Shown here: positions 1-39,673 of the stretch, piece after piece | How positions within the stretch are numbered: position 1 is the stretch's first letter | Layout of the letters: each line of letters opens with the position of its first letter | Assembly: GCA_009785555.1 (NCBI GenBank) | Contig: WQWB01000009.1 | Location: forward strand, 1 to 39,673 | Direction of reading: 5' to 3' | Length of the DNA stretch: 39,673 bases | Source of the DNA: Defluviitaleaceae bacterium | GTDB lineage: Bacteria > Bacillota > Clostridia > Lachnospirales > WRAX01 | Translations under genes and position numbers: made by a program | The notes under the pieces: model-generated | Told to the model about the DNA's origin: nothing | Databases searched by the model: none | Seen by the model: the letters and a program-made list of their open reading frames with translations, nothing else

Positions 1-432
1 ATAAGTGCGGACGAAGTTATAAACACCCTTGAAAAGGAAAACACACTTGTCCTCGCGACGTGTGCTGATGACCGCGTCACGATCCGCCCGATGAGCCATA
101 TAAATTTTGGGCTTAACATTTACTTCCAAACTGGGGAGGATTATCTCAAGGTTCACCAAATCAAAGAAAATCCATATGTGGCTTTATACGTAGGTACATT
201 TGAAATTGAAGGGAAGGCTGAGGTAATCGGTCATCCATTGGCTGAGGAAAATAAGTTCTTTATTGAAAAATATAAAGTAAGGCAGCCGAAGGCGTACGAG
301 CTTTATTCGCACACCCAAGAATTGGTTATTAAGGTTACGGTTGGGCGCGTCCGTCGTTGGCAGTATTTGGAAGATGGCAAGCCCGGTGTAGCAATGGGAG
401 TTTTTAATGAAGATGCGTGTTGTGGAAGTTAA
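1..432 (+). CDS. Pyridoxamine 5'-phosphate oxidase-fold family protein (5' partial)
   Basis: The reading frame is open from the first base of the window, so the N-terminus is missing; the visible part is about 143 residues ending at TAA. The pattern 'NTLVLATCADDRVTIRPM' followed by 'GLNIYFQTG' and 'KENPYVALYVG' is the usual split-barrel flavin-binding start of small PNPOx-like proteins: a strand carrying T-x-x-D-G-x-x-x-x-R-P, then a K-x-x-Q-I-x-x-N-P segment. These proteins bind FMN or F420 and act as cytosolic oxidoreductases of often unknown substrate. The internal ATG at 91 would cut away the first strands, so it is not the real start. The next gene follows after 30 bases on the same strand and may be co-transcribed. 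The family is fairly sure, the substrate unknown. Confidence 0.75.
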   Translation: MSADEVINTLEKENTLVLATCADDRVTIRPMSHINFGLNIYFQTGEDYLKVHQIKENPYVALYVGTFEIEGKAEVIGHPLAEENKFFIEKYKVRQPKAYELYSHTQELVIKVTVGRVRRWQYLEDGKPGVAMGVFNEDACCGS

Positions 433-462
433 AATATACAGTTAATTATTTGGAGGTATAAC

Positions 463-1851
463 ATGAACAAGGAATTTATGGGGTTGAACATTGAAACAAA
501 ACATGCGCCGCCGTTGGATGCGGGCTTTTTGCCTTTGGCAAAGGTTTTGGAAGCGTATGAAAACTCTACGGCTAAGGGGATAAAGGTCGGTATCGCAGTT
601 GAGCGCCCAGACGGCAGCAACCGTTTCGTATATCGTATCGGCAATCCTGTGCATTTATCGGATTTAGACAAATATATGGCGCGCCGCATTTTGGCTGGTA
701 TGCTTTGGTTTTATGGCGGGCGTAAGGTTTATGTGTCCGGCTCGTACGCACTGCACGATTATTTAAAGGATTTGGCGTCTGACCACCTTAACTTCGACTA
801 TGACTTTATGGCGAACGTGTATGAGGGTGAGTTTGAGTTCCATTTCGTTCCTATGAGCGAGCTGCCGGAAGATGTATGCAAACTCGATTCCAAGATTTCT
901 ACAGACGGTAAGGGTTGCATCATCGGCTTTGATGCGGGCGGATCGGACATGAAGGTGTCCGCGGTGGTGGACGGTGAGGCGGTTTTTTCTGAAGAGATTG
1001 TTTGGCATCCGAAGATTACGGAGGATCCGAAGTACCACTATGACAACATTGTATCCGCTATGAAGCTTGCGGCGAGTAAGATGGATAGGGTAGACGGCGT
1101 GGGTGTAAGCTCAGCCGGCGTGTACGTGCAGAACCGTACTATGGCGGCGTCTCTCTTTCTCAAAGTACCTAAGGAATTGTTTGATGAGCATGTGAAGGAT
1201 ATATATCCCAAAGCGGCGGCAAACTTTGGTGACGTGCCGTTGGTCGTGGCTAACGATGGCGATGTTACCGCTCTTGCCGGTGCGATGGAGCTTGGCGTTG
1301 GCCGCGTATTCGGTATTGCCATGGGTACATCTCAGGCCGGAGGGTATATAAACGAAAGCGGCGGTATTATGGGTTGGCTTAACGAGCTTGCATTTGTGCC
1401 TGTAGACGCAAACCCGGATGCTGCGTATGACGAGTGGTCGCGCGATATTGGCCGTGGCGTGCTGTATTTCTCGCAGGACGCTGTGATAAAGCTTGCCCCA
1501 GCAGCAGGGATTACGTTGGATGCAGGCCTTTCCCCGGCAGAAAAACTTCTCGTCGTGCAAAATGCGATGATTGACGGCCACGAAAACCAGCCAGGTGCGA
1601 AAGACATCTATAAATCTATCGGGATATATTTAGGTTACTCAATTGCCTACTATAGCCGCTTTTACGACATAAACCACATCCTGCTCCTCGGCCGCGTTAT
1701 GAGCGGCGACGGCGGCCTTTTGATATTGGAGAACGCAAGAATTGTTCTTCGCGATGAATACCCTGAGCTTGCGGAAAAAATCACCTTACATTTGCCTGAC
1801 GAGGCGCAGCGCCGCGTAGGCCAAAGCGTGGCAGCGGCGGCACTTGTATAG
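463..1851 (+). CDS. ROK-like ASKHA-fold protein with a long N-terminal extension
   Basis: The protein has 462 residues. The first 145 or so do not resemble a kinase or a winged-helix domain that I recognise. From about residue 150 there is an ASKHA ATPase/sugar kinase core: 'IIGFDAGGSDMKVSAVV' (phosphate 1 loop), 'GVGVSSAGVY', 'VVANDGDVTALAG' (catalytic-type N-D-G-D), 'FGIAMGTSQAGGYI' (phosphate 2) and a late 'LLLGRVMSGDGG' that fits the adenosine loop. This is the layout of ROK-family sugar kinases and regulators. The C-x-C-G-x-x-G-C zinc motif typical of ROK kinases is not seen, so substrate and activity are open. The start ATG has a clear GGAGG about 8 bases upstream. A perfect palindrome lies just downstream. 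Confidence 0.65.
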   Translation: MNKEFMGLNIETKHAPPLDAGFLPLAKVLEAYENSTAKGIKVGIAVERPDGSNRFVYRIGNPVHLSDLDKYMARRILAGMLWFYGGRKVYVSGSYALHDYLKDLASDHLNFDYDFMANVYEGEFEFHFVPMSELPEDVCKLDSKISTDGKGCIIGFDAGGSDMKVSAVVDGEAVFSEEIVWHPKITEDPKYHYDNIVSAMKLAASKMDRVDGVGVSSAGVYVQNRTMAASLFLKVPKELFDEHVKDIYPKAAANFGDVPLVVANDGDVTALAGAMELGVGRVFGIAMGTSQAGGYINESGGIMGWLNELAFVPVDANPDAAYDEWSRDIGRGVLYFSQDAVIKLAPAAGITLDAGLSPAEKLLVVQNAMIDGHENQPGAKDIYKSIGIYLGYSIAYYSRFYDINHILLLGRVMSGDGGLLILENARIVLRDEYPELAEKITLHLPDEAQRRVGQSVAAAALV

Positions 1852-1868
1852 CCGATTGCTCGAATGTT

Positions 1869-1934
1869 ATTGCGGGCTAACGGGAATTGGACTGTGGACT
1901 CGATCCGCAGGACGTACTCCCGTTAGCCCGCAAT
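1869..1934. repeat. Palindromic intergenic repeat, copy 1
   Basis: The arms 'ATTGCGGGCTAACGGGA' (1869-1885) and 'TCCCGTTAGCCCGCAAT' (1918-1934) are perfect 17-bp inverse complements around a 32-base loop. The outer edge 'GCAATCTC' and the loop phrase 'GACGTACTCCC' recur in the copy at 3206-3261, and relatives occur near 25084 and 32358, so this is a dispersed family. As RNA it would fold into a strong hairpin between the ROK-like gene and the GNAT gene. There is no T-tract, so it is not a typical terminator. Confidence 0.85.
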
Positions 1935-1971
1935 CTCCGAGGTTAGGATAATGTTATAAAGGAGGCAAGGC

Positions 1972-2457
1972 ATGATCAGAGAAGCAACATTCAGGGATTA
2001 TGACGAACTGAATAGATTAGAAATGCAGGTTGCATCCAAGCATCTCACCGCACGTCCGGATATTTTCAAAAACCCTTTAGAATGGTCTGTAGATGTTGAC
2101 TATTTAGAATGGATACTTGAAAATCATCAGACGAAGATTTTTGTATATGAAGAGAACGGAAGGGTTTTGGGGCATTGTAAGGTGGATTTTGAAGAGCCAA
2201 GCGACGACGATGAAGACGAAAGCTACACCCAGCACGATGTGCCTATCCTCTTTATTGAATCCATGGTAGTTGACACAGCCGCACGCGGGCGGGGTATAGG
2301 ACGTGAACTGATTGACCGTGCGAAAGCCTACGCTAAAGAAGTCGGCGCAAAACGGCTTGAGTTGTGCGTATGGGCCTTAAACGGCGGCGTACAGGAATTT
2401 TATGAACATTTGGGCATGAAAGTTCAATCCACCCAAATGGAATTTATAATTGATTAA
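1972..2457 (+). CDS. GNAT family N-acetyltransferase
   Basis: The protein has 161 residues and spans a whole single GNAT domain. The acetyl-CoA binding motif A is clear: 'ESMVVDTAARGRGIGREL' gives the R/Q-x-x-G-x-G/A signature (R-G-R-G-I-G), preceded by beta4 and followed by 'ELCVWALNGGVQEFYEHLGM', the motif B region with the conserved N, F-Y and G-M/F. The enzyme should move an acetyl group from acetyl-CoA to an amine; the substrate cannot be read from the sequence. An acidic stretch (about residues 82-92, 'EEPSDDDEDES') sits in the beta2-beta3 loop. The start is set by AAAGGAGG about 9 bases upstream. The MBL-fold gene follows 9 bases after the stop. Confidence 0.9.
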   Translation: MIREATFRDYDELNRLEMQVASKHLTARPDIFKNPLEWSVDVDYLEWILENHQTKIFVYEENGRVLGHCKVDFEEPSDDDEDESYTQHDVPILFIESMVVDTAARGRGIGRELIDRAKAYAKEVGAKRLELCVWALNGGVQEFYEHLGMKVQSTQMEFIID

Positions 2458-2466
2458 GGGGCGTTT

Positions 2467-3186
2467 ATGCAGATACAGCAAATAAAAACCAGGAACACGA
2501 TATTTACGGCAAACGAAAGCGCGGATGGCACGGTATGCACCGGCATTATACGCGGTAAGGAACATAATTTTATTATCGACACAGGTACAGGCGGCGAATT
2601 CGCTAAGGCGATGATCGACCACTTAGGGGATGATCCGCTGCCTACAATCGTCATCAACACACACAGCCATTGGGATCATGTCTACGGTAACTGGATGTTT
2701 AAGGGAAAAGAAATCATCGCCCATAAATTTTGTGCCGAGCTTTTAGATAACGATTGGGCAAATAAGATAAATGAGCTAAAAGAACGCGGTTCGTACCTGC
2801 TTGGTGATATATACAAACACCTACCAAACAGGCTGATTGACGCGCCCCTGCATTTCGCGGCCGACGGTGTTCTGATATTTATGAACCCAGGCCACAGCAA
2901 GGACAGCATCAGCGTTTATGATGAGGTTGATAAAATCCTGTATTTAGGTGACAATTTCGGCATTGATGAGGATGACGACTTTTGTTATTGGGGATATGAA
3001 TTTACCGAAGAGGACGAAGCCGAAGATGCCGATGAGGATGAAGTTGAGGCGCGGTATGATGCCAGCTTTTTCGAAATGATGAAACTGCTTAAAACCTATG
3101 ATTTTGAAGGAGCCGTGATTTCCCACGGCGGCTACGTAAGCCGCGAGCAATTTAGAGAACTTGAAAGAGAATTTGAAGAAGAGTAA
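2467..3186 (+). CDS. Metallo-beta-lactamase-fold hydrolase
   Basis: The protein has 239 residues. The metal-binding pattern is nearly complete: 'NTHSHWDHVYG' gives H-x-H-x-D-H, 'NPGHSKDSISVY' supplies the third histidine, 'LYLGDNFG' the bridging aspartate, and 'VISHGG' the last histidine. This is the GloB-like MBL hydrolase class with a dinuclear zinc or iron site. The substrate is unknown. An odd feature is a very acidic insertion after the bridging aspartate (about residues 162-195, rich in D and E). The preceding GNAT gene carries a similar acidic loop, and the two genes are 9 bases apart and surely co-transcribed. The start ATG has a weak AAGGGG about 7 bases upstream. Confidence 0.88.
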   Translation: MQIQQIKTRNTIFTANESADGTVCTGIIRGKEHNFIIDTGTGGEFAKAMIDHLGDDPLPTIVINTHSHWDHVYGNWMFKGKEIIAHKFCAELLDNDWANKINELKERGSYLLGDIYKHLPNRLIDAPLHFAADGVLIFMNPGHSKDSISVYDEVDKILYLGDNFGIDEDDDFCYWGYEFTEEDEAEDADEDEVEARYDASFFEMMKLLKTYDFEGAVISHGGYVSREQFRELEREFEEE

Positions 3187-3205
3187 AGGGCAACGCAGGA
3201 GGGTT

Positions 3206-3261
3206 ATTGCGGACTAGTGGGAGTTGGAGCGAAGGCGACGTACTCCCACTTGATTCGCAAT
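3206..3261. repeat. Palindromic intergenic repeat, copy 2
   Basis: The left arm begins 'ATTGCGGACTAGTGGGAGT' and the right arm is 'ACTCCCACTTGATTCGCAAT', an imperfect palindrome with a one-base bulge. The layout matches copy 1: outer ATTGCG and CGCAAT, inner G/C-rich stem, and the shared loop end 'GACGTACTCCC'. The right half, 3241-3269, reappears with 3 changes in 29 bases at 25084-25112. Confidence 0.8.
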
Positions 3262-3290
3262 CTCATGGCATATGAACAAAGGAGATATAA

Positions 3291-4148
3291 ATGAACAGCT
3301 TACAACTATCAAATCCGAAGGCGGACGTTTTTGTGCCGGATGGAAAAGACATTGCGGCCGCACTTAGCCGTACAACGCATATTGGCGTCGGCGCGCACCA
3401 GGACGATTTGGAGATCATGGCGCACCACGGTATTTTAGAATGTTTCAATCGGCAGGACAAATGGTTCCTCGGCGTTACAGCAACCAGCGGCGCGGGTGCG
3501 CCAAGGGACGGCGTATACGCAAATACAACAGACGCGGAGCTTCAGCTTGTGCGACAAGCGGAGCAGCGAAAAGCAGCTATGCTTGGCGAGTACGGAGCCG
3601 TTATCCAGCTTATGTTTAGCTCCGCAGAGATAAAAAATACAGAAGGGCCGACGACCGCTGATTTATATAACATATTTAAGGCTGCAAAACCGGAAGTCGT
3701 TTACACCCATAACTTTGCGGACAAGCACGATACCCACGTGGCTGTCGCCCTTAGGGTCGTGGAGGCTATCCGCCTCCTTCCAAAGGAGGAACGTCCGCTG
3801 CGCTTGTATGGTTGTGAAGTGTGGAGGGGCTTGGATTGGTTATGGGAGGGGGACAAAGTTATTTTCGATGTAAGCCGCCACCCAAACCTGGGGCAATCCC
3901 TTGTTGGCGTGTACGATTCGCAGATCCAGGCCAAACGGTACGATAATGCCGTAGTAGGCCGCCGCCGCGCTAACGCCACATTTTTGGATTCGCACTATAC
4001 GGACAAAATAGACGAGGCCATCTATGCCGTGGACATGACGGCCATGATTCTGGACGACAACCTTGACCCGGCTATTTTTTTGGCGTCTTCGCTCGATAAT
4101 TTTAAGAACGAGGTTATAGATAGGGTTACGAAATTTACCAAAGCATAA
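3291..4148 (+). CDS. PIG-L/LmbE family deacetylase
   Basis: The protein has 285 residues. 'IGVGAHQDDLEIMAHHGI' near residue 32 is the A-H-x-D-D signature of PIG-L/LmbE zinc-dependent N-acetylglucosamine-type deacetylases, and 'VYTHNFADKHDTHVAVALRVVEA' supplies the third zinc-binding histidine (H-x-D-H-x-x-V/T-x). Such enzymes remove an acetyl group from N-acetylglucosaminyl substrates such as mycothiol or bacillithiol precursors, GPI intermediates or antibiotics. The wecB gene follows directly, so a role in amino-sugar or surface-glycan chemistry is a fair inference. The start has a good AAAGGAG about 8 bases upstream, after repeat copy 2. Confidence 0.88.
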   Translation: MNSLQLSNPKADVFVPDGKDIAAALSRTTHIGVGAHQDDLEIMAHHGILECFNRQDKWFLGVTATSGAGAPRDGVYANTTDAELQLVRQAEQRKAAMLGEYGAVIQLMFSSAEIKNTEGPTTADLYNIFKAAKPEVVYTHNFADKHDTHVAVALRVVEAIRLLPKEERPLRLYGCEVWRGLDWLWEGDKVIFDVSRHPNLGQSLVGVYDSQIQAKRYDNAVVGRRRANATFLDSHYTDKIDEAIYAVDMTAMILDDNLDPAIFLASSLDNFKNEVIDRVTKFTKA

Positions 4149-4163
4149 ATAGTGAGGTACAGT

Positions 4164-5318
4164 ATGGAAAAGTTAAAGGTTCTTTGCGCCTTTGGCACAC
4201 GCCCGGAGGCGATAAAAATGTCTCCGCTGGTTTTGGCTCTCAAAAAGCATGAAGATATCGAAACGAGGGTGCTTGTATCCGCACAGCACAGAGAATTATT
4301 GGATTCTGTTATGGATATTTTTGGTATTAAACCGGATGCGGATCTGGACATAATGCAATCGGGTCAAACCCTTACGGACATTACGACGCGCATTCTTATA
4401 GGTGCCGGCAAGCATTTTGATACATACAAGCCGGATATCGTACTCGTGCATGGCGATACTTCAACGACATTCGCTACGGCGCTTGCAGCGTTTTATGCAG
4501 GCATAAAGGTGGGGCATGTGGAGGCTGGGCTGCGTACGTTTAATAAGCTAGAGCCTTTTCCTGAGGAGATGAACCGCCTTCTGACCGGGCGAATCGCGGA
4601 CGTACATTTTTCACCGACGCAGGCCGCTCGTAGGAATCTGATAAAAGAAGGTATTGACGCGTCTTCGGTATACGTTACAGGCAATACCGAAATAGACGCT
4701 CTTACGAATATCTTAACCCGTAACAAAGGCAATTATATGTATAAGCGCGAGGAAATCAACGCTTTTGAAAGGCGCGGCCGCCTTATTGTGATGACGGCGC
4801 ATAGGCGTGAGAACCTTGGGCAGCCTATGGAAGAGATTTGTGGGGCAATGCTTGATATAATAAATGAAAATGCAGACACCACCATGATATGGCCCGTTCA
4901 CCCGAACCCAAAGGTGCGGGAAGTTGCTCACAGGGTGCTTGGCGGCCATGAGCGCATACTGCTTACAGATGCGGTGGATAATGAGGATATGTACAACCTA
5001 GCAAACGAAGCGTTTATATTGGCGACGGAATCGGCAGGGCTTCAGGAGATTTCGCCGTACCTCAACAAACCGTGCGTTGTCCTGCGGAACGTGACTGAGA
5101 GGCCAGAAGGCGTCGATACCGGTGCGTTGATGATCGGCGGCAACTCTTACGGCACTGTCTACGCCGCCGTAGATGCCGTTCTTAACAACGAAAGCGTTTA
5201 CGCAAAGATGGCCGCCGCCGCAAACCCGTTTGGCGATGGGCGCGCATCGGAGCGGATAATTGCTGGGATACTTCATTATTTTAAACGGGTGATAGAAAGA
5301 CCTACTGATTTTTCATAA
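4164..5318 (+). CDS. wecB: UDP-N-acetylglucosamine 2-epimerase, non-hydrolysing
   Basis: The protein is 384 residues from ATG 4164, the usual length for this family. It starts 'KVLCAFGTRPEAIKMSPLV', the family hallmark with G-T-R-P-E. Further on are 'VHGDTSTTFATALAAFY', 'VGHVEAGLRTFNKLEPFPEE' (G-H-V-E-A-G-L-R-T), 'TAHRRENLG' and 'TESAGLQEISPYLNKP' (sugar/UDP-binding C-terminal lobe). The enzyme interconverts UDP-GlcNAc and UDP-ManNAc in the cytosol for teichoic acid or capsule building. A GTG at 4152 in the same frame is possible, but GTGAGG at 4152-4157 makes a better ribosome binding site for ATG 4164. It follows the PIG-L deacetylase by 15 bases. Confidence 0.95.
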   Translation: MEKLKVLCAFGTRPEAIKMSPLVLALKKHEDIETRVLVSAQHRELLDSVMDIFGIKPDADLDIMQSGQTLTDITTRILIGAGKHFDTYKPDIVLVHGDTSTTFATALAAFYAGIKVGHVEAGLRTFNKLEPFPEEMNRLLTGRIADVHFSPTQAARRNLIKEGIDASSVYVTGNTEIDALTNILTRNKGNYMYKREEINAFERRGRLIVMTAHRRENLGQPMEEICGAMLDIINENADTTMIWPVHPNPKVREVAHRVLGGHERILLTDAVDNEDMYNLANEAFILATESAGLQEISPYLNKPCVVLRNVTERPEGVDTGALMIGGNSYGTVYAAVDAVLNNESVYAKMAAAANPFGDGRASERIIAGILHYFKRVIERPTDFS

Positions 5319-5420
5319 AATAACGTTATCATACTTTCTAAATATTGTGACGTATATTATATCATACATAGCCAATTTTAGAGTTGGTCTTGTATCAAAT
5401 AAAGATTTGGAGGTAATGTT

Positions 5421-5723
5421 ATGAAAGAAGAAAGAATGAAGATTTTACAGATGATTGAAGACGGTAAAATTACCGTGGAAGAGGCGGGCAAGCTATTGGA
5501 CAACTTGTACGCCGCAAATAATGAGGACGAGGATAACAGCGCGGAAGAGATCCTGCACGATTTTTTTACGAACGCGGGTGAGTTTTTTAAGGATATTTTT
5601 GCAAAAGTCGGTGATTTTACGCGTGAGCTGGGTAAGGCGTTCAATGAGCGCGGTGGCGAAAAAAAGTCAAACTGTAAGGAAAATGAAAACTGTGAATGCG
5701 ACGAAGAGGATAAAAAAAATTAG
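5421..5723 (+). CDS. Small SHOCT-like (YvlB/LiaX N-terminal type) protein
   Basis: The protein has 100 residues. 'ERMKILQMIEDGKITVEEAGKLLDNL' (first 30 residues) is the short two-helix SHOCT-like segment found at the N-terminus of YvlB/LiaX/DUF4097 envelope-stress proteins. Here it stands alone, followed by an acidic hinge, an amphipathic helix (about residues 44-75, F-F-T-N-A-G-E-F-F-K-D-I-F) and a charged tail with a C-x-x-x-x-x-C-x-C cluster. There is no beta-helix adhesin domain, so the role is unclear; an accessory or membrane-surface peptide is possible. The ribosome binding site TTTGGAGG is very strong. The acyltransferase gene starts 18 bases after its stop. Confidence 0.6.
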   Translation: MKEERMKILQMIEDGKITVEEAGKLLDNLYAANNEDEDNSAEEILHDFFTNAGEFFKDIFAKVGDFTRELGKAFNERGGEKKSNCKENENCECDEEDKKN

Positions 5724-5741
5724 ATCTGTTTTAGGTGTAAT

Positions 5742-6617
5742 ATGATAAACAAAGGGTTTTATGAAAAATTGGCAGGAAATATCGGTATACCTCGCCAAAC
5801 CACAGAAATAATTCTCAGTTTGTATGATACGTTCGGTGACTTGGCGGAGCAGCAGGAAGAGCTGTTTTCGGCTGGCCATAACATTAAACTAACGGAGGCA
5901 AGGCTTAAGGAAATGGCCGAAGCCGCCGGGGTCAACCCGTACACTCTTAATTTCTATCTCCTGTTCATATCCGCAAAAAGGTTGTGTGGGATATATGAAA
6001 GGCAAGGTATTTCCGAGGAAATGTTTATTACGGCTATGAACGATTTAACGTGCAAACTGCGTGAATGTAAGGAAGAACATGGTGTTTACGGCACGTTCGT
6101 GTTTGATTGGTTCCCCGGCTGGTACAGGATGACGCGTTTTGCCTTGGGGCGTTTGCAATATGATGTGATGGATTATCGGTGGGATAAGTACGAAAAGAAT
6201 TCATATATCGTTAGTGAGGGTGATAGGATATATAACTGCCATATCCCGTCCGCAGGGCCGCTCACGCGGGAGCTGTGCTTTAACTCCTATGTACGTGCGT
6301 CTGCGTTTTTCAACGCAAAGCCGCTTGTCGTTATCTGTTCGTCCTGGCTTTTGTATCCGCCTCAACGCGAATTTTTGCCGCCGGGATCCAGGGTTTTAAG
6401 CTTTATGGATGATTTTGACGTTATTTCATCGTCGGACAGTAAAGGTTTCCCTGACGCTTGGCGCGTTTTCGGAAAAGAACATAAAAAAATGCCGGGTGAG
6501 TGGCCGCGTGACACAAGCCTGCGCCGTGCTTACGCCGACAGGATAGTAAGCGGCAAACCCGTTGGTGAAGGCAAAGGGATACTTATTTTTGATAACGGAA
6601 AGATCGTGAATAAATAA
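5742..6617 (+). CDS. Acyltransferase domain-containing protein (NAT_N/GNAT_C type)
   Basis: The protein has 291 residues. It resembles the clostridial family in which an all-helical N-terminal domain (about 1-125) precedes a GNAT-like beta-sheet domain. Recognisable parts are the repeated helix starts near 'LAEQQEELFSAG' and 'MAEAAGVNPYTLNFYLLF', then 'VFDWFPGWYRMTRFALGRLQYD', 'YNCHIPSAGPLTRELCFNSY' and 'WRVFG'. The phrase H-I-P-S-x-G-P-L is typical of this group. Its natural substrate is not known to me. The start has AGGTG about 5 bases upstream. A strong bidirectional terminator begins at its stop codon. Confidence 0.6.
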   Translation: MINKGFYEKLAGNIGIPRQTTEIILSLYDTFGDLAEQQEELFSAGHNIKLTEARLKEMAEAAGVNPYTLNFYLLFISAKRLCGIYERQGISEEMFITAMNDLTCKLRECKEEHGVYGTFVFDWFPGWYRMTRFALGRLQYDVMDYRWDKYEKNSYIVSEGDRIYNCHIPSAGPLTRELCFNSYVRASAFFNAKPLVVICSSWLLYPPQREFLPPGSRVLSFMDDFDVISSSDSKGFPDAWRVFGKEHKKMPGEWPRDTSLRRAYADRIVSGKPVGEGKGILIFDNGKIVNK

Positions 6618-6657
6618 AAAACCGGATGTTGGGGTTGTTATCTCACATCCGGTTTTT
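6617..6657. terminator. Bidirectional rho-independent terminator
   Basis: The arms 'AAAAACCGGATGT' (6617-6629) and 'ACATCCGGTTTTT' (6645-6657) are perfect complements of 13 bp with a 15-base loop. The A-run and T-run at the two ends make it work in both directions. It lies between the convergent acyltransferase gene (+) and PrsA-like lipoprotein gene (-). Confidence 0.92.
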
Positions 6658-6676
6658 CGTTTTCGTTTAAGAATAT

Positions 6677-7687
6677 TTACCATCCAAACAACGTAACATC
6701 TTCGAAGGCCTCTTCGTTAAACCGTACGTCGGCTTCTTCAAACCATTCATTCATCAATGCGTTAAAGACGGTTTGGCGGCCGCGTACGAGCCATTCATCG
6801 CGGAACGATGTTAGTAGTACAGCTTCGTCCGCCTTTGTGTATGCGTTAAGGCGGATGATAAGCATTAATTCCGGTGCAGACGGATGGTTTAAAATTTGGG
6901 TAAACTCACCCGGCTCAAGCCTTAAAATAACGTTGGTGATAAATTGGCCGAAATTATCGGTTAGTAAACGGCCTTCAAATTGCCAAAGGCCCATGTCTTG
7001 TCCGTCCTCATACCAAATAGAGTATCTGCGCATCAGATCGTAAAAATCCTCACCGCTTAAAAGCCTGTCGTGGACGTTGGAAATAAACGCAATATCGTCA
7101 TGCGCGAAGATGTTAAGCGCAAACGACGTATGCTCCCAACTCCTTTCCGTAAATAGGGCTTCAAAGGCCTCAAGCATCGCTTCCTCGTCAAACAATTCCT
7201 CATCATATCTCCGACCAAAATATTGGAGTAAGTTATTATGCAAAATACGGGCGGCGAAAACATTGCGGAAGCCGCTTTCGTCTAAGCCGATAAAGTCAAG
7301 GATATCGCGCTCCCATCCTATTGCAAGAGAGGCCCACTCGTCGATATCGGTGGATTGTTCGTAAGTAAGCCCGCCAACGCCAAGTTCGGCGGATTTATAT
7401 GTTGCAATCGCAAAGGCAACGGTTTGGTCAAACGCTTGCCAAAACGCCGCTTCAAACGCCTCAAAACCAAACTGCCGCCATACATCAAAGCCAAAGGCTT
7501 GTTCATACCATTCCTGTACCTCTAACAGGTTCAAGTTAAAATGCCCTATCGGTATCTCATCTCCAAAAACCGAAGCAATCCAAGACCTATCATATTCGTT
7601 TTGGACAGTTTCGTTATCAGAACAGCCGACAAAAAGCAATACGACAATAATTAAAGCAAGCGGTATGCAAATATTCTTTTTCATCAT
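6677..7687 (-). CDS. PrsA/SurA-like lipoprotein with a degenerate parvulin domain
   Basis: The protein has 336 residues with a lipoprotein signal: 'MKKNICIPLALIIVVLLF' then lipobox F-V-G-C with Cys22. It should be anchored to the outer face of the membrane. The body fits a foldase plan: a helical SurA-like N-domain, then 'HDRLLSGEDFYDLMRRYS' and 'NFGQFITNVILRLEPGEFTQIL', the spacing of a parvulin peptidyl-prolyl isomerase. The usual G-G-D-L-G-x-F segment is reduced to 'DMGLWQFEGRLL'. A helical tail ends in 'F-E-D-V-T-L-F-G-W'. It is a clear paralogue of the 406-residue protein upstream. The double ATG has GAGGT about 9 bases before it. A strong terminator lies 23 bases upstream, so expression may depend on read-through. 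Confidence 0.6.
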   Translation of the reverse strand: MMKKNICIPLALIIVVLLFVGCSDNETVQNEYDRSWIASVFGDEIPIGHFNLNLLEVQEWYEQAFGFDVWRQFGFEAFEAAFWQAFDQTVAFAIATYKSAELGVGGLTYEQSTDIDEWASLAIGWERDILDFIGLDESGFRNVFAARILHNNLLQYFGRRYDEELFDEEAMLEAFEALFTERSWEHTSFALNIFAHDDIAFISNVHDRLLSGEDFYDLMRRYSIWYEDGQDMGLWQFEGRLLTDNFGQFITNVILRLEPGEFTQILNHPSAPELMLIIRLNAYTKADEAVLLTSFRDEWLVRGRQTVFNALMNEWFEEADVRFNEEAFEDVTLFGW

Positions 7688-7710
7688 TCTAATACCTCGT
7701 TTTGTAGTGT

Positions 7711-7752
7711 AAAAAACCGGGAATCAGAGCCGTGTCCGATTCCCGGTTTTTT
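7711..7752 (-). terminator. Rho-independent terminator between the paralogues
   Basis: The arms 'AAAAAACCGGGAATC' (7711-7725) and 'GATTCCCGGTTTTTT' (7738-7752) form a perfect 15-bp stem with a 12-base loop. It is 9 bases past the stop of the 406-residue gene, and only 23 bases before the next gene in the same direction. It also has a U-run on the + strand. Confidence 0.9.
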
Positions 7753-7761
7753 ATTTCGTGT

Positions 7762-8982
7762 TTACCATCCAAAGAGCATAATGTCTTCAAATGCTCTTTC
7801 GTTAATTATAATATTGGCTTCTTCTATCCATTCCTCTAATAATTCGTTAAAAACCGTATGGCGACCCTGCATAAGCCAATCTTCCCTAAATGATTCTTGC
7901 ATCATATATTCCTCTACCGCGGTGTAACGATCTAAGCGGATGATGAGCATGATGTTTGGGTCACTAGGATCAGTGTGGAGGCCTGTAAACTCGCCGACTT
8001 CAAGCGCTAGGAGGAAGTTGGTGATAAATTGACCGAAATTATTGGACAATTCGTCTCCCCAAAACTGCCAAAGGTTTATATGCTGGTCAGCCAAAAGGTC
8101 TTCCATATCAATTCCGCCGAACAGGTCGATATATACGTCATCATCATTGCCTTCATTGCCTTCATTGCCTTCGGCATAAGCGTTATCGCTGTTGTCGGTA
8201 GCCGCCTCGCTATTTTCGTATTCGTTAGTTTCTTCTTCGTCTCCCTGAGGTGGAATCCTTGAATCATCGGCAATGTACCAGATAGAGTAATCGCGCATTA
8301 ACTCGTAAAAATCCTCACCGGCTAAAAGCCTGTCGTGGATATCGGATATTACGGCAAAATCGTCATGCGCTATGATGTTAAAGCCGAACAGGGTGTGCTC
8401 CCATGCGTTTTCCGCAAAAAAGGTTGCGAAAGCGGCAAGCATTTCTTCCTCATCAAACAATACGTCATCATACAGAAGCATACCGAAGTGAAGGAAAAGG
8501 TTTTCAAATATAATGCGGGCGGAGGCAACGTCGCGGAAACCGCGCTCATCCAGCCCGATAAAGTCGAGGATATCTCGATCAAGATCCATAAATGATGCAA
8601 CCCATTCGTCAACGTCGGCGGATTGTTCGTCGGTAAGGGCGCCAACGCCAAGTGTGGAGGATTTGTGAGCCGCAAGCGCAGAGGTTATGGTTTGGTCAAG
8701 CGCATCCATAAACGCGATATCAAATGCGTCGGGGAATTGCCACCACACGTCAAAGCCCCAGTTTATTTCGTATCGTTCCTGTACTTCCAGCATATTAAAG
8801 TTAAAATGCTCAATGGGTATTCTCTCATCAAAAATGGATGCTATCCATGAGCGGCTTTGCCTGTCCCAAATTCCGTAGCCGACGATGCCGCCGACTAAGC
8901 AGGCAACCAAGAATACGGCAACAAAAATGCCTATCTTTTGATTGCGTGCCTTGTTGGGGTAAAATGATTTCTTCTTTGCCAT
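7762..8982 (-). CDS. Membrane-anchored PrsA/SurA-like protein with an acidic insert
   Basis: The protein has 406 residues with a short basic start and one membrane segment ('IGIFVAVFLVACLVGGIVGY', about 17-36) instead of a lipobox; the cysteine lies inside the helix, so it is probably a single-pass anchor. After this it parallels the lipoprotein closely: 'RSWIASIFDERIPIEHFNF', 'AHKSSTLGVGALTDEQS', 'DILDFIGLDERGFRDV', 'HDRLLAGEDFYELMRDYS', 'NFGQFITNFLLALEVGEF', and a tail ending L-F-G-W. It differs by a roughly 60-residue acidic insert inside the parvulin-like part, with a perfect E-G-N tandem coded by a 9-bp repeat near 8146-8172. Its own promoter lies upstream. Confidence 0.6.
   Translation of the reverse strand: MAKKKSFYPNKARNQKIGIFVAVFLVACLVGGIVGYGIWDRQSRSWIASIFDERIPIEHFNFNMLEVQERYEINWGFDVWWQFPDAFDIAFMDALDQTITSALAAHKSSTLGVGALTDEQSADVDEWVASFMDLDRDILDFIGLDERGFRDVASARIIFENLFLHFGMLLYDDVLFDEEEMLAAFATFFAENAWEHTLFGFNIIAHDDFAVISDIHDRLLAGEDFYELMRDYSIWYIADDSRIPPQGDEEETNEYENSEAATDNSDNAYAEGNEGNEGNDDDVYIDLFGGIDMEDLLADQHINLWQFWGDELSNNFGQFITNFLLALEVGEFTGLHTDPSDPNIMLIIRLDRYTAVEEYMMQESFREDWLMQGRHTVFNELLEEWIEEANIIINERAFEDIMLFGW
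8146..8172. repeat. 9-bp tandem repeat inside the coding region
   Basis: The unit 'CATTGCCTT' is repeated about three times with near-perfect identity. On the coding (-) strand it gives E-G-N repeats in the acidic insert of the membrane-anchored PrsA-like protein. Slipped replication could change the copy number without breaking the frame. Confidence 0.75.
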
Positions 8983-9020
8983 CTGTACACTTCCGTTTCT
9001 TTAGTAATCAAATCTACTGT

Positions 9021-9049
9021 ATTATACAACATTTAACCAAAAATTTCAA
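9021..9049 (-). promoter_or_regulatory. Sigma-A type promoter of the 406-residue PrsA-like gene
   Basis: Read on the minus strand: TTGAAA (9049-9044), a 17-base spacer, then TATAAT (9026-9021). The start of transcription would fall about 30 bases before the start codon, leaving room for the GGAAGTG ribosome binding site. It begins 16 bases past the manA stop, and no terminator separates them. Confidence 0.8.
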
Positions 9050-9064
9050 GTGTTTTTTACATTT

Positions 9065-10126
9065 TTATTTACCGGGCAGACATTCATATACTTCGCAATT
9101 ACCGGTTATGGAGAATTTGCCGTTTGCGGCCGCCGGCATGAAGAAATAATCACCTTTGCTAACTGGTTTTATATAGCCGTCGCCTATAATTTCGCCGCTG
9201 CCGTCCGTTACGATGTGGATGGATGGGGCGTTTGAAAGAACAGCCGTACCGCCGCTAACTGTGATCCTATTTACGTAGAAGCATTCCGTAACCTTATCGT
9301 CGATTAGGGTTTCGCGTTTAACGCCGGCTGTATTTTCAATTACCTTTGGCGAGATGGTGTTCTTCGCCAAAAACTCTGGCCCGACCGTGTTTTTCAAGTC
9401 GAAAACAGATAAGGCGGTGTCTTTGTCAAGGCCGATAAACATTTCATACTCGTTAAGACGGTAATCGCCGCACCAATGTTCCGGTGATATTGTGAAGTCC
9501 GACGGTTCCATAACCTCCAAGATCATGCAGCCTGGGCCGATGGCGTGGATGCAGTTGGCGGGAATAAAGAATACGTCGCCGGGCTTAACCGACACTTTAT
9601 TAAGGAAGTGCCCGAAATGGTCAGCCTTATCGATGCTTTTGTCGAGCGAATCGTTAAGTTCGCCAACCGTGATTTCCCTGTTGAAGCCGAAGAAGATATG
9701 CGCGTCTGGACGGACGCCGACGACGATCCAGCTTTCGGCTTTGCCGTACTCGCTGTTAAAATGCACTCGGGAGAAGGCCTTGTTGGGGTGCGCCTGCACG
9801 GGTAAACGTTCCGCGCTGTCCAGCATTTTTACAAGGACATCCAGTTTCTCACGCCCACCCAAAAGCTCCTCTTTATAGTTTTCGATCAATTCGTCAAAAT
9901 AGATATCAGTGCCTTTTATGCGCGAGACGCCTTCTTTCGGCCCAGCGCTGACTTTGTTAAGAGCCTTAACGGCGGACGCTACCCATTCCTCCGGTAAATA
10001 TCCGTCTGACCCGTCGTCGCCGAAAAAGCCGCCGAAAAGGTGGCCGCCGCGGTATACGCGCCCAACACGGTTGCGTTCAAAGAATATCGGTTCTTTTGCT
10101 ATCTTATCGTTTGCTGCGTTTCTCAT
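9065..10126 (-). CDS. manA: Mannose-6-phosphate isomerase, class I
   Basis: The protein is 353 residues from ATG 10126. Type I PMI features are present: 'GRVYRGGHLFGGFFG' at the start, 'ERLPVQAHPNKAFSRVHF' with the zinc-binding Q-x-H, 'GKAESWIVV' with the catalytic-region glutamate, 'VFFIPANCIHAIGPGCMILE' with the late histidine and glutamate, and a C-terminal cupin lobe. It interconverts mannose-6-P and fructose-6-P in the cytosol. An in-frame ATG at 10180 would add 18 residues inside yhbY; ATG 10126 has GAGGAAAG at proper spacing and is preferred. It overlaps the end of yhbY by 23 bases, so translation is probably coupled. It is the last gene of the ECF-nagB-yhbY-manA run. Confidence 0.92.
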   Translation of the reverse strand: MRNAANDKIAKEPIFFERNRVGRVYRGGHLFGGFFGDDGSDGYLPEEWVASAVKALNKVSAGPKEGVSRIKGTDIYFDELIENYKEELLGGREKLDVLVKMLDSAERLPVQAHPNKAFSRVHFNSEYGKAESWIVVGVRPDAHIFFGFNREITVGELNDSLDKSIDKADHFGHFLNKVSVKPGDVFFIPANCIHAIGPGCMILEVMEPSDFTISPEHWCGDYRLNEYEMFIGLDKDTALSVFDLKNTVGPEFLAKNTISPKVIENTAGVKRETLIDDKVTECFYVNRITVSGGTAVLSNAPSIHIVTDGSGEIIGDGYIKPVSKGDYFFMPAAANGKFSITGNCEVYECLPGK

Positions 10127-10427
10127 AAGTATCTTTCCTCGCCTCTGTCTTTGGGTTGGTGCTTTTTCTGTACAGCACAAATTTGCGTCCTATAACTTGG
10201 ATAAGCTCCGCTCTTGCGCGTTCGGCGCACATGCGTGCGCATACATCCACAGGCGTTTCCGTGTTGTCGAGGACGGAGAACTTAACAAGCTCCCGCGCCT
10301 CTAAGGCCTCATCTGCCATTTTCACTATTTCCGGCGTTACGCCGGCTTTTCCTATAGTAACTATCGCCGAAAGGCTGTTGGACAAAGCGCGAAGTTCGGC
10401 GCGCTGCTTGCTTGTAATTTGTGTCAT
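10104..10427 (-). CDS. yhbY: YhbY family RNA-binding protein
   Basis: The protein has 107 residues. The CRS1-YhbY (CRM) domain fills the first 95: 'TSKQRAELRALSNSLSAIV', then 'IGKAGVTPEIVKMADEALEARELVK' with the conserved G-K-x-G-V-T and E-L-V-K, and 'QVIGRKFVLYRKS' near the end, which gives the G-x-x-x-V-L-Y-R signature. These small proteins associate with ribosomal precursors and help large-subunit assembly. The basic tail (K-T-E-A-R-K-D-T-Y-E-K-R-S-K-R) is poorly conserved. The start has GAGGAAG a few bases upstream. It overlaps manA by 23 bases and follows nagB by 37 bases. Confidence 0.93.
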   Translation of the reverse strand: MTQITSKQRAELRALSNSLSAIVTIGKAGVTPEIVKMADEALEARELVKFSVLDNTETPVDVCARMCAERARAELIQVIGRKFVLYRKSTNPKTEARKDTYEKRSKR

Positions 10428-10464
10428 TTCTTCCTCGCTGATTACGGATGAACGTAGTTCACCC

Positions 10465-11226
10465 CTACTCTAATTTATCTTTGATATCCGCCGCCGCCGC
10501 CTCATCCAGCACGATGATTACGCTTGTGTGGAGTTGAAGCACGGACGCGGGTACGTGCGGCGTTATATCGCCAAAGAATGCCTCTTTTATGATGGCTGCC
10601 TTGTTCGCGCCGGATGCGATAAAGAGGATCTTCTTCGCGCTCATTATAGTTTTAATGCCCATGGTAAGAGCCTTGCGGGGCACTTCATCCCTTGAATCGA
10701 AGAAACGCGCGTTATCGTCGATAGTGGATTGGTTAAGCCCAACCAAATGCGTTTTGCAGGGGAACTTATCGTCCGGTTCATTAAAGCCGATATGCCCGTT
10801 TGTGCCGATGCCTAAGAGCTGGAAATCTATACCGCCAGCGGCGATGATCTTTTTCTCATACGCGTCGCACTCCGTATTAGGATCGACGGCCTCGCCGCAT
10901 GGAAGGTGGACGTTTTCCGGCTTAATGTCTATGTGATTGAACAGGTTTTCGTTCATATACCTAAAATAGGATTGACTGTTGTCCTTCTTGATCGGATAAT
11001 ATTCGTCCAAATTAAAGGATTTGACCATCTCAAAACTGATGCGTCCGGATTTGTAAAGCTCTATAAGTTCCCTATACGCGCCGACAGGCGTGCCGCCGGT
11101 GGCGAAACCCATAACGCTGTCTGGTTTTTTATTTACCTGCTCCATCATGTAGCGGGCGGACGTTTTATTGAACTCGTCAATGCTTTCGGGTATGTTTACT
11201 ACTGTGTTGCCGATATGGTATACCAT
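10465..11226 (-). CDS. nagB: Glucosamine-6-phosphate deaminase
   Basis: The protein has 253 residues, a normal NagB length. Visible signatures: 'VMGFATGGTPVGAYREL' (phosphate-binding loop), 'FNLDEYYPI' with the catalytic D-E-Y, 'LGIGTNGHIGFNEP' with the G-x-G-x-x-G-H-I-G-F-N-E-P active site, and 'RKALTMGIKTIMSAK' with the family T-M-G-I. It converts glucosamine-6-P to fructose-6-P and ammonia, feeding amino-sugar carbon into glycolysis; manA two genes downstream delivers the same product from mannose-6-P. The start has GGAGG 15 bases upstream plus a closer AAGG. No nagA or PTS gene is nearby. Confidence 0.96.
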   Translation of the reverse strand: MVYHIGNTVVNIPESIDEFNKTSARYMMEQVNKKPDSVMGFATGGTPVGAYRELIELYKSGRISFEMVKSFNLDEYYPIKKDNSQSYFRYMNENLFNHIDIKPENVHLPCGEAVDPNTECDAYEKKIIAAGGIDFQLLGIGTNGHIGFNEPDDKFPCKTHLVGLNQSTIDDNARFFDSRDEVPRKALTMGIKTIMSAKKILFIASGANKAAIIKEAFFGDITPHVPASVLQLHTSVIIVLDEAAAADIKDKLE

Positions 11227-11247
11227 TGTTACCTTGCCTCCAATATA

Positions 11248-11844
11248 TTACATCTTTCTTCGAATATCAATTATACGCTTGATTGCTGGGCTTAATGCCA
11301 CGTTGATGCCCATTTCTATTAGGAAGTTTGCGCCGACCATAACTATGAATAGGAAGTGGAGGGCGTAATCTGAACCGCCGGACCATGCGAGCAGAGTTTC
11401 CCAGTAGAACATAGCAAATGTGGCGAGGAACAACCCCGTGTTTACGATTGGCGTAACGACGGCGGCCATAACGACGGCTATCATATCGTTTTTGGTGCGG
11501 CGGGTTACGAGTTTGTAGGTAATGCCGCCGGAAAGGGCGGCTAAAATACAGCGCGCCATAATGATAACCACGAAGACAAACGGGCGGAGGTTGAATAGGT
11601 ACAGCGACGCCGGGTCGGCAAGCAGGCTCATGAGAATGACGGTCACGCCGAAGGTTGCTCCGAGGATGCCTGCAGCTTTAACGCCGAAGACGGCCGAGCC
11701 TACGATAATTGGCACAAGCGTGAGCGTGATGGGGAATGTACCTATCCTCACATATGTGGCGAGGATCTGAAGGGCGACAACAAGGCCGATGAAAACGGAT
11801 AAACCAGCAACATATCGCACATTTAATGCTGACGTTTTGTTCAT
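11248..11844 (-). CDS. ECF transporter S component (substrate-binding membrane subunit)
   Basis: The protein is 198 residues from ATG 11844, with five or six hydrophobic segments: about 8-30 ('VAGLSVFIGLVVALQIL'), 38-55, 58-75, 85-110, 120-145 and 160-180. The phrase 'FPITLTLVPIIVGSAVFG' followed by 'KAAGILGATFGVTVILMS' is the usual helix 2-3 region of ECF-type S components, which bind a vitamin or similar micronutrient and work with a shared EcfA/EcfT energising module. No A or T subunit is in the window, so it must use a group-II shared module. The substrate cannot be read; folate, pantothenate or a queuosine precursor are all open. A frame extension to 11934 is unlikely because GGAGG at 11854-11858 fits ATG 11844. 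Confidence 0.78.
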   Translation of the reverse strand: MNKTSALNVRYVAGLSVFIGLVVALQILATYVRIGTFPITLTLVPIIVGSAVFGVKAAGILGATFGVTVILMSLLADPASLYLFNLRPFVFVVIIMARCILAALSGGITYKLVTRRTKNDMIAVVMAAVVTPIVNTGLFLATFAMFYWETLLAWSGGSDYALHFLFIVMVGANFLIEMGINVALSPAIKRIIDIRRKM

Positions 11845-11880
11845 AAATATATGCCTCCAAATAAAAATCAATATATAAAA

Positions 11881-11932
11881 CAAACTCCCAAGGCACTTGC
11901 CGGCTAATCTAATGAGTTTAGCGTCAAGTACC
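11881..11932 (-). promoter_or_regulatory. Possible structured (pseudoknotted) RNA leader of the ECF S-component operon
   Basis: On the minus strand an outer stem pairs GGTACTTG (11932-11925) with CAAGTGCC (11899-11892), and an inner stem pairs GCTAA (11922-11918) with TTAGC (11907-11903). The ten-base apical loop carries ACTC, which can pair with GAGT just downstream (AAACTC against GAGTTT if the inner stem opens slightly), giving an H-type pseudoknot. It is about 23 bases before the ribosome binding site of a transporter gene, a usual place for a riboswitch. It does not match any riboswitch consensus that I can recall. Confidence 0.4.
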
Positions 11933-11987
11933 AATCGTTACTATATACGAAATTCCAAAAAAAATCAAGTAATTTTTTCAAAAAATG

Positions 11988-12015
11988 TTTACATCTGAAA
12001 AAAAGATGCTATAAT
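11988..12015 (+). promoter_or_regulatory. Promoter of dprA, placed for a leaderless transcript
   Basis: TTTACA (11988-11993), a 16-base spacer and a perfect TATAAT (12010-12015). The expected start of transcription, about 7 bases past the -10 box, coincides with the ATG at 12023. The only purine-rich stretch before the ATG (GAGGG at 12016-12020) is 2 bases away, too close to be a normal ribosome binding site. Confidence 0.8.
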
Positions 12016-12022
12016 TGAGGGC

Positions 12023-13171
12023 ATGAATCATTCAAGCTTAATTTACTGGCTAACAACTTCGTCTGCTGAAAATGTTAATAAGGCGGCGGACTTGTTGCGC
12101 CTGTTGGATTATTATTCAGTGCAGGATTTATGGGGGATGCCTTCGTCGGATATGCGAAATTTACCCTATATAACACGCGAGACGGCGGAATCCATGCAAA
12201 AGCGGCGAAACGAGGACTTGGTTTTATCCGAAATTGCGGCATTGCAAAATAAAGGCATTTGGGTTATAGGTTTGGGAGATGAAAAATATCCGTCTTCCCT
12301 TGCCGCAATCAGCGATCCGCCTATGCTATTGTACGGCACGGGTAGGATGCCGCCGCCGAGTTTGCCGCGTATTTCCATAATCGGTGCTAGGAAATGTTCA
12401 TCTTACGGGCTTACGATGTCTAAGAAGCTGGCGGCTGGGCTTACGTCCGCCGGGTTCGTCATCGTCAGCGGCCTGGCTTTGGGTATTGATGCACAGGCGC
12501 ATAAAAGCTGTATAGATACCGCGGTGGAGGAGTATGGAGAGGCCGTTTCTTCAACGATCGCCGTTTTGGGTAACGGAGTTGACATCTGCTACCCGGCGGA
12601 AAACCGAGGCGAATATGAGCGTGTGAAGAGGCATGGTGCTATTATCAGCGAATATCCGCCCGGCACGAAGCCGACGAAGTATAGCTTTCCGCGTAGGAAC
12701 AGGATAATAACGGGGCTGTCGTTGGGCATCATAGTTGTGGAAGCCGCGGAAAAATCCGGGACGAGTTTGACGGTTAAGCTGGCCCTGGAACAGGGGCGTG
12801 AGGTTTTCGTCCTGCCAGGTTCTGCGCTGTCGCCGTATTCTGTCGGCACCAATAATCTGATAAAGGACGGAGCGATACCGGTAACCGGTGCGTCGGACGT
12901 GTTATATGCCTTGCGGAGGGAGCTTGTACGGGATTTTGGGTATGAAGATTTACGTGGTGAATATAATAATGACAAAGCAGCCAAAACCCCGGTTAACTTG
13001 TCGCTTGAGGAAAAGATGCTGTATGAGCAACTGTCCGCCGACGAGACTGTGGACATCGACTTCCTGACGGCGCTTACGGGCATCGCCGTACCGGACGCGC
13101 TGTATTTCCTAAGCAAAATGGAACTGGCTGGGTTGTGTGAAATGAAGGCCAATGGGTATGTGAGGAAATAG
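12023..13171 (+). CDS. dprA: DNA-processing protein DprA (DNA protecting protein)
   Basis: The protein has 382 residues. The N-terminal 80 residues match the SAM-like region ('LIYWLTTSS', 'DLLRLLDYYSVQDLWG'). The Rossmann-like core follows: 'ISIIGARKCSSYGLTMSKKL', 'VIVSGLALGIDAQAHKS', 'IAVLGNGVDICYPAEN', 'ISEYPPGTKPTKYSFPRRNR' (F-P-x-R-N-R) and 'GIIVVEAAEKSGTSLTVKLA', with the winged-helix-like C-terminal domain in the last 80 residues. DprA loads RecA onto single-stranded DNA during natural transformation. Between A-H-K-S-C and the next strand is a slightly longer loop than usual. It appears leaderless. It is followed after 2 bases by a degraded MNT-HEPN gene. Confidence 0.95.
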   Translation: MNHSSLIYWLTTSSAENVNKAADLLRLLDYYSVQDLWGMPSSDMRNLPYITRETAESMQKRRNEDLVLSEIAALQNKGIWVIGLGDEKYPSSLAAISDPPMLLYGTGRMPPPSLPRISIIGARKCSSYGLTMSKKLAAGLTSAGFVIVSGLALGIDAQAHKSCIDTAVEEYGEAVSSTIAVLGNGVDICYPAENRGEYERVKRHGAIISEYPPGTKPTKYSFPRRNRIITGLSLGIIVVEAAEKSGTSLTVKLALEQGREVFVLPGSALSPYSVGTNNLIKDGAIPVTGASDVLYALRRELVRDFGYEDLRGEYNNDKAAKTPVNLSLEEKMLYEQLSADETVDIDFLTALTGIAVPDALYFLSKMELAGLCEMKANGYVRK

Positions 13172-13173
13172 AT

Positions 13174-13611
13174 ATGGGAAAAGTTTATACCTTGGATGAA
13201 ATAAAGGAACGCGCCGTGCCGATAGCCTAAAAATTCGGCGTTGAAAAGCTGGCCGTTTTTGGGTCGTATGCTAGAGGTGAAGCAATTACTAAAAGTGATA
13301 TTGATTTTATTATCAATAAGGGTCTAATTAGAGGGCTTGGATTTTATGGTTTAATTACTTGCCTTGAAGATGAATTTAATATTCATGTAGATGTAATTTT
13401 GTAAATTGGAGAACACGCGGGTAAGTTATCTGAAGAATTCAAGATTAAACATAACAAAGTTCCATGGTGAAATATTATTGCTATGCGCAATAGAAGGGCG
13501 CATGATTATTCAAATCCTGCGTTAGAGGTTATATGGGATGTTGTAACCGAAAGCATTCCTAATCTGCTAACCTACTGCCAACAAATCTTAAACAATTACG
13601 AGAAAGAGTGA
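13174..13611 (+). pseudogene. Degraded MNT nucleotidyltransferase-HEPN toxin-antitoxin fusion
   Basis: Read from ATG 13174 in one frame to TGA 13609-13611, the sequence holds three in-frame stops: TAA at 13228, TAA at 13402 and TGA at 13468. The first part is an MNT nucleotidyltransferase: 'KLAVFGSYARGEA' then 'SDIDFII' give the G-S-x-A-R-G-x-A and D-x-D signature. After the second stop the frame continues as the C-terminal half of a HEPN protein: 'IGEHAGKLSEEFKIKH', 'NIIAMRNRRAHDY' (the R-N-x-x-x-H RNase motif) and 'WDVVTESIPNLL'. The front half of HEPN is missing, so the two genes were probably fused by deletion and then gained stops. The frame has no frameshift. Its last bases overlap the topA start. 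Confidence 0.85.
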
Positions 13612-15815
13612 ATAAATTGCCGAAAACTGCATTATCAAACACGAAAAGCACGAAAGACACGAGAAAGATCAAAAAGAAAAACCTTGTTATAGTGGAATCA
13701 CCGGCCAAGGCCAAGACGCTTAAAAAATTTTTGGGTGATGGGTACAAGGTTGAGGCGTCGAACGGCCATGTGCGTGATCTGCCGAAGAGCCAGTTGGGGA
13801 TAGACGAGGCCAACGATTTTGAACCAAAGTATATAACCATACGCGGTAAGGGCGATCTGCTTAAGAAATTGCGTAAGGAGGCCGCCGACGCAGGCATAGT
13901 TTACCTCGCAACTGACCCAGATCGCGAAGGCGAGGCTATATCCTGGCATTTGGTTCATGCGCTTAACCTTAAGGATAAAACGTTTAAGCGCATAACATTC
14001 AACGAAATTACGAAAAACGCGGTTAAGAAGTCTATCGAAGAGGCGCGGGACATTGACATGAACCTTGTTGATTCTCAGCAGGCTCGCCGCGCGCTTGACA
14101 GGATTTTGGGGTACAAGCTTAGCCCTCTGCTTTGGAGTAAGGTGAAGCGCCGATTGTCTGCCGGACGCGTACAGAGCGTGACGTTGCGCCTACTATGTGA
14201 ACGCGAACAAGAGATTAATGACTTCATCCCGGACGAATATTGGACAATGGATGCGAAGCTCGTTACGAAGGGTAAGAAGGGGTTTGTGGCGCGTTACCAC
14301 GGAGATATCTCTAATAAAGACGAAGCGGACAAGATTCTTGCGTCCGTCAAGCGGTCTAAATTTAAGGTTGCTGAGGTTAAAAAAGGCCAGCGCACACGTA
14401 AACCGCCTATACCCTTCACTACGTCAACAATGCAGCAGGAGGGGTCGAAGGCCCTTGGCTTTGCCGTTATGAAAACAATGCTCATCGCACAGCAACTGTA
14501 CGAGGGCGTGGATATCGCGGGCCTTGGCACAACAGGGCTTATAACGTATTTACGTACAGACTCGACACGTATTTCTGACGATGCCTTTGCCATTACGAAG
14601 GAATATATTGCGGAAAACTACGGTGAGGGTTATGCCGTACAGACTAAGCCGGAGCACAAAACCAAAGCCCGTATCCAAGACGCGCACGAAGCGATACGCC
14701 CTACCGACGTATCCTTAACTCCTGATCGCCTAAAAGATTCCCTTAGCCGTGACCAGCTGCGCCTCTACAGCCTTATTTGGGAGCGTTTTATCGCGTCGTG
14801 CATGACGTCGGCCATCTTTGACACGATTTCCATAAAGATAGAATGCGGCTGGGATGCGCAGCCCGCCTCGACGGCCGGCCGGCCAGTAAGCGTAGCGAAC
14901 GACGAGGCGCAGGCACAAAGTGCCGACCAGGGCAAACATAATTTCCGTTCCAGCGGCCAAAAGCTGGTTTTTGAAGGGTACAAGAAAGTCTATAAGAAAG
15001 AGACGGAGACGGATGAACAGGAATCCATGCCAGACATGGAAGTCGGTGAAGAGCTTAAGGCCGATGGCATCAACCCCGTTCAGCATTTTACGCAGCCGCC
15101 GCCGCGGTTTTCTGAAGCTGCGCTCGTTAAGACGCTTGAAGAAAACGGTGTTGGCCGCCCGTCCACATATTCGCCCACCATTACAACTCTCGTTTCGCGC
15201 GGGTACGTAACCAAGGAGAAGAACGTGCTGTACCCAGTTGAGCTTGGTGAAGTCGTAAACGATATAATGCAGGCGCACTTTGACGACGTCGTGGAGATCG
15301 AGTTCACATCCAAACTGGAAGAGGGTTTGGACAAGATCGAGTTTGGCGAAATGTTTTGGAAAGATCTTTTGCGCGGTTTTTACGGTCCGTTTATCCAAAA
15401 GATTAAGATGGCTGAGGAGGTAATCGGTGAGATTGAGGTGAAGGATGAGGAAACCGACCAAACCTGCGAACTTTGTGGCCGCAATATGGTTATAAAATAT
15501 GGGCGGTTCGGTAAATTTCTTGCCTGTCCAGGCTTTCCGGATTGCCGAAACGCACAACCATTCTTCGAGGGGGCGGGTGTTGCCTGTCCAACTTGTGGCG
15601 GTGAAGTACAGATTAAAACGACGAAAAAGGGGCGCAAATATTTTGGATGCGAAAATTTCCCGGAATGCGAGTTTATGTCGTGGCAAAAACCAGCCGGCAA
15701 ACCATGCCCGAGTTGCGGCGAGTTTCTTGTGGAGAAGTTTACCAAAAACAATAAGCGGTTGGCGTGTTCCAATGCGAAGTGCGGGTATTCGGAGATTGTG
15801 GAGGATGAAGAGTAA
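13608..15815 (+). CDS. topA: DNA topoisomerase I
   Basis: The protein has 735 residues from GTG 13608, whose GTGA overlaps the stop of the upstream pseudogene. The Toprim domain begins 'KNLVIVESPAKAKTLKKFLG' (residues 26-45) and holds 'LATDPDREGEAISWHL'. The active-site tyrosine is in 'GLITYLRTDSTRIS' (Tyr314). Three C4 zinc ribbons end the protein ('CELCGR', 'CPTCGG', 'CPSCGE'). The enzyme relaxes negative supercoils. Two odd points: a basic, low-complexity N-terminal extension of about 23 residues, coded by CACGAA-like repeats, and an extra Ala/Gln-rich loop of about 25 residues near 425-450, coded by a GC-rich palindrome at 14864-14909. No closer start codon with a good ribosome site was seen. 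Confidence 0.96.
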   Translation: MNKLPKTALSNTKSTKDTRKIKKKNLVIVESPAKAKTLKKFLGDGYKVEASNGHVRDLPKSQLGIDEANDFEPKYITIRGKGDLLKKLRKEAADAGIVYLATDPDREGEAISWHLVHALNLKDKTFKRITFNEITKNAVKKSIEEARDIDMNLVDSQQARRALDRILGYKLSPLLWSKVKRRLSAGRVQSVTLRLLCEREQEINDFIPDEYWTMDAKLVTKGKKGFVARYHGDISNKDEADKILASVKRSKFKVAEVKKGQRTRKPPIPFTTSTMQQEGSKALGFAVMKTMLIAQQLYEGVDIAGLGTTGLITYLRTDSTRISDDAFAITKEYIAENYGEGYAVQTKPEHKTKARIQDAHEAIRPTDVSLTPDRLKDSLSRDQLRLYSLIWERFIASCMTSAIFDTISIKIECGWDAQPASTAGRPVSVANDEAQAQSADQGKHNFRSSGQKLVFEGYKKVYKKETETDEQESMPDMEVGEELKADGINPVQHFTQPPPRFSEAALVKTLEENGVGRPSTYSPTITTLVSRGYVTKEKNVLYPVELGEVVNDIMQAHFDDVVEIEFTSKLEEGLDKIEFGEMFWKDLLRGFYGPFIQKIKMAEEVIGEIEVKDEETDQTCELCGRNMVIKYGRFGKFLACPGFPDCRNAQPFFEGAGVACPTCGGEVQIKTTKKGRKYFGCENFPECEFMSWQKPAGKPCPSCGEFLVEKFTKNNKRLACSNAKCGYSEIVEDEE
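13637..13670 (+). repeat. CACGAA-type short repeats in the topA 5' end
   Basis: The segment reads as a run of near-repeats of CACGAAA or CACGAGA with GCA or GA spacers, coding 'T-K-S-T-K-D-T-R-K-I'. The same wording, inverted, occurs in the intergenic region around 32511-32530 ('TTTCGTGTGTTTCGTGGT'). Confidence 0.6.
14864..14909. repeat. GC-rich palindromic insert inside topA
   Basis: CGCCTCG (14864-14870) pairs with CGAGGCG (14903-14909) around a core containing GGCCGGCCGGCC and 'GCGTAGCGAACGAC'. The core resembles the intergenic repeat near 32488 (reverse strand 'GCGAACGAAGCGAG'). It codes an Ala/Gln-rich loop that normal TopA proteins lack. Confidence 0.55.
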
Positions 15816-15860
15816 CAATTGGTGAGCATGAAGCTGAAAGGTGATTGAGGAAATAGAACA

Positions 15861-16739
15861 ATGAAATCAAAGAAAATTAAGTTATTGATGGTTTTACTTA
15901 CCATTGCCGCGTTGGCTGTCATTTTTATCGCTGTTATTTTCCCCGGTATTAGAGACAGGGAGTCTACAGTCGGTACGGCATCTTTGCCGGCGGCGGCTTC
16001 GCATGCCATGGGTGAGCGGAGGACATATACGTTTGACCAACTGGCGGGCATGTCCACAGGCTACCTGCTTTTGGTAAACTACACCCACCCAACGCCTGCG
16101 GAACTTACTGGCAACCTTGTTCGTGCGGCGGATAGGGTTGCGGTTTCCCCCGTCAATCCGAATGTTTTGATCCTTGAATCCGCGTTGGACGCCTTGGTTG
16201 AAATGTTCGCATACGCGGCGAGTGAGCGGAATTTTATGTCCTTCCGAGTGTCTGAAGGGTTCCGTACGGAGGAACGGCAAAGGGATCTATGGGACAACGC
16301 GGCCAACCAAGCTCTTGTTGCTTATCCAGGCCATAGCGAACATCAGATGGGTCTTGCCGCCGATATATCCTATGCCGGCGTGAATATCGGTAATTCCGCG
16401 CAAGGCAGCTGGCTTATGGCAAACGCGTACCGTTTTGGATTTATCCTACGCTACCCGGCACACAAGACGGAAATTACCAATGTACCATTCGAGCCTTGGC
16501 ATTACCGCTTTGTCGGCCAGCCTCACGCATTTTTCATGATGCGGAACGATTTGGTGTTGGAGGAGTACATACAATTACTGCAGCGCGAAGGTGCGCTTAA
16601 TATAAACCTTGTTGGAATCGATTACCGGATTGTGCATATTCCGGGTGGCGGTTATGTAGAGATTCCCGAGGGGTATGTCTTTACGGCTTCGCTTGATAAT
16701 ACCGGCGGCGTTATAGTAACAATGTGGCGTTCATCGTAA
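15861..16739 (+). CDS. VanY-type D-alanyl-D-alanine carboxypeptidase
   Basis: The protein has 292 residues. A signal anchor lies at about residues 8-30 ('LLMVLLTIAALAVIFIAVIF'), so the enzyme should face the cell wall. The peptidase M15B signature is complete: 'VSEGFRTEERQRDLW', 'PGHSEHQMGLAADI' (zinc ligands His161 and Asp168 with S-x-H-x-x-G-x-A-x-D), and 'FEPWHYRFVG' (catalytic Glu211 and ligand His214). It removes the terminal D-alanine from peptidoglycan stem peptides. A C-terminal 60 residues of beta-rich sequence extend beyond the peptidase core. There is no VanS/VanR pair nearby, so housekeeping wall trimming is more likely than vancomycin resistance. A 12-bp tandem repeat covers its stop codon. 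Confidence 0.88.
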   Translation: MKSKKIKLLMVLLTIAALAVIFIAVIFPGIRDRESTVGTASLPAAASHAMGERRTYTFDQLAGMSTGYLLLVNYTHPTPAELTGNLVRAADRVAVSPVNPNVLILESALDALVEMFAYAASERNFMSFRVSEGFRTEERQRDLWDNAANQALVAYPGHSEHQMGLAADISYAGVNIGNSAQGSWLMANAYRFGFILRYPAHKTEITNVPFEPWHYRFVGQPHAFFMMRNDLVLEEYIQLLQREGALNINLVGIDYRIVHIPGGGYVEIPEGYVFTASLDNTGGVIVTMWRSS

Positions 16740-16776
16740 AGCATATCGTAAAGTACATCATAAAGTACATAGTAAG
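16735..16776 (+). repeat. 12-bp tandem repeat over a stop codon
   Basis: Three units lie in a row, CGTAAAGCATAT, CGTAAAGTACAT and CATAAAGTACAT, then a partial AGTAAG. The stop codon of the VanY-like gene lies in the first unit (16737-16739) and the ribosome binding site of the next gene starts right after the last. Confidence 0.75.
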
Positions 16777-16787
16777 GTGGGATGGAT

Positions 16788-17333
16788 ATGTTACAGATAC
16801 CCAAAAAACTTGAAACGCGGCGATCCCATAAAGTCATTCAGTTTTTCTTGATGCGATCTGAATCGTGGAGTAAGGAAAACCGCGCTTTTTCGATATATTG
16901 GAGCACTTCACACATGATTACGACGGCGCAGGTTATGCGTCTGCTGGCCACCATGCGTGGTTTGGATCCTGATATCTGTGCAATTGCCGGGGCAATGCAT
17001 GATGTGGCTACGATGGAGACGGGCCGTGCCGTCGACCACGCGGCAAGGTCAATTGATTTTATTAAACCTCTTTTGCATGAATATAACGAAGCCAACGAGA
17101 AATACAAGATCACCGATGACGAAATCGCGCTGCTTAGCAAAATCATCCCGCAGCACAGCAATAAGAATGAGTTTACCGATAACCCATATGTTGAAATTTT
17201 AAAGGATGCGGACGCGCTGGACAGGTACCTGCAAGGCGTGGAGGCGAAGGAAGCGGAAATGCCGCGGCTTCTTAGGGTATTGTTTGATCTGGGGATTGAT
17301 GCAGAGTTTGGTTTGCGCTATAACTATATATAG
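16788..17333 (+). CDS. HD-domain phosphohydrolase
   Basis: The protein is 181 residues. The HD pattern is present: H42 in 'STSHMITTAQVMRLLA', the H71-D72 pair in 'IAGAMHDVATMETGRAVDHAARS', a further histidine in 'IIPQHSNKNE', and the late aspartate in 'ILKDADALDRYL'. This layout is typical of small stand-alone HD proteins that hydrolyse nucleotides or other phosphate esters with a divalent metal. The ATG at 16782 is only one base from the AAGGTGG site, while ATG 16788 has a 7-base spacing and is preferred. It is followed 10 bases later by a methyltransferase gene. Confidence 0.75.
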   Translation: MLQIPKKLETRRSHKVIQFFLMRSESWSKENRAFSIYWSTSHMITTAQVMRLLATMRGLDPDICAIAGAMHDVATMETGRAVDHAARSIDFIKPLLHEYNEANEKYKITDDEIALLSKIIPQHSNKNEFTDNPYVEILKDADALDRYLQGVEAKEAEMPRLLRVLFDLGIDAEFGLRYNYI

Positions 17334-17343
17334 GTGGATATAA

Positions 17344-18114
17344 ATGTCAAATGATATTGGAAATTATGCGCGTCACGCGCGGTACTGGAATTGGGGCGGT
17401 ATGGACAGAACTGCCGAATATAGCTTTTGGCATAGATATGCGGAAAGATATGGGAAAAGTGTTTTAATTCCCATGTGCGCATGGGGAGAAACGGGTGCCT
17501 ATATGGCGGAGCGTGGGTATAATGTAACTGCCTTTGATATCACGCCGGAAATGATTGCCGAAGGTAAGAAACGATTTGGAAATGTACAGGGTTTATCTCT
17601 TTTTGAAGGCGACGTTAGGGACTTTAGTTTTGATACACCACCCATGGATTTTTGTTTTGGTACGGATTTTGGGCATATACTAACGATTGAAGACATGAAA
17701 AATGCTTTTTCGTGTATCAATAGGCATTTGCGTATCGGCGGTGGGTTGGTTATAGAAACGAGTGTTCGGACGATTGACGATAAATCAAACCTTATACCAA
17801 CGCAGATATGGTATCCGACGAAACAGATTTATCCCGATATAATGGTTTGGAAGACAGGAGAAACGCGCAATGATGCCGAATCCGGCCGTTGTTACATATC
17901 TCAAGTTTTTTACGCCGAAGATAATAGCGGCAATGTCGAAAGTTTTGACCACTCGTTTTACCTGCAAGGGTATTACCGGGATGAATGGCTTGACGCGTTT
18001 GAAGAGTGCGGGTTTGGGGTTAGGAATGAATATGGTTGCCGTAATTTTAGGCCATGGGAGAATGAAAGCGGTGTGCTTGGCATATTTGAAGTTGTAAAGT
18101 TACGCACAGTATAA
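17344..18114 (+). CDS. Class I SAM-dependent methyltransferase
   Basis: The protein has 256 residues. The Rossmann-like SAM site is visible: 'VLIPMCAWGETGAYMAERGY' (motif I, a relaxed G-x-G), 'VTAFDITPEMIAEGKKRFG' (acidic residue after beta2), 'LFEGDVRDFSF' (motif II) and 'MDFCFGTDFGHI' in place of motif III. The C-terminal third ('SFYLQGYYRDEWLDAFEECGFG') is the usual small-molecule methyltransferase lid and final strands. The substrate is unknown. An AGGTGG site lies 8 bases before the start. It is probably co-transcribed with the HD gene and the isomerase downstream. Confidence 0.82.
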   Translation: MSNDIGNYARHARYWNWGGMDRTAEYSFWHRYAERYGKSVLIPMCAWGETGAYMAERGYNVTAFDITPEMIAEGKKRFGNVQGLSLFEGDVRDFSFDTPPMDFCFGTDFGHILTIEDMKNAFSCINRHLRIGGGLVIETSVRTIDDKSNLIPTQIWYPTKQIYPDIMVWKTGETRNDAESGRCYISQVFYAEDNSGNVESFDHSFYLQGYYRDEWLDAFEECGFGVRNEYGCRNFRPWENESGVLGIFEVVKLRTV

Positions 18115-18152
18115 GTAAATATAATAAATGGATAGCAGCAAGGAGGTAAACC

Positions 18153-18977
18153 ATGTATTTTTCGATGGACGAAATAGGATTTGGGAATACCGAAAAAATC
18201 AAGAGAATCACGTCAGAAGCTGACCGGTGGCGGTTTATCTACGATACCGCGAAGGCGTACGGTTTTGATGGCGTACACATAACGCCGTCTCTTTACAATG
18301 ACGATTTTGGGTTGGATTTGCTTAATATACCAAACTATTTTCAGGATTTTAAATTGACGCTGCATTTCGGCGGTTTTGGCAGGCTCGTTTCGGAGGATGA
18401 TTTCGCCGCCTGCGATAGGGCTTTGGTTCAAAACCTTGAGGTTGCTTTAAGGAGCGATATGCACGACATATCCATACACCCACCGAATATTATGGGTCTA
18501 TCGCCGGACGAAAAGAAGCACTGCCTTGAACTTTTTCATAGGGCCGTGACAAAGTGGCTCGGAATTGCGCTGAAAAGTAATTTATCGTTGTCGCTTGAAA
18601 CGCATGTTACGGGTAAATACTTTTTGTTTGACGGGTTGGGGGAGTATGTGCGATTTATTGAAAACTACCCAGACTTAGGCGTACTTATTGACATATCACA
18701 TAATTATTACGATGGGTATTCCGAGGATGAGATAATAAGCCATTTGGTAGATAAAAACGTAAAATGCCTGCATATAAGCGATGCCGTACAGGGTGCGGAG
18801 TTTAAGGCTGGCACGCATTTACCCGTCGGCCGAGGCGGTATGGATATTGCGAAAATACTTACGGGGTTTGCCCATATCCCTGGTTTATGTTCCGTTTTGG
18901 AGATTAAGGCAGACAGTGGAGATATAGGTAAAAGTTTGGAGTTATTGCAAAGGATGATTATTAAACGAAAGGATTGA
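18153..18977 (+). CDS. Sugar phosphate isomerase/epimerase-like TIM barrel protein
   Basis: The protein has 274 residues. It fits the AP-endonuclease-2/xylose-isomerase-like TIM barrel: 'YGFDGVHITPSL' (beta1-2), 'LTLHFGGFG', 'HDISIHPPNIMG' with a metal-type histidine, 'LSLETHVTGKYF' with a glutamate, 'LGVLIDISHNYYDGYS' with D-x-S-H, 'VKCLHISDAV' with H-x-S-D, and 'LCSVLEIKAD' with the last glutamate. These residues line a divalent metal site in the family. The true substrate is not clear. The ribosome binding site AAGGAGG is strong. pheS follows within 9 bases of its stop. Confidence 0.75.
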   Translation: MYFSMDEIGFGNTEKIKRITSEADRWRFIYDTAKAYGFDGVHITPSLYNDDFGLDLLNIPNYFQDFKLTLHFGGFGRLVSEDDFAACDRALVQNLEVALRSDMHDISIHPPNIMGLSPDEKKHCLELFHRAVTKWLGIALKSNLSLSLETHVTGKYFLFDGLGEYVRFIENYPDLGVLIDISHNYYDGYSEDEIISHLVDKNVKCLHISDAVQGAEFKAGTHLPVGRGGMDIAKILTGFAHIPGLCSVLEIKADSGDIGKSLELLQRMIIKRKD

Positions 18978-18985
18978 CCTTAATA

Positions 18986-20023
18986 ATGAACGAAAAATTA
19001 CAAGAAATAAACAATGCGGCGCAAGCTGCCGTTGCGGCGATAAGTGGAGCGACGGGTATTAAAGAACTGGAGGACATCCGCGTTGAGGTTTTCGGCAAAA
19101 AAGGGACGTTGACGGCGCTGATGAAAGCCATGGGCGGCTTGTCTGCGGACGAACGCCCTGTCTTCGGCCAAGCGTCGAATGCGGCGCGTATGGAAGTGGA
19201 AGCCGCGCTTAACGCGCGATTGGCGGAACTTAAGGCCGCCGAGATGACAAAACGCCTTGCGGATGAGGCATTGGATATTACGATACCGGGCCAAAAACCC
19301 ATCCGCGGCGGCCGACACCCTATGACGATCGTTACTGAGGATCTCTGCAAAATCTTTATGGGTATGGGCTTTGAGATTGCCGAAGGGCCGGAGGTTGAGA
19401 CGGCATATCACTCCTTTACAGCTCTAAATATATCGGAAACCCACCCGGCAAGAAGCGAGCAAGATACTTTTTATTTTAATGAAAACCACGAATTTTTATT
19501 GCGTACCTGTACATCACCCGTGCAAGTACGTGTGATGGAAGAGCGCAAGCCCCCCATCCGGATCATCTGCCCCGGCAAGGTCTACAGGTCAGACAATGTA
19601 GATGCGACGCACAGCCCTGTATTTCATCAAATGGAGGGGCTTGTGGTCGATAAAGGCATTACTTTCGGTGATTTAAAGGGCGCACTAACCGTTTTCGCCC
19701 GCGAGTTGTTCGGCGAGGAGACGGTCGTCCGCTTCCGCCCGCACTACTTCCCATTCACTGAACCGAGCGGCGAGATGGACGTGCAGTGCTTTGCCTGCCA
19801 AGGCATCGGCTGCCGCGTATGCAAGGGAGATGGTTGGGTGGAGCTTTTAGGTTGCGGTATGGTGCATCCCAACGTGCTGAAAATGTGCGGTATCGACCCG
19901 GACGTATACAGCGGCTACGCATTTGGCATGGGTTTGGAGCGCGTGGCGATGGCGCGCTTCGGCGTGAACGACCTGCGCGTGTTTTTTGAGAACGATGTGC
20001 GGTTTTTGGGGCAGTTTGCGTAA
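18986..20023 (+). CDS. pheS: Phenylalanine--tRNA ligase alpha subunit
   Basis: The protein is 345 residues from ATG 18986; a TTG at 18974 is in frame, but AAAGGA at 18969 sits better for the ATG. The N-terminal coiled coil (about 1-80) precedes the class II core: 'HPMTIVTEDLCKIFMGMGFE', 'THPARSEQDTFYF', 'LLRTCTSPVQVRVM' (Phe pocket), 'RICPGKVYRSDNVDATHSPV' (motif 2), 'HQMEGLVVD' and 'FGMGLERVAMARFGVNDLR' (motif 3). It ends F-L-G-Q-F-A, the normal end. PheS works as an alpha2-beta2 enzyme and normally sits directly before pheT. Here pheT is absent and a repeated hairpin module starts inside its stop codon. There is no T-box leader before pheS. Confidence 0.96.
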   Translation: MNEKLQEINNAAQAAVAAISGATGIKELEDIRVEVFGKKGTLTALMKAMGGLSADERPVFGQASNAARMEVEAALNARLAELKAAEMTKRLADEALDITIPGQKPIRGGRHPMTIVTEDLCKIFMGMGFEIAEGPEVETAYHSFTALNISETHPARSEQDTFYFNENHEFLLRTCTSPVQVRVMEERKPPIRIICPGKVYRSDNVDATHSPVFHQMEGLVVDKGITFGDLKGALTVFARELFGEETVVRFRPHYFPFTEPSGEMDVQCFACQGIGCRVCKGDGWVELLGCGMVHPNVLKMCGIDPDVYSGYAFGMGLERVAMARFGVNDLRVFFENDVRFLGQFA

Positions 20024-20120
20024 TTTTATACTCATTAAACCATAAAATAGTCCGATAAGGTGCAATTACTGTAAGGTTCAACTTGAAAACAAAGACCGTT
20101 TTCAAATTGAACAGCTATAA
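20022..20120. repeat. 99-bp direct repeat with hairpin, left copy (abuts pheS)
   Basis: This matches 23722-23820 base for base at an offset of exactly 3,700, with 5 mismatches. Inside it 'GTTCAACTTGAAAAC' (20076-20090) pairs with 'GTTTTCAAATTGAAC' (20098-20112) around the loop AAAGACC, with one mismatch. Its first 26 bases, read in the frame of the right-hand copy, still code N-F-I-L-I-K-P-stop, matching the tail N-I-I-L-A-K-P of the 532-residue protein. It begins at the second base of the pheS stop codon. Confidence 0.9.
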
Positions 20121-20137
20121 TAAATGCAAATAATAGG

Positions 20138-20172
20138 AAAGGCAGACGCGCCGCGTTGGTACGTCTGCCTTT
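20138..20172. terminator. Terminator between pheS and the 507-residue RRXRR-like gene
   Basis: AAAGGCAGACG (20138-20148) pairs with CGTCTGCCTTT (20162-20172). It lies 18 bases past the left repeat and 14 bases beyond the stop of the minus-strand gene, so it can end transcripts from both sides. A similar hairpin follows the right repeat. Confidence 0.8.
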
Positions 20173-20186
20173 TAATATACTTTAGG

Positions 20187-21710
20187 TTACGGGGTTGTAA
20201 TATTATTTTCCAGCCTGTATAATTCAAGCAAAAACTTTACGTCCTCAAGCGTTGGGTTTTGGATGTTTGATAAATCTGGGAAACGTTCCATCAATTCCTC
20301 CGCCTTTTCCGGATGTTTTTTGAAAATGTTTTTGAAGATTGGCTTGGCCGGCTGGTATGGCGTTACAGACCATCTACCGGTCTGCATTTTGTAAAAATAG
20401 TCTCCCCAGTATGTGCCGCTGCCAACGCGCAACCATGTCTTCATATGCCAATTGTCGGTGTAGTGCCAGTGGTTTATGGCTCCGTTATGCGCTACCGTCC
20501 ACGGCTGTATTTTGAATCCATGCCGTGTTGCCTCGTCGTGCAGATAGCGCAGGATTTCGGCAAGTTCGGGCGGTGCGCTGTCTGTAATCGCCAACATCAA
20601 TGTTCCGGTATCGTGCATCTCCGGTGGGTGTTTCTCAAAGAAGCGGTGCGATAGGATGTTGCGTTGGTGGCATACCACCCTTTGGAGGCATTTTTCCTTG
20701 CACGGGTAAACCTCGTGCATGTGGCATTTGCAGCATTCTCTTTGTTGCTCTTTTAAGTAAGCCTTTAAAAATGCGAAGAGCCGCGGTGTGTCCGGGCAGG
20801 AAACGGTGAAGGTTTTGGATTTTTTGTCGTCAAACCCTTCGATAAGAAGCCCCATATCCGAAAACCCTTCAATCATGGGCTTAACCTTGCTTTTTACATC
20901 ATGGCACAACCAAAACTTTTCTTTTTCAACGACTAGCGCGTTATTGTCGATCTGGCCGTTATCGAGCAAAGACCACAAAACATCCAATACGCCGTTATGG
21001 GAGACGCCCCACGCACCGATATCCCCAGCGCACAGCCAACCCCAGTCTAACGGGGATGTGTTTTCGATTTCCTCATAGATCGAATAGATAAAGTGCTGAA
21101 AGGATCTGAACGTATCAACGAATTCTTCGTTCGTAAACCCGTCAAGGAAGTAAGGGTCGATTATCACGTCTTCCGGTATGAACACTATTGACTTCTTTTG
21201 GCAACCGACGGCGGCCTTTGCTGGTTCTTCAAAAGCGTAGGCGATATGCTCACGGTATGCTTCGTTAATTGGAGTGGTTATGCCGTTATATTCGGTGTAA
21301 GCGTCTAAAAAATCATACGCCGTTTTTAACGCGCCGCCACCCGTACCAATGCCGTTTCCTTTAACGCCGCTTTTTTCGATGTCCATAATAAACTCGCCGA
21401 TTGCGGCGGCGGATGGTGTACCGTATTTATGAGCTAAATGCAGCTTTTCTACTAGGGTTTCACAATTTTCGATTACAGCCTTCCTTGCTTTCTTTTCCAA
21501 TAAAAAATCCAAAAATGACTGCTTGTTTTCTTGGGCGGGCGAGCGAAAGATACGTATCGCCTTTTCGTCAATCCATTCCGCCTTACCCGTTTTAACTAAT
21601 CCGCGTGCGCGGCGTATGTATGTTGGGTTTACGGCGATACCATCGGCATTAATCACGTTAATGCGGTTGTTAAACTTTTCTATATTTGAATGTTCTATGT
21701 TTTTGGTCAT
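20187..21710 (-). CDS. RRXRR/PLMP-like N-domain protein with a cysteine-containing body (paralogue A)
   Basis: The protein is 507 residues from ATG 21710, set by CGGAGGATT. Residues 16-56 ('INVINADGIAVNPTY' then R33-R34-A-R-G-L-V-K-T-G-K-A) look like the RRXRR or PLMP domain that opens IscB-type OMEGA proteins: short hydrophobic strand, D-G, P at the P-L-M-P site, then R-R-A-R-x-L-x-x-x-G-K-A. I see no RuvC D-x-G or HNH motif afterwards. Instead the body shares blocks with paralogue B: 'IDPYFLDGFTNEEFVDTF', 'LDWGW', 'DDKKSKTFTVSCPDTP', a C-x-C-H-x-H and C-x-x-x-C zinc-like cluster, 'SHRFFE', and a C-terminal helix 'LEDVKFLLELYRLENNI'. Function is unknown; it may be an IscB-related protein stripped of nuclease domains, or a separate family that shares the N-domain. 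Confidence 0.55.
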   Translation of the reverse strand: MTKNIEHSNIEKFNNRINVINADGIAVNPTYIRRARGLVKTGKAEWIDEKAIRIFRSPAQENKQSFLDFLLEKKARKAVIENCETLVEKLHLAHKYGTPSAAAIGEFIMDIEKSGVKGNGIGTGGGALKTAYDFLDAYTEYNGITTPINEAYREHIAYAFEEPAKAAVGCQKKSIVFIPEDVIIDPYFLDGFTNEEFVDTFRSFQHFIYSIYEEIENTSPLDWGWLCAGDIGAWGVSHNGVLDVLWSLLDNGQIDNNALVVEKEKFWLCHDVKSKVKPMIEGFSDMGLLIEGFDDKKSKTFTVSCPDTPRLFAFLKAYLKEQQRECCKCHMHEVYPCKEKCLQRVVCHQRNILSHRFFEKHPPEMHDTGTLMLAITDSAPPELAEILRYLHDEATRHGFKIQPWTVAHNGAINHWHYTDNWHMKTWLRVGSGTYWGDYFYKMQTGRWSVTPYQPAKPIFKNIFKKHPEKAEELMERFPDLSNIQNPTLEDVKFLLELYRLENNITTP

Positions 21711-21929
21711 TATAATCCTCCGTTTAAAACGGCAGGACACTAAAACACGTGCCTGCCGTAAATTAAATGTCTACGATAAAGCACAGGTATAACAATTTAA
21801 ATTGACAATTAAATTCACACTTGCTAGTATTGGCGGTTTAAGTAGAAAGCGATGAAACTGTTTTCAACTTAAATGGCGATACATTCTCAGTTTGCTGCGA
21901 TGGGTGCCGTCCCCTCAATGTATGTTCTT

Positions 21930-21958
21930 ATTTTACTATTTGCGGAGCTATTTGTCAA
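21930..21958 (-). promoter_or_regulatory. Promoter of paralogue A
   Basis: On the minus strand TTGACA (21958-21953), a 17-base spacer and TAAAAT (21935-21930). Transcription would start near 21923, giving a 5' leader of about 210 nt before the ATG at 21710. Confidence 0.75.
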
Positions 21959-21976
21959 TAACATAAAAATTGGGGC

Positions 21977-22005
21977 TTGTAAATTAACTTCCTAAATGCT
22001 ATACT
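21977..22005 (+). promoter_or_regulatory. Promoter of paralogue B
   Basis: TTGTAA (21977-21982), a 17-base spacer and TATACT (22000-22005), with TG one base before the -10 box. The leader to the ATG at 22147 would be about 135 nt. Confidence 0.7.
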
Positions 22006-22146
22006 TATTTTTATACGCGGGAGAAGACACTCATAAAATTAACACGCAGCGTAAGGCTATTTTATAGTTAAACGAGTATATATTCGGGCGGGCTTGCGTT
22101 TGCGGCCATGCGCCAACGTTTTGCTTGCATTTTTTATGAGGTGAAC

Positions 22147-23745
22147 ATGTTAAATAAACTTATAAACGTTATAGATGAACGTGGAAACACATTGGCACCA
22201 ACCTACCCGCGGCGTGCAAAGTACCTTATTCGACACAAACGTGCGAGGGACAACGGCGACGGATCTATCACATTACTTACGCCGCCAAAGTCCATGGCAA
22301 TCACTAAATATAAAGACGCTTTTTTGAATTATCTATTCGAAAAGAAACGCGCGCAAAAAACGATAGACGAACATATGCGGCTGTTTGGCATGTTTGGAGA
22401 CACGTTGCCCGATGTTTCGGCTATCGGTGATTTTTGCTGGGGTAAATTTAACATAAGTTACGGGTCTGGTGAACTAACAGCTAGGTTTAAGTTTTTAGAC
22501 GAGCTTGCCGCGTTTTGTGAAGCGTCTGGCGGCGATGGCATTATAAACTTTGAAATACCGATATTCGCTGGCGCAATCCGCGTCATGATACACGATTACT
22601 TTGAGGGTGCGGCGTGGCGCGCGGTTACGGAGATGAAGAAGGCTATTGTGCCTATTCCAGCAAATACGCAAATCGACCCGCAGTTCCTTGGCGGACTTAG
22701 TAACGACGAGTTTGTTGCGGCTTTTGCAGCGCTTCAGGAATTGGTTTACGGCATTTATGAAGGCATTGAGCAGGGTTCACCGTTTGAATGGGGCTGGCCG
22801 GATTGGCGCGGTCTTGGTGTGTACGGTATAGACCACGATAGGGTACTTAGAGCGTTACATTTACTTTCGCACGGGGAATTGGTTTGTGATACCTTGGTTT
22901 TGGATAAGAAATCTTATTTTTCATACGAACCCAACAAACCGCAGGAACGCGCAGTGATGCTGCTTAAGGGCTTTGCCGACCATGGATTTGATATTGAAGG
23001 GCTTGATGACAAAAAGTCGCCGTCGTTTACGGTTTCGTGCCCCGATTCGCCAAATGTTATGCGTGTTGTACATGCGTATTTTAGGGTTAGGGATAATCCC
23101 GGCGGCTGTGTTAAATGTACGGAAAGCTGCGAGGAGGACTATTGCTGGCGTACGGAGTATTGGCGTCATACAAAGAGGGTTTCGCACCGTTTTGTGGAAA
23201 TGCGGGATGATAGCGATAGAGATGGACAGCTCTCCATAGCCCCCTGGTCGCCGGAGCGGTGGTACAGAGCAGAGTTTCTGGCTCGTACGGACGCGTTGCC
23301 GGAGGGGTTGCGCGCAACCCATTACTCTATATTTGAGGATGCGTGCAGGGTTGGTATTTGGGCAGAACCGTTCTATTCAATGTTTGACGACTCAATCGTT
23401 TACGGTAAGGGTACATGGAAGAAGCATAAACGGCTGATATATAATGACAACGGCACGATAAGGATGCGGCTGGAGCGTGTTTTCGCCAAGCATCCGTTAA
23501 AGGTTGGCGAGGCGGAGGCGCGTTTCCCGGGTATTATCACAAATCATCGGCATTTTTGCGGGGAATGCAAGCCGGATTGCAAATACAGGCTTGGTTACGG
23601 CGAGGATAGCGATAATGATAGCGATAAAGGCAAATCATGCTGCACGTACGCGGAATTTTACTTCCGTAACCTAACCTATGACGACGTGATGTTCGTGTGG
23701 GAGCTGTTTAAGCTGGACAACAATATTATACTCGCTAAACCATAA
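22147..23745 (+). CDS. RRXRR/PLMP-like N-domain protein with a cysteine-containing body (paralogue B)
   Basis: The protein is 532 residues from ATG 22147, which has GAGGTG about 6 bases upstream; an upstream in-frame ATG at 22108 lacks one. Residues 5-45 match paralogue A's front domain: 'INVIDERGNTLAPTYPRRAK' with P18 at the P-L-M-P position and R22-R23. The middle shares 'IDPQFLGGLSNDEFVAAF', 'FEWGW', 'DDKKSPSFTVSCPDSP' and 'SHRFVE'. Cysteines group as C-V-K-C, C-E-E-D-Y-C and, near the end, 'FCGECKPDCKY' and C-C-T-Y, suggesting two or more metal sites. The end helix 'YDDVMFVWELFKLDNNIIL' matches A. I see no RuvC or HNH residues. The gene's last codons and stop lie inside the right 99-bp repeat. 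Its function is unknown. Confidence 0.55.
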   Translation: MLNKLINVIDERGNTLAPTYPRRAKYLIRHKRARDNGDGSITLLTPPKSMAITKYKDAFLNYLFEKKRAQKTIDEHMRLFGMFGDTLPDVSAIGDFCWGKFNISYGSGELTARFKFLDELAAFCEASGGDGIINFEIPIFAGAIRVMIHDYFEGAAWRAVTEMKKAIVPIPANTQIDPQFLGGLSNDEFVAAFAALQELVYGIYEGIEQGSPFEWGWPDWRGLGVYGIDHDRVLRALHLLSHGELVCDTLVLDKKSYFSYEPNKPQERAVMLLKGFADHGFDIEGLDDKKSPSFTVSCPDSPNVMRVVHAYFRVRDNPGGCVKCTESCEEDYCWRTEYWRHTKRVSHRFVEMRDDSDRDGQLSIAPWSPERWYRAEFLARTDALPEGLRATHYSIFEDACRVGIWAEPFYSMFDDSIVYGKGTWKKHKRLIYNDNGTIRMRLERVFAKHPLKVGEAEARFPGIITNHRHFCGECKPDCKYRLGYGEDSDNDSDKGKSCCTYAEFYFRNLTYDDVMFVWELFKLDNNIILAKP

Positions 23746-23820
23746 AATGGTCCGATAAGGTGCAATTACTGTAAGGTTCAACTTGAAAACAAAGACCGTT
23801 TTCAAGTTGAACAGCTATAA
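23722..23820. repeat. 99-bp direct repeat with hairpin, right copy (end of paralogue B)
   Basis: The repeat begins inside the last codons of paralogue B and runs past its stop. 'GTTCAACTTGAAAAC' (23776-23790) and 'GTTTTCAAGTTGAAC' (23798-23812) form a perfect 15-bp stem with loop AAAGACC. The same module, in the same direction, ends at 20120. Confidence 0.92.
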
Positions 23821-23848
23821 ATCAACAACCAAATAATTTAAGAACAAA

Positions 23849-23884
23849 AAAAGGCGGACGCAGCGTAATTTGCGTTTGCCTTTT
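23849..23884. terminator. Terminator after paralogue B
   Basis: AAAAGGCGGACGCA (23849-23862) pairs with TGCGTTTGCCTTTT (23871-23884), with two G-T pairs. It is similar in sequence and place to the terminator at 20138-20172 after the left repeat, so the duplicated module extends to here. Confidence 0.82.
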
Positions 23885-23923
23885 AAATTATAGAGGAATG
23901 TTCATAAAAATTATTTTCCGCCA

Positions 23924-24154
23924 CTATACCATCGGCGGTGCGTGGCTGATGGTGTCCGCTGTGTACTCTATAATATCACCGGGTTGGCAGTTCAACGCCT
24001 TGCAGATAGCGTCCAGCGTGGAGAAGCGGATCGCGCTGACTTTGCCCGTCTTCATCTTTGATAGATTCACCGCCGATACGCCGACAGCAGCGGCGAGACT
24101 GTTAAGCGACATTTTACGGTCGGCCATAACCCTGTCAAGTCTTAAGATTATCAT
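23924..24154 (-). CDS. XRE family helix-turn-helix regulator (YozG type)
   Basis: The protein has 76 residues, nearly all a Cro/C1-type HTH: 'LDRVMADRKMSLNSLAAAVG' (helices 1-2), 'VSAVNLSKMKTGKVSAIRFS' (recognition helix region), 'LDAICKALNCQPGDIIEY' (helix 4-5 with the family L-x-C-Q-P-G-D-I-I-E-Y end). The G-D-I-x-E-Y ending is typical of the short YozG-like proteins that travel with DUF2975 membrane proteins, and such a gene lies 12 bases upstream in the same direction. It probably represses its own operon. The start has AGAGAGGTGG upstream. Confidence 0.88.
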   Translation of the reverse strand: MIILRLDRVMADRKMSLNSLAAAVGVSAVNLSKMKTGKVSAIRFSTLDAICKALNCQPGDIIEYTADTISHAPPMV

Positions 24155-24166
24155 GTGCCACCTCTC

Positions 24167-24769
24167 TTACAACGTTTCGTTGGATTCTGCTTGCAAAACG
24201 CTTCCATGTGCAAATATATGAACGAGAAGATGTGCGAGAAGGATGAATATGACCGCGAGTACGATGTGCGTAATATTCCATAAAAATACGGAAACAGGGG
24301 CAAGGCTACGGGATATAAGGGTTATAACTACCCAGTTTCCAAATATTTGATATGAAGTTGTCGCAATTACCAAGGTTTTAAGTATCCGTGTCAGGCGCAC
24401 GTTAGAAAGCGTGAATGGTGTCCACATGGTTTTCGTTTCCTTGCATATTAAGGCTGATATGTGTAGAATGGCGGTAAATAATGCAGGGCTTAGCATCCAC
24501 CAGAATATAATGGATAAAATTATGGGACGCGAGAGGTCTGCAGCTGTAATCTGCGTACCGGCAAAATTAACGTTCACGATGTGAATATTGTTTGAACTTA
24601 AGTTATCTGTAGTTTGCTGTATATCGCTCGTAAAGGCATACATGAGAAATAAAATTAAGATAAATAACGTTAAAGCGAACATGGCTAAGCTGCATACGCG
24701 GAAGGCGACTTGCAGCCACTTTGCCGTTTTCGTTAATTTAATGTGGTCGGTTTTCATATATTTGTGCAT
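24167..24769 (-). CDS. DUF2975 family membrane protein
   Basis: The protein has 200 residues with four predicted membrane spans: about 18-46 ('VCSLAMFALTLFILILFLM'), 80-108, 128-150 and 160-188. The layout of a long external loop after the first span and three later spans, plus a following XRE gene, fits the DUF2975 family, which is widespread in Bacillota and of unknown function. AGGAGG lies 9 bases before ATG 24769. Upstream, the stretch 24770-25143 holds only repeats. Confidence 0.72.
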   Translation of the reverse strand: MHKYMKTDHIKLTKTAKWLQVAFRVCSLAMFALTLFILILFLMYAFTSDIQQTTDNLSSNNIHIVNVNFAGTQITAADLSRPIILSIIFWWMLSPALFTAILHISALICKETKTMWTPFTLSNVRLTRILKTLVIATTSYQIFGNWVVITLISRSLAPVSVFLWNITHIVLAVIFILLAHLLVHIFAHGSVLQAESNETL

Positions 24770-25143
24770 GAAGGATGACCTCCTAAACTTGGTTTATAAG
24801 GTTATCATATCAGAAGAATAAATGAATGTCAACAATAAATTATTGATAAACGATAAATAATTTATGTTATAAATGATATTATGAACTGATGGCGAAGCAA
24901 ACCAGAGCGTACGGCGTGAGGGTTATTAGATTTGTAGCGAAATATTGCTGTAGGGGCGGTCTGTGACCGCGTGAAATATAGAATACGTGCAAACTCAAGG
25001 GTTATGGCGGTCGCAGACCGCCCCTACGGTAGCCAAGTTTATAGTTTCGCTGCAAGAATGTCGCAGACATCTTTTCGCATTCATACTCCCGCTTGATTCG
25101 TAATCTCGTGGCTACGGAATCAATCCATCCGCTCTAAATCCGG
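24770..25143. repeat. 374-bp gene-free stretch made of nested repeats
   Basis: Apart from the AT-rich DUF2975 promoter side, the region is repeat-derived. 'GAGGGTTATT' (24918-24927) matches the left outer part of copy 2 (3199-3208), and 25084-25112 matches 3241-3269 with 3 changes in 29 bases. The GTAGGGGCGGTC palindrome lies between these halves, so it seems to have inserted into an older copy. No reading frame or tRNA was seen. Confidence 0.65.
24950..25027. repeat. GTAGGGGCGGTC-type palindromic repeat
   Basis: The left arm at 24950-24970 begins 'GTAGGGGCGGTC' and the right arm at 25007-25027 ends 'GACCGCCCCTAC'. The two 21-base arms pair at 20 of 21 positions around a 36-base AT-rich loop. 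This wording is common in intergenic regions of Bacillota. It sits inside a disrupted copy of the other palindromic family. Confidence 0.85.
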
Positions 25144-25965
25144 TTATGAGCCCGACAATACTATGTCTTCCTGAAATTGTAAGGTACTGCCGTCAATGGT
25201 GGTAACGCGGCACACTCTCACGCCCCATGGCTGTACGGCTGGTTTTGTTATCTTGTCCCAGCCGTTTTGCCTTATAAATTTGTACAAAGTATCCAAACCG
25301 CCCTGTACGGACATAAAGCCGACCTGCGCCTGCGGCGGTTCGCCGTAAAACATGTAGAAGCCGCGTTGCGGGCTGATGATGTCGAATATCTCGCCGGGGT
25401 AGTCGTACACGGCTCCGTATATACCCCGGCCCTCGTCATCGTACGCTATCGTTTCGCCGAACCAACCCAACACTTCCTTAAACCATTTGGCGGTTCTATC
25501 CATGTCCTTCGTTAAGTAACAAGGCATGTTTGACGTGATATAGTAACCGTGCTTGCTGTACTTATCCATATTATCCATAAAAACAACCCTTCTTTCCTCA
25601 AATATTTTTTCGGGGCTTAGTTTTGGATATAGCATAAGGTTTGCACCATCATCGCGCGCAGACGAGGGTGACATGCCGAACATTTGAGAGAATGCACGGG
25701 AAAACGCAGCGGGTGATTCGTAGCCGTATTTTAAGGCGATATCAATAATTTTTTCGCCGGTCTCTAAAATATCAACGGCCGCAAGCGACAGCTTCCTCTT
25801 ACGGATATAAACCCCGACAGTGGTATTCGTTAGAAATGAAAAAAACCTTTGGAACTCCCATAAAGAATACCCGGCATGCCTCGCCGCCCGGTTGATGTCG
25901 ATCTCATGCTCCATATGTTCTTCCAAATAATCTATAATGCGGATTATTCTGTTCTGCCAATCCAT
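25144..25965 (-). CDS. AraC family regulator fused to a VOC-like domain
   Basis: The protein has 273 residues. Residues 1-105 are an AraC/XylS double HTH: 'IIDYLEEHMEHEIDINRAAR', 'GYSLWEFQRFFSFLTNTTVG', then 'DIALKYGYESPAAFSRAFSQ' with the family F-S-R-A-F and G-x-S-P ending. Residues 140-270 look like a vicinal-oxygen-chelate domain ('YLTKDMDRTAKWFKEVLGW', 'GIYGAVYDYPG', 'GVRVCRVTTIDGSTLQFQ'), probably the ligand sensor in place of the usual GyrI-like part. GAGGAGGTG precedes the start. A long inverted repeat just upstream may be its operator. Confidence 0.8.
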   Translation of the reverse strand: MDWQNRIIRIIDYLEEHMEHEIDINRAARHAGYSLWEFQRFFSFLTNTTVGVYIRKRKLSLAAVDILETGEKIIDIALKYGYESPAAFSRAFSQMFGMSPSSARDDGANLMLYPKLSPEKIFEERRVVFMDNMDKYSKHGYYITSNMPCYLTKDMDRTAKWFKEVLGWFGETIAYDDEGRGIYGAVYDYPGEIFDIISPQRGFYMFYGEPPQAQVGFMSVQGGLDTLYKFIRQNGWDKITKPAVQPWGVRVCRVTTIDGSTLQFQEDIVLSGS

Positions 25966-25986
25966 AACTTCACCTCCTCATACGTA

Positions 25987-26042
25987 TCTCAAGTAAAATT
26001 CGTGCTTATTTCGCGCGAATTTAGTATGCAATTTACTTGAGA
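25987..26042. promoter_or_regulatory. Inverted repeat upstream of the AraC-VOC gene
   Basis: TCTCAAGTAAA (25987-25997) and TTTACTTGAGA (26032-26042) are perfect complements, with a further AATTCG and CGAATT pair inside. It lies 22 bases before the start codon of the regulator, a likely autoregulatory site, though an RNA hairpin is also possible. Confidence 0.5.
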
Positions 26043-26162
26043 CTAGTAACAAAAACATTATAAATAATAAAGAGATAGTTTGCTTCGCTGCGTGTGTATT
26101 TTTCTGCATATGAAGATATATTGGACAAAATTTTTTCGCGTATTTCGTAAAGATTATAAGGA

Positions 26163-27047
26163 TTAATTTATTTCAACCGGATTTGCATGTACCTTACAAT
26201 GTTTTACCTTTGGAAATTGTTTTTCTATCGCATCGTGTACGCGGTGAGCGGTGTTGTGGGCGTCTCGGAACGACAGCTCCGCGCTTACGCCGATCTCCAC
26301 ATCCACGAAGATCCTGTTGCCGAAAAGGCGTGTGCGTAACGTATCCACGCTCATAACCTCTTCCTGCGCCAAGATTATATTTCGCATTTCCTCTGTGGTT
26401 TTATAATCGCACGCGCTGTCCGTCATCTTGCCTATTGCGTCTATTGTTATACCTACGGCTGTTTTAAGGATAAACACGCATATAACCAAGGCAGCGACGG
26501 AATCCAAAATTGGAAAACCCATGCGCGCACCCAAAATGCCGACAAAGCTGCCTATGGATGAGAGCCCGTCAACCCGGCTGTGCCACGCGTCCGCCATCAG
26601 CGCGTTGGAATCTATCTTACGTGCTGCAGAGCGGACGTATCGGAACAGAAGTTCCTTAACGGCAATCGACACGGCGGCCGCAACCAAGGCCAAAATACCG
26701 GGGATGGCTAGGTGCTCAAAATCACCTGCAAGTATCGTTTGGATACCGGACCAGCCGATGCCCACGCCAACAACTGTAATAAGCGCGGCCAGGGCAAGCG
26801 TCGCCACACTCTCAAAACGTTCGTGTCCGTAGGGGTGCTTATCGTCCGATTTTTTATTTGCCATTTTTATGCCTACCATAGCGATAACGGTGCCGAAAAG
26901 ATCGGTTATGGAGTGTACCGCATCAGATACCATGGCGGCGGATCCGGCAAAGATACCGGCAAATAGTTTGAATGCGGAAAGGCCGATATTTACGATAATG
27001 CTGTTGCGCCCGGCCGTCATTGCGATTTGTTCGTTCGATTTGTTCAT
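26163..27047 (-). CDS. Cation diffusion facilitator family transporter
   Basis: The protein has 294 residues, a standard CDF length, with six membrane helices in the first 210 residues. Metal-site motifs are clear: 'SDAVHSITDLFGTV' in TM2 (H-x-x-x-D), 'HPYGHERFESVATLA' leading to TM3, and 'ADAWHSRVDGLSS' in TM5 (H-x-x-x-D). The last 85 residues are the cytosolic ferredoxin-like dimerisation domain ('DTLRTRLFGNRIFVDVEIGV', 'HRVHDAIEKQFP', 'CKVHANP'). It exports Zn2+, Mn2+, Fe2+ or a similar ion against the proton gradient. The tetrahedral site with H and D at each position is of the Zn/Fe/Mn type; the metal cannot be fixed from sequence. Confidence 0.92.
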   Translation of the reverse strand: MNKSNEQIAMTAGRNSIIVNIGLSAFKLFAGIFAGSAAMVSDAVHSITDLFGTVIAMVGIKMANKKSDDKHPYGHERFESVATLALAALITVVGVGIGWSGIQTILAGDFEHLAIPGILALVAAAVSIAVKELLFRYVRSAARKIDSNALMADAWHSRVDGLSSIGSFVGILGARMGFPILDSVAALVICVFILKTAVGITIDAIGKMTDSACDYKTTEEMRNIILAQEEVMSVDTLRTRLFGNRIFVDVEIGVSAELSFRDAHNTAHRVHDAIEKQFPKVKHCKVHANPVEIN

Positions 27048-27193
27048 ATAACTTGGCTCCCTCGCATAGAATTAACCATTACATAGACATGTATAGCGCA
27101 ATGGAGTTAAAAACAGCTAGGACGGGTTTGAAAGTCCTCGAATATAATAACTGTTTAACTGTCATTTAGCTGTATAACGGGGGGTTAATCCTT

Positions 27194-27922
27194 ATGCACA
27201 ATGATTATGATAATACCGAATATATCGGTGATAACCGTGGTTTAGAACTTGATGCCGATACCGACGCCGATACCGATACCTTTAGCGAGCCGGAGGCGGC
27301 GATAAGCAACTATGCGGCTCTTGCGGGCAAAGTGGTGAGTGACCCGGAATTTAGCCATGAGGTTTACGGCGAAGGGTTTTACATAGTACAGCTTGAGGTT
27401 CAGCGTCTTAGCCAGACATACGATATATTGCCGGTTACTATATCGGAACGCTTGATGGGGCAGGACAATATACATTTAGGCAGTTTCTTGGATGTTTACG
27501 GGCAGATACGGTCATACAACAGCTACAGCGAGGCCGAGGGGCGAAATAAGTTGGTGCTGACGGTTTTTGCGAGGGACATTGAAGTTTTAGATGACTTCCC
27601 CCCAAGAAACACAAATGAAATCTTCCTAAACGGATATATCTGTAAGCCGCCGGTTTTCCGCACGACGCCATTTGGGCGAGAGATAACAGATATGTTGGTG
27701 GCGGTTAACCGCTCATACAATAAATCCGATTATGTTCCGGTTATAACCTGGGGGCGCAACGCGCGTTTTTGTGGCCGCCTTGCCGTGTCCGACAACGTGA
27801 TGTTATGGGGGCGCTTGCAATCCCGCCCATATCAAAAGAAGTATGATGACGGGCGGATTGAGGATAAAGTGGCTTTTGAAGTTAGCGCAAGTAAAGTGCA
27901 GGGGTCAGAGGCTAGAGATTAG
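27194..27922 (+). CDS. SSB-like protein with two OB folds
   Basis: The protein has 242 residues. After an acidic start with D-A-D-T repeats (coded by a GAT-GCC-GAT-ACC run at 27250-27280), two OB-fold regions follow. The first (about 38-130, 'AALAGKVVSDPEFSHEVYGE') has a 'GSFLDVYGQIRSYN' strand. The second (about 140-225) looks like a single-stranded-DNA-binding fold: 'NEIFLNGYICKPPVFRTTPF', 'DMLVAVNRSYNKSDYVPVITWGRNA', 'DNVMLWGRLQSRPYQKKYD'. The P-V-x-x-W-G-R-x-A phrase is typical of SSB. The pairing of two such domains suggests an SSB paralogue rather than the replicative Ssb. GGGGGG precedes the start by 9 bases. Its 3' end overlaps the convergent transglutaminase-like gene by 11 bases. 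Confidence 0.75.
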   Translation: MHNDYDNTEYIGDNRGLELDADTDADTDTFSEPEAAISNYAALAGKVVSDPEFSHEVYGEGFYIVQLEVQRLSQTYDILPVTISERLMGQDNIHLGSFLDVYGQIRSYNSYSEAEGRNKLVLTVFARDIEVLDDFPPRNTNEIFLNGYICKPPVFRTTPFGREITDMLVAVNRSYNKSDYVPVITWGRNARFCGRLAVSDNVMLWGRLQSRPYQKKYDDGRIEDKVAFEVSASKVQGSEARD

Positions 27923-30536
27923 AGAGAACTTGGGTTATCGAACCCCTCTGTAAGCCATGGGTGTAGTATACGGCGTTTTTTCCATCTTTGACCAAAGCAA
28001 GTATTGGCAAATTGCCTCCGTTTAGTCCACAGGTTTCCGCAATCCTTTCACAGGCAGAGGTGTCATCCGATATCATAAGGTTGATGCCTTCTTGTTTCGC
28101 GGTTTCCTTTGCGGTTTCTAAAGATTCGTTTGTAGTGTTGGTTGCAAATATTATATCGAGGTTTTTTTCCTTGATTTGTGAAATAGCGGCGGCCAGCTCG
28201 CCCAGGAGCTGCTCCGTCGGCTCGCTGCCGGGGTTTATATGAGCGATCAGCGTATATTCGCGCAAAAAGCCGGCAAGGTCGTTACCTGTGAAACATCCGG
28301 CTACGTCTTTCGGCTCGCAAACGTTTGCCGAAGTATCGACTGGCAGGGATATATTCACGGTTTTGTCGTCGTCTACGGTTACATAATAAATATTGGCGGA
28401 TACGGTGCCGTCGGCAAGGCGTAGAGCGGCAATAAAGCGATAGTTGCCAGCCTCCACTGTGTGCGTGCCGGCAATGTCGTATCTGCGTCGGCCGCCTCCG
28501 CCGCGCCCGGCACCCATGCCAACACCAAAATTGGGTGTAGCGCCAAGCCAGGTGTGCGTATATTCGCCATTAACAAGCCTTGCGGCGGAGAAATTTGTAA
28601 ATGGCGCAAGGCCGATACCGTTTATGGTAAGGTTATAAATCTTTTTTTCATGTAAAGATGTGTGCAAAGATGTCTGCGATGCGCTAGATGCGTTAGTTTC
28701 GTGGTTAGGAAGTTTTGCGAATTTGCCACCTGCCCAAAACTCGACGGATCCGCCGCCGCCGCCCCAACTACTGATTGTCGAGCGCACGGGGATGCCGATT
28801 GTACGGGCGATAGCGACGAAAAGGGTTTGTTTGGAAATATCGTCGCCGACTTTATATTCCAAAAGCTTTGCCGGAGACGCCGCCATGCCGCGTACGGAGT
28901 AGGATGCTGTGCCGAAGCGGTTGTTAGAAGCGATGTTATTATTTAAAACTTGCCATAAAGCGCGTGGGTCCTTTCGGAACTCCTCTTTTTCCGCTTCGTT
29001 ATTAAAGTATGATAAAACCATGCCGCGGTAAGCCGTTAGCATTTCTGTACCGATGCGAGGGTTGAGGACGAAGCCGTCGTAAAGTTCCGTTGGGATATCG
29101 TTGGTTGGCGGGTACGCATGTTGAGTGAGATCAAGCAAGACATCTGCGGAAACATCGATTAAATCTTTGGGTTGTAAGATTTTTAACAGTCTAATTTTAT
29201 TAGCCACAGATAACACAGATTCCACGGATTTATCATCCAAAAACTTCAATATTTCGGATAGGTTGCCGCGTGCGTCGGTGAAGATGCGTGCGTCGTCCTC
29301 ACTCATTCCATATTTGACGGCGATCTCCTTCGCGCGTTCATCATTTGCGAAGGTTGCGAAGTAGGCTTCGCGCTCCGCGTTGCCCGCTTTCATACGGGTC
29401 TCGTATACTACCCGCATTTCATCCGTAACGCCGAAATCTGGATCTTTATAATCGCTTTTCGTTGGGGAGAAGAGGACGGATTCTTTGCCTTCCTTACTAG
29501 TTACGAAGTCGTTGCAATCAAGCTCCAGCACATATTTATCACTACCATGTTCATTTGCCGAAATGTGATGTATAACAAATCTCTCACCGTCGGTGATATG
29601 CAGGAAAACGTCGCCGCGACCGAGAGTTACTGATGCCGTGCCGCTTTCGTCGGTATGTATGGTCAAAAGAGTTGCTATGGACGAGCCGTTAATGTTCTGT
29701 ACATTTATCTGCAAGGGTTTTTCGGCGTTTTTAACGTTGATAATGACCTTTACCGTGTTTTGGCAATATAGGGGTGTAAGGTTTATCTCGTGGCTGATGT
29801 CGGTGCTGTAGGCGATTTCCTCGCCGCACTCTATCCGCGAAAAAACGCGGGAGAGGACGATGTTTGCGCGTGACGCAGGTAGGTTTACCCACGATTTGCC
29901 GACGGCAGGTTCCGCCTCGGAAACTATCCATTTACCACCGATGTATGACTCCACCCAGGCGTGGTTGCCATCGCAATGTGCCCAGCGCGGCACGTGCACC
30001 TGGCGCGCCGGTATGCCGATTGCGCGCAAGGCTGAGGCGATAAGCACAGACCCCTCGCCGCAGCGTCCGTATGTGGATTTGAAAACACCTAGGGGTGCAA
30101 GAGTGCGCGGGTTTGTCGGGCTGTACGTCATGCGCGCTATACCCCAGTAACCTGCCTCTATTACGGCGTTATTTATGTTTTTGCCAACAACCATGGGGTA
30201 AAGCTGGTTATAGATAATGCTACGGTTAAACTCTACGTTTTCATTATTTACGCGGTATTGTAATACAAAATTAAACCAGATATCCTCTGGCACTTCCTCG
30301 TTCCATAGGTTTAACTCTCTAACCATCAGCGCGTGGCGAACGATTTTGGCATAGATATCGGCATCGTAGGATATTAAGTCGGATAGGGGCATGAATGCGT
30401 AAAGGTATTTGAGACATAGAGCCTCGTCGTCTTTTGCATTGTTTAGAATTTCGTCAAGGCCATTTGGAAGAGGTAGCGCGGCGAAGCGGCTGTTGTAGGC
30501 CGCGTTGATTTTTGCTTTGATCGAATCAGAGAACAT
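27912..30536 (-). CDS. Large transglutaminase-like protein with a thioredoxin-like C-terminus
   Basis: The protein has 874 residues and no signal peptide, so it appears cytosolic. A transglutaminase-like core sits at about 150-215: 'YGRCGEGSVLIASALRAIGI' with Cys159, then 'HCDGNHAWVESYIGGKW' with His192; where an Asp is usual there is 'SEAEP'. A second, catalytically dead copy appears around 520-600 ('GDDISKQTLFVAIARTIGIP', with Q in place of the Cys region). A beta-rich part and a Gly-Arg linker ('GMGAGRGGGGRRR') follow, then a C-terminal 150 residues resembling a thioredoxin/peroxiredoxin fold without a C-x-x-C. The role is unknown. GGGG lies upstream of the start; it follows the MIP gene by 14 bases and may be co-transcribed with it. 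Confidence 0.65.
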   Translation of the reverse strand: MFSDSIKAKINAAYNSRFAALPLPNGLDEILNNAKDDEALCLKYLYAFMPLSDLISYDADIYAKIVRHALMVRELNLWNEEVPEDIWFNFVLQYRVNNENVEFNRSIIYNQLYPMVVGKNINNAVIEAGYWGIARMTYSPTNPRTLAPLGVFKSTYGRCGEGSVLIASALRAIGIPARQVHVPRWAHCDGNHAWVESYIGGKWIVSEAEPAVGKSWVNLPASRANIVLSRVFSRIECGEEIAYSTDISHEINLTPLYCQNTVKVIINVKNAEKPLQINVQNINGSSIATLLTIHTDESGTASVTLGRGDVFLHITDGERFVIHHISANEHGSDKYVLELDCNDFVTSKEGKESVLFSPTKSDYKDPDFGVTDEMRVVYETRMKAGNAEREAYFATFANDERAKEIAVKYGMSEDDARIFTDARGNLSEILKFLDDKSVESVLSVANKIRLLKILQPKDLIDVSADVLLDLTQHAYPPTNDIPTELYDGFVLNPRIGTEMLTAYRGMVLSYFNNEAEKEEFRKDPRALWQVLNNNIASNNRFGTASYSVRGMAASPAKLLEYKVGDDISKQTLFVAIARTIGIPVRSTISSWGGGGGSVEFWAGGKFAKLPNHETNASSASQTSLHTSLHEKKIYNLTINGIGLAPFTNFSAARLVNGEYTHTWLGATPNFGVGMGAGRGGGGRRRYDIAGTHTVEAGNYRFIAALRLADGTVSANIYYVTVDDDKTVNISLPVDTSANVCEPKDVAGCFTGNDLAGFLREYTLIAHINPGSEPTEQLLGELAAAISQIKEKNLDIIFATNTTNESLETAKETAKQEGINLMISDDTSACERIAETCGLNGGNLPILALVKDGKNAVYYTHGLQRGSITQVLSNL

Positions 30537-30550
30537 AGGTTATCGACCCC

Positions 30551-31210
30551 TTATTTTATTTTTGCGAAAATTGTTTTATAGATTATATAAGCAAATAATG
30601 CGCCAATCGTTTGCATGGCGATGAAGATTAGGCCGTCCGCCGGGCGTATACCGGAAGCGGTAGCGGTAAACATGCGCGCGACGGTAACCTGTGGGTTGGC
30701 TATCATACCCGATGATGTGGCCATAATCTGACCGCCAACTAAAATCGCGACAAATACCGAAATCCTCTTAATATTATTTTTAGTAAGCATAAGAATGGCG
30801 AAGATTAGGATAAAAGTGGCAAAAATTTCACTTATAAACACAAAAATGTTACTTGTGTTTATAGAGAGAGTAAAAATTGCGCCAACTTCGCTATAAAACA
30901 TTATGTGACTTACCGTTACGCCTGTTAAACCGCCTGCAAATTGCGTTAGAATGTATGATGCGGCCAAAGTTTTATTGATTTTTTTATCAAGTAAAAAAAC
31001 TACTGTCAGCACAGGGTTAAAATGTGCGCCGGAAACCGGACGGAACATTTCGATCAAAGCGCACAGTATGAAAGTTATAGTTACAGCACTTGCAAGCGTG
31101 GACAGGCCGGCAGTTGCTTCAAAGAGCAATGAAAATAAAATATTTGATGAAACGGCGGCTGTGACTAAGATCATCGAACCTAAGAATTCCGCCGTTAACT
31201 TGGCTGTCAT
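30551..31210 (-). CDS. MIP/aquaporin family channel with altered NPA boxes
   Basis: The protein is about 219 residues from ATG 31210; ATG 31219, overlapping the ychF stop as ATGTATAG, is also possible, and a start at 31240 is less likely. Six hydrophobic helices and the two half-helix loops of the MIP fold can be followed. The first box reads S-G-A-H-F-N-P-V and the second I-A-N-P-Q-V-T-V-A-R. Both keep N-P, but the third residue is V and Q instead of A. The conserved arginine after the second box is kept. It probably passes glycerol, water, or a small neutral solute. It starts right after ychF. Confidence 0.78.
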   Translation of the reverse strand: MTAKLTAEFLGSMILVTAAVSSNILFSLLFEATAGLSTLASAVTITFILCALIEMFRPVSGAHFNPVLTVVFLLDKKINKTLAASYILTQFAGGLTGVTVSHIMFYSEVGAIFTLSINTSNIFVFISEIFATFILIFAILMLTKNNIKRISVFVAILVGGQIMATSSGMIANPQVTVARMFTATASGIRPADGLIFIAMQTIGALFAYIIYKTIFAKIK

Positions 31211-31211
31211 G

Positions 31212-32297
31212 CTATACATTAAACCTAAACAAAATGACATCCCCGTCTTTTACGATGTATTCTTTACCCTCCAAGCGTACCTTGCCGGCTTCCTTTGCGC
31301 CCTGCGGCGAGCCGTATTCCTCCAAATCAGCGAAGTTTACTACTTCGGCGCGGATAAAGCCGCGCTCGATATCCGAGTGTATCTTCCCGGCGGCAGCCTT
31401 GGCTTTAGTGTTTAATGGTATCGTCCAGGCGCGGCTTTCCTTCGGGCCGGCGGTGAGGAAACACATTAGCCCAAGCGCTTTGAACCCGGCGGATATAACC
31501 AAAGTAGAGCCGGGTACGGATATGCCCAAGTCAGCAAGCATTGCGTCGCGCTCCTCGTCGTCGAAGTCAACCATTTCCTCTTCGAGTTTAGCTGAAACGA
31601 GGAAAACCTCGGCGTTCCTGTCCCTCAAAACCTCCATCGCCGCACGGGAGTGGGTGTTGCCGCTATCCAACGAGTTATCGTCCACGTTCAGCGCGTAAAT
31701 AACAGTCTTCTTCGACAAAAGCCCGAACATGGCGGCCATATCATCCTCTTCCTTGGTAAGTTCTACATCGCGTAGGGAAGTGCCCGCTTCCAAGGCTTCA
31801 ATGAACTTGTCTAAAATAATAAGCTCCGCCGCGAGGTTTTTGTCTGCCTTTGCGGCTTTCTGCGTTCTTTCCTTCCTGCGCTCTAACTGCTCCAAGTCGG
31901 CAAAAATTAGCTCAAAGTCGATGGTCTCGATGTCGCGCACGGGGTCTATATTGCCGTCCACATGCATTACGTTCTCGTCCTCAAAGCAACGTACGACATG
32001 TAATAACGCGTCCGATTCACGTATCGACGCGAGGAACTTGTTGCCAAGCCCTTCGCCTTTGCCGCTGCCCCTTACCAAACCCGCGATATCCATTAATTCG
32101 GTTGTGGCGTGGATGACCTTTTCGGATTTATGCATCTCTGCCAGCCTAAAGAGACGCGGCTCAGGCACCTTGACCTGGCCGACGTTTGATTCCTTCGTGG
32201 AGAACGGTGATACGCCAGATTTCGCGCCTGATTTGGTGCACGCGTTGAAGAGGGCGGTTTTGCCGCAGTTTGGTACTCCTAAGATTCCTATTTTCAT
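31212..32297 (-). CDS. ychF: Ribosome-binding ATPase YchF
   Basis: The protein has 361 residues, the family length. It opens with 'KIGILGVPNCGKTALFNACT' (G1; the usual G-K-S is G-K-T here) and has 'DIAGLVRGSGKGEGLGNKFL' (G3 with the Obg-like G-L-V-x-G-x-x-x-G-x-G-L-G-N), a helical coiled-coil insert ('LEQLERRKERTQKAAKADKN'), 'YALNVDDNSL' (the N-x-D-x-like G4 with altered last residues) and a TGS domain at the end ('KARAWTIP'-type start, 'ADLEEYGSPQGAKEAGKVRL'). The family prefers ATP over GTP and binds the 70S ribosome. CAAGGAGC lies before the start. The MIP gene overlaps or abuts its stop. Confidence 0.96.
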   Translation of the reverse strand: MKIGILGVPNCGKTALFNACTKSGAKSGVSPFSTKESNVGQVKVPEPRLFRLAEMHKSEKVIHATTELMDIAGLVRGSGKGEGLGNKFLASIRESDALLHVVRCFEDENVMHVDGNIDPVRDIETIDFELIFADLEQLERRKERTQKAAKADKNLAAELIILDKFIEALEAGTSLRDVELTKEEDDMAAMFGLLSKKTVIYALNVDDNSLDSGNTHSRAAMEVLRDRNAEVFLVSAKLEEEMVDFDDEERDAMLADLGISVPGSTLVISAGFKALGLMCFLTAGPKESRAWTIPLNTKAKAAAGKIHSDIERGFIRAEVVNFADLEEYGSPQGAKEAGKVRLEGKEYIVKDGDVILFRFNV

Positions 32298-32357
32298 TTA
32301 TTATTGCTCCTTGTTTTTGTTGGTTTAACCTGACTTGTCATAAGCGTTTTAACTATG

Positions 32358-32530
32358 AGATTGCGGAACTACTTGGAGTAAGGCCGCGGTGAGGCAGCGA
32401 CCTAACTCCAAGTAGTCCCTCTCGTTTGCTCCGCAAACTGCCGGGCGGCAGTCGAGCCGCAATGACGGTACTGGCCGCATGGTGTCTCGCTTCGTTCGCG
32501 ATGACAAATATTTTCGTGTGTTTCGTGGTT
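32358..32530. repeat. Intergenic repeat cluster: palindromic copy 3 plus REP-like and CACGAA units
   Basis: The region downstream of the URO-D-like gene holds no gene. First is palindromic copy 3 in inverse orientation: GAGATTGCGG, then ACTACTTGGAGT (32368-32379) pairing with ACTCCAAGTAGT (32405-32416). Next, 'TGTCTCGCTTCGTTCGCG' (about 32488-32505), a REP-like phrase in inverse orientation. Last, 'TTTCGTGTGTTTCGTGGT' (about 32511-32530), the inverse of the CACGAA units in topA. Confidence 0.65.
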
Positions 32531-32542
32531 AAAAATTCGCAG

Positions 32543-33499
32543 TTAAATATTATCGTAATTCCCAAACTCCCTACGCAACTCCATCATCATTTCGTACCGT
32601 TCTAGCGGCATACCGGTATACACGCAGTTGGAAGTGCCGAAGATAAAGCCGCCGCCCGGCATACCGTCGCGCAGGGCGCGCAATACGTCGGCGCGCACTT
32701 CCTCATCCGTGCCTGTATCCAGCAGGCCGCAGTTTACGTTGCCGATTAAGCACATGGTTTTGCCGTACCGTTCCTTCATGTACTTTAAGTCAACGCCGCC
32801 CTGTGGATCCAGCGAGTGTAGTGCGTCGGGTTTGCAATCTATAATCTGGTCAACAATGGGCATCATGTTTCCGTCCGTATGTTTAATGGAATAAAAACCC
32901 ATGTTTCTGTATTCGCGTATAATTTGTTCCAGGTAAGGCGTAACAAATTCGCTGAATTGGGATGGGCTGAAAAAAGGATTGGCGTTGAAGCAATAGTCGC
33001 TGCAGAGGGCATAGCCGTCCAGCAAGCCTTTGCCGGCCAATCTCTCCGCGCTTCTTATGCAATGCTCTACGGATGCCTTAGCACGTCTGTGCAGCTCCTC
33101 TGGGTTTTCGTACATCATTTCGGTAAACTCCATCATACCGTTACCGTCTGGTACGCTAAACGTCGGGTCGCCGTGCGCGACGAGGAAATAGTCCGTCCAA
33201 GCGCGCTCGCGTATAAGCTCTAAAAGGCGCGGCCAATCCTGCTCACTAGGCGCGCCGTGTACGAAAATGCCGTCATGCCCGTAAAGTTCGGCGGTTTTTA
33301 TGTATGTGTCCGCAATGTCAACTAAATGTAGGTCGCGTTCCTTCTGCGACATCTGCGACCATTGGTGGAAATGGCGGTGGGATGGATGGAGCTTGCCAAA
33401 CGCCTCCATCGTCAGAAAAAATACAAGCTCAAATGCAGGAACGAGCCCAGTAACTGGCTGTAATTTAAGGGCAGAAATAAATCTTTGTTTTGGTGTCAC
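32543..33499 (-). CDS. Uroporphyrinogen decarboxylase (URO-D) family protein
   Basis: The protein has 318 residues. The TIM-barrel URO-D/MtaA fold is suggested by 'TPKQRFISALKLQPVTGLVP' at the start, 'GHDGIFVHG', 'YALCSDYCFNANPFFSP' ahead of 'SQFSEFVTPYLEQIIREYRN', 'IKHTDGNMMPIVDQIIDCKP', 'ALHSLDPQGGVDLKYMKERY' and 'CLIGNVNCGLLDTGTDEEV'. The H-T-D-G-N and L-I-G-N-V phrases are typical of the group that includes corrinoid-dependent methyltransferase partners rather than true HemE, which would have other substrate residues. No corrinoid protein or reductive activator is nearby, so the reaction is open. Only 84 bases separate it from the carD promoter. Confidence 0.82.
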   Translation of the reverse strand: MTPKQRFISALKLQPVTGLVPAFELVFFLTMEAFGKLHPSHRHFHQWSQMSQKERDLHLVDIADTYIKTAELYGHDGIFVHGAPSEQDWPRLLELIRERAWTDYFLVAHGDPTFSVPDGNGMMEFTEMMYENPEELHRRAKASVEHCIRSAERLAGKGLLDGYALCSDYCFNANPFFSPSQFSEFVTPYLEQIIREYRNMGFYSIKHTDGNMMPIVDQIIDCKPDALHSLDPQGGVDLKYMKERYGKTMCLIGNVNCGLLDTGTDEEVRADVLRALRDGMPGGGFIFGTSNCVYTGMPLERYEMMMELRREFGNYDNI

Positions 33500-33584
33500 G
33501 CTTATTTACCTCCTGATATTAAGGGTAAGATTACCCCATGATACCACAAAACCGCAAGAATGTAAATTAATAAGAAAAAAATAC

Positions 33585-33612
33585 TTGCGTTTTTGTTGTT
33601 TTGTGGTATAAT
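33585..33612 (+). promoter_or_regulatory. Promoter of the carD-like gene
   Basis: TTGCGT (33585-33590), a 16-base spacer and TATAAT (33607-33612) immediately followed by a second ATAAT. It gives a leader of about 46 bases to the ATG at 33666. Confidence 0.75.
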
Positions 33613-33665
33613 ATAATTGTGGTGAATTATGCTTATTGGCAAATCAGTTTACTGAAGAGGTTTTT

Positions 33666-34172
33666 ATGTTTACAGTTGGAGATAGGGTTGTATACCCTTT
33701 GCACGGTGCGGGAGTTATTGAGGGGCTTGAGGAAAAGAAGATAGACGGTAGTACGCAAAACTACTACATCCTTCGTCTGCCCATAGGTAATTTAACGATT
33801 ATGGTGTCCGTTAAAAACGCCGCCAATACGGGCGTGCGCCCGATTATGGAGGGTGAAGAGCTGTTGGAGGCTATGGCAACCGTCGTTACCCGTCCCGTTG
33901 TGATGAACGAAAACTGGAACCTCAGGTATAAAGAAAATATGGACAAGCTGCGTACGGGCATTATCGGCGAAGCGGCAGAGGTTTTCCGTAACTTGCGCCT
34001 GCGGGAGCGGGAGCGCGGCCTTAGCACGGTTGAGAAAAAGATGTTGTCGACGGTTAAACAGATAATTATCAGTGAAATTATATTGTCGCATGGGATAGAT
34101 AAAACAGAAGCTGAAGAGCTTTTGGAAAATGTTGTGGAAGGTAGGGGCGCAACAGACCGCGCCTTGGCATAA
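33666..34172 (+). CDS. CarD family transcriptional regulator
   Basis: The protein is 168 residues from ATG 33666, set by GAAGAGG 6 bases upstream; a TTG at 33636 is less likely. The front is the CarD/Mfd-RID Tudor fold: 'FTVGDRVVYPLHGAGVIEGL', 'YYILRLPIGNLTIMVSVKNA' and 'GVRPIM'. The remainder is the helical DNA-binding part: 'WNLRYKENMDKLRTG', 'VFRNLRLRERERGLSTVEKK' and 'MLSTVKQIIISEIILSHG'. CarD proteins bind the RNA polymerase beta subunit and stabilise the open promoter complex. Exonuclease III follows 4 bases after its stop, so the two are co-transcribed. Confidence 0.92.
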   Translation: MFTVGDRVVYPLHGAGVIEGLEEKKIDGSTQNYYILRLPIGNLTIMVSVKNAANTGVRPIMEGEELLEAMATVVTRPVVMNENWNLRYKENMDKLRTGIIGEAAEVFRNLRLRERERGLSTVEKKMLSTVKQIIISEIILSHGIDKTEAEELLENVVEGRGATDRALA

Positions 34173-34176
34173 TATC

Positions 34177-34947
34177 ATGAAATTAGTGTCATGGAACGTA
34201 AACGGGCTTAGAGCCTGCCTGGGTAAAGGGTTTGTAGACAGTATGCAATACCTGAATCCTGATATCATATGCTTGCAAGAAACGAAGATGAAGGAAGGCC
34301 AGGCGCAGGCAGGGCTTATCGGGTACCATGAGGTATGGAACGAGGCCGTCAAGCCGGGTTATTCTGGTACGGCGGTTTTTTCGCGTGTTAAGCCAAAAGG
34401 GTTCTTTTTAGGCATGGGTATGGAGGAACATGATAACGAAGGGCGGATAATCACGTGCGAGTTTGACGGGTTCTACCTTGTAAACTGCTATACCCCCAAC
34501 TCCCAACGTGAGCTTGCACGGCTTGATTACCGCATGAAGTGGGAAGAGGACTTTTTATCCTTCATAAAAGGATTGGATAGTAAAAAGCCGCTTATTCTAT
34601 GCGGTGACCTTAACGTAGCACACCAAGAGATAGACCTTAAAAACCCAAAAACTAACCGCAAAAACGCAGGGTTTACGGACGAGGAGCGCGGAAGGATGGC
34701 GAACCTTCTCGCGGCCGGCTTCGCCGACACGTTCCGTACGCTGTATCCAAGTGAGGCGGACGCGTATACCTGGTGGTCGTATATGCGGCAGGCGAGAGAA
34801 AAGAACGTTGGCTGGCGTATCGACTATTTTATCGTGTCAAACAGGCTTATGCCAAACGTAATATCGGCAAAAATCCACCTGGATATAATGGGGAGTGACC
34901 ATTGCCCGGTAGAGATAGAAATAAGCATAAAAAATGAAGGTATGTAG
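34177..34947 (+). CDS. xth: Exodeoxyribonuclease III
   Basis: The protein is 256 residues from ATG 34177, the usual length for this AP endonuclease. Landmarks in order: 'MKLVSWNVNGLRACLGKGF', 'DIICLQETKMKEGQ' with the catalytic glutamate, 'YSGTAVFSRVKP', 'VNCYTPNS', 'LILCGDLNVAHQEIDLKNPK' with D-x-N, and 'GSDHCPVEIEI' with the final D-H pair. It cuts DNA beside abasic sites in base excision repair. A longer frame start at 34129 lies inside carD and is not used. The following lipoprotein gene overlaps its end by 14 bases. Confidence 0.96.
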   Translation: MKLVSWNVNGLRACLGKGFVDSMQYLNPDIICLQETKMKEGQAQAGLIGYHEVWNEAVKPGYSGTAVFSRVKPKGFFLGMGMEEHDNEGRIITCEFDGFYLVNCYTPNSQRELARLDYRMKWEEDFLSFIKGLDSKKPLILCGDLNVAHQEIDLKNPKTNRKNAGFTDEERGRMANLLAAGFADTFRTLYPSEADAYTWWSYMRQAREKNVGWRIDYFIVSNRLMPNVISAKIHLDIMGSDHCPVEIEISIKNEGM

Positions 34948-35371
34948 GCGCCACACCTTCATAAAGCTATTGCTTGTTGTTTGCGTATTAGTTTTATTGG
35001 TGGCGTGCGGCAGGCGCGGTTATTTCGTTGCTTTGGACGAGTCGCGCGTTTTTGTTGATTTTATGGGGCAGGATGCCTTTACGTTCTATAATGGTCACGT
35101 TTACGTGATAGGCGCATACGGCATTATAGAGTTTTTCCGTGGTCAGCACGCAATGATCGAGATTATCGGCAAGCCGTACACATTATATCACCTATCAATG
35201 ATACTTACGTCGGGGCCAAGTTCGGCCGCGGGGTTGGGTTACGCGTATTCAGACTCGTACGGCCGCGTGGCGTGGACGTGGCGTATCGCCGCAAACACGC
35301 GTCCAGGCCGCCTTTCCGCCGTAATATTAGGGGGCGGCGATCGGGTCGTTTTGGATGTTTTGGTGCATTGA
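34934..35371 (+). CDS. Small putative lipoprotein
   Basis: The protein has 145 residues. The N-terminus 'FIKLLLVVCVLVLLVAC' has a lipobox L-V-A-C at about residues 22-25, so the mature part would be anchored outside the membrane. The rest is beta-rich with glycine- and aromatic-rich stretches ('GQDAFTFYNGHVYVIGAYG', 'YAYSDSYGRVAWTWRI') and does not resemble a family I know. The ATG at 34934 overlaps the xth end by 14 bases, with GAAGG as a weak signal close by; translation is probably coupled. Confidence 0.55.
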   Translation: MKVCRRHTFIKLLLVVCVLVLLVACGRRGYFVALDESRVFVDFMGQDAFTFYNGHVYVIGAYGIIEFFRGQHAMIEIIGKPYTLYHLSMILTSGPSSAAGLGYAYSDSYGRVAWTWRIAANTRPGRLSAVILGGGDRVVLDVLVH

Positions 35372-35546
35372 TTAATGTTATCACTTATTTTGTGAAGTTA
35401 AGACAGAAGATGTATGTCATTAAAGTTGTAGTGAACCCGTTATAAAAAATATCTTTTTGCTGCAACCGTGTTTATTATACAATTGCTATATAATGGCATT
35501 TTAAATGTATAATTATTAATATAACGAAAGAGGATAAATAGTTATC

Positions 35547-36068
35547 ATGCAATTACTTCAAACAATTCTTATCGCTGTTGGCGCAATTGTTGCTGTTGTT
35601 ACACTTGCAAAAGATCATGTAAGGCGGAAACGCCAAGCAACATTAGATTTTAATATTGCTATATCTAAAGAAATTTATGAAATACATAGTCAGATTGAAA
35701 TAATTTTTATGAGAAGAGATATAGAACCAGACGATGATCGATACAAAAATAATATTGATATACAAGATAAAATTGCTCGTTTGCTTTCATTATATGAGCG
35801 TACAGCCATTGGTATTCGTTACAATGTTTTTGATAAAAACATATTTATGGAAATTACAGGAAGGCACACCTTGAGGTGGTATAAGAGATTAAAAAAATTA
35901 ATTGAATTTTATCGAACTGAAGAAGATGCTAATCCAAACGCATATATGGAATTTGAAAGATTAGCGCATAGAATGGATAAAAAATACAATCAAACAGTAA
36001 AGAGAAGATTTTGTGAATTGATTATAACCAAAATTAAAAATTTTAATTGGACGAAAAGAAATTCCTAA
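35547..36068 (+). CDS. DUF4760-like membrane-anchored protein
   Basis: The protein has 173 residues with one N-terminal membrane helix ('LLQTILIAVGAIVAVVTLA'), then a basic, helical cytosolic part. The wording 'RRKRQATLDFNIAISKEIY', 'LLSLYERTAIGIRYNVFDK' and 'RHTLRWYKRLKKLIEFYR' matches the general plan of the DUF4760 family (N-terminal helix, L-x-x-Y-E-x-x-A-x-G-I, then a charged helix). The gene and its flanks are markedly richer in A and T than their neighbours, which suggests recent transfer. The ribosome site AAAGAGG is modest. It converges with spoIIR, overlapping by 26 bases. Confidence 0.5.
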   Translation: MQLLQTILIAVGAIVAVVTLAKDHVRRKRQATLDFNIAISKEIYEIHSQIEIIFMRRDIEPDDDRYKNNIDIQDKIARLLSLYERTAIGIRYNVFDKNIFMEITGRHTLRWYKRLKKLIEFYRTEEDANPNAYMEFERLAHRMDKKYNQTVKRRFCELIITKIKNFNWTKRNS

Positions 36069-36669
36069 CATTCTGCCAAATATCCACAACCTTAAATCTA
36101 ACACGCACATTTTCACTATTATTCACAAGATTATTTACGCTAATATTATTAAACTCGATCCCAACGCTGCCCGCAAAGATTAAATCGTCCGCGGTCAGGT
36201 TTTCGCGCATTACGGCACGCGTGAGGCACAACGGGGGGAAAACGACGCACCACCAGTTGCGCCCAATACCATCGCCGATGTGTATCTGTACGGCCTCGTA
36301 CATACCAGCTGGCAGCGTTACGTCACCGTAAGAGCGTGATGGAAAAAATATCTGCGCCAACTCAGCCGTCGCATCGTGGCCGGTAATTTTTGCTGCGATA
36401 TCAGCCAGCCTATCCAATTCACGTTCTAAAATCTCACGTGCCTCGCCTACGGTTTCATCGCCTGTCAAATACTCCCTTAGAACTTCCAATACTGCCTCTT
36501 TAACCTGAAACTTCTGTGCCTGGTCGACGGGCGAGTCGCTGTGCGCGATAACATGCAGGCGGATGAGGCTTTCGGCGATCTCCCGCTGAGTACTATTGGA
36601 ATACATCGCAGCGGTAAAAACAAATCCAGCCATAAAAACGCAAAAAACTACCATAAATCTTCTTGCCAT
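36043..36669 (-). CDS. spoIIR: Stage II sporulation protein R
   Basis: The protein is about 208 residues from ATG 36669, with GAGGGG 8 bases before it; a TTG at 36684 is in frame but less likely. An N-terminal membrane segment ('FMVVFCVFMAGFVFTAAMY') is followed by the family core: 'LIRLHVIAHSDSPVDQAQKF', 'VKEAVLEVLREYL', 'IFFPSRSYGDVTLPAGMYEA', 'QIHIGDGIGRNWWCVVFPPL'. SpoIIR is made in the forespore under sigma-F and triggers processing of pro-sigma-E by SpoIIGA in the mother cell. It marks the host as an endospore former. The tail overlaps the DUF4760-like gene by 26 bases. Confidence 0.93.
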   Translation of the reverse strand: MARRFMVVFCVFMAGFVFTAAMYSNSTQREIAESLIRLHVIAHSDSPVDQAQKFQVKEAVLEVLREYLTGDETVGEAREILERELDRLADIAAKITGHDATAELAQIFFPSRSYGDVTLPAGMYEAVQIHIGDGIGRNWWCVVFPPLCLTRAVMRENLTADDLIFAGSVGIEFNNISVNNLVNNSENVRVRFKVVDIWQNVRNFFSSN

Positions 36670-36748
36670 AATAAAACCCCTCAAAATTTATTTATATGTT
36701 GACTACGTAAATAATGTTTGCCAGAATATGGGTGCAATATACATTCGC

Positions 36749-36776
36749 TTGACATTTTGGTTAAAATTGTTATACT
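36749..36776 (+). promoter_or_regulatory. Promoter of the VOC gene
   Basis: TTGACA (36749-36754), a 16-base spacer and TATACT (36771-36776). The leader to the GTG at 36807 is about 25 bases and carries AAGGGGG. Confidence 0.82.
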
Positions 36777-36806
36777 CTAGGTAAACTAACTAAGGGGGAT
36801 TTTATT

Positions 36807-37205
36807 GTGAAATCTAACATTACGGGCTTGGCCCATATCGGTGTGTTCGTTAAGGATATGGATGTGTCAATTGATTTTTATAGGCGCCTCGGGTTTGCGC
36901 TTGATAACGAAGAGCAGATACCCGGCGGCGTCAAGTTGGCGTTTTTATCTGCCGGTACATGCCTCATAGAGCTTATTGAGGCTGGCGCGGAACGTGCCGT
37001 ACAAGGAGGTGTAGTTGATCATATCGCCATGACGGTGGAGAATATAGAAAAGGCTGTCGCAAACGCAAACGCGAACGGCATCACGATAGATGCGGCGGCG
37101 ATCAAACATGCACCTATCTTAGGCGGCATCAGAAATGTGTTTTTTACAGGCCCGGATGGGGAGCGGCTGGAGTTTTTTGAATATCCTATAGAGGAATGTT
37201 CGTAG
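36807..37205 (+). CDS. VOC (glyoxalase-like) family protein
   Basis: The protein has 132 residues from a GTG start with AAGGGGG about 8 bases upstream. Two beta-alpha-beta-beta-beta modules of the vicinal-oxygen-chelate fold are visible: 'GLAHIGVFVKDMDVSIDFYR' with the first metal-type His, 'CLIELIEAG' with Glu, then 'VDHIAMTVENIEKAV' with the second His, and 'DGERLEFFEY' with the last Glu. All four metal ligands (H, E, H, E) of glyoxalase-I-like enzymes seem present. The substrate is unknown. Its last six codons and stop lie in a palindromic element, so the natural C-terminus may have been replaced. Confidence 0.88.
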   Translation: MKSNITGLAHIGVFVKDMDVSIDFYRRLGFALDNEEQIPGGVKLAFLSAGTCLIELIEAGAERAVQGGVVDHIAMTVENIEKAVANANANGITIDAAAIKHAPILGGIRNVFFTGPDGERLEFFEYPIEECS

Positions 37206-37338
37206 AATGGTTACATACGTAACTATTCTACGAACAAGCTGGGACGCTTGCGCGTTGCCCAATCAAGCTTTACTTTGAAGTAGTATAAAAATTTTAACAA
37301 GCTAAATTTTGATACTACTTCAAAGTAATTCCTCTATA
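37187..37338. mobile_element. 152-bp MITE-like palindromic element over the VOC gene end
   Basis: Terminal inverted repeats TATAGAGGAAT (37187-37197) and ATTCCTCTATA (37328-37338) are perfect. Two nested hairpins fill the inside: 'GTTCGTAGAATGGTTAC' (37198-37214) with 'GTAACTATTCTACGAAC' (37219-37235), and 'TTACTTTGAAGTAGTAT' (37270-37286) with 'ATACTACTTCAAAGTAA' (37312-37328). There is no reading frame. The left end supplies codons I-E-E-C-S and the stop of the VOC gene. The 15 bases TATAGAGGAATGTTC also occur near 23889-23903, in another gene-end setting. Confidence 0.65.
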
Positions 37339-37368
37339 AATAAAAATTTATTTTTCTGCATAACCAGC

Positions 37369-37399
37369 TTGACTCTCAACTTGGTTTATAGTTTATACT
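37369..37399 (+). promoter_or_regulatory. MerR-type promoter with a 19-bp spacer
   Basis: TTGACT (37369-37374), a 19-base spacer and TATACT (37394-37399). Overlong 19-bp spacers are typical of promoters activated by MerR-type proteins, and the gene that follows is a MerR-type regulator, suggesting self-activation. Confidence 0.75.
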
Positions 37400-37453
37400 A
37401 TAAATATCATTAGTCATATAACTTTTGAAATCAAGCGTTTGAGGAGTTGTTTT

Positions 37454-37930
37454 ATGGATAAGCTCGAAAAAATCAAGGCTGTTTCGGCTCGGTTTGAGGT
37501 GGCTACTAGCACGCTTCGGTATTACGAAAAAATGGGGCTGCTTGAGAGTTGCCGGTGCGAAAGTTCCGGTTACCGTTTGTACGACGAGGCGGCGCTTATA
37601 CGCCTGCGTCAAATCCTGATTCTTCGCAAGATGGATATCTCTATCGGAGACATACGTGTGATATTTCGTGAAAATGATTCTGAGGCAATGCTGTCAGTGC
37701 TTAATAGAAAGTCAAACGATATTGATGGCGAAGTGGCTGTATTGTATGAAATAAAAGGGTTGGTGCTGGATTTTATAAAACGGATCAAAGAAATCGACTT
37801 CCACAACGAAGCTGATGTAAAGATGCTGTTTGATAAAGCTGTGGAGATTGAGGCATCGCTTCCAATTCCGATCCTAATATTGTTGATGATGATAAATTTG
37901 TACAGATGCTTGACACAAGCGGTCAGATAG
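37454..37930 (+). CDS. MerR family regulator, N-terminal part (frameshifted)
   Basis: The protein is 158 residues from ATG 37454, set by TTGAGGAG upstream. 'IKAVSARFEVATSTLRYYEK' and 'GYRLYDEAALIRLRQILILR' are the MerR winged-helix and its wing, followed by a coiled-coil dimerisation helix to about residue 135. After 'EASLP' the frame runs out into hydrophobic nonsense and stops at 37930. The next frame carries 'NIVDDDKFVQMLDTSGQI', the natural continuation, so one base appears to be missing near 37862 (CTTCCAATTCC would fit as CTTCCAAATTCC). The ORFs overlap by 25 bases. A sequencing error would give the same picture. Confidence 0.75.
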   Translation: MDKLEKIKAVSARFEVATSTLRYYEKMGLLESCRCESSGYRLYDEAALIRLRQILILRKMDISIGDIRVIFRENDSEAMLSVLNRKSNDIDGEVAVLYEIKGLVLDFIKRIKEIDFHNEADVKMLFDKAVEIEASLPIPILILLMMINLYRCLTQAVR

Positions 37931-38481
37931 ACAAAACCATCACCCGGGTTGCAATTGAACCTATCGCGAAGAATGATAGGTGCAACATGTTGTCGTTTGA
38001 GCTTATTGAGCATGAAGCATACAGGTTTATAGGCAAAAGCGTGTATTTCCGCGCGGGTACGCCGTGCGGCGACGCGTGGTTCCATGATTTTTTGTACGAA
38101 AATTCCGGTTGGTTGTGGGATAAACTTCACGAAATGCACGAATTCGCGTCGGATCAACCCAAAAAGGCGGCTCTCTTGACTTGGGATAAATACTGCGAAA
38201 AGACGGAACTTCTCGGCTTTACATACGGTAAATTCATGAAGGCCGGCACACCTGTTCCTGCTGGTATGGATTATTTTGACATCCCGGCAGGGTATATGGG
38301 TGTGGGCGTTTTTGATAATTGGGATGAAGGGGACCACGAACACATGGTAACGAGCTCTATTTTAAATACTGGGGAATTTAAAGCAACTTCTTGGAAATAT
38401 ATGGGCGAATTTCTAACAGATGTAAATGAATATGGATTTTTTGTCGCGTGTGAGAAAAATATTGCGGATGGGTCAGTATGA
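37906..38481 (+). CDS. MerR regulator, effector-binding part (downstream of the frameshift)
   Basis: The ORF has 191 residues and no good ribosome binding site, which fits a severed C-terminal part. 'EHEAYRFIGKSVYFRAGT', 'WDKLHEMHEFA', 'LLGFTYGKFMKAGTPVPAGM', 'FDIPAGYMGVGVFD' and a final beta-strand resemble the GyrI-like/effector-binding beta-barrel of multidrug-sensing MerR regulators. Together with the N-terminal part the intact protein would have about 340 residues. The MATE efflux pump gene begins about 125 bases downstream and might be a target. If the shift is real, this domain is not made, unless translation restarts. Confidence 0.65.
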   Translation: MLDTSGQIDKTITRVAIEPIAKNDRCNMLSFELIEHEAYRFIGKSVYFRAGTPCGDAWFHDFLYENSGWLWDKLHEMHEFASDQPKKAALLTWDKYCEKTELLGFTYGKFMKAGTPVPAGMDYFDIPAGYMGVGVFDNWDEGDHEHMVTSSILNTGEFKATSWKYMGEFLTDVNEYGFFVACEKNIADGSV

Positions 38482-38570
38482 GCGTAGAGGTAAAAGTTGT
38501 GTAGATAATAGTATCTTGATTATAAAAAATATTAAGGACAGTCTTTTTATAAAGTAACCCAAAGATCAAG

Positions 38571-38599
38571 TTGTAATTTAAATCACGCTGTGCTATACT
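38571..38599 (+). promoter_or_regulatory. Promoter of the MATE gene, placed for a leaderless transcript
   Basis: TTGTAA (38571-38576), a 17-base spacer and TATACT (38594-38599) with TG one base upstream of it. The ATG at 38606 is 7 bases past the -10 box, the expected start of transcription. There is no ribosome binding site between. Confidence 0.75.
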
Positions 38600-38605
38600 C
38601 ATCCA

Positions 38606-39673
38606 ATGAAAAACTTCAATCTAACACAAGGCGGGATTTTACGTAAACTTATGCAGGTGGCCGTTCCCATTATGGGCAGCCAGTTCTTGCAATTATCATA
38701 TACATTAATGGACATGTTTTGGGTTGGCCGCCTAGGCGATATGTACGGCGCAGGCCCGACCGACGGCAGCGACGCCGTTGCCGCGACGGGTGCGGCCGGC
38801 ATGTTTATTTGGCTGTCCATGGCGTTTATGTTCTTTGGGCGTATGGGTGCGGAGATCGGCGTATCGCAGAACCTTGGTAAGGGCGATGTAAAAGAAGCGC
38901 GCCGTTTTGCCGGCAATTCTATTTTTATCGCCGCCGCTTCGGGGCTTCTGTTTGGTGTGCTTTGCATTTTCGCCGCACCGTGGCTTATCTCATTCTTCGC
39001 TATTCCGGACGCGCACGTCGCGGCGGATGCGGCCACGTATTTGATGATTGTGGGGTTTGGTTTCCCATTCGTTTTCGTATCGTCGGCTATAAACGGCGCG
39101 TTTAATGGTTCCGGCAATAGCCGCCTGCCGTTTTGGGCAAACTCCATTGGCTTTATTATAAATATGATACTCAGCCCGCTTCTCATTTTCCCCGCCGGAC
39201 TTGGGATCATGGGCGCGGCCATCGCGACTGTCGCCGCCAATTTAATAACCTTCGGAATAATGCTTTGGGCTATGAAGCACAACAAAGGCCGCCCGTTTGA
39301 AAGATACGCCTTCTTCGCCAAACCGCGTCTGCGTGAAGTTAAGCAGATATTTAAATGGAGCTTGCCGATTTCTGCTGAATCATTGCTGTTTACGTTCTTC
39401 AGCATGATCCTCACGCGTATGGTTTTCGACGCGGATTTCGGCGGCACGGCGGCGCAGTCCGTCATGCGTATCGGTGGCGAGATAGAGTCGTTGTCGTGGC
39501 TTATCGGCGGTGGATTCGGCTCGGCGGTTACGGCTTTTATTGGTCAGAATTATGGGGCGAATAAATGGACGCGCATACACAAAGGCCGGCGTATAGCCAT
39601 CGCTACGATGTGCGTTTGGGGTGGGCTTGTGATGCTATCCTTCCTTTTGTTTGGCGAACAGTTATTTACGCTG
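38606..39673 (+). CDS. MATE family efflux transporter (3' partial)
   Basis: The frame is open from ATG 38606 to the window end (356 residues). Family features: 'NLTQGGILRKLMQVAVPIMG' at the start, the first helix pair with 'QLSYTLMDMFWVGRLGD', 'FFGRMGAEIGVSQNLGKGDV' (G-x-G-x-x-x-x-x-x-x-G-x-G-D), 'NGAFNGSGNSRLPFWANSIG', 'IINMILSPLLIF', and the second-lobe start 'KWSLPISAESLLFTFFS' and 'RIGGEIESLSWLIGGGFGSA'. It pumps drugs or metabolites out with a Na+ or H+ gradient. The first loop is longer than usual (G-A-G-P-T-D-G-S-D-A). It follows the broken MerR regulator, which may have controlled it. It appears leaderless. Confidence 0.92.
   Translation, partial: MKNFNLTQGGILRKLMQVAVPIMGSQFLQLSYTLMDMFWVGRLGDMYGAGPTDGSDAVAATGAAGMFIWLSMAFMFFGRMGAEIGVSQNLGKGDVKEARRFAGNSIFIAAASGLLFGVLCIFAAPWLISFFAIPDAHVAADAATYLMIVGFGFPFVFVSSAINGAFNGSGNSRLPFWANSIGFIINMILSPLLIFPAGLGIMGAAIATVAANLITFGIMLWAMKHNKGRPFERYAFFAKPRLREVKQIFKWSLPISAESLLFTFFSMILTRMVFDADFGGTAAQSVMRIGGEIESLSWLIGGGFGSAVTAFIGQNYGANKWTRIHKGRRIAIATMCVWGGLVMLSFLLFGEQLFTL

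What the first reader, a model, noticed from the sequence alone, without database searches (positions are those of the whole stretch)
21711..22146. Long structured leaders and a repeat-related hairpin between the two RRXRR-like genes
Seen: two strong, opposed promoters leave leaders of about 210 nt (-) and 135 nt (+). The minus leader has two hairpins; one arm matches the right arm of the 99-bp repeat hairpin in 12 of 15 positions. Known: in IscB systems the omega RNA lies directly upstream of the gene in sense orientation, at about this length. Inference: the leaders may encode a companion RNA, or the related hairpins may be left-end and right-end recognition sites for a transposase acting in trans.
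Basis: partly seen in the sequence, partly recalled or inferred. Interest (0 to 1): 0.7.

Follow-up and report, generated by a model that had tools for sequence, protein, structure and literature searches.

The report
New RNA motif heads RRXRR genes
Both leaders between the two genes begin with the same small folded RNA, and that RNA sits in front of nearly every gene in this bacterial order whose protein starts with the RNA-binding RRXRR domain, so domain and RNA appear to travel as a pair, as in the RNA-guided nuclease IscB but with a different RNA and unrelated protein partners.

Summary
The two leaders are real, and each starts with a copy of one undescribed structured RNA: minus 21923-21879, plus 22014-22053. 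Consensus: P1 stem, G, GGG-NNGRCA-CCC (P2), AUNAY, AAAAAAC, often AGC, P1'; an optional hairpin P3. Of 69 RRXRR (PLMP) genes found by protein profile, 54 carry it upstream in sense under a strict pattern; several more carry variants. A covariance-model search of 196 genomes gave 39 hits: 37 directly upstream of RRXRR genes, two at chance level. P1 covaries (z 9.8; score 0.322 in register, at most 0.135 when slid). No Rfam family matches, HEARO/omega RNA included; HEARO/IscB loci lack the motif. Homologues of the window proteins without RRXRR lack it too, so the motif follows the domain, not the effector. The repeat-related hairpin is a decayed copy of a dispersed repeat (about 17 full copies), not part of the motif. 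About 21 RRXRR genes seem to start at AUA/AUC/AUU, some inside a second motif copy; the domain is IF3-N-like, and infC also uses a non-AUG start. Best reading: a leader bound by the RRXRR domain that controls translation of its own gene. Binding is inferred, not shown.

The parts
21879..21923 (-). RRXRR leader motif of P0001: P1 21923-21917 with 21885-21879; P2 21913-21911 with 21904-21902; loop ACGGCA
   Evidence: model R3, built without window-lineage sequences, E 0.0012 in 135 kb
22014..22053 (+). RRXRR leader motif of P0002: P1 22014-22018 with 22049-22053; P2 GAG 22021-22023 with CUC 22030-22032; loop AAGACA
   Evidence: aligned with orthologous leaders L106 and L107; weak on its own (R1 13.4 bits, E 0.25)
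21930..21958 (-). promoter-like TTGACA-17-TAAAAT; a start about 7 nt downstream would begin the mRNA at the motif
   Evidence: 11 of 12 consensus positions
21977..22005 (+). promoter-like TTGTAA-17-TATACT with TG before the -10
   Evidence: 9 of 12; the -10 part is conserved in L106 and L107
22030..22140 (+). alternative pairing CTCATAAAA (22030-22038) with TTTTATGAG (22132-22140), which reaches into the Shine-Dalgarno region and excludes P2
   Evidence: kept through changes in L106 (CCTATAATAA/TTATTATAGG) and L107
20187..21710 (-). P0001, RRXRR/PLMP N-terminus plus domain of unknown fold, 507 aa
22147..23745 (+). P0002, RRXRR/PLMP N-terminus plus the same domain, 532 aa
   Evidence: orthologues L106 and L107 at 60-63% identity
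21788..21883 (+). decayed copy of the dispersed repeat lying in the minus leader; source of the 'repeat-related hairpin' (not part of the motif)
20026..20119 (+). dispersed repeat, copy 1 (flanks the locus, not part of the motif)
23726..23819 (+). dispersed repeat, copy 2; the 3' end of P0002 runs into it

Best explanation
Each leader begins with a copy of a small structured RNA (P1, P2 with loop NNGRCA, an A-rich strand, optional P3) that is the cognate cis-element of the RRXRR/PLMP domain. SHOWN by comparison: the motif exists, covaries, lies in sense near the predicted 5' end of the mRNA, and goes with the RRXRR domain, not with the effector fused to it. INFERRED: the RRXRR domain, which is IF3-N-like and contacts omega-RNA hairpins in IscB/IsrB, binds this motif on its own mRNA and adjusts its own translation. 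In one subset a second motif copy covers the apparent start region, which often has an AUA/AUC/AUU start. In the P0002 lineage the P2 3' strand can instead pair with the Shine-Dalgarno region. Whether binding represses or activates is not known.
For: Protein-only search finds 70 RRXRR domains in 37 of 196 genomes; the strict motif lies within 300 nt upstream of 54 of 69 genes, against 2 of 163 control ORFs, both next to the same RRXRR leader copies. Model search: 37 of 39 hits directly upstream, same strand. P1 with true partners 12.95 against 9.50 +- 0.35 shuffled, none of 2000; in-register covariation 0.322 against 0.074-0.135 slid, 20 double-sided changes against 8.4 shuffled. P3 inserts fold at -9.6 against -4.3 +- 0.5. 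Homologues without RRXRR lack the motif. Profile match of the domain to IscB/IsrB PLMP, P 8.5e-9; PLMP contacts omega-RNA terminal hairpins, and in IsrB the SD-bearing hairpin (PMC9640706, PMC9581776). 15 RRXRR genes have no AUG/GUG/UUG near the start, 13 of them with SD plus AUA/AUC/AUU; infC is controlled through such a start (PMC5472188).
Against: No binding or expression data. Four motif-lacking genes by eye (L031 and L169 with truncated upstream sequence, L035, L195). P2 hardly varies, so it rests on conservation. The plus-leader copy is divergent and scores poorly alone; its orthologues score E 0.1 and 0.67 with the independent model. R1 was built partly from the loci it was tested on. 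Sign of regulation is contradictory between subfamilies. IF3 itself, rather than the RRXRR protein, could act at the non-AUG starts.
Confidence: 0.5

Rival explanations
1. Companion RNA: the 5' leader, or a fragment cut from it, stays bound to the RRXRR protein as a ribonucleoprotein, as omega RNA does with IscB; the motif is its protein-binding handle.
For: Arrangement (RNA in sense directly upstream of a PLMP-domain gene) as in IscB; the same domain family; effectors differ while domain and RNA stay together.
Against: Motif is only 40-70 nt, with no guide-like variable segment seen beyond the self-paired P1; no HEARO similarity; second copies overlap coding starts, which fits an operator better.
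Confidence: 0.22
2. Riboswitch or other sensor: the motif binds a small molecule, or senses the initiation machinery (30S or IF3), and the RRXRR protein does not bind it.
For: Compact stem plus A-rich strand resembles small riboswitch designs; strongly conserved unpaired bases (NNGRCA, AAAAAAC); non-AUG starts would respond to IF3.
Against: Near-total restriction to RRXRR genes whatever effector is fused; a metabolite sensor would be expected on pathway genes too. No Rfam riboswitch match.
Confidence: 0.18
3. Transposon ends: the hairpins are left and right recognition sites of an element moved by a transposase in trans.
For: Real sequence relation between 21788-21883 and the dispersed repeat; the repeat is multicopy, and repeat-related segments cluster around the locus.
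Against: Nearly all repeat copies lie away from RRXRR genes. The related segment is a whole decayed copy in direct orientation, not one end. Orthologous loci have at most a weak match outside the leader (L106 8124-8163, 75% over 40 nt, E 0.002). The genome's RAYT has other REPs. No transposase beside the partial copies examined.
Confidence: 0.03
4. No functional RNA: similarity between the leaders is ancestry of paralogous genes plus chance hairpins.
For: P0001 and P0002 are paralogues (35%); folding z-scores of the window leaders are not significant.
Against: The motif heads many RRXRR genes with unrelated effectors, with compensatory changes in P1 and varied P3 hairpins.
Confidence: 0.03

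Closest known systems
HEARO RNA (RF02033) / omega RNA of IscB and IsrB
   Same: Structured RNA in sense directly upstream of a gene whose protein starts with a PLMP/RRXRR domain
   Different: 40-70 nt instead of about 200-300; other consensus and fold; no HEARO match; no guide seen; protein partners are not nucleases as far as detected
infC (IF3) autoregulation through a non-AUG start
   Same: IF3-N-like domain; AUA/AUC/AUU apparent starts in about 21 RRXRR genes
   Different: Most RRXRR genes, both window genes included, have ordinary starts; infC is not known to carry this motif; control is not tested
Ribosomal-protein-type autogenous leaders (recalled, not tested)
   Same: Short structured leader in the gene of an RNA-binding protein; product may bind its own mRNA
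   Different: Protein is not ribosomal; one motif serves many fusions to different effectors
REP/RAYT, MITE-like dispersed repeats
   Same: The flanking 93-bp repeat and its decayed copy in the minus leader are of this general kind
   Different: The RRXRR leader motif is gene-linked and covarying, and is not dispersed

Membership tests
HEARO / omega RNA (RF02033) | Match to the HEARO covariance model | tested here: not met
   No match to E 10 in the window, L106 or L107; none at gathering in 20 RRXRR loci; own genome none
HEARO / omega RNA (RF02033) | The new motif occurs in IscB/HEARO loci | tested here: not met
   No R1 or R3 hit in 15 HEARO loci; IscB genes follow HEARO in L198, L200, L201
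IscB/IsrB nuclease | N-terminal PLMP/RRXRR domain | tested here: met
   Profile comparison P 8.5e-9, probability 95.7; the window proteins score below Pfam's cut-off on PF14239 (E 0.17 and 0.078)
IscB/IsrB nuclease | RuvC and HNH domains | tested here: not met
   No such Pfam or NCBIfam match in P0001 or P0002; structure prediction unavailable, so a remote fold is not excluded
Known Rfam families in general | Match to any of 4227 families | tested here: not met
Structured cis-acting 5' leader | Compensatory base changes | tested here: met
Structured cis-acting 5' leader | Effect on expression of the downstream gene | not testable with these tools
   needs reporter assays
REP/RAYT element ends | Same hairpin beside the genome's RAYT gene | tested here: not met
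   RAYT at G000:C3:54302 carries GTAGGGGCGAAC repeats, not this repeat or motif
infC-type non-AUG start control | AUU/AUC/AUA start codon | tested here: inconclusive
   Sequence supports it for about 21 genes, not for the window genes; no protein N-termini available

The most novel reading that the evidence does not exclude
RRXRR/PLMP is a general RNA-handle domain: bacteria fuse it to unrelated effectors, each made together with, and staying bound to, a short leader RNA. IscB and its omega RNA would be one elaborated branch of this older domain-plus-leader pairing, tied to initiation control through the IF3-like fold and non-AUG starts.
Probability: 0.2. Interest if true: 0.92.

Novelty: new variant of a known kind. 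Interest (0 to 1): 0.78.

Why it matters
PLMP is the domain that IscB has and Cas9 lost, and its origin is open. A short, well-delimited RNA that accompanies the same domain in proteins without detectable nuclease parts gives a minimal, testable pair for asking what PLMP recognises, whether it began as a leader-binding regulator, and how an omega RNA could have grown from a regulatory 5' leader. It would also give a handle on many unannotated RRXRR proteins, and point to genes whose starts (AUA/AUC/AUU) annotation programs would miss.

Tried and rejected
Whole-leader folding energies: not informative. Rfam scans: nothing. DNA search of relatives with the whole intergenic region: only C7 and one promoter-like match, because the motif is too short for BLAST; orthologues found by protein gave the lead. 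Exact pattern scans of viral contigs: no match; protein relatives in viral contigs or plasmids: none. RAYT as owner of the 93-bp repeat: rejected. Left- or right-end-only repeat copies as ends of an autonomous transposon: no transposase recognised beside them. Pseudoknot between P2 loop and AGC tail: loop G/A goes with tail type, but this may be subfamily history; not claimed. Leader mini-ORF AUN-AYA-AAA-AAC-AGC-UGA: in a few members, broken by P3 in others; not claimed. A pair count with a mis-registered structure string was discarded. A control for start-less ORFs was too crude to use. Structure prediction of P0002 failed or was unavailable, so the effector fold is unknown.

Full report
WHERE IT IS. 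The window is contig C9 of a 1.69-Mb, 84%-complete draft genome. Relatives of the same family include MAGs labelled Defluviitaleaceae (Lachnospirales). Two divergent genes, P0001 (20187-21710 minus) and P0002 (22147-23745 plus), are about 35% identical. Each has an N-terminal RRXRR/PLMP domain and about 450 residues of a domain without database match. They lie between pheS (18974-20023) and small ordinary genes.

CHECK OF THE OBSERVATION. The two promoter-like sites and the leader lengths are as described. The hairpin related to the repeat is real, but it belongs to a decayed copy (about 21788-21883) of a dispersed repeat whose ends read TATACTCGCTAAACC and AACAGCTATA. The genome has about 17 full-length copies plus fragments, mostly far from RRXRR genes. 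A second diverged relative lies at C7:37205. A fragment of the repeat's left end lies inverted at 22057-22080. The decayed copy lies inside the minus leader, which is unusually long (253 nt from motif to domain; others 26-166).

THE CONSERVED ELEMENT. A protein-based search found two loci (L106, L107) with orthologues of P0002 at 60-63% identity. Their leaders align with the plus leader of the window from about 21997 to the start codon, with ACGCGGGnGAnGACAC..ATAA..GCAGCGTA conserved. A pattern scan showed a similar core upstream of unrelated RRXRR genes, and the same core is in the minus leader. RRXRR genes were then collected by protein profile alone: 70 matches in 37 of 196 genomes of the order. 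Their upstream regions were inspected.

STRUCTURE. Consensus: P1 (5-8 pairs, any sequence), G, P2 GGG/CCC with loop NNGRCA, AUNAY, AAAAAAC, often AGCNGA, then P1'. In 16-18 members a hairpin P3 of differing sequence replaces part of the A-rich strand. P1 with true partners scores 12.95 against 9.50 +- 0.35 with shuffled partners, not reached in 2000 shuffles (looser set). These shuffles do not remove relatedness of the sequences. In a gap-free set of 12, covariation is 0.322 in register and 0.074-0.135 when slid, with 20 double-sided changes against 8.4 in shuffles. P3 inserts fold at -9.6 against -4.3 +- 0.5 kcal/mol for shuffles. P2 varies little (GAG/CUC in the plus leader and L194), so it rests mainly on conservation. 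Both window copies have the full P1/P2 layout.

SPECIFICITY. A strict pattern finds the motif within 300 nt upstream of 54 of 69 RRXRR genes. Of 163 control ORFs two were flagged, both lying next to the same RRXRR leader copies. Several of the 15 strict failures have variants by eye (for example L125, L126, L041, L168, L171, L185); two had truncated upstream sequence. Model R1 (P2 only) over 196 genomes gave 39 hits at E <= 0.02: 37 lie 26-253 nt upstream, same strand, of an RRXRR gene; the other two (E 0.011 and 0.017) are at the level expected by chance for 196 genomes. R1 was built from some of these loci, so the useful number is the near absence of other hits; that search also used strict filters that lose weak matches. 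Model R3, built without any window-lineage sequence, finds the minus-leader copy first (E 0.0012 in 135 kb) and the L106/L107 copies second and third (E 0.1 and 0.67), and nothing in 15 HEARO loci. Homologues of the window proteins that lack RRXRR have no motif. The motif therefore goes with the RRXRR domain, not with the effector.

THE DOMAIN. The lineage profile aligns to IscB/IsrB PLMP at P 8.5e-9 and to TbaIscB in the PDB at E 0.013. The IsrB structure paper reports that PLMP resembles the N-terminal domain of IF3 and contacts the terminal hairpin of omega RNA that carries the Shine-Dalgarno sequence, and it suggests a possible role in regulating expression (PMC9581776). In IscB, PLMP recognises the terminal hairpins (PMC9640706). 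One of 11 profile members shows a weak IF3_N match (E 0.19). Partners fused to RRXRR here include a 2TM protein (Pfam), and, judged by eye, coiled-coil and beta-rich proteins and the window's domain.

TRANSLATION START. By an automatic test 47 of 69 RRXRR genes have a normal start with SD (P0002 also has one, missed for its spacing), leaving about 21. Fifteen genes have no in-frame AUG/GUG/UUG within 75 nt or back to the stop codon; 13 of these have an SD followed by AUA, AUC or AUU. In one subfamily this lies inside a second motif copy (GGGGACGACACCC-AUC-ACA-AAA-AAC). infC uses AUU (AUC in Streptomyces) and is repressed by IF3 (PMC5472188). The parallel is suggestive and untested. An ECF-like promoter ([AG]AC[TC]-N14-16-CGTA) precedes the motif in many 2TM-type genes: 26 of 73 upstream regions against 2.9 +- 1.8 in shuffles.

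MECHANISM. Most likely the RRXRR domain binds the leader motif of its own mRNA and adjusts translation. In the P0002 lineage the P2 3' strand can instead pair with the SD region, and that pairing is kept through changes in three sequences. The sign of control is open. A companion-RNA role and a sensor role remain possible. Transposon-end recognition is not supported.

NOVELTY. No Rfam family matches, and no paper found in the open library describes such a motif; subscription papers and preprints were not searched. It is a new RNA family of a known general kind (structured 5' leader), unusual in following a mobile domain that IscB shares.

Noticed in passing
Window 20026-20119 and 23726-23819; other copies on G000 contigs C3, C4, C14, C18, C20, C21, C33, C39, C45, C71, C72, C89: A 93-bp dispersed repeat (hairpin GTTCAACTTGAAAAC / GTTTTCAAGTTGAAC, TATA at both ends) with about 17 full copies plus fragments; longer hairpins with similar TATAG..CTATA ends occur in relatives (L059, L072). 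Possibly a miniature mobile element; mover unknown.
   Followed up: partly
L052 3110-3289 (G000:C7): The diverged repeat relative lies between two complementary arms (TTGAATCCAAACCGA .. TCGGTTTGGGATTCAA), as if it had inserted into the loop of a hairpin.
   Followed up: no
L104 1459-1965 (G000:C3:54302): A RAYT-like Y1 transposase gene surrounded by, and containing, its own GTAGGGGCGAAC REP sequences.
   Followed up: partly
Upstream of the motif in about 25 RRXRR loci (for example L033, L155, L176): A conserved ECF-like promoter ([AG]ACTTT..CGTATATA) ends shortly before P1, which suggests a common sigma factor for many RRXRR-2TM genes; the window genes have sigma-70-like promoters instead.
   Followed up: partly
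Window 21730-21757: GC-rich hairpin (GGCAGG..CCTGCC) with a short T run just before the Shine-Dalgarno sequence of P0001, possibly an attenuator.
   Followed up: no
L109 241-1602: An RRXRR-less homologue of the window's unknown domain in a MAG labelled Treponema (33% identity), so the domain has moved between phyla or the contig is misbinned.
   Followed up: no
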